A DNA stretch of 64,000 bases from Malus domestica (lineage: Eukaryota > Streptophyta > Magnoliopsida > Rosales > Rosaceae): contig NC_091666.1 of the NCBI RefSeq assembly GCF_042453785.1, forward strand, positions 28,974,501 through 29,038,500. The letters run 5' to 3'. The translations under genes were made by a program, and so were the position numbers. Shown piece after piece: positions 1 through 64,000 of the stretch. How positions within the stretch are numbered: the stretch's first letter is position 1; each line of letters opens with the position of its first letter. The notes beneath the pieces were generated by a model. The model had not been told where the DNA came from. It was given only the letters and a program-made list of their open reading frames with translations, and searched no databases.

Positions 1-627
1 TGGTTTTGCTTCACACTGTCTTGATCAAGAGTGTGTAAAGATTTCTACAAGTTGTAGTGTTTGCATTGTTACAAAGGGGAAATGTTTGAAGCAGATGCAA
101 GAGGGCTGAATAACTTAATCTTCGTATGCCATGCACTGAAGTTTTTGTTGGCTTGCAATAAGACTTTATTGGTGACTATAACTCTTGTTGGGCATAAGTG
201 CTCCCTTAGTTGAGTTGTCAAGCTTAAGAGTTTTTTATTATTTGTGAATGCTAGAAGTTCACATGTACAAGTTGTACCACTCGTCTTCTGGTAGGTGGAA
301 TGAATGGTGAGTTGTTTTCATCACTTGGTTGGTGGTACAAAGGTGAGTTGTACCACTTTGTATCGCACTTGACCAAGCCTGAAACTACAAGTAAGCTTCA
401 AGTGAAATTGATACATTACCTTGTGCATCTTCATCAGTTAAAGATACCACCCCTGGATGGAGGAAAAGTACTTCCAGAGAAGATGCCACATCTACGTATG
501 AGACAGATAAGGCAAGTGAAAATGATACCACACTTTGGTACTTAGAAGTTTCATGATTACTCAATGGCTTGGATCTTGCAAGTCCCCAACCGAGGAGCTT
601 CCCTCACTCGGGAACTTAGGGAAGTAG
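1..627 (+). mobile_element. Internal (3' non-coding) part of a Gypsy-like LTR element
   Basis: No host gene is visible. The stretch ends in a short purine-rich tract and then meets an LTR that starts TG at 628, as the end of an LTR-element internal region does. The only open frame (300-545, 81 residues) resembles nothing I know. The element is a fossil: no gag or pol is visible here. The call rests mainly on its position against the LTR. Confidence 0.4.
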
Positions 628-1142
628 TGTTTGTACCATACTTGACCAATCTCGAAACTATTGAGCACCGGTCAACGTTATACCGTCAAGAACCCAGAAA
701 AGTTTCCCTACAACCATAAGGCCAATCACAGCGCGACACGTGTCGATATCAAAAGCCAATCATAACGCGACACGTGTCAACATCAGAAGCCAATCACAAC
801 ACGACATGTGTCAATGTCAGAATGAAACTAGAAACTCTCTTCTATAAATAGAGATCATTCTCTCACAATATTTCCTAATGTCATTTGTACTAAATCATTC
901 ACTAGTACTCACTAAAGGAGAGCTTGAACCTATGTACTTGTGTAAACCCTTCACAATTAATGAGAACTCCTCTACTCCGTGGACGTAGCCAATCTGGGTG
1001 AACCACGTACATCTTGTGTTTGCTTCCCTGTCCCTATCCATTTACATACTTATCCACACTAGTGATCGGAGCAATCTAGCGAATGTCACAAACTTAACAT
1101 TTTCTGTTGTACCAAAGTCCTCACTGATTTTGTGCATCAACA
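628..1142 (+). mobile_element. LTR of a Ty3/Gypsy-type element (fossil)
   Basis: The block starts TG (628) and ends CA (1142), about 515 bp. It contains three 34-bp repeats, then a TATAAATA box at 843-850, then a leader that includes the words GTGGACGTAGCC and GTGCATCAACA, both also found in the second LTR at 4148-4506. A primer-binding-site-like sequence follows at once. Internal-like sequence lies on both sides, so it may be a middle LTR in a recombined array rather than a simple end. Only one copy of this LTR is in the window, so its age cannot be estimated. Confidence 0.65.
721..822 (+). promoter_or_regulatory. Three 34-bp G-box repeats in the LTR promoter
   Basis: Three tandem units start at 721, 755 and 789, each with GCCAAT followed by a palindromic ACGT core. 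Two carry GACACGTGTC (735-744 and 769-778) and the third GACATGTGTC (803-812). GACACGTGTC contains the CACGTG G-box bound by plant bZIP and bHLH factors, and GCCAAT holds a CCAAT box. The array ends about 20 bp before the TATA box, so it is well placed as an upstream enhancer. Stress or ABA response is inference. Confidence 0.6.
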
Positions 1143-1162
1143 TTTGGCGCCGTCTGTGGGAA
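1143..1162 (+). other. Primer-binding-site-like sequence
   Basis: Directly after the LTR the sequence reads TTTGGCGCCGTCTGTGGGAA, a form familiar from plant Ty3/Gypsy elements just inside the 5' LTR. It shows that the LTR at 628-1142 serves as a 5' LTR for what lies to its right. Confidence 0.6.
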
Positions 1163-1275
1163 TCGACACAAAAAACTATGTCGGTTTTCTTTTATTTTTT
1201 CACCTCCGCCGTGAATCTGCAAAACACACAAAGACACAGACAGCTATGCTCCGTTTCTCCAACAATTTTCAAGAA

Positions 1276-2040
1276 ATGGCACATCTTTTTACTTCTTCTC
1301 TCACTCTCCACCTCCACTGTTATTTCCTATAGGCCTTCAGGCACCAACCATCACTCCCACCCGACGCTCTCGTCCTCGTTGCCTTCAAATCCAAAGCGGA
1401 TTTACACGGCGCCCTTCCATTCTCTTCCAACGCCACTGCCGTACAGTTTTTTCTGTGAATACGACTATTTACCGGACAGACGTTCAGTGGACCGGTCCCG
1501 CCTCTAAACCAGACCACGCTCCAAACGTTCAATGTCTCCGCAAACAACCTTACTGGCGCAATCCCCGTCACTCTGACTCTGCTGCGGTTCGGTGCTTCAT
1601 CCTTCTCGTGGAACCTAAGCCTCTGCGGCGAGACTGTGAATAAGGAATGCAACCGGATAAGATCCTTTTTTCGGCACAACTCATGTTCATGAAGCTTCGC
1701 CGCCCACGAGGGCGCTCGGGCAGAGCAGTGTAGAAAATATCCACGGCTTTGAGTTGACTCAGCCGATTCATAAAATCCCAAGAAGAACCGCCCTCATTAT
1801 AGGGTTTTCCATTGACGTCTTCGTCTTGATATGCTCGTTCCTGCGCGCTCCCCTGTTTCACAATCACGGTGAAAAAACAATTCGAATCCGTGATCGGACT
1901 TTTCAGCCCGAACTTCGACCCGACTTGGAATAACAGCCTCCTTCTCCAAAATTGCTCAGCGTCGCAAAACAGCTGCATCATTCCCGTCGATTTCGTTCAG
2001 AAGCAGTTTCAATTTAGAAAGCTGCAGGTCCAGCGCCGTT
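1276..2040 (+). pseudogene. Broken fragment of an LRR receptor-like kinase
   Basis: Translated pieces match the probable inactive LRR receptor kinase family of plants (At5g67200 type). There is a signal-peptide-like start (MAHLFTSSLTLHLH), then the N-cap (DALVLVAFKSKADLHGALPF), then the end of the ectodomain ([32 protein letters not shown]) and a membrane-proximal segment near TALIIGFSIDVFVLICS. Most LRRs and the whole kinase domain are absent, and the pieces lie in different frames, so it is dead as a receptor. It begins about 110 bp behind the primer-binding site where gag would be expected, which suggests capture by the LTR element. Insertion of the element next to an old pseudogene is the alternative. 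Confidence 0.6.
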
Positions 2041-2660
2041 AACATCATCTGCATGTCTCAGATACAGGTCCTTCGGGTCGATTTCGGTTCAGTCGGATGG
2101 GGAGTCGCCGCTCTCGCTGGATTTCGAAACGGTAGAGTTGGGATGAAAACTTAAGGGATTCTGTGATTGCGATTCGAATGCCACGGGTACTCGAGTAAAG
2201 CTCGTCGAGATGACGGACGAGTACCAATGCAGATGCATTGATGGTTTCGACAACGACGACTTCAATCATGGGTTGGGCTGCCGGAGAAATGGAGAGACAG
2301 AAAGAAGTACGCTAGGAAAAGAAAAAGGAAAAGCAAGTCTGCAGAGAGGTGGAGAGACATAGCGGGGTGCAAAAGGAAAAGAGAAAAAAAGAAAAAGAAA
2401 AAGAAGGAGTGATGGGCATGACCAGGCTGTCCAAGAAAAACAAGTGGAGTTAGCCTTCTAGTTTCGCCAAGAGACAGAGACAGAGACGCAGTGGAAAGCA
2501 AAAGGAAAAGAGAAAGAAATTGAGTGGGAAAAGCAAAAGCAAACCAAAAAAACAAAAGCAAGGAATAAACATCCCACCAGAATGATGTAATTTATTTTTA
2601 TCTTTTGGAGACATCTGTATAAACCCCATCAAAGGGTAAAAAAAAAAAGAAAAGGGCAAG
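2041..2660. other. Unassigned stretch with purine-rich tract
   Basis: 2041-2270 has no recognisable coding match on either strand. From about 2284 to 2560 the plus strand is strongly biased to A and G (GAAAAAGAAAAAG-like runs), and a poly-A run lies at 2638-2656. I see no gene. It lies between the receptor-kinase fragment and the repeat-rich 3' part of an LTR element. Confidence 0.4.
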
Positions 2661-2689
2661 CCCAAAATAATGGGCTACAATGTCATGTG

Positions 2690-3320
2690 GAGGGCGAATA
2701 CGCATATGCCCAAAAGAGCCAGACCAAAAGTACGCCCAGTACTCCACAATTATTCGGCAACCTGTCGCTATTACCACCAACCAGGTGATCAAAAGTACGT
2801 CCAGTACTCCAAAATTATTCAGCAACCTGCCGCTATTACCACCAACCAGGTGATGAAATATACAACTTGTACTCTAATATCATTTGGCAACTAGCCATTC
2901 ATGCCACCAACCCGGTGATGAAATGTATAACCCATACTCTCCTTCATGCCACCAACCAGGTGATCAAAAGTACGCCCAGTACTCCAAATTATACTTGAGC
3001 ATTACTCATGTCATTCATACATAAACATTCATGAGCATCACTCATGACAATCATACATAAACATTTATGACCATCATTCATGTCAACATTCATGAGCATC
3101 ACTCATAACAACATCCATGAGCATCACTCATGTCAATCAACAGAAACATTCATGAGCATCACTCATGTCAAACAGCTTCAAAAACTTCATTTACGGAGCT
3201 CTAGCTTCAAAAGCTTCATTTACAGAGCTATAGCTTCAAAAGCTTCATTTACAAAAACTCCAGCTTCAAAAGCTTCATTTACAGAGCTCTAACTTCAAAG
3301 CTTCACCTACAAAGCTTCAG
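2690..3320 (+). repeat. Three successive minisatellite blocks in LTR-element DNA
   Basis: Block one (about 2726-2990) repeats a 65-75-bp unit built around AAAGTACGCCCAGTACTCC and CACCAACCAGGTGAT, about four copies. Block two (about 3000-3175) repeats a roughly 25-bp unit with CATGAGCATCACTCATG, which is itself partly palindromic, about seven copies. Block three (about 3175-3320) repeats AGCTTCAAAAGCTTCATTTA, about five copies. Such arrays are common between pol and the 3' LTR of large plant Gypsy-type elements. No coding signal is seen. Confidence 0.6.
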
Positions 3321-3435
3321 TGCAGGGTATATAAATACCACCTCCGAACAACCGCCACTTCGGCCCATACATGGATTCAATTTGAAGTCTCCAGCCAACA
3401 GACTCTATTGACCGAAGACTTGGGGGACTACATTA

Positions 3436-3940
3436 TGTACCATATATTGGGCCTCAACTAGGCCTCATGAAAAATACTTAGGGGACTTAGCCCATTACTT
3501 ATGTATTGATAAACGAGCCCTTATTCTATAAAAGGGACTCCCTCAGTTTCATTAGAGAGCACCCATTATTCATATACTGAGGAGCGAGCCCTTATTTTAT
3601 AAAAGGGACTCCCTCACCATCATTAGAGAGCAACGCCGCCAGCTGAGCAACCGCCTCGCCGCGAGCATCACTCCTAACCCATCACTTATGTATTGAGGAG
3701 TGAGCTCTTATTCTATAAAAGGGACTCCCTCACCACCATTAGAGAGCATCGCCGCCTACTGAGCAACTGTCTCGCCACGAGCATCAACTCTAGCCCATCA
3801 TTTATGTATTGAGGAACGAGCCCTTATTCTATAAAAGGGACTCCCTCACCATCATTAGAGAGCATCAACTTTAGCCCATCATTCATGTATTGAGGAGCGA
3901 GCCCTTATTCTATAAAAGGGATTCCCTCACCTTCGACGCC
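3436..3940 (+). repeat. Array of TATA-box promoter modules in LTR-like DNA
   Basis: The block follows a tract CTTGGGGGACTAC and begins TGTACCATAT, much like the LTR start at 4148. It then repeats a module (TGTATTGAGGAGCGAGCCC, TTATTCTATAAAAGGGACTC, CTCACCATCATTAGAGAGCA) five times, with TATA boxes at 3527, 3598, 3714, 3830 and 3911. Spacing is about 70-117 bp. It looks like an LTR promoter expanded by slippage or unequal exchange. About 710 bp downstream the same PPT-plus-LTR-start arrangement occurs again. A fossil. Confidence 0.55.
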
Positions 3941-4147
3941 ATAAGCCGAGCCAACCAAGGCAACATAAGCCACGAGCCGAGCAGCCTCGCAGCATGTGCT
4001 ACTTCTAATTGAGCATCATTTCAGATTGAGCACCGCCTCATATCAAGCATCAGTTCAAGACAACATCTAGTTACTTCGGCCCACACATGGACTGAATTGC
4101 AAGTCTCCAGCCAAAAGACTCTCTTGACTGAAGACTTCTGGGACTAC

Positions 4148-4506
4148 TGTTTATACCATATTTAGGGCCTCCGTATTTAGATCTCGTACAAATACACAGG
4201 GGACTTAAATGTAATTATGTAATAAAGGAATGGGCAAATATGTAATAAGTGAGAAGCCTTTATTCTATAAAAGGACTCATCGCCCTCACAACAGGGCGAG
4301 GCCATTTCTTAAGCCTTTTCACCCTTCTCACATCCCCTCTCATATTCAGAGGTTCTCTCCCTCACCTCTCAGATAAATACAAATATCAGTGTGGACGTAG
4401 CCCAAACCTTGGGGTGAACCACGATACATCTTGTGTTACATACATTTCATGCAGATTCACGGTCGGATTTACGTTGTTCCAAGACCTCCGGTTTTGTGCA
4501 TCAACA
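4148..4506 (+). mobile_element. LTR (359 bp) of a second Gypsy-like element (fossil)
   Basis: The LTR starts TGTTTATACCAT at 4148, after a polypurine-like GAAGACTTCTGGGACTAC, and ends GTGCATCAACA at 4506. A TATAAAA box lies at 4266-4272. It shares its last parts (GTGGACGTAGCC, CATCTTGTGTT, TTTTGTGCATCAACA) with the LTR at 628-1142 but is otherwise different, so the two are related families rather than one pair. No matching 5' copy is in the window, so age is not estimated. Confidence 0.6.
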
Positions 4507-5812
4507 CTTGTATTTGACACATTTTATTATTATAAGATATGTACAAATAATAGGTAAATTAACTTCGAATCAAATAACCTTGCTTTTATTTTGTAAGTAA
4601 ATTAATTTTGAATCAAATAGCATTCTTTTGTTATGTAGGTATTTTATTTTGTATTTATCAATATCATATATATATATATATATATGTATATATTTGACAC
4701 ATTTTATTATGTAGGTAAATTATTTTGGTTGTATTTTGCATATATTAGGTTTGTTATTATGTAGGTAAATTATTTTTCATGTATTTTACATATCTTGGGT
4801 AAATTATTTTTTTAAAGCAATCTAACATTTTAAAATTTTAATAGTAGGTGCACTATTTGAATCAAATGATTTTATTTTTTGTAGGTCAATTATTTTACAT
4901 GAATTTTACATATATATATGTATATATGTGTATCTGAAATAATTTACCTACATTAATATGTAAAATATAATTTTATTAACTTAATTAAGCATGTATAATA
5001 ACATATATTAGACATGTTTTATGTTATTATATATTAGGCAATGAATTTATAACGTTAGTGGTTTTTTTTTTTTTTGTAAAGTCATTAATTCTTCCTTACA
5101 ATCTGCATGACATTAATTATGTACATCAAACATCCAAATATGGTTTATCAATAAATTTAAAAAAAATTCAAATAGGGGTGTTTTAGGCATTCGGAATTTA
5201 TAAATGTGTAAAGTCAAACATAATTAATGAATTTGTTGATGTGAAATCTAGTCAATGTGTTTTATTCAAGTAAAAAACCTATGTTGGGTTTTATGTAGAG
5301 AAAATTAAGTTTTAAGGGCTAAAGTTATATTTTCAGTTTATTTAAATCTTTGGAGAAAAAAACTTTTGGGGTTTTAGGTGCTCAAAAGTTGAAGTTCTAT
5401 AAGATGTAACGGTTGTTTGTTCTTGACTATTGATGCACGTAGGTCTCATAATGCATCAATAGTCGAGATTCGCTTACGTGATTGCTTGAGCAATTGGATG
5501 TGCAAAATTTCAAAAAGTAAAATGAAATGAAGATGGTTCCACACATATATTTTGTTTATCACTAGATTCTTCTTTGATTTAATTATTAAAAATCGCTTTT
5601 GGTTCCATATCAACTTCAAACAATCCCTTGGATCCAATCGCTAAGCCAATGGGCCAAAGTACAACGATTGAACAATTATTGGACCCAAATGGCCCATAAA
5701 CCCACTCCGATTTTCAGTTATCAAAGTTTCGGCCTCTCCGAAACGGCGGAAGGCAGTGAAATCGGGAAGACGAGAGCAGCTCTGGTTTGAGCAAAGCTCA
5801 CAGTCAGAGTGA
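4507..5812. other. AT-rich intergenic DNA before the UFSP gene
   Basis: No gene is supported. A short TA microsatellite lies at about 4664-4690. The last 150 bases before 5813 should hold the promoter and 5' UTR of the UFM1 protease gene, but I see no clear TATA box. Confidence 0.5.
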
Positions 5813-8800
5813 ATGGAGAACGTAAACGAGAGTACAAGCGTTCGAGTTCTATGCCCTAAGCTCGTCCTTGACAAGAACGAACCGGGCCTCCAATGGCTGA
5901 TTGGATCCCCATTTTTCCCGCCACACACCGTCGTTTCCGCCGTCAGATGCATCCACACCGATTCCTCCTCTCCCGACTACCGCAGAGAATCAGGTACCGG
6001 AATTCTGTTTGTTTCGCGAGGAAATCGAAGAAATTGAATAAATTTAGTGCTTTCGGGCATTTGCAGTTCGAATTTTGATTAGTTTTCGTAATCTGAGCAG
6101 AAGAGCTTCGGACATTACTGTTGAAAGGATTTGAGGTGATCGGAGCATTGGTCGTTGCAAATTCCGGTGATGGAATGAGCGCCGCCGGCGAGGCAATTGC
6201 TGCGGCACGAAGGCTGCGGAAGCTGCTCCGCAGAGAAAATGGAAAAAAATTGGATAGTCGACAAGTAATTGGTGGTGTTGCGGATTGTAGGGGCGGTGAC
6301 ATTCAGTTTTTCGTGTCGAAATCCGAGAGCTTGACCAGCTTTGAAGCTGTGAATGTGTTGTATGATGGTCATCCTGAAAAGTATGTTTGGGAGAGGGGCT
6401 GTCTGCTCCGGTGTGAGCTTCCGTTTAAGCTGCCAATCTATTATCCAGCTAACAAGCCAAAGGGTAAGTTTTTCGGGTGGTGTTTTTTCGTAGAGTTGTG
6501 TAGTTTCATTTGGAAATTTGATTGAGCATTGGTGGTGGTTCAGGCTTGGTTGTTTGTTATATTTGGTACTGTGATTTGGTTTGCTTGTGGATGAATGAGC
6601 TACTGACGGGAGCTTTTACTCGCTAAAATGAATGCATAACGATTTCTGAAGCATTATATTATACGAGTCTAGATAGATTGCAGTGTTTCGGGGTGGTGGA
6701 ACGCTGGTGTGTGGTAGAAGGGTAGATTCATAGACTAACTATACTATAGTTGACCGCTTTAAAAACAAAGGCTTTGTGTAGTGTCTATTGACGAGAATGT
6801 AGCTGGATTTGTTCATAGTCACTTTTTTTTTCCCAAAGGCCTTCTCATTCATTTCTGATTTCATACTTGCAATTGGATAAAATTTAGCCGCGGTTTAACT
6901 CTGCCTTTTGGATGAAGAGATCCATGTGCTTTATTGCAAATTGATTTGAATGGTGTTCATTTCTCGTGTACTATTGTATTAGATTCAGAAAAGATGTTTC
7001 GGCATGCAACTGAAGCAGTTATTGCAAAATTCAAAGATCCAAAGGCTGCGTACTTGGTAGAAGCATTAAGCAAAACATCTGCCGAAGTACCCCAACCTGT
7101 CATCCTCCGCGGTGTAGATTTGGATTTTGACACAGATCTCTCAAATGTCAAACTTGCGGGAGAAAGCGCTCAAGATTCTGAGGCTGGTCTTTTGTCATGT
7201 TCCCACTTCTGTTTAGAAAGTAAAAAAAGTGCACGGGTATATTCTGTTGAGGTAGGACAAAGTGAAAGTGATTGATTGCTTATTTGAGATCTTGTAATTT
7301 TTCCCTTGGTAGTTTGTTTAAATCTTCTTTTAGCAATAACAGTAAATATTAGAATTCAGTTTTTGAATATCTTTCCTGCTTAGCATGCAGATAGAATCCA
7401 AGTAAGCATTCTGCTGAATAGTTCGGATAAGTCAGAAAAATCTACGGCACCCGTTGCAGAATATTTTCCAGGTATTGCTTGCACTCTTAATCATATGAGG
7501 TACATATATACATTTTCAAATATGAAGCTTTCTAGTGGAGATTATATTTGTACTCAGTTTAATGGAATTTAAATTGTGTGGTTTCAGCTTTGGAAGAAGC
7601 CAAAGTTTTGGTGGTCGATTTTAAGCTAGAAGTGCTCTGCTATTCAGCCAAGGGTCTCCCACTGAAGCATGCAGTTTCAAAGTTATTGATCCCGGGGTTG
7701 ATTGATCAGTTTAATTTAGTGGGAAATACAGTCCTACCCAACCTCTTAGCACAACATCCTCAGGTAAGGCAAACCATATCTTGTATAATATCATATGGAT
7801 CTCTCGTTCTTACTATCCATCTAAATACTAAGGGCTGGTTTGGTATTGCTGTGCTTTGAAAAAAAGCTGCTGTGAGAATAAGCGGCTGTGAAATAAATCA
7901 GCAGAGTGTTTGGTAAACTTTTTTGTAAAAGTGCTTTTGGAAAAAAAAAACAGTCTAATAGTGGGTCTTTTCATTAAAGAAGCACTGTAGCTCCGTGTGC
8001 TTTGAAAAAAAGCCAGTTTTCCAAAGCTGCAAATAGCAGCTTCAGCTTTTTCCTTTGATTTCAGCTTATTCCCACAGCAGCTTCCAAAATAAGCCATTTT
8101 TTTTCAGTTTACCAAACACCTAAAACCCTCACAGCTTTTTTTCATGGGTGCTTTTTTTTTAAGCACCTCACTCCCAAACTAGGTCTAATTCAACCAGAAA
8201 ATTCAGAAACACAAGATTAATTCTAGTACAAGCGAGTAATTTCCGTTCCACGCTCTCTTTCCATGTGCATGCTTTCTGCTACTGTAATTCATAAAGACAT
8301 CATCTGGCAGAAGGCCAATTGTTGATTGTGAACCCTTAAAATTCACACTTTGGGTTTACCAAGTTCTTTTTACTAAGAAACTAGTTTCTTTTCTTCTTTA
8401 TGTATGAAAAGGTCCAGTCTTATTGGCATTATCCTCATTCCACTGTTCAATTTTCTTACTTTATTTGAAATTTACACTGTGCTTGTGCTCCCATATCATA
8501 TAATTATGGACTAGCACATATGTGCACATGCTCGAAAACCTTAAGCTTTGTCTGGACATTCCGTAGCATCTGATGCCCGCTCACAGAAATATTGAATAAA
8601 AAGCTAGTACAGTGATTAATGATTATCAGAACAGCCAGATCAAACTTCAAGTAACTATTTTGTTTGTTGCGTTTGCAGCTACATCCATATCACTTTAGCC
8701 CTCCTGGTGTTCTGCATCCGATCACTGTTGTCTATGAACTCAACTATGGGGAAACAGAAATGAAGCAAGGTACGCAGTGGCAAAGATCAAATTTTCTTCC

Positions 8801-10599
8801 AAACAATCTACTTTTGAAAGAGTACTAGTCTTAAAACAAAAAGGTTAAGATGCTGTTAAGTGGCTCGGGCTCCTCACAGAAAACTTAGAGATTGTTTTTT
8901 TTATCATCAAAATAAACACTCACATCTCTTTTATGATTAAAAAGTTGCTTTTGCTTCAGTGTTTGTGAATGTGGTAAAGGTAGTATTATTTCTTAGATGG
9001 ATAGATTTTTAGAGAGGAAGCTTATACAAGTTTCTTTTGTAATTTGCTCTTGGAATTAGTTTTCTTAATCTTGCCATTGCTTTCTGCAGTTGAAGTTAGA
9101 AAATCTTTACACTTAAGACTGGGTTTACCTTTTGATCGTCCTCTTCTAAGAATTGCCAACGCTCTCGATATCTCTACATCGAGGGATGTTGTAAGGAGTG
9201 ATGCAAAGTGGAAAGGTAAACCATTTTCCATTGAATAGGCAACGTCATCCCGTCTCCATAAAGAAACGTTTTCTTTTTCCTTGGTTTTTTTGTTGGTAAT
9301 AACTATTTTGATACAATTCTATGGTAATTTCAGGTTCTAGTTTGCTCAAAGATGTACACGTTGGGATTCCAAGCAGTGGCGGTTGGTGTCTGCTCTTGTT
9401 TCTTTGTTTATTCCCTTTCCCTGCCTTCTATTAGCGGGATTTTGCTTGGTAATCTTATGTCTTTATGCAGTTTCTGGGGGCAGTGTGTCTTTGGTGCAAG
9501 GCTCTTATGAATACTACCATTATCTACAAGATGCCTTTAATGATTCGGTAATGAGCGATCTCTATACCTAGTATTCGTAATATCTTGTCGAGAATATACA
9601 TTAAGCTGCGGTTAGGTTGAATTTTCGTTATGATTGAATTAAAGCCGTCTAATAGTTCATTTCCCGGAGTGCCCGTCTTGGCCTTCTATGAGTTTGAAAT
9701 TCAGTTATGTCAACTGTTGTTTCATTTCCTTGCTAGGGTTGGGGTTGTGCTTATCGCTCTCTACAAACGATCATTTCATGGTTCAGACTCCAACACTACA
9801 CATCCGTACAAGTTCCTTCTCATAGGTAAAAGATGTGCCAAGCACAGGATTTGCTTTGCCTTGGTTAATTGTTTCGCTTTCTTTTCCAACACCTCATATC
9901 GGCATCATATAATTTCATCTGACAAGCCAAAGTGATATTAGGGAAATACAGCAGGCACTTGTAGAGATTGGTGATAAAGATCCTTCTTTCATCGGGTCAC
10001 ACGAATGGATTGGCGCCATCGAGTTGAGCTTTGTCCTGTACAAGCTATTGGGTGTAAGTACCATCAATGTGGTTTACTGAGAATTTCTCAAATAAAACGC
10101 ACCGGAGTTTAACGAGATTAGTTTCTTGTATTGAACAGGTTAGTTGCAAAGTCATGAATGTCCGATCTGGTGCTGAGCTTCCCGAAAAATGTCGAGAGCT
10201 GGCCTTACACTTCGAGACTCAAGGAACACCTATTATGATTGGTTAGTTCTACTTCTTCCCCGTCCCGTAAACTTGACGCTTCTCTGGATGAAAGATGGTA
10301 TGATATTTTGCAGAAACAATTGATGAAACACGAAATGATAGCCTCTTATTATTCGATGTATAAATGCAGGTGGTGGAGTTCTGGCATATACGCTATTGGG
10401 AGTTGATTACAACGAAGCAAGCGGAGATTGCGCGTTCCTAATACTCGATCCTCACTACACAGGCAGTGACGAACACAAGAAAATTGTAAATGGCGGATGG
10501 TGCGGGTGGAAAAAGGCTGTTGATAGCAAGGGAAAGAGTTTCTTTTTGCATGATAAGTTCTATAATCTTCTGCTTCCACAGAGGCGTAATATGGTTTGA
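5813..10599 (+). CDS. UFSP2: UFM1-specific protease (UFSP2-like), 13 exons
   Basis: This cysteine protease (peptidase family C78) matures the ubiquitin-like protein UFM1 and removes it from targets, in animals mainly ER-bound ribosomes. Exons: 5813-5993, 6101-6463, 6920-7251, 7384-7471, 7588-7763, 8679-8769, 9090-9215, 9334-9381, 9471-9547, 9737-9825, 9942-10053, 10139-10241, 10370-10599. They sum to 2016 nt, or 671 residues, with all junctions GT-AG and in phase. The N-terminal part ([20 protein letters not shown]) is the plant-type domain. The catalytic part starts at [10 protein letters not shown] (Cys498 of this model) and has DPHYTG with Asp622 and His624, so the triad is complete. The start is the first ATG of the conserved N-terminus. 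A Harbinger-type MITE sits in intron 5. The gene is convergent with the next gene. It looks functional. Confidence 0.93.
7832..8185. mobile_element. MITE (PIF/Harbinger type) in intron 5 of UFSP
   Basis: A 354-bp element begins GGGCTGGTTTGGTATTGCTG and ends CCAAACTAGGTC, the imperfect inverse. Inner parts are also inverse (AAAGCTGCTGTGAGAATAAG against CTTATTCCCACAGCAGCTT). It is flanked on both sides by TAA, the target preference of Harbinger elements. There is no coding capacity. A shorter relative lies at 34217-34421. Confidence 0.7.
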
Positions 10600-10858
10600 T
10601 CTATACAAAAATCATCATCGAATCTATACACCCTGTTATGAAATGTAGCATCACATCAAGCAGCAACAGGTATTTAATCTATACAAAACGATCATGTTTA
10701 AGCACTAATTTTGAAATTATGCTAATCATGTCTAAAATCTTCCTTGTTATGCAATAAAAATACAATAGAAGTCAACAGCGATTTGACATCTAAATTCTAA
10801 CCTATCAACAAGTGCAGATAATACAACGTTCCGCAGCAGCAAATCTCTTTCATCCTCT

Positions 10859-12004
10859 TCAATTCACACCGGTGGTGGTGGCGGCCGCAGCAGAAGCAGC
10901 CTGATCGTGGTGAGGAACTTCATCATACGCGCCAGTCTCCTCATTGTATGAGTACCAAACCCCAGATGCAGCAGAGCAAAATAGTCCTGTGGATGGATCG
11001 TAATAGTACCCCAAACTGCTGCTGTAATAGTACCCCGAATTCTCATCAAACACATAATCATTCTGCCCTTCAGACGAACCGGCTCCTGCTCCGTTAGAAT
11101 CCGAGGGTCTAGCAGCAGCATTAGCATCTTCTTCATCATCATCCTCACCAAACATATCATATCCATCTCCAGCAGATTCACCACCATTGTTGTCATTCCC
11201 AACTGGCGCGGCCGGGATGCCTTCGAGTCTTGCCCTAGCTAAAGTCTCGTACCCTTGAGCCTCCCTTTCGAAAATCTCCTTCTTCTCATGATTCACATCG
11301 TACTCCCCGTGCTTGTCCATCAGCGTCACAGCGTCCTCAGTCAGCTGGTCGAAAACCCTCTTCGTCTCCGGTGACATCTTCACCTTCTTGTCCCCCTTCA
11401 ACCTCCTCAGAGCCTGCAACACCGTTTCGCCTTCCTCGAGCACGTCGGCAATGCGCCTCTTAATCTTCCCAATATCTTCATCTTCCGGTGGCAAATCCGC
11501 CGCATCATCTTCGGTTTTCGGCTTGGGAACATGTAATTTCGTAACCCCAGCTTCAACACTATCAAGCCAAGCATCCTTCACGCGATTCCCCTCGGCATAC
11601 TCCACGAAATTCCCCTCGGCATCGAAATACCCCTCTTTCCTCTCCTTCTCTAAGTTGAAAGGGTCCATCTGAATCCCGTCGTCCACGAAGTTGTCGTAAT
11701 CCAATTCCTCGCCGTACGCGACTTCCGCGGCGGAGACATCGTCGCCGATCCCGTCGTCCCCGAACCGCCGCCGCTTCTCGCGCTCTTTGGCGGCGAAACG
11801 GGGGTCCGGAAACTCACCCCCGATCTCGTCGTCGTCCTCGTCGGCTCTGCGTATCTTCACGGGTTCGTCTTCCCGTTTCGCCTTCTTCCCCTTGGGAAAC
11901 TTAACCTTCCTTTCCGCCGTGGGTCTGTCGGAATCGGAATCGGAGTCGGATAGCTCAGGGATGGGGCGCTTGCGATTGGATCGCGACGGAAGATCTGGTT
12001 CCAT
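10859..12004 (-). CDS. CD2BP2: CD2BP2/LIN1-like U5 snRNP-associated protein
   Basis: A single uninterrupted frame of 381 residues from the ATG at 12004. An in-frame ATG six codons upstream, at 12022, is also possible, but the family start MEPDLPSRSNRKRP fits 12004. It has a charged N-terminus with a Ser-Asp run and basic nuclear signals. The conserved core includes ELDYDNFVDDGIQMDPFNLE and YFDAEGNFVEY. A middle helical part follows, then an OCRE-like aromatic repeat near the C-terminus (DYVFDENSGYYY, LGYYYDPSTGLF, WYSYNEETGAY). Yeast Lin1 and human CD2BP2 (U5-52K) associate with the U5 snRNP in splicing. The animal GYF domain is not visible, its place being taken by the OCRE-like repeat. The gene is intronless and ends 260 bp from the convergent UFSP gene. 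Confidence 0.85.
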   Translation of the reverse strand: MEPDLPSRSNRKRPIPELSDSDSDSDRPTAERKVKFPKGKKAKREDEPVKIRRADEDDDEIGGEFPDPRFAAKEREKRRRFGDDGIGDDVSAAEVAYGEELDYDNFVDDGIQMDPFNLEKERKEGYFDAEGNFVEYAEGNRVKDAWLDSVEAGVTKLHVPKPKTEDDAADLPPEDEDIGKIKRRIADVLEEGETVLQALRRLKGDKKVKMSPETKRVFDQLTEDAVTLMDKHGEYDVNHEKKEIFEREAQGYETLARARLEGIPAAPVGNDNNGGESAGDGYDMFGEDDDEEDANAAARPSDSNGAGAGSSEGQNDYVFDENSGYYYSSSLGYYYDPSTGLFCSAASGVWYSYNEETGAYDEVPHHDQAASAAAATTTGVN

Positions 12005-12022
12005 TGAAGAGATTGGAAGCAA

Positions 12023-12418
12023 ATCGAATCAAGACGGAGGTTTTTGGGATGGTGTAATTACTGACCGATATTTGTGTGTGTTCTAGAACGTTGAGACGGT
12101 GGTAGAGTAGGGGTTTTGTGGAGATTTTCTTATTTTTTTATTTTTTTATTTGAGAACATCGATATTTTTCTATTAAAAAAATAAGAGTTCGGTTAAATCA
12201 TATAATAAGCACATACGTAACATATTATTAATAAAAAAAAGATAGAGGGATGTGACACATAATTACCGTTCATGTTTCGTGACACAAAAAAATCTATCGT
12301 TTTTGTGAGGAGGATTTCTTTTTACATGGTTTTTGGAATAAAATTTTAATTTTTCTCTTCTAATTTATTTGATTTTTTAAAATAAAATAATTTTTACTAA
12401 TCATATAGGCAAATAAGG
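12023..12418. other. Intergenic, AT-rich
   Basis: Holds the promoter side of the CD2BP2-like gene on the minus strand. Beyond that I see only AT-rich DNA with poly-T and poly-A runs and no gene. Confidence 0.5.
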
Positions 12419-12785
12419 TTCGTAAGAAACAACAATATTTGGCTACTCAAATATGAATAGGAACTCTTACTTAAAATTTCTCAAAATTGTTTGTTGTCAA
12501 TTTATAAAACTTCGTTTTTATAATCAAAACCATTCATTTTATAAATCACTCTATAAAGATCGTCTTTGTAAAAAATCAATTAAAACTAAGGTCATTTAGT
12601 CATCAAACTGTTTAAAAACAAATGAACGGTATTGGTAAAAGTATTACGAATCGTCTATGTATTTACTACAATAAATTGACTAAACGACCTTATTTTTAAT
12701 TTATTTTTTCAGAGATGATCTTTACAGTGTGATTCATAGTATGAATGATTATGATCATAAGCACAAAGCTCTTAGATTAAAACAC
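12419..12785. mobile_element. Left part of a fold-back MITE split by a Harbinger insertion
   Basis: Two long inverse arms face each other: CTATAAAGATCGTCTTTG with AAAACTAAGGTCATTTAGTC near 12550-12600, and GACTAAACGACCTTATTTTT with GATGATCTTTACAG near 12690-12730. The outer end (AACAATATTTGGCTACTC, AGGAACTCTTACTTAAAA) pairs with the inverse sequence at 21795-21853, on the far side of the 9-kb element. Relatives of the whole MITE lie in both MSRA introns near 49260-49530 and 52850-53130. Confidence 0.65.
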
Positions 12786-13156
12786 TAAGGGTGCGTTTGT
12801 TGCGCCGGACTGTCTCGGACTGGACTAGCTGCCGGGACTAAGCTGGACTGGCTTAGACTGGACTAAGCTGGACTAACTTAGTGAAGCGTTTGGTGCAGTC
12901 TCGGACTAAGAAGCAGGATAAGAAAAACAGTACTGTTCACCAAATTTGTGTTTGCTTAGACTAGGACTACAAATTTTTGCCATTGTGTAATAGAGTAATG
13001 CTACAAATCTCATGATATGGGTTAATTGGAGCATATTTTTGCCATGTATATTATGAATCTTAAAAAAAATTGACAATTGTTTTGTTTCTATTACCTGCTA
13101 ATAGAATTGGGTTTAATTTGCAAATGTAGCTTGATTTAAACTCTATCACCCAACAG

Positions 13157-14502
13157 AAGAAATATTTTGCCTTAACTGAATTGCTAGCTCTCAGTGGGTT
13201 TGAGTGGAATGAAGAGAAAATGATGTTGGCTTGTGAGAAAAGTGCGTATGACGAGGCTACGAAGGTTTGCGTATATCTGATTGTATTTTTTGTTTTATCT
13301 GATTGTGTTTTGTTTTTAGAATCTCAGTTCCTTGATTAATTACACTGAGTTCAAAATCTCAGAGTTAATATCATCATCTTCTTAATTACGAATCAGGATA
13401 ATGCACTAACAACATACATAGAAAAAGAAAAACCTCAATGGGAGGTAATTCCAAGTTCTTTACTGACACCATCACCATACACTCAGAAACCACTTGAAGC
13501 TAGATATTAGAAGGATTACAGTGCACATAAACAAAAACTGAGACTTGTATGAAAGACATAGCTTTTTAAATACCAGCTCTTTCATACTGTAAAGAAAAAA
13601 GAGTTATGACAAACTTATAGATGATCTGTTGATCTGCCAGCTTGTGTGGCAACATAAAAGAGTATATATATATATGTATATCTTTTCGGAAAGGTTCACC
13701 CATCATCCCTCTGAAAAAAGGAAAAACTTAACATTATTTTTTTGTTTTCCATAGCTAGCACACGTCAAAACATCCTGCCCTGTCCATTATTAATTGTTCT
13801 GCCTCTTGTCCTTTCTTCAAAGATCGATTTTTCACTTCTTCCTCTTTACGCTGCCCTCTTCATCCTGTAATAGACCAAGAATTAATATATTGTATTACAC
13901 GTCTTGTGTTTTGTGTTTTTTTTTTGTAGGGTAAAAAGGATGCAAGTGGATTGTACGATAAGCCTTTTCCGCACTACCACAGTTTGGGAGAGATTTATGC
14001 AAAAGATCGTGCTATGGGTGCAAATGCTGGTAACGCTGATGACGATGAAGAAGAAGTTAGACTTGAAGATGCCAATGTCAATCAACATGAAGGTGAGGAT
14101 GAAAGTGGAAATGACTTTGATACTTCTTTCTCAGTACCAAATACCCAACAACAAAGGAATGCAGAAAGTAACACATCAAACATTAGTCGCAAAAGGACAA
14201 GAGTAGCGGATGAAATGGCCAAGCAATTCTCTATTATGGCTAAAGCTATAGCCGATGTGGGACCTAAGATTGATGGTCTAGTTCATGCACTGTCAACCGA
14301 TATAAATCTGACCGAAATGCAACAAAAACTTGATAGTGAGTTGACCAAAATGGAGTTTTTGTCTCCCATGGATTTATTTAAAGTCACTAACTTCTTGGCC
14401 AAAGAACATGACCTTTTGAGGGTGTTTTTCAACATGTCTGATGAAAGGAAGAGTGCATATGTGACTACTTTGTTGCAGACTTGGATGCATAACGACATCT
14501 AA
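13157..14502 (+). pseudogene. 5'-truncated Myb/SANT-like gene remnant
   Basis: Two joined pieces can be read. 13157-13264 encodes KKYFALTELLALSGFEWNEE and on to EKSAYDEATK. 13930-14502 continues in phase with GKKDASGLYDKPFPHYHSLG and EIYAKDRAMG, then an acidic linker, then a helical C-terminus ending at the stop in 14500-14502. This is the second half of the plant Myb/SANT-like (L10-interacting MYB, Myb_DNA-bind_3) family. The first half, with the tryptophan repeat, is not found upstream, so the gene is truncated. It runs opposite to the intact SANT gene of the same transposon and is not a close copy of it. It may come from a second Harbinger element nested or recombined here. Confidence 0.6.
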
Positions 14503-15190
14503 GTGATGGTCCAAATAATGTGAATGCTAGTTTTTTGCTATGACGTGCTTACTGCCATAATGACATATCAGGGAAAATTGTGAATGTTTTGTAAATCTAA
14601 TGACTTATTAGATGACACCATAATGGTGAAGAACTACTTTTTGTTGGTATTATGATGTTTAGGCAGGTTAAGAATATTTTGTTGACAATCTGATGTGTAG
14701 GCAGGTTATGAATATTTGATAATATGATGCATACGCAGGGTATGACAAGTTTGCTTAGGTTGGTTATGGTGGTTAGATAGATGTACTTTAATGTAAAATA
14801 TTAACTTTAATGAAGTTATTTCCTACTCTTTGTTTGTTACTAATATTTTTTTCTTCATTTATTTACTATTATACAAAATCCACCTCTTGAAGATCACTTT
14901 AGTTCAAGGGGAATCAAGTTTTTTGATTTGAAATGGTAAAACAAAATTTCTTCTACTCCTTGACATTATGTAGCAAAATATATTCTTGAAGAGTTAAGAC
15001 TGAAAATGCTCCTAACAATTTCTTTCCATGTCCTTCTTGCTCATTAAGCATAATTCTATGCTCATTCACATTATGCACAACCAGTGGCGGAGCCAGGAAT
15101 CTTACCACAAGGGGTCGTAGTGTAAAAGTCCAGAAAAAAAATTTAGGATGGAAATGTTAAAGTTAATGCTTTACTTAAACTGATTATGTG
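14503..15190. other. Non-coding part of the Harbinger interval
   Basis: AT-rich 3' region behind the SANT remnant. At 15082-15098 it has CAGTGGCGGAGCCAGGA, a word often seen near the edges of plant transposon insertions. I cannot assign it to a bounded element. No gene is seen. Confidence 0.35.
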
Positions 15191-15197
15191 TAAAAGG

Positions 15198-15682
15198 GCT
15201 GACTGTTGCCTTTATTAGTCGACCCATTCTATTTATCAGTCGACCCAATTACTTCAGTCGGCTTATGTATTGAACTAGGGCTGACTGTTGCCTTTATCAG
15301 TCGACCCATTCTATTTATCAGTCGACCCATTCTATTTATCAGTCGACCCAATTACTTCAGTCGGCTTATGTATTGAACTAATTCTGTGTAAAAGGGCTGA
15401 CTGTTGCCTTTATCAGTCGACCCATTCTATTTATCAGTCGACCCATTCTATTTATCGACCCATTCTATTTATCAGTCGACCCATTTTATTTATCAGTCGA
15501 CCTAGAGTAAATTCAATCGATCTAAAGTAACTCCTAAATACATGCAGAATCAGTTTGTTACTCAATGCATAATCAGTTTGTTACTTCATGCAGAATCAGT
15601 TTGTTACTCAATGCAGAATCAATTTGTTACTTCATGCAGAATCAGTTTGTTACTCAATGCAAAATCAGTTTGTTACTATTAT
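15198..15682. repeat. Two adjoining minisatellites
   Basis: 15198-15510 is built from a 21-bp unit (CAGTCGACCCATTCTATTTAT) set in a longer unit that also contains GGGCTGACTGTTGCCTTTAT and ACTTCAGTCGGCTTATGTAT. 15545-15680 is about six copies of a roughly 22-bp unit with GCAGAATCAGTTTGTTACT. Neither codes for a sensible protein; the 80-residue frame across the first block is repeat translation. Confidence 0.75.
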
Positions 15683-15724
15683 ATACTATATAAAAAAATA
15701 TTAAAAAAAAGTATATAAAATATT

Positions 15725-15946
15725 TGATTTGGGACAAGGGCATTTTAGTAATCATACTGGTTTATATTCCGATTCTGCTGAATTAGTAAACAGCTTTATG
15801 GAATTGTATTCCGATTCCAGACAGTTTTAGTAAACAATTTCAACAAGAATCTGATTCTGATTCCACCTCATTTCAATTCCTCCTCAATCAAATTCCTCCT
15901 CAATCCGATTCCTCTCAATTTGATTACGGATTAGTAAACGCGCCAT
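15725..15946. mobile_element. Possible terminus of a second, nested DNA element
   Basis: The stretch repeats GATTCCGATT and ATTAGTAAAC words and ends GATTAGTAAACGCGCCA followed by TAA. Inverted, this reads TGGCGCGTTTACTAATC, the style of a Harbinger or hAT terminal repeat. No matching left end was found, so it may be a remnant joined to the SANT remnant at 13157-14502. Weak call. Confidence 0.35.
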
Positions 15947-16196
15947 AATAGTGGCCAATACATGCAACTTCAACAAATACAAGTACATAAGATCTCCATA
16001 ATTTAGAAAATCCTAGTTAACATTAGTTAACATTAGCCAAAATAGATCTCTATAATTTACAAAATGGCTAGTTAACATAAGCCAAAATACTAGTGCAAAG
16101 CTAAGTTATAAGTCATAACATAAGATTGTATGATTAATAAAATACATCCATGTTAACGTTAATAAAATACATCCATGTTAACATTAGCCAAAATCC

Positions 16197-17187
16197 TCAT
16201 CCGCTTGCGTTGTCGCTTAAAAGCCTTTGGACGAACACTTTCTTGAGTTCCGGTTTGATTGCCCTGAACACTCCCACATTTTTTGGTTTATCCAAAATAA
16301 GAGACAATGCATCAATTTGATCCATAGGAGAGAGACCCATTGCTTCAAGTTCATTAGCTATGTCAGTATGATCTGCAGTACCTTGAACTAAAGCTTCAGT
16401 TACCATTTGCATCCTCTTCCCACTTTCAACATAAAAATCTTTCAGTCCACTGATAATTGCCTCGGTTCCATCACTTGAACTTCCCACAGCTCTTTTCCTC
16501 TTTCTTTGGCTATTTTCAGATGGGGTGCTTTGTTGGCTTTGTTGGTTCATTGAAGAAACAAAATTTTCACCTCCAATATCACTTTCACCAACATGATCAT
16601 GACTTTGTTCCTCCACCATTTGAGCAGGGGTTTCGGCTACATTACCCGTAGCCCGATCTTTTCCAAATATATATGCAAATCTATCAAACAGTGGAAAAGG
16701 TTTGCTTCTCCATCCATCGGCTTCTTTATTTCTCTAAGATTATATCAACATAGCAAAACTAAAATTTAGCATGCGTAACAAATATAGGAGCAAGAATATA
16801 ACTAATGCATAAATAAAATAGGATATGAACCTGCACATAAGTTTGCCATGCGTCATCACTGTCAACTTCAACGCACTTTTTGACATCATTCCATACAAAT
16901 CCACTTGTGTTTATCATGTCAACGACCATACTATATGTTTTTTTCCATTTCTTCAACTTGGACTCAATATGTGGATTTGCCTTTATATTTGAATGAGGAC
17001 ATAAAACATTGACAGCTTTTGCTATTTCAACCAAAGTACCTTGTTTGAAAGCACCGGTGTCACACCGTTGCTTCCGAGCAACAAAATCCTCAAGAACTCC
17101 TAGTAATACTTCTTCCTCAAATGCTTCCCATTTACGCCTTCTTCCTTTTGGCTCTTGAGTAGCATTCAAAATATTATCGTTATCCAT
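16197..17187 (-). CDS. Harbinger ORF1: Myb/SANT-like DNA-binding protein
   Basis: Two exons on the minus strand, 17187-16831 and 16733-16197, join in phase 0 to 297 residues. Residues about 15-130 form the Myb/SANT-like domain (RRKWEAFEEEVLLGVLEDFV, ESKLKKWKKTYSMVVDMI, GFVWNDVKKCVEV, then PFPLFDRFAYIFGKDRATG). The C-terminus is acidic with a basic RKRKRAVG patch and a helical tail. In PIF/Harbinger elements this protein binds the transposon ends and helps bring the transposase into the nucleus. It lies 3' of the transposase gene on the same strand. There is no internal stop, so it looks complete. Confidence 0.82.
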
Positions 17188-17387
17188 ACCTAAACAAAAA
17201 ATATTTTAATGAAGGAAAATACCATACAAATAATCAATTTGCATAATATCCAATCAACTTGCATAATATCCAATCAACTTGCATAATATCCAATTAATTT
17301 GCATACCATCCAATCATTGTGCTAATATCTAACAAATGCATGATAAAAAGGAATACTAAAATAAAATGTTATCATTAAAACATATAG

Positions 17388-18770
17388 CTAGTTCGGTTGC
17401 TGGTTCCTAATTGCTCTCCACTCATTATACATTTCCTGAGCCATATCATTCCTCATTGCAGTCCACTGGTCCGATGTTTGAACACTACCAACATATTCAC
17501 CTTCTTCTGTATTTTGTTCATCTTCTATTATTGGCAAATTCTCCATTTGATCTACTGACATCTCTTGCCTAATAAGATTGTGTAGTAGGCAACAAGCGGT
17601 AATTATTCGACCTTGTGTCCTTATCGGATAGAAAGATGGACTCCTTAGTATCGACCACCTTCCTTTTAGCAAGCCAAAACAGCGTTCAATTACATTCATT
17701 GCCTTAGAATGCTTCATGTTAAAATATTCTTCCTTATTAGAAGGTGTTCGTCCCTCCCATTCAGATAAATGATAAGGTATTCCTCTATAGGGTGCAAGGA
17801 ATCCTTCACCATTTGTATAACCACCATCTACAAGGTAATAACAACCTAATGAAAAAAAAAAACAGACCTTATTAGTGTTTTGTAGTTGACAAACAGAACT
17901 AAACCTAACTTACAAAGTTGAGACTAAGTAATAGTCTTACCCGCTGGTACCTTAAAACCATTAGGCCTACTAATCGCATCATGTAGCACTCTAGAGTCTG
18001 ATGCGGAACCCTCCCACCCCGGAAACACATATATGAACTGCATATCTCCTGAACACACACCTAACACATTAGTTGCGACTCGACCCTTTCTTGTTCGGTA
18101 TCTTGGTTTGTCAATTTCAGGTACATGCACATCAATGTGTGTTCCATCCAATGCTCCCAAGCAATTCTTAAAAACCAAAAATAATAAACTTTTTGTTAAT
18201 TTATACAAAGGGAATGAAGAGTTAAAGCTTAGGGAAAATGAAAAAAATTTCTCATCATACCTTAAAACATCGCCACCTAGCATCTGTAGAATCAATAGGC
18301 ACAGGCTGGGGGACTTTTAGTAGGGTACATTGTAATCGCAAAATTCCTTGCAATACGCTATTGAAATACCTACTTATAGTCTCTCCCGACCTATAAAATC
18401 TACCGCCAACACTACGATTCTTAGTATGATGTGCTAATATTTGTAAAGTCATACACACCTGTTCCTCTACAGACACCAAACCATCAGTTTTTACCCTCCC
18501 ATCTTGACGAAGTAAGTCGCATAATATGCCAAAAGTCATTCTATCCATTCTCAATTCGTTAACACATTCAGTATCAGTATTCCCTATTATACCATTCAGA
18601 TAACACAAACTAATCTCTCGTCTAATAAGTGAACGGTTAGTCAATGTGGGTCGTTCAACATGTCTCTGTTTGCCACGTAGCATCATCACCACAAGAATCG
18701 TACAAATACAAATTGTCTCCAAATAAGACATCTCTAACAATAAGATCAATAAAAGCTTCCTTCGATCCAT
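17388..18770 (-). CDS. Harbinger transposase (HARBI1-like, DDE)
   Basis: Three exons on the minus strand, 18770-18261, 18166-17941 and 17845-17388, total 1194 nt, or 397 residues, with no stop and all junctions in phase. Family landmarks: [15 protein letters not shown], a helix-turn-helix-like middle ([20 protein letters not shown]), then the DDE_4 nuclease. Its acidic residues are Asp177 (GALDGTHID), Asp252 ([13 protein letters not shown]) and Glu299 ([14 protein letters not shown]), all present. The length is usual for plant Harbinger transposases. Four 51-bp repeats lie just upstream of the start. With the intact ORF1 this makes an autonomous element likely. Confidence 0.88.
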
Positions 18771-18813
18771 ATCTATCCAAACAAAAAAAAAACAATAAAC
18801 AAATTAACTAAAT

Positions 18814-18983
18814 CATTAACCCGAGGCAACAAATATACAGGTGGCGTTGAAAAAAAAAAGTTTTCATTAACCCGAGGCAACAAATATACAGGTGGCGTTG
18901 AAAAAAAAAAACTTTTCATTAACCCGAGGCAACAAATATACAGGTGGCGTTGAAAAAAAAAAGTTTTCATTAACCCGAGGCAT
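18814..18983. repeat. Four 51-52-bp repeats upstream of the transposase start
   Basis: The word AACCCGAGGC recurs at 18818, 18869, 18921 and 18972. Each is followed by AACAAATATACAGGTGGCGT and a poly-A run; the last copy is partial. On the minus strand they lie 50-210 bp before the transposase ATG, in the promoter or 5' UTR. The copies are almost identical, suggesting recent amplification. Confidence 0.8.
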
Positions 18984-19204
18984 CATATTCAAAATGTTCT
19001 ACTCTTATACATCTATAAACATGTGTCTAAGAACACTAGTATGAGGATTGCTATCATTGCTAGGCATTGCATGTGAAAAGGGAAATTAAAGGACACCTGT
19101 AATGCAGTAGCCTTAGCCTTAGCCTTCCGTTTATGCTCCTCTTCTCTGCAACCAACAACCACAACAAATTGCAATTCAGCATCAACCCCACACAATACAA
19201 AACA

Positions 19205-20580
19205 TTCACATTGTATACACACTGCATACATACACACTGCAAACACAGTACATACATACACACACTACATACACTGCATACACTACACACACACTACATA
19301 CACTACACACACACACTGCATACATACACACTGCAAACACAGTACATACATACACACACTCACATACACTACACACACACACTACATACACTACACACAC
19401 ACCCTGCAAGTACACACACAATGCATACATACATACACACACTGCATACACCCTGCATACACCCTGCATACATACACACTGCATACACAGTACACAAACA
19501 CACACACTGTATACACCTTGCACACACAGTACACAAACACACACACACTACATACACTACACACACACACTGCATACACTACACACACACCCTGCAAGTA
19601 CACACACAGTGCATACATACATACACACCCTGCATACATACACACTGCATACACAGTACACAAACACACACACTGCATACACCTTGCACACACAGTACAC
19701 ACACACTGCACACACACACAATGCATACACACTCATTCACACACACACTGCACACACACACTGCTTACACACTGCACACACACACACTGCATACACACTC
19801 ACACTCACACTCACACTCACTCACACTCACTACATACACTACACACACACACTGCAAACACAGTACACTACACACACTACATACACTGCATACACTACAC
19901 ACATACACACTTATTCACACACACACTGCACACACACACACTGCTTACACACTGCACACACACACACTGCACACACACTCACACTCACACTCACTCACAC
20001 TCACTACATACACTACACACACACACTGCATACATACACACTGCAAACACAGTACACTACACACACTACATACACTTCATACACTACACCCTGCATACAT
20101 ACACTACACACACACTGCATACATACACACTGCAAACACAGTACACTACACACACACACTACATACACTACACACACACACTGCATACACTACACACACA
20201 CCCTGCAAGTACACACACACTGCATACACCCTGCATACATACACACTGCAAACACAGTACATACATACACACACTACATACACTGCATACACTACACACA
20301 CACTACATACACTACACATACACACTGCATACATACACACTGCAAACACAGTACATACATACACACAGTACATACACTACACACACACACACACACACAC
20401 TACATACACTACACACACACACTGCATACACTACACACACACCCTGCAATACACACACAGTGCATACATACATACACACACTGCATACACCCTGCATACA
20501 CCCTGCATACATACACACTGCATACACAGTACACAAACACACACTGTATACACCTTGCACACACAGTACACAAATGACAC
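19205..20580. repeat. 1.4-kb compound CA-rich satellite
   Basis: The whole stretch is built from ACACAC, CATACA, CTGCATACA, CTACATACA and AGTACA words in higher-order units, such as CACTGCATACATACACACTG, repeated many times. It stays open in several frames on both strands because the units contain few stop triplets. This gives apparent proteins of up to 493 residues made only of His, Thr, Tyr, Cys and Ile. These are not genes. It lies inside the Harbinger element between the transposase and the SEC61-gamma-like gene. Confidence 0.9.
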
Positions 20581-21198
20581 CGTAATCTTATATTATTACA
20601 TACGAATCGAATAAATTCAAGATACAAGATCTTTGGACCAATTTTATGAATCAATATTCTGTTAAACGTCCTTGATTCGGTATCAATTTCCTAAGACACA
20701 TAAAGCAGAATAATAGAGCAACAGAGTAAAACCAGAACTCAAACTAATCAATCGTGCCTCAAGAAGATCTCCCTATTTAGATCATATCACCAGATTCACC
20801 ACATCCATTTCTACCAAATATCACGATGCAGACTATCCGTTCCAAACCATTAACGTAATCCGAATGAAACACTCAAAACCAAGAGCGATGCACACATCTA
20901 AACATAAAGTTGATAAAAATCTCAACATTAAAGAACCATTTCAACTATATTGGCATAGAAGAAAAACCAAACATCTGTGTGTGTGTATACATATGCAACT
21001 CAACCACTACATTCCTCATTGAAACTTTTGATTCGTTTATAAAATTAAACAAACAACAATTACCAAAATCAAATTAATCCGAATTCCAACTAATAAACAA
21101 CCTAATCAAATCATACATCGATCAAGCAAACCAATCAAATCTCCACAATTTCCATCAATAATTTTCAATCAATGGATTTGATTAGATCCAATAAATAC
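20581..21198. other. Non-coding DNA 3' of the SEC61-gamma-like gene
   Basis: AT-rich with no gene. On the minus strand it would hold the 3' UTR of the SEC61-gamma-like gene. A short GT run (GTGTGTGTA) is at about 20976. Confidence 0.4.
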
Positions 21199-21575
21199 CT
21201 AAACAGATCCAACGATGATATTGTTGATGGGGATGAAGATCAGCTTGACGAAGAACCCGACGAAACCCATCACGACGAACCCGATCGCTGTCCGGAGCGC
21301 GACCTTGGAGAATTCTACACGACAATCAACCATCAAATCTCATCAATTACACATGCATATCAAAGAATATAACTTGTGAGAAAACACAGATCCGACCCGA
21401 ATGCTGAATTACCTTTGCGATCGGGCTTGTGGCAGCGCTTGACGAGGCGAATGCTGTCCTTGGAGAACTCTCGGAGCAGATCTGTTACGTGAAGACGAGG
21501 GAGCGGACGACAAGAGGAACAGATGAGGAGCAGGATGCAGATGAGGGCGACCAGGATGCAGCTGACGGCGAGCAT
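21199..21575 (-). CDS. SEC61G: SEC61-gamma-like translocon subunit with altered N-terminus
   Basis: Two exons on the minus strand, 21575-21413 and 21314-21199, join in phase to 92 residues. The family core is complete: [20 protein letters not shown], then after the intron [20 protein letters not shown] and [18 protein letters not shown], with the single C-terminal membrane helix. SEC61-gamma is the small tail-anchored subunit of the ER protein channel. The usual start (MDA..SV.DPLREF, about 69 residues) is missing. The frame instead runs upstream through a hydrophobic 31-residue leader starting [14 protein letters not shown]. An intron is retained, so this is a DNA copy and not a retrocopy. 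It lies inside the Harbinger ends and is probably captured. Whether it is expressed is open. Confidence 0.72.
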
Positions 21576-21794
21576 GACGCAGAGATGAGGAGGACGACGT
21601 GAGGGAGGAGGTCTTACGAATCCGGACGTTTTTGGGGTGGTTCGCTAAGAACTGCTAGCGAAGGGTTTAATCCGTGCGAGTCGGATCTAATCTCATTAAA
21701 CGTAATCCTTGCCCCTACCAAACATCAGACTACAATACCAATTAGTGTAGTCTAGTCCAGTCCCCCCTAAGAAGGTCAAACAAACACGCCCTAA

Positions 21795-21853
21795 GAGTTT
21801 TGAGTAGGAGTTCTTACTCATTTTTTAATAACCAAGCATTGTTCCGTAAAAAA
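21795..21853. mobile_element. Right part of the fold-back MITE split by Harbinger
   Basis: GAGTTTTGAGTAGGAGTTCT and AATAACCAAGCATTGTTCC are the inverse of the left MITE end at 12419-12490. They also match, in order, the intact relatives in the MSRA introns (GAGTTTTGAGTCGAAGTT, AGCCAAGCATTATC near 49489-49540). One TAA lies between the element end and this half. Confidence 0.65.
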
Positions 21854-22441
21854 TTTGAGTGAAGGATAACCGTTAATGTTTTCGTTGACAGAAACTTGAC
21901 GGAAATGGTCGGTGACGGAAAGAGAAACACATGAAGGGATGGGGGCTTCCGGTTACAGTTCTGAAATAAATTTCATCGTTTAATTCAATTTGTTAAAACT
22001 TGGTTAGAATTTTTACTCAAAAAGAATGGTTATTAGCACTTCAAATAAAGTACTTTTTATTTTTTCAACAAACAAGGTACGTTTTTGGGTGGAACAAAAT
22101 TTTAAAATGTGGTTCAAATCCGCTTTTCGCAAAAATCAAACTTAAGATCAGGAATACCACTAGATCGTAGTACGGTAAAATTGAAAATTTTGGGTAAAAA
22201 TAGGGGTGATGAGTGTCCTAATTACACTATTTGGTGTAAATAAATTCCTAAATTCTTTAAAGCCCACACATCATGCAAATTTGGGATTTTGACTTCTAAA
22301 GCCCAAATTACACGTCAACCCATACTCCTTCTGAGATTGCCCCAAACCGCAAAACGCACCGTCTAATCCCTCATTTCCCAGGAGATAGTGCTGTTGCTAG
22401 TAGCAAAAGCTAGCAGCAGCTTATCCAAAAGGCGCCAAACC
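21854..22441. other. Intergenic DNA and PPR promoter
   Basis: No gene. At about 22140-22190 a short SINE-like relic reads AGGAATACCACTAGATCGTA, similar to the tRNA-like head of the SINE at 39194-39352. The last 150 bases are the likely promoter and 5' UTR of the PPR gene. Confidence 0.45.
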
Positions 22442-25054
22442 ATGGCTCTCATCCGCCACCAACTCTCTCGTCCTCCGTCACTTCCCTCCTCCCGCAGCCA
22501 CCCTCCACCAAACCACCACTTCCCAAAACCCTGCCTCTTCGTATTCTCCAAAAACCTCAGACTCTTCTCTCTCTACTCAGCTCCGCCCACTCCCTCCTCT
22601 CTCTCCTCCGCCCCCATTTTCCTCCCCTTTCTTCAAAACCAAGAGGAAGAAGACGAAGACGAAACTGAAGAAGAAACAGAAGAGCCACCAGCACTCGAAG
22701 AAGATGAAGAAGAGGAGGAGGACCCAGATGACCCAATTCTCAGATTCTTCAAGTCCCGCACTTCAACCCAAGACCCTGAGCGCGAAGGCAAGTTCTCTCT
22801 CCAAAAGAACCGCCGCTCCGCTTGGCGTTTGGCTGACGGTACCCACCTCGCAGACGAATCGGAACCCGAAACCGGCGTCAAAAAACTGCTCGGAGAACAG
22901 AAACAAGTTGGTCCAATCAAATTTGGTTCAAATGCATCGCCTGAGGGAATTGTCCAAGAGATTCTGCAAAAGGCAAGGACTTTGCCGCAGAATTTGACGT
23001 TGGGAGAGGCTTTGGGGGGTTTCGAAGGAAGGGTTGGGGAGAAAGAGTGTGTGAAAATATTGGAGGTGATGGGTGAGGAGGGGTTATTGGTGGGTTGCTT
23101 GTATTTCTTTGAGTGGATGGGTTTGCAGGAGCCGTCTCTTGTTACGCCTCGGGCGTGTTCGGTTTTGTTTCCGATGCTGGGGAGAGCTGGAATGGGGGAT
23201 AAGTTGATGATTTTGTTTAGGAATTTACCGGCCAAGAAGGAGTTCTGGGATGTTCATGTGTATAATGCTGCAATTTCGGGCTTAATGTGCTCCAAGAGGT
23301 ATGAAATGCTTTGATAATTGTGTTTTATTTTGCCGTTTGGAAGTTTAGATTTCGCTTTTCGGTCAATTTGTAGTGATATTATTAATTGTAGTCTGGCTAT
23401 GAGAAGAACGGACTATTGATATATCATCGAAAATGTACTGATCTCACAATGTACCAACATATTGTAGAAGCATTTTTGACAATATCGATGCACATAGAAC
23501 TTTTGTTGGTAGTTGTCTGAGTAGGGTGTTATATGATGAGTTACTGGAAGTTTGAATTGTTGGGATTTTATGCATGTTTCAGTGGACCCGAGGCAATGCC
23601 TTCGTGCTATTTGCATTATGTTCTTAATCCAAGTTGTTTGATTATTAGTTGAAAGAACAAAAATTTTGGGAAAGTTGTTGTTGATGCTTGCAAAAGATAA
23701 AGTAACTTGCTAGAATTCATTTGATAATATTTACTGACTTTTTTTCAGGTACGATGACGCTTGGAAGGTGTATGAGACTATGGAAGCAAATAATACCCTT
23801 CCGGATCATGTGACATGTTCAATCATGATTACTGTCATGAGAAAAGTTGGACGTAGTGCAAAAGATTCATGGCAGTTCTTCGAGAGAATGAACAGGAAAG
23901 GTGTCAGATGGAGTCAAGAAGTTTTGGGTGCTCTTATAAAATCATTCTGTGATGAGGGGTTGAAGAGAGAAGCCCTTATCATTCAAGTAGAAATGGAGAA
24001 GAAAGGGGTCTCATCAAACGCCATTGTGTATAACACTTTAATGGATGCCTTCTGTAATTCAAACCAAGTTGAAGAAGCTGAAGGTCTCTTTGCCGAGATG
24101 AAATCAAAAGGGATTAAACCAACAGCTGCCACCTTCAATGTTCTAATGAGTGCATACAGCAGAAAAATGGAGCCGGAGATTGTTGAGAAGCTGCTGGTCG
24201 AAATGCAGGATATGGGACTAAAGCCAAATGTCAAATCCTATACTTGTCTTATCAGTGCATATGGGAGGCAGAAGAAGATGAGTGATATGGCTGCGGATGC
24301 TTTTTTGAGGATGAAGAAGGTTGGTATTCGTCCAACATCACATTCTTATACAGCTCTTATTCACGCGTTTTCAGTCAGCGGCTGGCATGAGAAGGCTTAC
24401 ATTGCATTCGAAAACATGCAAAAAGAAGGACTAAAGCCCTCCATAGAAACCTATACTGCTTTACTGGATGCATTTAGGCGTGCTGGTGACGCGCAGATGT
24501 TGATGAAAATTTGGAAACTGATGATCAAAGAGAAGATTGTGGGGACTAAGGTGACATACAACACTCTTCTCGATGGATTTGCCAAACAAGGGCACTATGT
24601 GGAAGCAAGAGATGTGATTTCCGAATTTGGTAATGTAGGCTTGCAGCCAACTGTGATGACATATAATATGCTGATGAATGCGTATGCACGGGGAGGGCAA
24701 CACTCAAAGTTACCACAGCTGTTGAAAGAGATGGCAGCTCTCAAGTTAAAACCTGATTCTGTAACTTACTCGACCATGATTTATGCCTATGTTCGTGTTC
24801 GTGATTTCAGACGAGCATTTTTCTACCACAAGCAAATGGTAAAAAATGGACAAGTGCCAGATGCCAGGTCTTATGAGAAGCTTAGGTCAATTTTGGATGT
24901 GAAGGCTGCACGGAAGAACAAAAAGGACAAGAATGCTATACTTGGTATAATTAATAGCAAAATGGGTTTGTTGAAAGTTAAAAAGAAGGGAAAGAAAGAT
25001 GAGTTCTGGAAGAACAAGAACAAGCGTTATGTCAGAACTGATAACTCAGAGTGA
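22442..25054 (+). CDS. EMB1006: Plastid PPR protein, EMB1006/At5g50280-like
   Basis: Two exons, 22442-23298 and 23749-25054, total 2163 nt, or 720 residues. The start ATG sits in a good plant context (ACCATGGCT). The first 60 residues are rich in Ser, Pro and Arg, like a plastid transit peptide, and a very acidic Glu/Asp stretch follows (about 65-100). From about residue 230 the chain is P-class pentatricopeptide repeats of 35 residues (VYNTLMDAFCNSNQVEEAEG, TFNVLMSAYSRKMEPEIVEK, SYTCLISAYGRQKKMSDMAA and others), about ten in all. The C-terminal tail is Lys-rich (KVKKKGKKDEFWKNKNKR). There is no E, DYW or SMR domain. P-class PPRs bind organelle RNA and stabilise or process transcripts. Length and tail fit Arabidopsis EMB1006, which is needed for embryo development. 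The orthology call is from memory. Confidence 0.85.
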
Positions 25055-25833
25055 TATCAATCTTCAGCTTATCACTTTCTGCATTTCTTTCAAAACTTTC
25101 AGAAAGGTTATGAGATAGTAGTTGTTTCGTGTCTGGACTGCCTCAGTTGGAAATTTGAAAAAAGCACCTCCACACCGAAGTTGTTAGGGTGAAATTCTCT
25201 ACAAGATCTGCGTGATCCTTCACGAAACAAGAAGATTGGCTGCAGCTGATGCAGGCCAGTCTCCGTTGATACAACTAGGTAAGCATATCTGTTCATATGT
25301 CGATGTAAGGGGAAAAAGTTCTTTTGCTTCCCCAGTCCCCTGTACTAGTCTACAATCTATTTGTACTGAGAAAATGTTGTTATTTGAGCATACATCTCAT
25401 TCAGCTCTCATGGATTTCTTGTTCTTGTATTATCCTGTAGTTATGAGCCTCTTTGCTTTTGCATGTTTTAGAACTTCGGCTGCAAGGCTCAGGAGTGAGC
25501 TGACTGAAAACCGTTGAGGAATAGTCGGCTTACAGATTTGTTGTTCTTCCTGGTGCACAAGTTCCGGATGGTTTCCCTTCCCAGGTCCACTTCTTTGCTC
25601 GGGTTGGCTGTTGAAGCCGGCGGCCTTTTCAGTCTTCAAGAGGATAATATCCAAACTCTATCCACAGAGTCAAAAAAAAATATCCAAACTCTATCCACAG
25701 AGTCGGCATTTGTTCCAAAATCCAGTTGCAATATCTTTTTGTATGCCTTGATGCTGAAGAATCATCACCTAATATGGGTCACCATTGGGTGGGGCCCGGC
25801 CAGAGTGCAAACCCAACGAACTGGGCTGACCGG
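25055..25833. other. 3' region of PPR gene and intergenic DNA
   Basis: Probably holds the PPR 3' UTR. A short direct duplication (ATATCCAAACTCTATCCACA) occurs twice between 25647 and 25703. No further gene is supported, and the small open frames here look random. Confidence 0.4.
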
Positions 25834-25838
25834 CCCTA

Positions 25839-26555
25839 AGAGCAACTTTACTCTTAGGGCGATAATTGCTCGGGCTATTGGACAATTGGCGATTATTGTC
25901 TTAGTGAACAGTAATCATCCGAGGGTAGCTCTACTCTGCAAATGAATTGCTCGGGCAATTGACTTCAAAAAATTATTTTTTTCATTAATAATAAAATATT
26001 ATGTTTAATTTCGAATTTTCTTAATTTTCTTTTTTGTTTTTCCATTTGTCTGTGTTTTTTAAATCATTTTTTAATGTTTTTGAAATGAATGATACAGACC
26101 CTTGGATTACAATTTTTTGCAATCCAAAATCCCAGGTTGTGCCACGTGGGATGAACCTTTTTTATGATTTTTTATTTTTTCTGAATTTAAAAAAGCAGAT
26201 CAATATGGACCGTCGGATCTAAGAAATCCAACGACCCACATTGGAACAGAAACTGAGTGCGCCTGAGTGCAGGTGCCACTAACACTTTTTGGTCAGCTCA
26301 CTTTCCCCACTTGTGCGTGAAGACCACGCACCTGACGTAAAAAAAATTATAACATGGCTGACAATAGGCTGACTTTACCTGACGTCAGATTGCTTCAAGC
26401 AAGGCTTCATGCCAATCTCGCTCGACTGCTTGATCTGTGGGAGATGGGCCCACTTAATAGATGAGGCAATTGGATTAGGCTGGAGTAGATTTTGGAAGGG
26501 TTGTAGGATTCAATCACTCAATAGGTGGGGCAATTTGCAGGGGTGGAGTTGCTCT
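25839..26555. mobile_element. MITE-like element with AGAGCAACT ends
   Basis: Starts AGAGCAACT (25839) and ends AGTTGCTCT (26555), perfect 9-bp inverse ends with further loose pairing. At the left end CCCTAAGAG (25834-25842) and CTCTTAGGG (25851-25859) make a 9-bp hairpin. There is no coding capacity. The right two thirds of the element and about 110 bp beyond it are repeated at 27820-28451. Confidence 0.55.
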
Positions 26556-26669
26556 AAATTAACAGCCCATGACCCACTTTGGCCATGGATTGCGAGCCAA
26601 GTGATGACCCTTTATTGGACCATGACAAGCTGCACCAAAAGAACTCATGAGTTAGCCAATCAAACTACA
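26036..26669 (+). repeat. Direct repeat, copy 1 (634 bp)
   Basis: Matches 27820-28451 base for base over long runs (for example GCAGATCAATATGGACCGT, ACATGGCTGACAATAGGCT, TTGGACCATGACAAGCT). By eye I judge it somewhat under 90% identical. The repeat runs past the right end of the MITE into flanking DNA, so it is a segmental duplication rather than two separate insertions. Confidence 0.8.
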
Positions 26670-27819
26670 TAAGTAGATGCAGCATCACTTTGCAAAAAAG
26701 GTAGATGCAAAGTTGGTTGCTAATGCACAATGTAGATGCATAATTGTGCATAACCAATTTACAAATAGAGAGTAGAACCATAATTAATTTACAAAGTGCA
26801 GCATCAGTACAAAGTGTAGCATCAGTTCAAAGTACAGCATCAGTTCAAAGTGAAACATCAGTTCAAAGTGCAGCATCGAAGCTAGATGGTTAATGTTTTT
26901 GCTCACAACATTTAAATGCATATTCATTTTCTTTTTCAGATGTTTAAGAATCAATTAACAAACAGAATGTAGAATCAGAATTAATTTACAAAGTGCAGCA
27001 TTTGTACAACGTAGATGCATAATTATGCAAAACCAATTTACAAACAGAAAGTAAAACCAAAATTAATTAACAAAGTGCAACATTAGTTCAAAGTGTAGCA
27101 TCAGTTCAAAGTGTAGCATCGAAGATAGATGGTTAATGTTTTTACTCACAAAATTTAGACACATATTCATTTTCTTATTCAGATGTTTGACAATCAGTAT
27201 ACATATAAACTAAAAAAGCCTGAAACATCTAAAACACTGAAATTGGTTTTTCACGAACTGGAACATTGAATTTTTTGGTAAAATCAAGTGCAAAAAACAC
27301 TTGATAATGCATGCGTTTTTTTATAGTTTTCTTTTGCAAAATCAAGTGCAAAAACACTTGATAATGCATTCGTTTGTTACAGAGTTTGAATTATAATCAT
27401 TCAAAAAGACGATTTTGACTAGTAGGAAAACCTTTGAAACACTGATCTGTCTGGAAATCCGGCTAAACTTTGTGAATCACTGAAATCCAACTTAAAAGTT
27501 TATGAAACTATGGAGATTTTAGGGTTTTTTGTCTGGGAATGTATCTTTTGTGTGAGAGGAAATTTGAAATGATAGGTTTAGGGAAGAGGAACGCGGGTAT
27601 TGAATGGAAAAGGGAAAGAAACTGGTTGGTTTTAATGATTTTTGTCATGTAGTGGCTAACGTGGCCATTTATTAATGGTTATAGTTGATTCGTTTCTTTT
27701 TGGGTTGGGCTTGGTTTTTTGTTATTGGGTTTTTTGTCCTTTTTGTAATGTTTTAAAAGGTGTGAAGTTATGTGAAATATGATATATATTTGTGTCTCTA
27801 CAAGTAAAGCTCCCTTTTT
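26670..27819. repeat. Spacer with internal duplications
   Basis: A roughly 240-bp unit occurs twice (about 26700-26945 and 26985-27190). It contains AAAGTGCAGCATCAGTTCAA repeats and AGATGGTTAATGTTTTT. Next, a pair of AAAATCAAGTGCAAAAA, CACTTGATAATGCAT words (about 27280 and 27340) can each form a short hairpin (AAGTG with CACTT). No gene is seen. Confidence 0.6.
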
Positions 27820-28451
27820 TTTTCCATTTTTCTGTGTTTTTTTAATAATTTATTAATGTTATTCAAATGAATGATATAGACCGTTGGATTATAATTTTTT
27901 GCAATCCAACATCATAGGTTGTGCCAAGTGGGATGAACCTTTTTCAATTTTTTTTTTCAGATTAAAAAAAAAGCAGATCAATATGGACCGTTAGATATAA
28001 GAAATCCAACAACCCACGTTGGAACAAAAATTGAGTGCACCTGAGTGTAGGTCCTACTGACACTTTTTGGTCAGCTCACTCTCCCCACTTGCACGTGAAG
28101 ACCACGCACTTGACATAAAAAAAAAAATATAACATGGCTGACAATAGGCTAACTTTACCTGACGTTAGATCACTTCAAGCAAGGCTTCATGCCAAATCTC
28201 ACTCGATTGCTTGATCCATGAGAGATGGGCCCACTCAATAGATTGGGCAATTAGCTTGGCTTGGAGCAGATTTTGGAAGGGTTGTAGGATTCAATCACTC
28301 AATTGGTGGGACAATCTGTAGGGATGGAGTTGCTCTAAATTAACAGCCCATGACCCATTTTGGCCATGGATTGTGAGCCAAGTGATGACCCTCTATTGGA
28401 CCATGACAAGCTACACCAAAAGAACTCATGAGTCATCCAATCAAACTACAG
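27820..28451 (+). repeat. Direct repeat, copy 2
   Basis: The second copy of the segment at 26036-26669, offset by about 1.78 kb. It lacks the left third of the MITE. See copy 1 for the shared words. Confidence 0.8.
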
Positions 28452-29163
28452 AAAGCAGAAATGTCCTCCAACAAACTAGTGACAACTTTCACTAGATACA
28501 AGGAATTGTTTTAAATGATCAGGCTTACCTTCGACAAAGTGGCAACTACCAATACGGTGCAAAGTGCTCAACTAAAGCTACGTGTGCGAAGTGTGTGCTA
28601 GCAAAGTGATAGCCACCAGCACAGTGCGAAGTGCTCTATTGAAGCAGCTTGTGTGAAGTGCCGCCAAAATTTGCTTACTAAAACGTGTTAGATTGCCTAA
28701 TTTGTGTAAAGTTTCTCAAGTTTCCACTCTTTTCCTCGTCCTCCACATTTATGTTTGTTCATGCTCTGGATTTAACAAATCAAAAAGAGAATCAAAAGAC
28801 GAAAATAGTATACAAATCATCTCCAAAAATAACTATTCTATCAATGTCGAGTTAAAGACCTAACCATTCCAAAAGTTCACAGTAATTGACTCCTAAATGG
28901 TTAAAGACTTTGTACGAGTAAATGGTTTAACTATTTACTTAAACACAAAACAAAATTTAATGCGTCAGATTAAGACAATTTTTTCATAAAACAAATTCCT
29001 TGGGAACAAAGATAAACCTCATTAGGACAAAATGACAAAAAACAGGGCAGAAGCGTAAATTCCGCGCGATATCCCAAACCGAAACCCTAAACCGGGTTAG
29101 ACCGGAGTCGAGTGGAAGCAAAAGATAGGGCCAAAACAGTTCATGCTGGCTTTAGCGGGAAGG
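28452..29163. other. Intergenic DNA before the MRF gene
   Basis: 28520-28680 repeats words of the type GCAAAGTG and GCGAAGTG without a clear period. The rest is AT-rich. No gene is seen. Confidence 0.4.
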
Positions 29164-29254
29164 CCACGTGGACCGCCCTATTGCATATACACCCAAAACC
29201 CTCCCCCCCCCAACAGTGATGACGTGTCCTCGAAACCGTAGCCTCCCTATAAAA
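29164..29254 (+). promoter_or_regulatory. Core promoter of the MRF gene
   Basis: A palindromic G-box CCACGTGG lies at 29164-29171, a TGACGTG motif (bZIP/TGA type) at 29220-29226 and a TATAAAA box at 29248-29254. Transcription probably starts about 30 bp further on, in the pyrimidine-rich stretch near 29270-29290. The start codon is 900 bp downstream, across a leader intron. Confidence 0.7.
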
Positions 29255-29574
29255 CCCTCCGCTTCCCTACACTTTCAATCTCATCCATTTCCTCTCTCTC
29301 TCTGCTCACTTTCTCTCTCTACAAATCTCTAACCGATTGAGTCTCCGACACTCACTCACAGATTCGGATCCACCTCCGCCGCTTTCTGATAAACCCGGAC
29401 CAACCCCGACCCGCCGATCCATCAGATTGTCGTCGTTTCGTTTCCGGTCTAGCACTTCTCTCCCGCCGTTTCGGGCTTTTCGGCTCTTCCAGTGGGACTC
29501 CGGAGCTCTGAGATTTGGATATCCGATTGCTTCTCCTGTTCTTGGCTCGAGATCCGGGCCAAGCACAGAAGAAA

Positions 29575-29690
29575 TAGATTTGCCGCCCTTCCGACTTCGT
29601 ATACGTACAGGTTATTTTCGAATTTTTTGTTTGCGGGAAGAAACTGATTCGCCGCTCTTCCGACTTCGTATGCATACAGCATCACTGAGT
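29575..29690 (+). repeat. Duplicated leader segment at the likely splice donor
   Basis: GCCGCCCTTCCGACTTCGTA (from 29582) returns as GCCGCTCTTCCGACTTCGTA (from 29651), 69 bp apart, in the 5' leader of the MRF gene. The first copy runs into TACAGGTTATTT, a usable GT donor. In the second the same place reads TACAGCATC, without GT. Confidence 0.6.
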
Positions 29691-30183
29691 GGATTGTTTT
29701 ATTGCTGTGTACGTCGGTGGTGTTTGGATGCTGAGAAAATACGGGAAAAGGAAAGGAAGATGATGCATTTGGTGTTTGGTTTTCACATTGTTTGGGGCTC
29801 GGAAAAGTGAAATCTGTGCTTTACCGTGTCTGATGCTGCATTTTTCTTGTGTATTTCTTCAATTTGCTTCCCTTTTTTTGTAGGCAAACAGTGTTTAGCT
29901 ATAATTTTTATGTGTAGTTAATGCTTGCTTAATCCGTTTTCAATATTTGATTTGTTAAATATTTGCTTAGGTAAATTCGTTTTTGATATTTGATTAGTTT
30001 AATATTGCTTAGGTAAATGAAAATCCTTTCCTGTAGGTGAATTTGTTTTCACTTGGGTTTTCGGTTTTAGTTAATGGAAGAACAGTGGAAGCTAGAATGA
30101 TCAATTTGAAAGTAATTCCGAAGATCGAATAATCTGCATTTTTACTAAATATTAATATTCATGTAGGACTTTTGGCTGGGTAA

Positions 30184-33066
30184 ATGGCCTCGAGTGAGGG
30201 ATTTCTGACGAATGAGCAGAGGGAGATGTTAAAAATTGCCAGCCAGAATGTGGAGGTTTTGTCGTCATCACCGAAATCCCCTACATCTTTTCTGTCTGAA
30301 CACCATGTAAAAGCCCCTGCTGGTGGGAAGGCACCAACAGCTGGGATAGCTGCGAGGCATGTACGCCGGTCACACTCAGGGAAGTTCGTGCGAGTAAAGA
30401 AGGGTAAGTCCCCATCCGGCACTTTGTGATTTGGTTTGATTTTGTTTTAGCTTACCACTACGTAATGATGTTTATGGTTTTATTAATATCTCTAGTTGTC
30501 CACTCGCCCTTGTGCTTTGCTATCTCTGCGACTCTTGTTATATTATTGTTGGCCTTATAAGAATTTGTTTGCATATATCAATTGAATTTTTAACCTTTAA
30601 GTAAATTATTGCTACTCTAGTTTTACACGAACCAGGACTTTACCTTCTATAACGGTGTACATCTCATGCATATTATCGTCGAGATTGCTGTAGTAGCTGA
30701 AGTCATGAACCATGATGGTGCAGTGAAACTTAGTTACACCATGCAAAAATATGCATCTCATGCATGATTTTGAATTGTTGTTCTTCTATTAAGCTACTAA
30801 GTGTGTAGCTTAACTTAGCTGTTGATAGGGTGTGATTGAAGTGAGTAAAATTCGTGACTGATTAATTCAAACCAAGGTAGTACTTAGATTTGGACAGTTT
30901 TAAAGTTCTTTTTCTTTATAGCTCTGTGAGTTTTAACTTTTGATTTGATGTTGTTCGGTTGTGCTGAATCAATGATATTGTAGGTGGTTATTAAAATTAG
31001 CTATTTCTGGTATTTTGTTGGTGGGACTGATTTCTCGTCTTTGTCTTATGGCAACAGAGGGAGGCGGTGGTAAGGGCACGTGGGGAAAACTGCTTGACAC
31101 TGATGGCGAAGCCACTCTTGATCGCAATGACCCTAACTATGACAGTGGCGAGGTAATAAATTTTCAAGTTTAGTGTATATATATTTCCTACATTTATTAC
31201 TCTCTGTGCTCTGATAAGGTAGATTGAAAATTCTGATTTCTAATCTAAGTACTCTGGTTTCATCAGGAACCATATCAACTTGTTGAGTCAACAGTCACAG
31301 ATCCCTTGGATGAATACAAGAAAGCTGTCGTTTCCATCATCGAGGAATACTTCAGCACTGGTGATGTGGCAGTGGCAGCATCTGACCTCAAAGAACTAGG
31401 CTCAAGTCAATATCATTCTTACTTCATTAAGCGACTTGTTTCCATTGCCTTGGATAGGCATGATAAGGAGAAAGAAATGGCTTCGGTTTTGCTTTCATCT
31501 TTGTATGCTGATGTCATTAGTCCTCCCCAGATTAAAGATGGATTTTTCATCCTTCTTGAATCTGCTGATGACCTTGCAGTGGACATACCGGATGCAGTAG
31601 ACATCCTCGCTTTGTTTCTTGCTCGTGCAGTGGTTGATGACATCCTTCCCCCGGCCTTCTGCACCAGGGCAAAGAAGGCACTCCCAGAATCTTCAAAGGG
31701 CGTTCAAGTAATCCAGACTGCTGAGAAGAGTTATCTTTCAGCTCCACACCATGCAGAACTTGTGGAAAGGAGGTGGGGTGGTAGCACCCACATTACTGTT
31801 GAAGAGGTGAAGAAAAAAATTGCTGGTCTACTGAGGGAATACGCGGAAAGTGGAGACACTTCTGAGGCTTGTAGGTGCATAAGGGAGTTAGGTGTTCCAT
31901 TCTTCCATCATGAGGTTGTGAAGAGGGCTTTGGTTCTTGCCATGGAGGTTCAAACAGCTGAACCGCTAGTAATTAAGCTGTTAAAGGAAGCAGCTGAAGA
32001 AGGCCTGATTAGTTCTAGTCAAATGGTAAAGGGCTTTTCTCGATTGGTAGAGAGCCTTGACGACCTTGCTCTTGACATTCCGTCAGCAGTCAGCTCGTTC
32101 CAGTCCCTGGTACTCGAGGCGACAAATGGAGGTTGGCTTGATGCTTCCTTTTTGAAATCATCGAATGAAGATGGTGATGCACAAGTTGAAGATGAAAAAG
32201 TGAGGCGGTACAAGAAAGAGATTGTGCCCATAATCCATGAATATTTTCTCTCAGATGATATCCCAGAACTGATCCGGAGCCTTGAAGATCTTGGGGTACC
32301 TCAATATAATCCACTATTCTTGAAGAAGCTGATCACCCTTGCAATGGATCGCAAGAACCGTGAAAAGGAAATGGCATCTGTTTTGCTTTCTGCCCTTCAC
32401 ATTGAGATCTTTTCAACCGAGGACATAGTTAATGGCTTTGTCTTGCTTCTGGAATCTGCAGAGGATACAGAATTGGACATTTTGGATGCTTCAAACGAGC
32501 TTGCTCTTTTCCTGGCAAGGGCTGTAATTGATGATGTTTTAGCTCCTCTGAATTTGGAAGAAATTGGCAACAAGTTGCCACCAAATAGCAGTGGAAGTGA
32601 GACTGTTCGATCGGCTCAATCCCTGACTTCTGCTCGTCATGCTGGCGAGAGGCTTCTGAGATGTTGGGGAGGCGGGACTGGCTGGGCTGTGGAGGATGCA
32701 AAGGACAAGATAGCAAAGCTGCTAGAGGAGTTTGAGAGTGGGGGTGTTCTGAGCGAAGCCTGCCAGTGCATTCGGGATCTAGGGATGCCCTTCTTCAACC
32801 ATGAGGTGGTGAAGAAGGCACTGGTCATGGCCATGGAAAAGAAGAACGACAGGATGCTAGACCTGCTTCAGGAGTGCTTCAGCGAAGGACTGATCACAAT
32901 CAACCAGATGACTAAAGGCTTCACCCGAGTCAAGGACGGGCTAGATGATCTGGCTCTTGACATTCCAAACGCGAGGGAGAAGTTCAGCTTCTACGTGGAT
33001 CAGGCGCAGGAGAAGGGGTGGCTCCTCCCTGCCTTCGGATCACCTGCTGCGGATGGCTCGCACTAA
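30184..33066 (+). CDS. MRF1: MA3-domain translation regulatory factor (MRF/PDCD4-like)
   Basis: Coding exons 30184-30403, 31058-31152 and 31267-33066 total 2115 nt, or 704 residues, in phase. A non-coding first exon from about 29275 is spliced to a site just before 30184. The N-terminus (MASSEGFLTNEQREMLKIAS) and RSHSGKFVRVKK are typical of the family. Four MA3 domains follow at roughly 115-235, 280-400, 415-535 and 575-695, as two similar pairs (EYKKAVVSIIEEYFSTGDV, EVKKKIAGLLREYAESGDTS, RYKKEIVPIIHEYFLSDDI, DAKDKIAKLLEEFESGGVL). MA3 domains bind eIF4A. In Arabidopsis MRF proteins tune translation under TOR and energy status. Animal PDCD4 has only two MA3 domains. Length fits Arabidopsis At5g63190. 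The neighbouring TPR gene matches the neighbour there too, by memory. Confidence 0.93.
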
Positions 33067-33779
33067 CCCAACCCAGGCTCTGCAGCTTCTTGAGAAGGAA
33101 CACATGTTTTTTGGTTGCTTCTCTCTCATGTAATGTTGTTGGCCATGAGCTCTCTCCTTCTCCCCCTCTCTCCCTCTCTCCCTCTCTCCCTCCCTCTCTC
33201 TGTGTACTGTTTAAATTCGTGTTTTTTCTGCAACTCTTTTGAAAGGCGGATGTGGGTATTGGGATGATATTTAGATTTGTTCTCAGATGTTTATTTTGTG
33301 TTATTAATGGTTAATTTAGTCGAGGAGATTATAGCGATCCTACTGCCCATGTATAAAGCTGCTGCTTTTTGTTTACATTGACTGCCTTCTGAGTTGTGAT
33401 CGGAATTCTGCAATGTAACCGCGTATTCTATACACCGGTGCGTCGGACTGCCGGATTTTGACAGTCTCCTTCGGCTGGCCGGCAAATACCAATGCATCTC
33501 ATTCACCGATTTGTTCTGTGGTCGGAACATCCCACGGATTAGCCACATTCTTCTACTAGGGTTTTTGGAAGAGCGTTTAGTTTTTTTTTAGTCGAAGAAG
33601 AGTGTTTAGTTCGACTGATGTCTTAGACCATCTTTTAAAAGAGATGTTAGATTTTAAACATAAAATTTGAATTTAACAGCCTACGTGGTATTTTGACATC
33701 TTTTAAAATTTTGTTTTCCATCTAATATGTCAAATTAACTGTTATTTTATTAAACTATTTTTTATCAAATTTTTTATTA
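33067..33779. other. 3' UTR of MRF and intergenic DNA
   Basis: A CTCTCTCCCT pyrimidine microsatellite lies at about 33159-33201, followed by probable 3' UTR. 33620-33730 resembles AT-rich MITE remnants. No gene is seen. Confidence 0.45.
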
Positions 33780-33797
33780 TATATTTTAAATTACATA

Positions 33798-33961
33798 AGA
33801 GGTCGCACTTGGTGCGATGGCAAGTGCCTTCGTCCATGAGCGGTAGGTCTCGGGTTCGAGACTTGGGAGCAGCCTCTCCATAAATGGGGTAAGGCTAGCC
33901 GACATTCACCTCTCCCAGACCCTGCATAAAGCGGAAGCCTTGTGCACTGGGTACGACCTTT
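33798..33961 (+). mobile_element. tRNA-derived SINE with perfect 18-bp target duplication
   Basis: The 164-bp element has a Pol III A-box-like TGGTGCGATGGCAAG and a B box GGTTCGAGAC. A body typical of a plant SINE family follows (CCTCTCCATAAATGGGGTAA, CCTGCATAAAGCGG), with a short T-rich end. It is flanked by identical 18-bp copies of TATATTTTAAATTACATA at 33780-33797 and 33962-33979. The unchanged flanks suggest a fairly recent insertion. Confidence 0.88.
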
Positions 33962-34216
33962 TATATTTTAAATTACATATAAATAATTGATAAAAAGAAA
34001 TTCATATTAACCTGGCCCCTTCTTTAAGGACTTCTCCTGATTTTTTTCTCTTTTCTGAATTCGAATCGAAGGGACTGCTCTTGCGAATCCATTTTTTCAT
34101 ACTTCCATAGCCGACTGGTAAACCCCATCTCGGCCATCTGATGTAGTTCTCTTCCTTAGTTGCCTTTGTTGGGTACCTTTTAATTGATGATTGGAGGAAC
34201 GATTTGGGTTTCAGTA

Positions 34217-34421
34217 CTAGTTTGGTACTGAAGTGTTTATATAAAAAATGGGTATAAAAAAAATTAAACTCAAAAATGTGTTTGGTAAATACTTAAGAAC
34301 AACTTATTTTCACAGTTTTAGATGAAAAAAAGCTGAAAATATGAAGCACAAAAAATGAGCTTATTCTCACAACACAACAGGAGCAGTTTTTTTTCAAAGC
34401 ACAATAATACTAAACCAGCCC
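34217..34421. mobile_element. Short MITE related to the UFSP intron MITE
   Basis: Starts CTAGTTTGGTACTGAAGTG and ends CACAATAATACTAAACCAGCC, imperfect inverses. The interior has AAAAGCTGAAAA and GAGCTTATTCTCACAA words as in the 7832-8185 element. TCAGTA lies on both sides (34211-34216 and 34422-34427). Confidence 0.6.
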
Positions 34422-35486
34422 TCAGTATTTTAGAATCGGCTGATTCCAAGGATCTGTGGAACGGGAGGAGAAGGGAAGGAGAAACACGAGTGGACTCCGT
34501 TTGCAGGTGTGGTGATGGACTCCATGGATTTTCCTTTTCGGGATTGCAACGAGGATTGAGAGCTCTTGTTTTGAACTACGGTGCAAAATGGAGGCTTACA
34601 TTCTCCATTTGGGTTTTAGATTGAGATCGTGAGGTTGATTTCTGGGTTTGCTGTCAATTCATGTCATCGCCATATAAGAAATGATATTTTGGTTGGAGAA
34701 TATTATTGTAATCTTTTATTACTGTTATAACTTATGTAGACATTTTGACATCTCATTTGGAGATGTTTTTATGTCTCTATTTTCATTGGGGCATTTGAGT
34801 GGCCAAAAAAAAAACACCTCTGCGAAAGATAAAGTAAGTTATGAGAAAAATTTATATGTACTTAGAATTATATATATGACAATGCATGAATGATAGTTTC
34901 GGATTGTCAAAGAGAGATTGTTCTCTCTAACCTCTAGTAAGTGGGGACTGTTTCAGTAGACAAAAATTCAGTAAAATACGCTTAATGTTGGTCCTAAATG
35001 TTATCCATACCATTTTAAGTTCAGAAAAAAAAATTATAGAAATAATTAAGGAAATTTTAACAAAAAACTTTCGGTATTGTTTACTTTAATGAAAAACCAT
35101 ATTTTTATACTAAAAAGTCAATCATGATACTATTCACTTTACCTTTTATATTGTCCTTATCGTTAAAATTCAAAGTTTTTAAATCATTTTTATTAGTTTT
35201 TCTAATAATTAAGTCTTTTTTAAAGGGGTTTAGCATTATCCTTTAATTAAAAAAATCCAAAAACAAGAAAAAAAGGAAGGCTACGCACCGTTTCGGTGGT
35301 CTCGACTCCCTTCCTTTTGTTTTTTTATTTCTTTCTTCGTCGGGTAAATGGTCACTTCCTAGTTGTTACTCTCTGTTTGGTTGCCAAGGAAAATCAACCG
35401 AAAGAAACGAAAAGCTCAGGAAAATGGTCTAAACAAAAAGTCTTCAATTTCTCCTCCTCCATTACTGAAAGGCCGAGAGCACAAAA
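34422..35486. other. Intergenic DNA with a MITE remnant
   Basis: 35045-35222 matches the element at 40396-40552 (TTAACAAAAAACTTTCGGTA, ACTAAAAAGTCAATCATG, ACTATTCACTTTACC). The rest shows no gene. The TPR gene's promoter and leader must lie in the last 200 bases. Confidence 0.5.
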
Positions 35487-38400
35487 ATGTCCGAACAAAA
35501 CGAGCCTCAGCAGCCATACCCAGCCGCAAAGAGCTCAAAGCCGCCGCCACAGCCACCGAAACCCGCCGCTTTCTCCGCCAATCTCAACTCCGACCCTCCC
35601 GAAACAGACGGCGCAGCTCCCTCCACGTGTCAGCACCACCACACCTCCCCAGTCTTCTCTCTTCTTCCCCCTTACCCGAAATCCTCCGACGGGCAATCAG
35701 CAGTCAACGAAAGCATCGAAGCCGAAGGCAAACGATTGAGCAAGCTGGGAAAAAGCAGGTCGAGGAATTGCAAGGTGGACTGTGCAATGGATGATGGAGC
35801 TGATGCTGCCGATGGGTATCTTCCTGGTCAAGGAATTTCGTCGTCTCGTGAAGAAAAAGTCAGCAGCCTCAAAACTGTGAGAACCCATTTCAATGGCGGT
35901 TGTGTTAATTCATTGCTTCTTGTAATTTGAAAATTTGATTGAAATTTTGACTGAAATTTTGAAACGGTTGTCGGGTTTTGGTGGTTGTAGGGTTTGGTTC
36001 ATGTGGCGAGGCGGATGCCCAAAAATGCCCATGCTCATTTTATACTGGGTTTGATGTATCAGAGATTGGGGCAGCCTTCAAAGGTGGGATTTGTATACTT
36101 GTATATTGACTCTTTGGTTTGATTACACGGCTAGTATGTTACTATGGATGTTTTCGCGTTCTAATGAGTTCCGGGTTTTAGGCAGTTTTGGCATATGAGA
36201 AGGCAGAAGAGATTTTGCTCCGCCCTGATGCAGAGATCGACAGGCGCGAGCTCCTTTCACTAGTTCAAATTCATCATGCGCAGGTAGAGGACTAGTCTTT
36301 TGGTAAATTGTGGCTTTAGGTTGGTTTTTTTACGTAGTTATGAACTTTGCTGATCCAGCTGGTATTTGTTTTATCAATTGTCAAGTGCCTTATGCTAGAA
36401 ACTTTGGGGGATGGTAGTTTCGACAAAGAACTTGAACCTCAAGAGCTTGATGTAATTAATTCCAAACTAAAGGAATCAATGCAATCAGATGTAAGACAAG
36501 CAGCTGTGTGGAATACCCTCGGCTTGATACTACTTAAGACTGGTCGTCTGCAGGTACAAGTCTGTTGATTCCATTGTTGGTTATGGTCGCTCTTTCTTTT
36601 CCGTACCCTCACGTACTCTGATATGACTGTTATTACTTTCTAGAGTGCAATTGCAGTTTTATCATCTCTGTTAGCTGTTGCCCCCGACAACTATGATTGT
36701 CTTGGAAACCTTGGGATTGCTTACCTTCAAAAGTAAGAGCCTATATGTGTAGATACAATAATGCCCTCTTCAATGTTATGACCTCATGTATCCCTTTGTA
36801 ACTCGAAATCTTTGCAAATGGTCTTTCTTCAGTGGAAATTTGGAACTTTCAGAAAAATGTTTTCAGGAGTTGATACTCAAAGATCAAAATCATCCTGCGG
36901 CCTTAATTAATTACGCTGCCCTCCTTTTATGTAGATATGGTTCGGTTGTTGCAGGTATGCTTTTGATGAGTTTGACTCTAGCGATTTTCTTTTTAACAAT
37001 ACGTATTATGTAACTTTTTTGAGATCGTAGTGAATATTGGTGAAATTTTGCAAGAAAGCTGTTATAATACGTCTAGTTGGAGAACCTGCATGAACATAGC
37101 TTTTGGTTTAATTCTCAGGTGCTGGGGCAAATGCTGGTGAAGGTGCTTCTGCAGATCACACTTCTGCTGTCAATGTTGCGAAGGAGTGTTTGTTTGCATC
37201 GCTAAAAGAGGATCCTAAAGCAGCACACGTGTGGGCTAATCTTGCTAATGCATATTATATGACCGGTGATCATAGAAATTCCAGCAAGTGCTTGGAGAAG
37301 GTGCTTGTGGCTTATTGCTATAATCATTTATTGCTTATTTCTTGAGGTTGTTCATTGGTGTTTTTTTTCTTTGTTTTTATTTTCATTTTGTGGAAAATGA
37401 TGATGCAAGAACTTTTTCTTCGCATGTTTTTCATTCTCTTTAGAAAAACAAAAGAAGAACTTATTATGCATACTCTCATTACTCATGCTTGTGTTGCGTA
37501 CTGGTCATTTGATATTGTAAAGGACAAAGTTTTCATGCTTCTTTTACCAGTATGGCTCCTACTCCATCCTTAATCACAGACAAGTTTGAGCTGTTTTCTC
37601 TTATCATTGCATGCTCCTCAGGCGGCAAAACTGGAGGTCAATTGTTGTATGTCTACTCGATATGCTGTTGCAGTACACCGAATCAAGGATGCAGAAAGGT
37701 TTCAAGACCCTAGTGACCAAATTTCCTGGGCAGGAAATGAAATGGCTTCAATTATAAGAGATGGAGATTCTGTCTCGGTTGAACTTCCTATAGCGTGGGC
37801 AGGCCTTGCGATGGTGCACAAAGCCCAACATGAGATCGCATCAGCATTTGAAGCTGAACAGAATACCTTAATGGAGGTAGAAGAGCATGCTGATTATAGT
37901 TTAAAGCAGGTAATCACAAAAGAGTAATTAAGATGCCATTTATTTCACTTAAATGGCATGACAAAAGGAGCTTCATATGTCATAATGGACGACATGACAA
38001 AGCAACTCCTTGTATATGGCACGTACAGTTGTTCCTTCTAATATCATACATCTTTGCACAACCAGTCGGTTCACATGTGCACAATCTGACTATGCAGTAA
38101 ACAAGAGCCTTTGTTATCATGTATAATGGAGCTTAGAAGGCTTGCCGAAAGTTCGGATCTTTCAGTTTCCTATGTCTTATGTCACTCTTCATTTTTCTGT
38201 ATGTTATTTGGAGAATCGTATTCATGTTCTTCACAATGCACTTCAACTTAGGCAAGTCATTTTTATGTAGGCAGTAGCAGAGGATCCAGATGATGCTGTG
38301 CAATGGCACCAGCTTGGTCTCCATAGCTTATGTACTCGGCAATTCAAAGACTCGCAAAAGTACCTCAAAGCTGCAGTTGCCCGTTTTAAAGAGTGCAGCT

Positions 38401-38915
38401 ATGCATGGTCAAATCTAGGTGTGTCCAATCTTAAGACCCATTTTCGTATGTTTTTAATACTTTTGAGTTATCTCTCTCTGTCTCTTTCTCTCTCTGAAGT
38501 TGGTGAAGTGTACACCTATTAACAAATACATGCATCACCAGGTATCTCACTGCAACTATCAGATGAGCCATCGCAATCTGAAGAAGTTTACAAGCGGGCT
38601 TTAGCATTGGCAACAACTAAACACGCCCACACTATATTCTCCAACCTTGGAAATCTCTACCGCCAGCAGAAGCACTACGAACGTGCCAAAGCAATGTTTA
38701 CAAAGTCTCTAGAGCTCCAGCCAGGCTATGCTCCCGCATTTAACAACTTGGGTCTCGTATTTGTTGCCGAGGGTCAGTGGGAGGAAGCCAAATTCTGCTT
38801 TGACAAAGCCCTCCGGGCAGACCCGTTGCTGGATGCTGCCAAGTCCAACATGCTTAAAGCGGTGTCTGCATCAAGTTCATGTGCAGGCCTGTCCTCTAGT
38901 CTTCTTCAAGATTAA
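35487..38915 (+). CDS. TPR-repeat protein, At5g63200-like
   Basis: Ten exons: 35487-35876, 35991-36083, 36182-36283, 36386-36553, 36644-36732, 36833-36954, 37119-37300, 37622-37909, 38271-38418 and 38542-38915. They total 1956 nt, or 651 residues, with all junctions GT-AG and in phase. The first 75 residues are low-complexity Pro/Ser. Tetratricopeptide repeats fill most of the rest, for example HFILGLMYQRLGQPSKAVLA, AVWNTLGLILLKTGRLQSAI, CLGNLGIAYLQKGNLELSEK, HVWANLANAYYMTGDHRNSS, IFSNLGNLYRQQKHYERAKA and AFNNLGLVFVAEGQWEEAKF. The last three form an OGT-like run. There is no catalytic domain, so it is probably a scaffold; its partner is unknown. Its place next to MRF matches At5g63190-63200 as I remember it. 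Confidence 0.9.
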
Positions 38916-39193
38916 TTTGTATTTTGTAAGCAAGTGTAGGTGTGGGTATGGTTTCCTCAGTCATGATTTAGAATTGTAAAACCGTATTAACTTGCGAAGT
39001 TACGAGAAAACGAGGAGAAGCCTTCCTCTGTATTTAGAGGGTAGAGCTTATCTTCCGGTCCGACGCTCCGTTGTATCTCAGTTTTGTATCATAAGTCAAT
39101 TTTTCAGTGCAGAAAATTCTTGTCTAATGCATTGTTAGTTTCTTTCTTTCATTTTGTTGAGATTGTGTTGCCTCTCCGATTAGTGTTTGACAC
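38916..39193. other. 3' UTR of the TPR gene
   Basis: Likely 3' UTR, then intergenic DNA up to the SINE at 39194. Nothing else is seen. Confidence 0.4.
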
Positions 39194-39352
39194 GCACAAT
39201 ATGGGCAACATGATCATGCGGGCAAAGTTCAATACGATAGGCTGACATGAAGTGGTTCAAACTCGTATTTGGCGAGAATCGAACCCAAAACCTCTCACTT
39301 ACAAGTGAAGAGGAATACCACTAGACCGTAATACTAAGTGACGAAGGTGGGG
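39194..39352 (-). mobile_element. tRNA-derived SINE, minus strand, 11-bp target duplication
   Basis: Read on the minus strand, it has an A-box-like GGTCTAGTGGTATTCCTC and a B box GGTTCGATTCTCGCC about 35 bp further on, then a body that ends near 39194. It is flanked by identical GTGTTTGACAC copies at 39183-39193 and 39353-39363. Relics with the same tRNA-like head lie near 22150-22190 and 46205-46262. Confidence 0.75.
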
Positions 39353-39828
39353 GTGTTTGACACAAATAACAAAGTGCATACAAGAAATGGGTACTAGCAA
39401 GAATATGTAGTTTCTTTTTAATTTGCTTATGATATTATGCATGTATGTTTTGAATTATTAATCATCGTATTTAAACTATCATTTGTCTTGATGCTTAGCT
39501 ACCATTAGGATATTTAGAAAAATAATTTTAATGAGTCTTTTAAGCTTGAATTACCAAGGGAAAGAAATATGACCCTACGGTTTAACCGGACAAGGGAAGT
39601 CCAAAATTTAGTAAGTGGCCCAAGGCTTAATGAGCAAGAAAAAGGTAGAGCTTTGCTCATCAGCCCTTTTTTTTTTTTTTTACGTGTAAAAGTTGAGGTT
39701 AACTAAAAGGTATTTAGTTAAATCTCAGCCACTCATTTGTAAAATAAAATGTGCGTGAGGGAATTTTCAAATGAAGGCATGCTTGTTGTTTTTGTTAAGA
39801 AAATAAGAAATGTATGAAGGTAGACATC
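39353..39828. other. Intergenic DNA
   Basis: No gene. A small perfect-stem hairpin (TTAACTAAA with TTTAGTTAA) lies at about 39698-39721. Confidence 0.4.
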
Positions 39829-39984
39829 ACATGTTTTATGCAGGTTGTGAGCAACATTAAAGCATAGTTTGAACCCAATGCTTGTTCTAAACTTACTTTA
39901 AAATCTTTAGTTCACTCCAAGTTTAGAACAAGCATCGTGCTCAGATTATATTTTAACACTCGTCGCAACCTGTATAAAGCATGT
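39829..39984. repeat. Long imperfect inverted repeat
   Basis: The left arm begins ACATGTTTTATGCAGGTTG and the right arm, inverted, ACATGCTTTATACAGGTTG. Both run to GATGCTTGTTCTAAACTT (left arm: AATGCTTGTTCTAAACTT). Arms are about 70 bp with a short loop. No coding signal. It could be a fold-back MITE or a small-RNA precursor if transcribed. Confidence 0.65.
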
Positions 39985-40109
39985 TATCTCAATCTTAGGT
40001 ATTAGAGTGAACTAAAGAGTTTAATTTTACTAGTGATAGTATTTGGTCATTGTCCAATTTCTTGCCACCCTTCAAAATCTTCTTCCCATTTATTCATCTT
40101 GCTTCTATC

Positions 40110-40345
40110 TGTTAACGTAAGAAGATTGAGAAAGCTAGGGTTTCAAGAACGAGAGAGAGAGATCGAAGAAGAGAGGGAATCTTAGAGAGAGAAGAAGTAT
40201 TGCAGAAATCTGTTATGCTTTCATTACTTACTGTAGAAGCCACTACATTGATGTATATATAGAGAACCAAGTCTCTAACTAACTAACTTAGGTCTACAAT
40301 CTTATGACAAGTGGCATGATCCTAACCATTCTTTATAATCTTACA
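40110..40345 (-). mobile_element. Solo LTR, 236 bp, 5-bp target duplication (fossil)
   Basis: On the minus strand it starts TGTAAGATTATAAAG and ends TACGTTAACA, so it has TG..CA ends. A TATATA promoter box lies near 40254-40260 and a CT-rich leader follows. CTATC flanks both sides (40105-40109 and 40346-40350). There is no internal region, so it is a solo LTR left by LTR-LTR recombination. Length and build suggest Copia. The intact flanking repeat suggests it is not very old. Confidence 0.75.
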
Positions 40346-40395
40346 CTATCATCTCAGTCTTACACGTTTTCCGATAAAATACCTATTTTTTTTAG

Positions 40396-40552
40396 GGAAC
40401 TTTAACGAAAAGCACCCGGTACTGTTCACTTTAACGAAAAACCACATTTTTACACTAAAAAGTCAATCCTGGTACTATTCACTTTACCCTTTATTTTGTC
40501 ATTATCATTAAAACTCAAAGTTTTCAAGCTCTTTTCATTAGTTTTCTTTTTT
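40396..40552. mobile_element. MITE remnant, second copy at 35045-35222
   Basis: Begins GGGAACTTTAACGAAAAG and ends CTCTTTTCATTAGTTTTC, weak inverse ends. The interior (ACTAAAAAGTCAATCCTG, TACTATTCACTTTACC) matches 35045-35222. I recall this repeat as common in Rosaceae. No clear target duplication. Confidence 0.55.
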
Positions 40553-40748
40553 TTTAATGTGTAAACATAGTTTTGTTCAAGACAAGAAGAAATGGTAGAA
40601 TGTGTGTACATGAAAGAAATTGTGGATAATGATAAGTTTTATTTTCTAATGACTTACATTTTGGGCATCTAAAATATATATATACTTCTTTTTGTCAACA
40701 TCTAAAATATATATACGAGGTCATCCATGTGTGACAGTAATAAAAAAC

Positions 40749-41743
40749 GGGATAATTTGATTGCGGTCCCTAATCCTTAACATTTTTTTATTAAAACCTT
40801 AATAGTATTCAAAGTTTGATCAAGGTCCCTTGACTTTGTACACCTCATTATATTACTATTAATATTTATATTCTTATAGTTTTGACATTAATTGTTTGAT
40901 ATTTTATGAGATTTATAATCCTATAAATTTAAAATCCCTCATTATAATACTATTAGAAACGGTTATAATAAAAAAATTCAAACATTTTAATTGAATAAAT
41001 GGATAAAAACTATGTAAAAATAAGAAATAATAAATGACAAAAGAATGTATCCATAGTGTTAAAAAAATTGGTACATTTCACATATAACAAAGTGGTACAT
41101 TAATAAAGAAGAATGGGTACATTATAAATAAATTAGGGTACAAATAAAAGATTAAAAATTATGAGTACAAATGAATTTTTAAAAATATAGGTGCTAAAAG
41201 AAATTAATAAATGGGTACAAAATAAAACTAAAAAGAAAATACTACAAATTTAAAAAAAAATGTTGCAAATTAAAAGTGGGTACAAACTAAAAGTATAAAT
41301 ATATGATACAAAGTTTAGGCATAAAACATAAATATACCATATGTAATTTTTCTATCATTGATTAAATATACAATGTCACGTGATGGTATACACATGGGTA
41401 CAAACACAAATAAAACTTTAAAAAATATGGGCACAAAAAGAAACTAATATATGGGTACAAATTAAAAATGAAAAGAAAATTGGTACAAATTAAAAAATAT
41501 TTGCAAATTAAAAATTGGTACAAACTAAAAATAAAAATATATGATAAAAAATTTAGCCATAAATATAAATATACTAATTGTAACATTTTTAACACTAAAG
41601 GAATATATTTAAAAATAAAAATATTTTATTATTCAAATAATTAATGATGTTATTAATACCCAAGGACCTTGATCAAAAATTGAAAATGAATAGAATTTTA
41701 ATCAATGGAGTAACAAAAAGAAGGATGTGAATCTAATTTTCCC
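40749..41743. mobile_element. Non-autonomous MULE-type element, 995 bp, 10-bp target duplication
   Basis: The ends are inverse over about 80 bp (left GGGATAATTTGATTGCGGTC to TTGATCAAGGTCCC; inverted right GGGAAAATTAGATTCACATC to TTGATCAAGGTCC). AATAAAAAAC flanks both ends exactly (40739-40748 and 41744-41753). Long terminal repeats and 9-11-bp duplications point to Mutator-like elements. The interior is AT-rich, repeats GGGTACAAATTAAAAA words and encodes nothing. Confidence 0.85.
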
Positions 41744-41753
41744 AATAAAAAAC

Positions 41754-42764
41754 TAATGAATATGTTTTATATTTGGAAAGTGAGTTGTTCATTGCGTGTT
41801 ACAAAATTGCAAAATGTATTTGGTATCACAATACAAGTTTGAAAATGATGCCTATGTAACTTTGTGTATCACAAATTAGCTTTGAAGCGTGCATAAGAGA
41901 AGGCCTGAAAACACTCAAAAATGAAAAACTTAAGTAGGATTAACGATTAAGGCATCAATAATACATAATAAAGTGGTTGAGTAGCCTTTAATATCTTGAT
42001 TATTATAAGCGAAAGACACTGGTTATGAACATAATTCGTCTTATGAATTCGGACCACTCAATTTAAATCTTGCGGCTCTCATTAACTTATTTCATTGGTC
42101 CACCTTACACAAAATCAAGCCCTTGAATGATCCAGATCTCTCTCTTGAACTGCTCGAGTCTTCAAATCCAGTGGCTACGAACATAGAGATCCATCAATTT
42201 CTTACATTTGATGGGAGGGTTGTAGTGCTGTCACGCCCTGCACCGGGCATGGCAAGTGCATATTGATTGGAACAAAATTTGTTGTTTTGTAAAGAAATTT
42301 TTGTTTTGAGATGGTCATGTGGAAAAGTACCATACGACAGTTTGATGGTGAAGGTTGCAAACAGTGGAGGTATCCAGACAATTGGTTTTCCACCACTAGT
42401 TTCAACTAACGGTTCGATAAAACAGATAAACAAAGTGCATACGTGAAATAAGACGTTAAGGTTGTGGTGTTTAAATCAATCACGCAATGTCATATGAAAA
42501 TGCCAAAACACATACGTTAAAACACGTTGTGTCATAATAGGTTGAGACACCATAACACCATCACATTTGTATATTCCCATTTTATGTCAGAGATTCTCAC
42601 ATACAACCGAAAATATATCTCATCCCCATTTGCACTAGTCACGTCAAATCACGTGGCGAGTGCTAAGAGGGCAAAAAATCGGCCGGGAGAGCCTAGAATC
42701 TCCAATAAATCTTACTGATCTTGTGTAGAAGAATGTGGATTCTAGGAAATGCTATTGCAACCAG
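41754..42764. other. Intergenic DNA before PsbY
   Basis: No gene or bounded repeat found. Small open frames at 42194-42433 have no recognisable family. Confidence 0.4.
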
Positions 42765-42773
42765 TTTATATAC
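42765..42773 (+). promoter_or_regulatory. TATA box of the PsbY-like gene
   Basis: TTTATATAC lies about 45 bp before the ATG at 42816, so the leader must be very short. Confidence 0.55.
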
Positions 42774-42815
42774 CATAAGTTCTCATTTAGGAGTCTCCAA
42801 ACCTAAAAAGCTTGT

Positions 42816-43193
42816 ATGGCTGCAACGATAGGAACTTCCATGGCTGCGCTCAGCCACAGATGCTTCACCTTCAAGTCCTCCAAAAACATGATCACTTACA
42901 AACCAACCATGAAAATTGTTTCCTTTTCCTCCATCAAATATCAACCGAAAAGCTTCACATCCTTCAAGTCTCCTATCAACTCCAAGCATTCTACGTCCAT
43001 CATCACCGCCGTTGTTTCCACCTTGATTTCCTGTGATTCTGCGTTCGCTGCAGAAGTGGCTGCGGCGACTGGAGAAGGTGACAAGCGCGTCCTCGCACTC
43101 CTAATTCCGATTGTTCCTGCTATACTTTGGGTGCTTTACAACATCCTTGGGCCAGCTTTGAACCAAATTGACAGAATGAGAAGCGAAAAGTGA
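42816..43193 (+). CDS. PSBY: Photosystem II PsbY-like protein, single unit
   Basis: An intronless 125-residue protein. Residues 1-60 are Ser/Lys/Thr-rich, like a plastid transit peptide. A thylakoid-type second signal follows (TAVVSTLISCDSAFAAEVAA), with probable cleavage after AFA. The mature part of about 48 residues has one membrane helix (VLALLIPIVPAILWVLYNIL) and ends GPALNQIDRMRSEK, the PsbY signature. PsbY is a small manganese-binding or cytochrome-b559-associated protein at the edge of photosystem II. In most plants the nuclear gene encodes two such units in a precursor of about 190 residues. Here there is only one, so it is either a single-unit paralogue or a shortened copy. It ends 430 bp from the convergent HAD gene. 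Confidence 0.85.
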   Translation: MAATIGTSMAALSHRCFTFKSSKNMITYKPTMKIVSFSSIKYQPKSFTSFKSPINSKHSTSIITAVVSTLISCDSAFAAEVAAATGEGDKRVLALLIPIVPAILWVLYNILGPALNQIDRMRSEK

Positions 43194-43626
43194 GGTTGTA
43201 AAGCTTCAAGTGATAGCCAGTGCTTCTGTTACTTCTGCACTTCTATACAACACTCAACCAAAAATCCAAATTCCGTTGTACAATATTTGTAAAATGGTAT
43301 GTGATTTATAGGTTCGAATGAGTTGTGTCTCAATATCGAAAGTAGAGTAGCACAACTATATTATGATTAATTTCTATTTGTGAATATATTCATCAAACGG
43401 TAATCATGATTAATGGTAATAATTCACCGTCGAGAGATTCACAAACGAAAACATAGTTTGCTTGAGAAGAGCCGGTTTGTACTCATAGATCCGGACTACT
43501 ACCAAATGCACGCTAGCACTCTTTTATCATCTTAGCTGAAACCCTAATCAGTAATCACCATCCAAAGATTGTAGATGGAAGACAGGCATTGAATGAGATT
43601 AACCTGTCGGAAACTGAATGTATAGG
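43194..43626. other. Shared 3' region of two convergent genes
   Basis: Probably holds the 3' UTRs of the PsbY and HAD genes. No other feature is seen. Confidence 0.4.
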
Positions 43627-46090
43627 CTAGCTCACAGATTGCTTGAGAAGGCTTCTGCAGAATGCCAAGTCAAATCGCTCCTCCGGAGGATCTCCGATGA
43701 CGTCAAAAACTGCATCTGCACTCTGAAAATCTTCATCAACTGTGTATCTGAAACCAGAGATTTCGAGATGAAGCAAACATGTTAGACAGTTGATTGGCAA
43801 ACTCTATTTTTGTTCATGTAGTGAAAGTAGGTTACCCGCTCTTGGTTATGACACACTTCATTCCAGCAGCTTTGGCAGCTGCAAGGCCTATAGCACTGTC
43901 CTCGATTACCACACAACTGCGGAGAAGGAAAGCACAGTATTATTTGTCATGAACAGAAGGCGCGCTTTAAGCACGAGAGTCGGATATCCTAGAAACATGG
44001 GGCAGCTGATGCAAATAGATCTCTTGACTGCACTTAGAGGAGTAAAGTTCAAATGCAATCCCATTACGAACAGAAATCAGTTGGGCCTTCTTGCCCTGTA
44101 AATGGTGTAATATACCTTGAAGGATCAACGCCGAGAGTGTTAGCCGCCAATAAATAGATAGCCTGTCAAAAACATGGAAAGATGTTAGTGTCTTGTAAAA
44201 TCAAATAGGATATTTCATTCAAAACAACATGAAACCAACATCTGGAGGGATCAAAATTTACGGGATCAGGCTTCTTGCGAGGAACCACTTCTCCGGCGAA
44301 TATCTTGATTTTTTCTGCCCGTTCTGGTCCCAGCAAGATTGAAACTATTGCAGAGACCTTGAAACGAAAATGGGGTTCGTACATCAAAATGGGATGTCAG
44401 GCTTGTCAGCTATCTATAAGAAATACATCAATATGTATCTGATATAGTAAGAAGTATACTGTTTCAAAAATTAAGCTAAGTAGCCCTTTGGTTGGCTATT
44501 GGAGCAACACTACCTATTGATAAGTCCTTAACTTTAGATCTTTAACCTTAACCATATGCTCTAAATAAAGTGTAAGACTGATAAATTAGTAAGCGTTTGA
44601 CTATGATTTCTTGCACAGTTCTTGCATAAAAACCAGACGGAGGAGATTACTGTCACAAAAAACTAATTACAAAAGAAATTAAGCCGGGGAACCTGATTAA
44701 GCATACCGCCTTCTCATTGGAAGCGCTGCAGACGGCAACTTTAACTCCTTCTGCTAAAGCCTGATCTATCAGCCTGTACAAGTTGATAACAGAAATTCAC
44801 CAACCCAACATCTGAAATTTGAAAACACATTTAGATAATCTTACACCACCTACTTATACGATATCTTGTTAGTATACTCATAACAACATTCATGAAAATT
44901 TAAAAGCCAAATGCTAAGGATTCTTGAGTGATTGATTTTTCTAAATTCCATTTTCTTATCAAATTAATGTCCTTAATGCCTGATGTAAATAAATGCGTGA
45001 CCATAACAACACGCGTACTTCTTGGACTGGAATGCACCTAGGTGTTATTTTGCTTGAAAGACTAATATTGTTAGTGAAGACTAGCAAGTCTCAGAGCTAA
45101 CATAATTCATTACTTCCGAGTTTTTAAACCAGAAAATACAAGAGAACTACAACACACAAACTTATGCAAAAGCAGAAGAGGATATGGTAACCAACTTTGC
45201 AACCCCTGGCCGAAGCGGCAGTGACTTTTTCTCAATAAGGGCCAAGAACAACTCTGTCTTTCGCTTGTGAAGTGAAACTACGAATGCTTTTCTTTCTTCT
45301 TCACTCTTCGGAGCATTTTCCGGCCAACCCGTGTTGTTAAAATAGGTTGTCATTCTACAAAGACCACAACCATTTGAAGACTAATATAATTCAAGTTCTG
45401 CAACAAAATTAGATGTTGGCCAAATGCAAAGGCAATAGAATATTGTGAGAGGCAATTACCTTTCTTTTCCACCTGCAATCTTGAGCAATTCGCCGAATAA
45501 ATCGACATCCCAAGTAACACCCAATTCTTTCTGTGCAATCAAATTATGCAGTGTCACAAAACTAATTAACCCATGAAAGTTATCGACTTCTGCAAATAAT
45601 TCCCATCAAAGTAAAAGGCTTTACCAAAAGCTAATTAATTTCTCCAAAAGCAACAAAACCCAGATCGAAAATTCCAACTTCTCTTGAAAGTTCATCACTT
45701 TATGAGCTTACCAATAAAAAAATTCACAGCAATCCACCAAAAGCAAGAAAACCCAGTGTGAAAAATTACCTCTTTGAAAGTGTTGTTGAAAGAAATCCGG
45801 TGGCCGTCCTTCTCCGTGTCGACAAGCACACCATCGCAATCGAAGAGAAGAGCAGAAGGAAGAGTAGAAAAAGAAGAAGCAGAAGCAGAGCTAGATGTTG
45901 TTCCAATCTTGCTGCTCATTGTTTTGCCAATGATTATTGCTGTGCCCACCAGTGAAGATTGTAAGGTCCTTTCTTGGGATTTGAGGTTGGCAATGGGGGT
46001 TGTGTTTTTGTGAGATGGCAACGGGTTTATAAAAGATAATGTAGCTAAGGTATGACAGGACGCCATTGACGCCATTTGAAATCTCTTCAA
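43627..46090 (-). CDS. CBBY: Plastid HAD-superfamily phosphatase, CbbY-like
   Basis: Eight exons on the minus strand: 46090-45770, 45530-45460, 45354-45196, 44773-44707, 44357-44262, 44162-44116, 43916-43836 and 43747-43627. Total 963 nt, or 320 residues; starting at the ATG at 46075 (MASMASCHT) would give 315. Residues 1-75 look like a transit peptide. The HAD core is complete: motif I LLFDCDGVLVDTE with Asp84 and Asp86, motif II in VAVCSASNEKAV, the lysine in VVPRKKPDP, and motif IV VVIEDSAIGLAAAKAAGMKC. Plant CbbY removes phosphate from xylulose-1,5-bisphosphate, an inhibitor of Rubisco, in the stroma. Length and N-terminus fit Arabidopsis At3g48420. It looks functional. Confidence 0.92.
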
Positions 46091-46204
46091 AGTTCAAATT
46101 GATAAAGCCTCAAACTTTTGCAACCATGAGCAGTTGGTCCGGTGGCACCCAACCCACTTCCACTTGTTTGTAAATAATCTATCTAAAATTTGCCGGCAAG
46201 AATC

Positions 46205-46262
46205 GGAATTAAGATCTCTTACTTCATAAAAAAGAATATCACTAGTCCGTAGTACTAAGTGT
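46205..46262 (-). mobile_element. SINE relic
   Basis: AAGAATATCACTAGTCCGTA and TACTAAGTG match the tRNA-like head of the SINE at 39194-39352. The rest is too decayed to bound. Confidence 0.45.
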
Positions 46263-46305
46263 TACAACTCGATAGTTTCAGTTAGAGTAGATATACATAA
46301 ACAAT

Positions 46306-46800
46306 GTATAACCATAAACTCGTGCTCACTCAACATTAGTAAAGGCTTTAGGGTATAACAGTATCGTTACCGATCTATAAGATCCCCTAGTCCTACCACG
46401 CACGGTAAAATAGCGAGATTGTCCATTGCCATGGTATACGCTAACCTCACCGCTAGGGTATTGGCTAGTAGATTCTTACATTTCTAGAGGTTTAAAGGAT
46501 CGAATCTTAAAATCAACCTATAAGTGAACCCTCACTCTCAAGTCATCATACAAATAATACTGCTCAACTCACATGACACAGATTAGTACTTTTTGAAGTC
46601 AAGATCAGCTTCGTGTTTCCTCGTTTGCACTTAAGTTTGAACCTCCCTCTCACATATTAGTACTTTTTGGAGTCAAGTCTAGTTTCGTGTTTCTTTGTTT
46701 GCACTTAAGTATGAACCTTCCTCTCACATATTAGTACTTTCTGGAGTCAAAACCAACTTCGTGTTTCCTTGTTTGCACTTAAGTTTGAACCTCCTCTCAG
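46306..46800. repeat. Repeat module A, copy 1, with three 70-bp subrepeats
   Basis: Matches 49904-50275 and 50290-50590 (for example GTAAAATAGCGAGATTGTC, GGTATTGGCTAGTAGATTCT, CTCTCAAGTCATCA). At 46582-46797 a unit of about 70 bp (ATTAGTACTTTTTGGAGTCA to TTGCACTTAAGTTTGAACC) is repeated three times. It lies at the left of the duplicated MSRA unit. No gene. Confidence 0.7.
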
Positions 46801-46846
46801 TACACCAACAAAAAAGAAAAAATGTATTAATTTGGAAGTGTAAAAA

Positions 46847-46941
46847 CGTGGACGGCAGGATTCGAACCTGTGCGGGCAAGCCCACCTGATTTCCAGTAAT
46901 GCATTTCCAGTCATGCCCGATAACCAATCCGGCATGTCGCC
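46847..46941 (-). pseudogene. tRNA-Ser pseudogene with anticodon-arm insertion
   Basis: On the minus strand the sequence carries ATGCCGGATTGGTTATCGGG (D-arm region), the long variable arm GTGGGCTTGCCCGC and the T arm AGGTTCGAATCCTGC, as in plant tRNA-Ser. The anticodon loop CTGGAAA would read GGA. The word ACTGGAAAT occurs twice, so the anticodon arm is lengthened by about 14 bases. The 5' acceptor strand no longer pairs well with the 3' GTCCACG. A T run follows the 3' end. Not functional. Confidence 0.75.
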
Positions 46942-47044
46942 GATGTTACTTTTACTGTCCAATGCTCTTTTAATTAAAACAGAAAAACAAATGGTGGTAT
47001 TCATATTTATTTTTATGTATACGCTTTATTAATTTTGGACAAGA

Positions 47045-47242
47045 ATTCTCTTCGGATCATCTTTATAAAAATTCGGAGATCAATCAATCGTGTCTATTTA
47101 TTGTATATCGTGCAGTCACTTTTCGTTAAGTACTATTTATATTTAATTTTAAATTCTAATTTCTAAACGCTTGATGTACGATAAAAGGACTTGATTGATT
47201 GATTCTTCGAATCCTCACAAAAATGATCCGTAAATGATCCTA
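47045..47242. mobile_element. MITE-like inverted repeat upstream of MSRA pseudogene
   Basis: The left arm (CTTCGGATCATCTTTATAAA, GAGATCAATCAATCGTGTC, TTATTGTATATCGTG) is the imperfect inverse of the right arm (TTGATGTACGATAAAAGGAC, TTGATTGATTGATTC, AAAATGATCCGTAAATGATC). Arms are about 85 bp. No coding capacity and no sure target duplication. Confidence 0.6.
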
Positions 47243-47487
47243 TTCCATTAATTTTTTTTCAATTCATTTGATTAAACGTCAAAAAATGACAAATTGGTGT
47301 GCACCGGAACCACGAACCATGCGGAGCAGAGCTGAGGTTCCAGCGAGTGGTAGGGGTGGTGAAGACCGAGGTCGGGTACTCCCAAGGCCACGCGGACGAT
47401 CCCAATTACAAATTGGTGTGCACCGGAACCACGAACCATGCGGAGGTGGTTCGGGTCCAGTTTGACCCGGAAGTCTGCCCCTACAAG

Positions 47488-48301
47488 TAGGGGTGGGCAC
47501 GGTTTGGTTCGGTGCGGTTTTGAGTGAAACCGAAATCGAATTTTTTTGCGGTTCGGTGCGGTGCGGTTTTAAAGCCAAAACCAAAATGAAACCAAACCGT
47601 TTGGTTCGGTTCGGTGCGGTTTCAAACGGTTTCGGTTTGGTTTTTAAGAAAAAATTTACAATTTGCAATTTAACATATTAATAAGCATTTCCCAATAGCA
47701 ATAGGAAAAAAACATTTGTTATGTAAACAATTAGCATGTTGCATGTAGTTGTGATGTTAAAACATGTTTGTGCAACAAAAGGGTGTCCCTTACAATGTTT
47801 ATCATAAAACAAGTTGAATAAATTTGAATTCATTAAACGTGAGTGAAACTTTGATACTAGAATATGTGATATCATGCTTCAAATGAGTGGACTTCATTAG
47901 ATCATTGTTTGAATCTTGATAACAAGATCAATCCACCCTTGTACATGTATGTGTGTGTGATGGTATAAAATAACAAAGGTCCTTCAAGTTAATGAACGAA
48001 AAAAAGTGATGAATGATGATATTCTTGGTTGAGTCCTATACTAAGTGTATGGATTCTAACAAACAACCAATTAAAACATGAAATATAATATGAACATTTA
48101 ATTAAATGTTTATTAATATTTACGGTGCGGTTTGGTTTCGGTGCGGTTTTCAAAAGCCAAAACTGAAACCAAACCGTTTTCTATGTTGCGGTTTGGTTTC
48201 AAAACCGAAACCGTTTCAAAACCACAAAACCAAACCATTCGGTGCGGTTCGATTTGGTTCGTGTTTCGGTTTCGGTTTTCGGTTCTAAGTGCCCACCCCT
48301 A
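47488..48301. mobile_element. hAT-type MITE, 814 bp, perfect 8-bp target duplication
   Basis: The ends are perfect 13-bp inverses, TAGGGGTGGGCAC and its complement. CCTACAAG is duplicated exactly at 47480-47487 and 48302-48309. Subterminal CGGTTTGGTTCGGTGCGGTT words are inverse at both sides. 8-bp duplications and TAGGG ends mark hAT. It sits in exon 1 of the MSRA pseudogene and is absent from the intact copy. No transposase. Confidence 0.92.
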
Positions 48302-48889
48302 CCTACAAGGATCTGCTCTCTGTGTTTTGGGATCGCCATGATCCAACGACGCTCAATCGCCAGGTAATTGGTTTTTGAGTTTTATGGGCCGTTGATTTTG
48401 TAGCCTAATCCGGTTTTTAGTTCGCGCCTTCTGCTTTTGACGTATGGAGTTTTACTTTTGTGCTTTTCATTTCTTTTGAATTTTAATCTCTGGCCCTAAA
48501 AGCCAAAAGTAAAACAACAACAATTTTGTTTTATGATTTTGCCCGTCTCTGAAGACTTTTTAAAAGTGCTTTCAAAATAATTGAAAACACTTTTATCAAG
48601 AGTGTTTTTAAAATCAATACTTAGTAACAATAAGTTTAAGCACTTCTTAGTTCTTACAAATAGTACATAATTGGTGTTTGTTGCAGAAAGTGATTTTGAA
48701 TCCCAAAAACCTTTTCATCAAAAGTGGTTTTAATAATTTTAAAAGCACTTTTAAATGAGCTCTTAATGATTGCTAAATTTCAACTAAGTTTGAGTTTTTA
48801 GGGGAAAAATTAGGCAAGTAAATAATATGAGTTAGCAACTTTTAATTGAAAATAAAACTGAAAGGACATTAAACAAAAGACACAAGAGT

Positions 48890-49020
48890 AATTAGTATGG
48901 AGGTTGTAGCTCAGTTGATAAAGAACATTTTACCGTTATTATCTAGATTTTGCATTTGATTTCAAATCCCTTAACATCACTTATAAAAAGAAAGAGCACT
49001 ATACTGCGACTTATACACAT
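48890..49020 (+). mobile_element. tRNA-like SINE remnant in MSRA pseudogene intron
   Basis: GGTTGTAGCTCAGTTGATAA resembles an A box and GATTTCAAATCCC a B box, about 45 bp apart. A matching copy is in the intact gene's intron at about 52485-52610, so it predates the gene duplication. Confidence 0.5.
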
Positions 49021-49259
49021 GTTATTGCTTGTTTAGTGTCCAAATTTTATTTATTATTAATGATTTGTAACCTATATTATTTGTGTACATTCCTCAAAAA
49101 TTACGTGATGGAGCAATAACTAGTACAAGGGTGATTATGGTAATAACATGGGAACATTGAATCAACGGATGGTTGCTGACTTGCTTGTGAATTGAAACAG
49201 AATGGATGAATTAACAATTAAGCAGGCAAGTGCACCTTGAAGTGACATGTGACTGACAT

Positions 49260-49540
49260 GGGCTCAAGTTGTTCTCGAGAAATAATTCTAACCTACTCAA
49301 AATTAATTCTTGCCAATTTACAGAATTTTGCGTTTTTTATTAAAAATGTTCATATTATAAATCATTTTATAAAGATAAAAAAATCAATTAAAAATAAATT
49401 TATTTAGTTATTTTTTTTTCAAATATGATATTTAGAGTGTGATTAATAATATGAAAATCATAAACACAAAACTCTGTGGTTTGAACACGAAGAGTTTTGA
49501 GTCGAAGTTTGTACTCATTCTTGAGCAGCCAAGCATTATC
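49260..49540. mobile_element. Fold-back MITE in MSRA pseudogene intron
   Basis: Relative of the MITE split by Harbinger (12419-12785 plus 21795-21853). It shows what the uninterrupted element looks like at that point (AACACGAAGAGTTTTGAGTC). Also present in the intact gene's intron at about 52850-53130, so it is older than the duplication. Confidence 0.6.
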
Positions 49541-49903
49541 TATTCTCGAGTTGTACTACCTTGACAAATATGGCATACTCCTATATATGTTTCCTTTTTG
49601 GGTTAACTAGTTCTTGATTGTCATTTATTTATCAAATTAATTTGTGTTATGCATCAGGGAGGAGATGTTGGAACACAATACCGATCCAGAATCTACTACT
49701 ACAACGAAAACCAGGCTCGGCTGGCCGAGGAATCGAAGGAAGCTAAGCAGGCGGAGTTGAAGGATAAGAAGGTGGTGACGGAGATCCTCCCGGCAAAGAA
49801 ATTTTACAGGGCGGAGGAATACCATCAGCAATATCTCGAAAAAGGAGGAGGTAAAGGCAACAAACAATCTGAGGGGCTACTATATAATTTACCCATAAAC
49901 AAG

Positions 49904-50590
49904 GTATAACCATAAACTCATGTGCTCACTCAACATTCATAAAGGTTTTAGGGTATCACAGTATCTTTACCGGTCTATAAGATCCACTAGTCCTACCACG
50001 CATGGTAAAATAGCGAGATTGTCGATTGCCATGGTCATACAACATACGCTAACCTCACCCCCATGGTATTGGCTAGTAGATTCTTTCCCCTCTAGAGGTT
50101 TAAAGGATTGAATCTTATGGTCAACCTGTAAGTGAACTCTCACTCTCAAGTCATCACACAAATAATACTGCTTAAGTCACATAAAAAAGATTAGTACTTT
50201 ATGGAGTCAAGACCAGCTTCCTGTTTCCTCGTTTGCACTTAAGTTTGAACCTCCTTCTTGGTACACCAACAAAAAAGAAAGAAAAAAAGCATGGTAAAAT
50301 AGCGAGATTGTCGATTGCCATGGTCATACAACATACGCTAACCTCACCCCCAGGGTATTGGCTAGTAGATTCTTACCCCACTGGAGGTTTAAAGGATCGA
50401 ATCTTATGGTCAACCTGTAAGTGAACTCTCGCTCTCAAGTCATCACACAAATAATACTGCACAAGTCACATAAAAAATATTAGTACTTTATAGAGTCAAG
50501 ACCAGCTTCCTGTTTTCTCGTTTGCACTTAAGTTTGAACCTCCTTTGTTGGTAAAGTTTGAACCTCCTTCTTGCTACACCAACAAAAAAG
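49904..50590. repeat. Repeat module A, copies 2 and 3
   Basis: Copy 2 is 49904-50275 and copy 3 50290-50590, joined by an A-rich link. Both match module A copy 1 at 46306-46800 and each other. Copy 3 lacks the first 100 bp of the module. They stand in the same position before the intact MSRA as copy 1 before the dead one. Confidence 0.75.
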
Positions 50591-50623
50591 AAAAAAAAAA
50601 GTATTAATTTGAAAGTGTAAAAA

Positions 50624-50704
50624 CATGAACGACCGGATTCGAACCTCTGCGGGCAAGCCCACATAATTTATAGTCGCGCCCGATAACCAATCCGGCACGT
50701 CCAC
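50624..50704 (-). pseudogene. tRNA-Ser pseudogene, second copy
   Basis: On the minus strand GTGGACGTGCCGGATTGGTT, variable arm GTGGGCTTGCCCGC and AGGTTCGAATCC. Here the acceptor 5' strand is preserved (GTGGACG) and there is no anticodon insertion. The loop reads CTATAAA (ATA anticodon, not a serine one), and the T and acceptor stems have mismatches (GAGGTTCGAATCCGG). Probably inactive. It is the sister of 46847-46941. Confidence 0.7.
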
Positions 50705-51042
50705 CGATGTCACTTTTATTGTGCAATGATTTTTTAATTAAAACAATAAAAAAGAAATAATGCTATCCACATTTTTTTTTTGTATATACTTTATTAATTT
50801 TTTTAATTCAATATATTTAATGGATGAAAATTAATAACGATATTTAAGAAATAAAAATAAGTGTGTAAATAGTATTACGGTCAGCATACTGTAGAAAAAC
50901 AACAAATGAATACCGACGTGTGGTTGTAAGCCGTTAGCAACGTCTGTATCTGGCCGGCTATGGCTGCCAGATTCAACTACCACACCTCTTCATAACAGTC
51001 CATCCACTCCCACTCCTCCACGAAATTCAATCAGCAAGAATA
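50705..51042. other. Promoter region of intact MSRA
   Basis: AT-rich DNA to about 50890, then more balanced sequence leading to the ATG. No clear TATA box. Confidence 0.4.
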
Positions 51043-53501
51043 ATGGCCGCCGCTTCCGACAATTCCGCTGTCAACAACCCGGCTCTGGGCCCGGACTCGG
51101 ATACTACGGACAATCCGGGTCACGAGTTCGCTCAGTTCGGATCCGGGTGCTTCTGGGGAGCGGAGCTGAGGTTCCAGCGAGTGGTAGGGGTGGTGAAGAC
51201 CGAGGTCGGGTACTCCCAAGGCCATGCGGACGATCCCAATTACAAATTGGTGTGCACCGGAACAACGAACCACGCGGAGGTGGTTCGGGTCCAGTTTGAC
51301 CCGGAAGTCTGCCCCTACAAGGATCTGCTAACTGTGTTTTGGGATCGCCATGATCCAACGACGCTTAATCGCCAGGTAATTGGTTTTTGAGTTTTATGGG
51401 CCGTTGATTTTGTAGCCTGGTCCTGTATTTTGTTCGCGCCTTCTGCTTTTGACGTATGGAGTTTTACCTTTGTGCTTATCATTTATTTTGAATTTTAATC
51501 TCTGTCCCTAAAAGCCAAAAGTAAAACAACAACAATTTTGTTTTATGATTTTGCCAGTCTCTTAAGAATTTTTTAAAATGATTTTAAAATGATTAAAAAC
51601 ATTTTTGATAAACGTGTTTTTAGAATCAATACTTAATAAAAATACAAGTGAATTATAAAAAAACAACTGAAGCACTTCTTACAAAAGGCACATAAATAAT
51701 GCTTGTTGCAGAAATACTTCAAGTGATTTTGGATCCTAAAAACCTTTTCACCAAAAGTGGTTTTAATAATTATAAAAACACTTCTAAATGAGTCCTCAAT
51801 GACTGCTAAATTTCAGCTAAGTTTGTGTTTTTAGGGGAAAAATTAGGCAAGTAAATTATATGAGTGGGTGAAGTGCCAATTTAGTCCCTGAACTATCACC
51901 TCAGTGAAAATTAGGTCCTTGAATTATTTTTTCAGTAAAATAAGTCCCTAAATTCATTAGAAATTGCTAATTTCATCCCTATTATTATATTCAAAGCTAT
52001 TTTATCTAATTTTTCGTCAAATTAAGTCACTTGACACACTTTAGAATGTAATACCATCATTTTCTTGTTTATAAGTGCTTAACATTTCATATATGTTGCG
52101 AATTTAATGTCTAATTTACCCTTAAAAGTTAACTTACACTATTTCTTTATGAAAAATTACCAATTTCTCCTTCAAAGTTAACTACATACACTATTTCTTT
52201 ATGAAAAACTACCAATCTAGCATTCAATGTGTATCACATGCAAGTAACGTGACTTAAATTGATGGAAAATTGAATATAGTAGCTTCGAATATAACATTAG
52301 GGATGTAATAGGCAGATTTTTATAATTCAGGGACTAATTTTTCTGAAAAAATAGTTTAGGGACCTAATTTTCATTAAGGTGATAATTCAGGGACTAAATT
52401 GGCAGTTTACCCTATATGAGTTAGCAACTTTTGATCAAAAAAAAAACTGAAAGGACATAAACAAAAGACACAAGAGTATTTAATATGGAAGTCGTAGCTC
52501 AATTGGTAAGGAACATTTTACCATTATTATGTAGATTTTGCGTTTGATTTCAGATCCCTTAACATCACTTGTAAAAAGAAAGAGTACTATACTGCGACTT
52601 ATACACATGTTATCGCTTGTCTGGTATCCAAATTTTATTTTTCATTAAAAATTTGTAACAGATATTATTTGTGTGCATTTCTCAAAAATTATGTGATGGA
52701 GCAATAACTAGCACAAGGATGATTATGGTAATAACATGGGAGCATTGAATCAATGGATGGTTGCTGACTTGCTTGTGAATTGAAACAGAATGGATGAATT
52801 AACAATTAAGCAGGCAAGTGAACCTTGAAGTGACATGTGATTGAGATGGGCTCAAGTTGTTCTCAAGAAATAATTCAAACCTACTCAAAATTATTTCTTG
52901 CCGATTTATAGAATTTTGTATTTTTTATTGAAACTGTTCATATTATAAATCATTCTATAAAGATAAAAAAAATCAATTAAAACTAAAGTTATTTAGTCTT
53001 TTTTTTTTCAAATATGATATTTAGAGTGTGATTAATAACATGAAAATCATAAGCACAAAACTCTGTGATTTGAACACGAAGAGTTTTGAGTCGAAGTTCG
53101 TATTCATCCTTGAGTAGCCAAGCATTATCTATTCTCGAGTTGTACTACCTTGACAAATATGGCATACTCCTATATATGTTTCCTTTTTGGGTTAACTAGT
53201 TCTTGATTGTCATTTATTTATCAAATAAATTTGTGTTATGCATCAGGGAGGAGATGTTGGCACACAATACCGATCCGGAATCTACTACTACAACAAAAAC
53301 CAGGCTCGGCTGGCCGAGGAATCGAAGGAAGCTAAGCAGGCGGAGTTGAAGGATAAGAAGGTGGTGACGGAGATCCTCCCGGCAAAGAAATTTTACAGGG
53401 CGGAGGAATACCATCAGCAATATCTCGAAAAAGGAGGAGGTAAAGGCAACAAACAATCTGCCGAGAAGGGTTGCACTGATCCTATCAGATGCTATGGTTG
53501 A
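51043..53501 (+). CDS. MSRA: Peptide methionine-S-sulfoxide reductase A
   Basis: Two exons, 51043-51375 and 53247-53501, total 588 nt, or 195 residues. The enzyme reduces methionine-S-sulfoxide in oxidised proteins, using thioredoxin. The catalytic motif [15 protein letters not shown] holds Cys36. [43 protein letters not shown] and [12 protein letters not shown] are all family-typical. The C-terminal Cys187 and Cys193 ([11 protein letters not shown]) are the recycling cysteines. There is no transit peptide before the domain, so it is probably cytosolic. The 1.87-kb intron holds a MULE-type MITE, a SINE remnant and a fold-back MITE. The intact member of a tandem pair. Confidence 0.95.
51866..52412. 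mobile_element. MULE-type MITE in MSRA intron, 9-bp target duplication
   Basis: The left end GGGTGAAGTGCCAATTTAGT and inverted right end GGGTAAACTGCCAATTTAGT pair over about 50 bp. TATATGAGT is duplicated at 51857-51865 and 52413-52421. The dead copy's intron has the unfilled site (AATATGAGTTAGC near 48826). No coding capacity. It arrived after the gene duplication. Confidence 0.9.
52850..53130. mobile_element. Fold-back MITE in intact MSRA intron
   Basis: Sister copy of 49260-49540, with the same order of words (TCATATTATAAATCATTCTA, AGTGTGATTAATAACATG, CACGAAGAGTTTTGAGTCG). Confidence 0.6.
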
Positions 53502-53938
53502 TAAGTTATGCATGCATTTGATGCCATATGATAAAAAATATTCCTAAATCGTAGTCACCAACGATAACATATGGTGCGATAATATCTACCGTATCTTAAA
53601 TAAATGAGGCTCGGAGTGGAACTGAAAATGTACGCATGAAACACTGTCGCATCTAATAGTATCATTTGGCACTTATGTACCCATATCGTTTATGCACATT
53701 TGGCGTCATGTTTTTATATGTCGAAGCTTCTTTTGTACGAGTTTTCGGGTTTAATTTTCCTACGTGCTTTGATAATATTACTACTAGTGAATTGAGGAAA
53801 TTTACAGATCTTTAGATAATACATGAATAATTCAAACCTAGAAGACAAATATTATTTGGCCACGAGGCCTTGAGTGATGCAACTTTTTATAACCGAAGCA
53901 GCATCAGCGAAAGCTAGAGTCAAACTGTTGGATTTTGT
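53502..53938. other. Shared 3' region of MSRA and the KDEL protease
   Basis: Likely 3' UTRs of the two convergent genes. No other feature is seen. Confidence 0.45.
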
Positions 53939-55348
<1,410 letters not shown>

Positions 55349-57492
55349 TTTCTACCGGCTTAGGGTTCAAGTTTCGACACAGGATGAGAATACGAAGACC
55401 TCGACACCGCCTTATATGGAGGATCAAAGAATGGATAACAAAGAGAGTAAGTTATGGGGTATCTTGTGGAGACGAACAACTTTAAATAACCGAGAGAAAA
55501 TATGGGATGTGATGATTGTGTGGGAAATGGGATTTGGCTTGTTTGTGGAAGCAATGGATTGAATTAGTGAGTGTGGGTTCATATTTTGGCATGGAACTTT
55601 TAGAAAAGGAAGCAAGAATGTAGGTAACTTTTTAGCAGTTGGCAATAAAAGCTGGTGTGCTTTTGGATATTAGGGTTTGAATACATTCCCAACACGTTTT
55701 ACCGTCACCATGTATGGAGATGGAGAGAGAGAGAGAGAGAGGAGCATGGTTACGTAGGTGGAGTGTCTTAGACACGATTTTGGCAAGTGGAAGAAAAGTG
55801 CTTCTATGGTAACTGCTTTTTATCTTTAACTGATCATAGTCAACATAGTGACTTAAGTTTTGATCGTCACACAGTTAATTAATGCCTTTTCAATTGGTGA
55901 TGGCAAGCCTTGCGTTTTGATCAACATAATCCCTTGTTGTAGAGTACTTCTAATAAAGACGAAAAAGTAACAAATGATCATTTGGTTTAGCAGCATTTGA
56001 TCTCTACTTTATTGGCAAAACAACTTATATAACTATAATTTCCCCTTGGGAAGAACAATTGCAGTAGTGAAACATCTCGTTGTGCATTCCTACTCATAAG
56101 AAACATAAGAAAGAAATAACGCTTTGAGAAGTATACACTGATTATTTTGAACAGTAAAAAACAATTTCCTTTCAAAATTTCGACATACGAGAATGAGTTG
56201 GAGGTCATGAAAACCCAAAGAATAGCCTCGTACATGTTACTTGATGCCGAAGCAACCAAAAGGATGTAAAACATCGCTTGTAGGACTTGACTAAACACTA
56301 GCGTAGTGTACTGGTAACTAGTCACTTCTACGCTTGGAGAAAGTGAGGCTTCTCACATTAAGAAAAAGTGTGGATGCCTCCCTTTTTGGACACAAAAGTT
56401 CTTTAGAAACAACCTTAAACAAAGTTAAATGGATTAAGAATTTCTCAAGTTTTAATCACCAAATGATGTGACATGTAACAAGGTTTTAGTAGTTTTTATC
56501 ATGTTGTGACGCACAATTATATTTTTAACATGTTTACGAGGATAATCTTGAATTGAGAAGGGAAATACGGAATAAGATTAATCAACCGCCTAGTAGATCT
56601 AACTTTTGCATTTTTAAGTATGTGATTACATACTTTAAGATAGAACTCACACTTTATTTTTATTTTTTATGTTTAGTAGACAGGAAATTAAGAATTTAAA
56701 TAGATTTTACCCATATTTTAGTAAACGCAGAAAAATTAAAAAATTCAAATAATTCCAATTTTCATTTCTTGTAAGTAAACACGACATTTGTGTACTCTTC
56801 CGAACGAAAATCTCAAACTCGGTTAAGCTCAAGTGGCAAAAGATAAGTAGATCTTCAATTTTAGTTCCTTTTGTAAGGAAATAGGAAAATGAAAATAAAA
56901 GTCGATTAAGTGGGAAAAGAAAAATCTCTGTGATGAACAATATTCCAAAAGCTGTTAGCCGCAGAAGCCAAAAGCTGTTGGGCATATGCCTCATGCCATC
57001 TATACACTAACACCAGAGAGACAACTGATCTTAAATCTAACTGCCCAAAATCCCGATGACATGACCTCACGACGGGGATGGCCCGAGGACTTTATGCCGT
57101 TGAAAATGTGCCGCGGATACTGGTGTAAAAGTGAATATAAGTTCAGGTCTAGAGATATACAGCTCGCATGTTAACCAAATCGGCAGATGAGATGACGATT
57201 TATACATCTAGATAAGGAAATATATTAACAATATTCAGATAATGCATTCCTAACCGTGCCTCGACAAATGATAATCGTCATTTCAAAGTTTCACTAAACA
57301 TTGAAAAACACGACATGTAATTTTCGAAAGCTTTATATAAAGTAAGCCATAAGACAGCACTTAGCTATTCTGTGAATGCCAAGTTAAATTATTCTAGAAT
57401 TGTGATTGTGTTCAAGAGAGCAATGCTCAGACAAAATCAGAAGCAGAGGAAACAACAGAATACAAACATACAAGAAGATCAATCTGAGTCGC
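55349..57492. other. Intergenic DNA, 2.1 kb
   Basis: Holds the promoter of the KDEL protease (a possible TATATGG at about 55413) and a GAGAGA microsatellite at about 55721-55741. Small open frames on both strands show no known family. Otherwise AT-rich without features. Confidence 0.45.
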
Positions 57493-58940
57493 TCATGCTT
57501 GAGTCTCCCTTAATTTGGCCTGCTCCCGCAGCATCTCTTCTCTAACTCTCTTAATCTCCATTTCCCTTTCGAGTCTTTCTTGCTGCCATGTTAACGAGAC
57601 CCCAATCAATATCATTCCAAACTTTGAACGGTAACAATACCAAAACATAACGGCTAATACACGGAGAAGGCCAACTAAAAAGGCACATTTAAAAGGTAAG
57701 CACAACAAAAAAGCTTACATTTACGCCCATGTTATGAGCAGCCAACTATTACTACCAAGATTTCAAAAATCTAGGTTTTGGTCCAAGCATCCCTGCTATC
57801 CTTTGAACATGTAGTTCAGAACTAAAATACTAGTTTCCTGGTTTCAACAAGTTTGTGCTTCCTACTTAAATTATGGGAACGTAATATGGAACCCGCATCT
57901 AATGGAGGGAAACAAAAGAGAAGCAGCACAACTAGTCATGATAATAGGCAACGTATTACGAAAACACAACCAATTGTTCAACATGGAAGAAGGGTCCAGA
58001 TAAGAAATCTATGATAAGAAACGACTATAACTTATGAAAGGTTTAATTCTACACAGAGTGTTACTGATCACAGAAATATAACTTAATGACTGAGTCAAAT
58101 TCCAAGTTCAAATTATGTTCCCCAGTTCTCAGTAACCAAGCATTGCATTTAAGCTTCCCTGGGACACAAAACGAATATATCATTGACTACATTGCATTTG
58201 TCACGCAAAGAATAACTCCAAATAAGAAAGCCCACGATACGAAATGTCTATAACTTCTGAAAGGTTGAATTCTACACAGGAGTGCCACTTTATCACAAAA
58301 ATATAGCATAATAACAACAATAATAGCAAATTTCCAAGTTCAATTACGTTCCCCAATCCCCAGCATCCCACATTGCATTTATGCTTCCCTCGGCTACGAA
58401 AAGGCTATAACAATGACTACATTGCATTTATCACAGAAAACAGAGCTCCAAATAAGAAACCCCACGATACGAAAGGTTGAATTCTACACAGGAGGTGTCA
58501 CTTTATCATAATAATATAGCATAGCAACAACAAATACAGCGAAATTCCAAGTTCAATTATGTTCCCCAATTCCCTGTAACCAAACATTGCATTCCCTCTA
58601 ACCTCACCACAAAGTTTCACGCCAATTTCCTGTAAATCGGATTTTCCGCCATAATTGAACAATTCAATGAGAACCCATCTAAATTCTGAGCTTGCAGTGC
58701 TCAAATTCAATCGAATTCTTAAATAAAAAATTGCAAATCACCCAAATTTTAAGTCCAATCTGAAAGAGAAATTGCTTCTGCAGGCAAAGAGAAAGAAGAG
58801 ATTTTAACCTTTTCATCCTGATGCAGAGCGATCCAGACGTGGACTTTATCCATGGACTGCCAGAACACAAAAGCTCCCAAAGTCATAGCGAAGTAGGTTG
58901 CCACTTTCACCATCGTCTTCGCCTTCTTTTCTGCTTCCAA
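57493..58940 (-). CDS. Small one-helix membrane protein, unknown function
   Basis: Two exons on the minus strand, 58940-58809 and 57582-57493, give 73 residues in phase: MEAEKKAKTMVKVATYFAMT at the start, a membrane helix about residues 13-30 (VATYFAMTLGAFVFWQSM), then DKVHVWIALHQDEK. A charged helix encoded by exon 2 follows (QERLEREMEIKRVREEMLRE), likely a short coiled coil. I think similar small proteins exist in other land plants but cannot name a family or function. The clean splice, split helix-tail architecture and single in-frame join support a real gene. The 1.2-kb intron carries tandem repeats. Confidence 0.72.
57994..58610. repeat. Three tandem copies of a 230-bp unit in the intron
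   Basis: Copies at about 57994-58219, 58220-58449 and 58450-58610 (the last shortened) share AAGGTTGAATTCTACACAG, ATTCCAAGTTCAA, ATGTTCCCCA, CATTGCATTTATGCTTCCCT and GACTACATTGCATTT. The copies have drifted. No coding capacity. Confidence 0.75.
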
Positions 58941-59649
58941 ATCTCCGTTTTAGGTTTCAGGTGAGCGATCGATAGATAGACAGACCCACTAACGCCACTC
59001 TCCGTTTATCGTAAACGGGTCGAATCCGAACGCCAAAATGCTTTATACAACTTAAGAGTAGATAGAAAGCCCTCCAAGTGTCTTTGCTGGGCCGATTGAC
59101 AAATGCTATTTGGCCCATTTTTACCAAAACATGAAAAGTACTTCTTGATTTTTGGAGAAGCACTTTTAAATGCTTCTTCATAAATCACTTTTAGTACAAG
59201 TACTTGTGAACAAAAGTGCTTCCTACAATGCATGAAGAGCCTGAAGCAGGTGCTTCTCTAGAAGGCACTTTTTACGATCCACAGTCACTTTCAAAGTTTT
59301 TGTGAAACGATGTAATGTAGTCTGAAAGCGTTTTTAACCATTCTTAAAAAGCATCCCAAACAAGGTGGCGTTATGGTTAACATGCTAACCCACATTTTCT
59401 CCATATTCTATAACAACATAACAATATATGATAGTTTTGATATGCTTCAACAAGAAAATACAAGGAATCAACAATAGCCAAAGCAATGAATAAAATTTAG
59501 TCAATATATTTGGATGAGAGATATAGACGAATGCAGGCACGCTACAATTCGAGATGAATCATTATTTACACCAAATCTAATCGAACTTGTGTACATTATG
59601 TATACGTGTGTCTTGTGGAAACAAGAACAAAAGGAATCGGCCAGATCCG
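58941..59649. other. Promoter of the small gene, MITE-like DNA and ATG16 3' region
   Basis: About 59095-59365 is rich in AAAAGTGCTT and AAGCACTTTT words in both orientations, the mark of a Rosaceae-type MITE, but ends and target duplication are not clear. 59400-59649 is probably ATG16 3' UTR. Confidence 0.45.
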
Positions 59650-62167
59650 TCACGTCCAAGTACAGATGATTCCGTTCTTGTCCGCAGAAGCTAGAGGTTT
59701 TCCATGCCCGCTCCATGAACAACACAGGACAGATGCAGTGTGCTCCTTCAGAGTGCTCACAATGTCAGCTTTCGATATTGACCAAATATACACACAACCG
59801 TCAGCAGATCCAGCAGCAACGTAATTGTCATCTGGACTGATACAGGACCGGCTCCAATTCGACGCTACTCTGTTTCCAGTGGCTCTTAATGTACGGCGGA
59901 CTTCCAGAGACCGCATATCAAACAAATTATGCACATTGTCTCTCCCACTGGTCAGTATAACATTACCATCTCGGGACAAAGATATAGATGTCACAGCATT
60001 TGAATGTGCAGCTACTTCACTGAGTAGCTTTCCTTTCTCAATATCCCACAAACGAAGATTTCCATCAACATGGCCTGAACATATGGTCTGTCCATCCATG
60101 CTGAATGACAAAGCATTGCAATTTTTCGGGTACATGATTGTATTGGTGCAGTAACCTTTCTGCAAATCCCAAACTTTTATGGTACGATCATAAGCTGCAC
60201 TCACAACATGACGACTTGAGAATTTGCTGACATCTACTGCACAAACTTTATCCATGTGGCCAGTGAGAGTGTGGCGAACCCTCCCTGAGCTAACATCCCA
60301 GGCATACAATTTGTTTGAGCTGCTTGCTGCAATGATAGATTTATTGTCATGGGTAATCGTCAGGTCCAGAACAGAACCAATGCAACCGTGAAGTGTATGA
60401 GTTAGTGACCCATTATTTGTATCCCACATTTTAATGGACCCATCCTGTCCACCAGTAATCAATCTGCCAGAATTGTACTCAAATAATATGGATGCACAAC
60501 CTCCTTCATGGGCAGGGATCCTATTCTTGCATGCAGAGGGAATGGTTGACTCCACATAGTACTCAGCACCTTCTTCACTTTGGCGGACAACACCATCTAC
60601 CTGCTGCCTAGCAAGTTTTTCCAAACCGCTGGCCCTAAGCCGCTCGATCATATCTTCATATAGTGCATTTGCCTAAATTAAATAAAGAACACACAGGTTA
60701 AAACATATACCCCATATGTACAATCGGTAAGAAATGTACAAAAGAAATATTTCTTTCAATAAATGAAGAAATTCAATACTATTGTATACTGGAGAACAAG
60801 GCAGTCCTTGCAACCACTTAAATGAGATTTCAAATCTTATCCGGGTATCCCATATACTTTCTAATGTTTTATGTCCAAGTTAAAGAATAGTTTAAGTGCA
60901 AGAAAGAAAACGGAAAATCCCATGTGGCATGTCAAAAGAGATCCAAATTAATATATAGCATTGTTTCCATTTAGGTTTTTCTAACATTTACCAAACACTT
61001 GTGAAAGTGGCAAACCTTAAATCCATTAACAACTAGAAAACGCGCTATGTCTCGCATCACACCTTAAACCCATCAACATCTAGAACTACCGACTAAACTA
61101 AATGAGAGAACCACAATATTTAAGTTTGATTATAGAACATATAAAGTACCTCGTTAAGGCGTTCTGCATCCTTCATCTTTTCCAACATCCAGCGGTCAAT
61201 TAACACCTTACTTTCAGTTTCAGCATTCCTAGCTCTAATAGACATTGCTTCTAGCTGTGCTCTTATTTCCTTGTTCTCATTCACAACCAATTCTAAAGCT
61301 TTAATCTTCTCTTCCAAGTCAGCCGCTAACTGAGAGCATTCATCCCTACAACATGTACTCATTGAAATCAGTCATCAAGAACCTTGAAATCTCAAAAAGC
61401 GTCTGCTTTTCCATTACTAGTAAAAAAAACTTCAACCTTTTTTCAGTTAACTCCTTCTGAAGATCAGCCACTGCCGCTTCTTTCTCTTGAAGTGAAGCTT
61501 TTGAAGCTCTGGACTCTGCTACTTCCACCACGAGTTGCTCGGACAACCGCGATTGAGCTTTGTAACACTGCTGCAGTTCCATTTCCAGATTCTCCGCTTT
61601 CTCCTTCCATTCTGAGCCCTTAAAAGACAACCAAAAAGTAACTCAATCTCTAAGTTCTAAACAATTCAAACCCAAGGGAAGCTACAACTATAAACCATTC
61701 CAATCACACAAGAAACCGATAACTCGCAAACTAAACGCCACAACAAGTTAACGAAGCATCAAATTCTTCCCCAAAATAGTAATTACATCAATTACTTCAA
61801 TCAACCGAAAATTCTTCTGCTAGCGAACTCGGGGATCAAATATTTCAAATTCAAACAAAATTTCCCAAAAATCAGAACCATAAATCGCAGCTTGTTAGAG
61901 ACTAAGAGACTACCTGATGAAGAATTGGCTTCGCAAGAGCGATGATAGCTGGAGCATGAGCACCTTCTTCCACCAAATGCCGCCTCCGCAGAGCCTTCAG
62001 AGCGTGCTTTATCGCTTCCGTCGCAATCTCCTCCTGCGACCTGCACAAAGAAACAGACTTCAGCAAAACACAAACACCTCTGCAGTGTACGATCGCCTCT
62101 GTTTGGCAACCGAGAAAATTTCCCGAAGAGAAAATTCACGAATCCGGAAACGACGCCGTACTTACAT
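59650..62167 (-). CDS. ATG16: Autophagy-related protein 16 (ATG16)
   Basis: Exons on the minus strand: two bases of the ATG at 62167-62166, then 62040-61914, 61618-61437, 61345-61150 and 60672-59650. Total 1530 nt, or 509 residues, the length I recall for Arabidopsis ATG16 (At5g50230). The start codon is split A-T / G by the first intron, and the leader exon continues upstream of 62167. Residues 1-45 ([20 protein letters not shown]) contain the ATG5-binding helix. A coiled coil follows to about 170 ([40 protein letters not shown]), then seven WD40 repeats ([54 protein letters not shown]). ATG16 joins ATG12-ATG5 to direct ATG8 lipidation on autophagosome membranes. Confidence 0.95.
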
Positions 62168-62521
62168 TGCGATCGAAATCGAGGATTGTGCCGGAGAAAT
62201 CGTTAGGGATTCAATAAGGGGAAGAAATCATGGTCTTCTTCGAAGGCGCAGGGGTAATTCCGGAATAGCGTTGAAAGTTGCGGCGGCGGCCGGTTTTAGC
62301 AACGCCCAAAAACAGGGAATTCGGATCCCTTTGGAATTGGTCCGTTCGGAATCAGGGCGTTTGGGGAAGTCTGAGACGATGGAATTCGATTCCGACTGAG
62401 AGTCTGAAAAAACCGGGGGTTGCTGCCAAGAGATCGAGCCAGCGTAGAGTCGGGAGTACGACGGACGAAAGGAGACTATCAATAAAACGGCGTCGTTCTT
62501 GACTAATTAACATTAGTTTTA
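62168..62521. other. ATG16 leader and promoter region
   Basis: Holds the 5' UTR exon and promoter of ATG16 on the minus strand; GC content is higher than further out. No other gene is seen. Confidence 0.5.
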
Positions 62522-62656
62522 GGGATGTGATATCCAGACATCGCTTTTTACTTTTCCCACACCTTTTTAATTTTCGGCATTCGGATTGGATGAATTGAAG
62601 AAGATCAACAGACAGATGTGTGAGAAATAAAAAGGGGTGTGTGGATAGCACACCCC
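62522..62656. mobile_element. Small MITE, 135 bp, 8-bp target duplication
   Basis: The left end GGGATGTGATATCCAGACAT and inverted right end GGGGTGTGCTATCCACACAC pair over about 45 bp. TAGTTTTA flanks both sides (62514-62521 and 62657-62664). Confidence 0.8.
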
Positions 62657-63820
62657 TAGTTTTAAAGGAGGTGATTTTTACGCATATTTTAGGATTCGTT
62701 TGGAAGTGTATTTAAAATAGTTGGAAACACTTTTGGATTCACTTGAAAGTTTCATGACTCATTTGAAAGATTTTTAAAAATGATTGAAGTGTTTTTTGTG
62801 GATTGTTTTTTAAATCAATTCTTCGTAAAAACGCAAATAAATCCTAAAAAACATTTTTTTTTCAAGTTTTATTATTATTAAACCATCTTCAATTCTTGGG
62901 TTAAAGTTAAAAATTTTAACCCATAGAAATTTGGGTTTTAACCCAAAAACAGATTTTTTTTTTCCTCCAACCCTTCTGGTTAAGTTTTTAGCCCGGAAGT
63001 TTTAAAAAATGAATTTAGGATAATTTTTTTTCTTAAGGTAACTTAAAAAAAAAATTATGTTGACTGTGTTAATTTAATTTTATGAACATTTTAACCCAAA
63101 AATATTTAGATTTCGATAAATATTGAAAAATCTCTAAACCGACACCATGAAACTCGTGAAACACTATGACAGAATATGAAACACATAAAATAATATATTT
63201 TTTAATTACTTTAGCCGTTGAATTTAAATTTAGACAATTGGATCTTCTTTTTTTACCGTTAGATTTCATCATGTTAGATTTTAACCGTTTGATTTAATGA
63301 ATAAATAAAACGAAAAAAAATACACATATATAGTGGGCCAACTCCACTAACCCATGAGAAATCTTGGGCTAAATTTGTCTCAAAAATGAGTTTTGGGTTA
63401 AAACTTATATTTGTCCCAAGATTTAGAGCAAGTTAGGGTAAGTATAGAACCTAAAATTTGAGTTTTACTTCAAGGGTTGGAGTAGGTCTTAGGGGAGGGA
63501 AAAGTTTGAAACTATTATAATAATTTAGGAGAGTGAGTTTCGAATCTGAGACACATAGGTAGAAACCTAACACCCTATTCATTATGATATTGGACAATAT
63601 GTGTAGAAAAAGACATGAAACTCTTCCTGAAAAAAGCACATAACTGGTTTGAAACCTAAAAATATTTCTCTGAAAGCACTTTCAGTCATTTAAAAGTACT
63701 TCCAAATGAGTATTTAGTAATGATTGATTCCAAAAGCACTTTGATCAAAACAATTTTTAACTATTTTAAAAGCACTTTCAAACGAGCGCTAAGCGTTTAC
63801 CTCTCTTTATTCATAACTCT
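62657..63820. mobile_element. Cluster of MITE-like remnants
   Basis: 62880-63490 has loosely inverse ends (ACCATCTTCAATTCTTGGGT; TACTTCAAGGGTTGGAGTAG) and inverse GGGTTTTAACCCAA and TTTTGGGTTAAAAC words. It is flanked by AAAGCACTTT-type MITE DNA at 62690-62870 and 63650-63800. 63530-63600 has a tRNA-like GATTCGAAACTC on the minus strand. No gene. Confidence 0.45.
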
Positions 63821-63826
63821 CAAATT

Positions 63827-64000
63827 ATGTAAATCAAATAGAAACAAAAAATTGATTAACAATGAGTATGAGAAGCTAAAAGAAATGTGTGTGTGTGTGT
63901 GTGTGTGTGTCATTTTTCTAATTGTAGTAAGGGTGTAAATCAAATAGAAACAAAAAATTGATTAACAATGAGTATGAGAAGCTAAAAGAAATGTGTGTGT
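63827..64000 (+). repeat. Tandem 107-bp unit with GT microsatellite
   Basis: GTAAATCAAATAGAAACAAA at 63829 returns at 63936. Each copy runs into AAATGTGTGTGTGTGTG. The second copy is cut by the window end. It holds a (GT)n run at 63883-63910. Confidence 0.8.

Follow-up and report, generated by a model that had tools for sequence, protein, structure and literature searches.

A SEC61-gamma gene fragment captured by a PIF/Harbinger element of apple and carried to 13 places

The window analysed here, a stretch of 64,000 nucleotides of the Malus domestica genome, contains a whole PIF/Harbinger element in which part of a SEC61-gamma gene is embedded. We conclude with high confidence that a PIF/Harbinger element captured this block and was then amplified to 13 places. 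The donor gene was found on the same contig, the element copies descend from a single capture and are flanked by target-site duplications (TSDs), and the native start of the gene was lost on the way. An earlier note on this DNA, made from the sequence alone, had proposed such a gene capture. The proposal is borne out by 13 carriers with the same breakpoints, by a donor 25 Mb away and by the existence of SEC61-free members of the family.

The features of the element are collected in the table. The left TIR reads GGGTGCGTTTGTTGCG and the right TIR, on the minus strand, reads GGGCGTGTTTGTTTG. The 3-bp TSDs, mostly TAA or TTA in the family, the DDE_Tnp_4-type transposase and a second ORF with a Myb/SANT-like domain place the element in the PIF/Harbinger superfamily. 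Within the ORF1 region, the ORF at 16759-17187 matches Pfam family PF12776 (E = 1.6e-9). Two of the predicted transposase exons match PF13359 (E = 1e-8 and 4.2e-9) and the first-exon ORF has no Pfam match. The transposase also contains the motifs LDGTH, SASDSRV and VIERCFG, which we take to be the DDE triad sites. CA-rich arrays related to the internal satellite also occur in SEC61-free family members.

Features of the element and of its cargo in the window (positions count from the first letter of the window).
Feature	Positions	Strand	Remarks
PIF/Harbinger element, whole, 9,003 bp	12789-21791		Ends common to other copies; flanks differ
Left target-site duplication, TAA	12786-12788		Identical to TAA at 21792-21794
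Right target-site duplication, TAA	21792-21794
Segment with ORF 14014-14502(+), no Pfam match	13166-15944		Missing from five short carriers
ORF1 region, Myb/SANT-like DNA-binding protein	16197-17187	minus
Transposase, DDE_Tnp_4, three predicted exons, 397 aa	17388-18770	minus	Frame open in the window
Putative splice acceptor, (T)n..GGATAG/AT	18771-18792	minus	Immediately ahead of transposase ATG
CA-rich satellite, about 1.4 kb, period about 11 bp	19190-20572		Within predicted 5'-UTR intron
Captured SEC61-gamma block, 905 bp	20573-21477	minus	97% to donor; same ends in 13/13 carriers
SEC61-gamma exon 2 with native stop	21199-21314	minus	Stop at 21201-21199
SEC61-gamma intron 1	21315-21412	minus	Donor and acceptor same as native gene
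SEC61-gamma exon 1 fragment	21413-21477	minus
Capture junction	21474-21482		GAGC exact in element and donor; 8/9 bases alike
Hydrophobic leader, 31 residues, from terminal exon of the element	21483-21575	minus

The captured block starts, in gene order, at about codon 9 within exon 1 and continues through intron 1 and exon 2, stop included, into part of a 3'-UTR intron. Left outside are the native first 8 codons with their upstream sequence, and the distal part of the 3'-UTR intron. On our reading, this last intron is delimited by a conserved donor and by an acceptor-like site located beyond the captured block at two loci (L014 and L020). An open reading on the minus strand runs through a first exon (21575-21413, leader plus exon 1 fragment) and exon 2 (21314-21199). 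Its core covers positions 2-54 of 55 of the Pfam SecE profile (PF00584, E = 6e-14), and the best match to a Sec61-gamma chain of the PDB spans residues 33-90 of the window reading (1.4e-26). The block therefore carries a SecE domain in what is neither a complete gene nor one with the native start, MDAIDSVV, which is gone from the element copy. The whole core and the intron had been described as kept, the normal start as lost, and the cargo as placed between the internal satellite and the right end of the element. Each of these points agrees with the data, the satellite ending at about 20572 and the right TIR at 21791. The cargo lies upstream of the transposase gene and in sense relative to it.

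A nucleotide search of the whole genome with the cargo (651 Mb in 19 contigs, 16 of 16 candidates scored) identified 13 element-borne copies, one native donor and two more distant SEC61-gamma genes. The same 16 places were returned by a genome-wide protein search. The element copies are distributed over 10 contigs, with 99-100% identity to the window. The donor is located at C6:3539790-3540678 (about 3.54 Mb), and shows 97% nucleotide identity to the window cargo over 894 bp, far beyond chance. The earlier note had asked whether a normal copy stands nearby; there is one on the same contig, about 25 Mb off and not adjacent. This gene retains the start MDAIDSVVDPLREF that is missing from the element copies. 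The distant genes are found on C16 (76%) and on C17 (688.7-689.1 kb, in two pieces). Because the alignment between the C6 and C16 loci reaches beyond the captured block in both directions, we regard the C6 gene as native.

A search for other elements with the same cargo, also suggested beforehand, yielded the 13 carriers. Point changes aside, both junctions are identical in all of them, and therefore a single capture was followed by amplification. Among the 12 carriers with both ends read, that is all except L009, which was left out for its left end, 11 have equal 3-bp TSDs (TAA, TTA and one TAT). The remaining copy, L007, has unequal ones (CTA/TTA). A native donor elsewhere, sharp breakpoints, a TSD-flanked element with its cargo and several copies are what defines a transduplication, and all are present here. 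The transposase region is retained in 12 of the 13 carriers. The predicted transposase frame is full-length in 8 of these and ends early in 2 (L032 and L050). In the other 2 (L047 and L052), the start or splice pattern did not match in the scan. The exception is the L004/L033 copy on C1, in which 16430-18818 is deleted, transposase included, and both ends and equal TSDs are kept; this copy resembles, from its layout, a non-autonomous Pack-type derivative. The carriers also differ near the left end. Five short ones (L031, L032, L044, L045 and L051), among the carriers aligned through that end, are without 13166-15944. Of the 13 carriers, 7 contain part of this segment, 13700-14700, and 4 further places in the genome match it closely (98-99% identity). 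The segment may be a nested fragment, since it ends in AAACGCGCC, which is similar to another Harbinger-type terminus.

The element is inserted in another high-copy repeat: its flanks, 12431-12780 and 21795-21854, match many places, the left one on both strands. A PPR-like gene, recognized by eye, occupies 22442-25054 and starts about 650 bp from the right end of the element. A homoeologous-looking stretch on C14 (L063; 4,055 bp aligned) contains neither the PPR-like gene nor the element, and no SEC61-gamma either. An exact empty site was not obtained, because the element lies inside another repeat and the C14 stretch also lacks the PPR-like gene.

These data bear on a caution raised earlier, namely that the SEC61-gamma gene might be a native neighbour that the element had enclosed. 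The preservation of intron 1 with both its splice sites would fit this origin, as would a donor on the same contig. However, the donor is 25 Mb away, 13 copies on 10 contigs share the same truncated ends, and the genome-wide protein search lists no SEC61-gamma on C14, where the homoeologous-looking region is located. We therefore reject an enclosed native gene, the probability of which is negligible, and retain capture from the C6 gene.

The copies differ from their consensus at 0-6 of 894 bases, and the consensus differs from the donor at 20 of 894 bases and in 5 gap columns. From these distances, the capture appears older than the amplification. None of the 13 copies has lost the open frame of the cargo. 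A comparison of 57 residues gives the same protein as in the donor for 12 copies, and three changed residues for L013. An open and unchanged frame would fit the youth of the copies and would also be compatible with use as a protein.

The 31-residue hydrophobic leader ahead of the core, pointed out in the earlier note, stands as an open frame but not as one with a shared start. The ATG at position 21575 results from a C-to-A substitution that only the window copy has; neither the 12 other carriers nor the 15 SEC61-free copies in the alignment have this ATG. Between the right TIR and the core there is just one further in-frame ATG, 66 bp from the TIR start, and an in-frame stop follows it. In the other 12 carriers, the frame from the last stop down to the core contains no ATG. 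Because the start is private to the window copy, we rejected a conserved signal peptide. One may still imagine that the carriers make a new membrane protein, leader plus SEC61-gamma core, that acts on the translocon or competes with it. The frame open in all 13 copies is in line with this, and so at first sight is the best 19-residue hydropathy of the leader, 3.23, which was reached by 0 of 2000 dinucleotide shuffles; such shuffles break the phase of a 21-bp repeat, so that the excess is no evidence of coding. Indeed, the hydrophobic run overlaps this in-phase tandem repeat and is also found in SEC61-free copies, and we consider for this reason that the hydrophobic frame is older than the fusion. 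Together with the private ATG and its lack of counterparts in the other 12 copies, this makes a new membrane protein very improbable. The proposed protein with two hydrophobic stretches is weakened in the same way, as it relies on that ATG. We infer that the cargo yields no protein product.

SEC61-free relatives suggest another role. At least 15 relatives with the same right end could be aligned, 40 of 426 candidates having been scored. An exact pattern search found a splice-donor-like site, CTG/GTAAG, in 12 of the 15 (it is missed in L016, L019 and L021). Its distance from the right TIR is 338-442 bp in the 11 measurable copies, L018 being left out since its TIR does not match the exact pattern. 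The captured block replaced the stretch that holds this site, and the carriers inspected are without that stretch. They have instead the donor of SEC61 exon 1 and, just past the stop, the donor of the 3'-UTR intron. In one SEC61-free member, L024 on C11, the element adjoins a sequence, perhaps part of a host gene, that has a single further match in the genome, on C3 (82%; both of the 2 candidates scored). A second gene capture was considered for L024 and rejected: with its inner sequence found elsewhere only on C3, it is more likely to be a truncated element that lies next to a host gene.

We propose the following course of events. A transposase-bearing element would have acquired a 905-bp copy from the native SEC61-gamma gene (C6:3.54 Mb). 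This copy would have come to lie in the interval that separates the right end of the element from its transposase gene. The block would probably be filler copied during gap repair, with template switches at short homologies. The homologies at the two junctions, GAGC on one side and only 2-3 bases on the satellite side, where the satellite makes the edge hard to place, are of the kind expected from template-switching repair, which probably lies behind both. The incoming block would have displaced the element DNA that carries the donor-like site in the relatives, and the new version would have spread to 13 places. A hybrid transcript could then consist of a right-end exon, the SEC61 exons, a long intron containing the satellite, and the transposase.

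Since the block replaced the donor-like stretch, brings its own donors and is in sense with the transposase, its cargo would most likely represent leader exons rather than a working SEC61-gamma gene. Taken by itself, a role as 5'-leader exons of the transposase transcript has, in our view, slightly less than an even chance. More specifically, the element may have survived the loss of its own donor because the SEC61-gamma 3'-UTR donor splices over the satellite to the transposase start; we put this forward tentatively, as a possibility somewhat on the doubtful side. If true, a host gene would be a working part of the transposase transcript, which would explain the spread of the cargo with transposase-carrying copies. 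SEC61 exon 2 contains an ATG (M of VVMGF) which, within a leader, would stand as a start codon ahead of that of the transposase, and this speaks against a helpful leader.

The cargo may equally be conceived as inert intronic filler, tolerated and spliced into nothing, an explanation that we hold to be a serious one, if short of probable. The copies are young, so that intactness needs no selection, and the portion available of a study of grapevine PIF elements (PMC2528002) regards the majority of captured fragments as apparently without function. On the other hand, the capture removed a donor-like site and supplied others in sense, and 12 of 13 carriers kept the transposase region. It is also conceivable, and compatible with the other explanations, that the cargo feeds small RNAs acting on the native SEC61-gamma genes. 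An 894-bp stretch at 97% identity to the donor would allow such crosstalk, which is described for maize captures in the accessible sections of a review (PMC8616336), but the presumed promoter would read the cargo in sense, and we deem this effect improbable. Leader exons remain our preferred role for the cargo.

The window offers a clean young capture inside a transposase-bearing element: a single assembly contains its donor, the breakpoints at either end, family members free of SEC61, and 13 descendants. How PIF elements take up host DNA, and whether captured exons replace splice sites of the element, become testable questions. A SEC61-gamma gene predicted at such a site would in fact be cargo of a transposon.

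Capture by PIF/Harbinger elements had been presented in the earlier note as much rarer than Pack-MULE capture. This rarity was overstated, as PIF transduplication appears in the excerpts at hand for both grapevine (PMC2528002) and maize (PMC8903248). A 2026 review of gene capture (PMC13317346, as far as its text was available) does not contain the word Harbinger in its main text, and the available text of a paper on Rosaceae transposable elements (PMC11197308) has no word beginning with "captur" or "transduplicat". Among the publications listed, which cover the literature in part, there is no SEC61-gamma capture and no Harbinger gene capture in the apple family. Pack-MULE and Pack-CACTA elements likewise transduplicate gene fragments with sharp edges, but belong to other superfamilies by TIR, TSD and transposase. 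The part consulted of the review cited above (PMC8616336) traces the Pack-TYPE elements of Arabidopsis to MULE, CACTA and Harbinger elements. For maize, in a survey that also took in rice, the available extract of PMC8903248 describes Pack-PIFs; as here, captured coding DNA lies between PIF TIRs. Pack-TYPE elements are defined as non-autonomous, whereas 12 of 13 carriers retain the transposase region in our case and only the L004/L033 copy is without it. The grapevine PIF elements, reported in 2008, have a long 5' region that contains exons and introns from the host, some of them common to several copies (PMC2528002, in part). Pifvine-3 is similar to the apple element in that these exons and introns lie outside ORF1 and transposase, and the PIF TSDs of grapevine are mostly TAA or TTA, as in the carriers. 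Pifvine-3 differs by its host and its cargo, and the part of that report at hand mentions neither SEC61-gamma nor splice-donor replacement. Gene capture by PIF elements was thus already known, and the apple family stands out by its transposase-bearing carriers and by the possible replacement of a splice donor.
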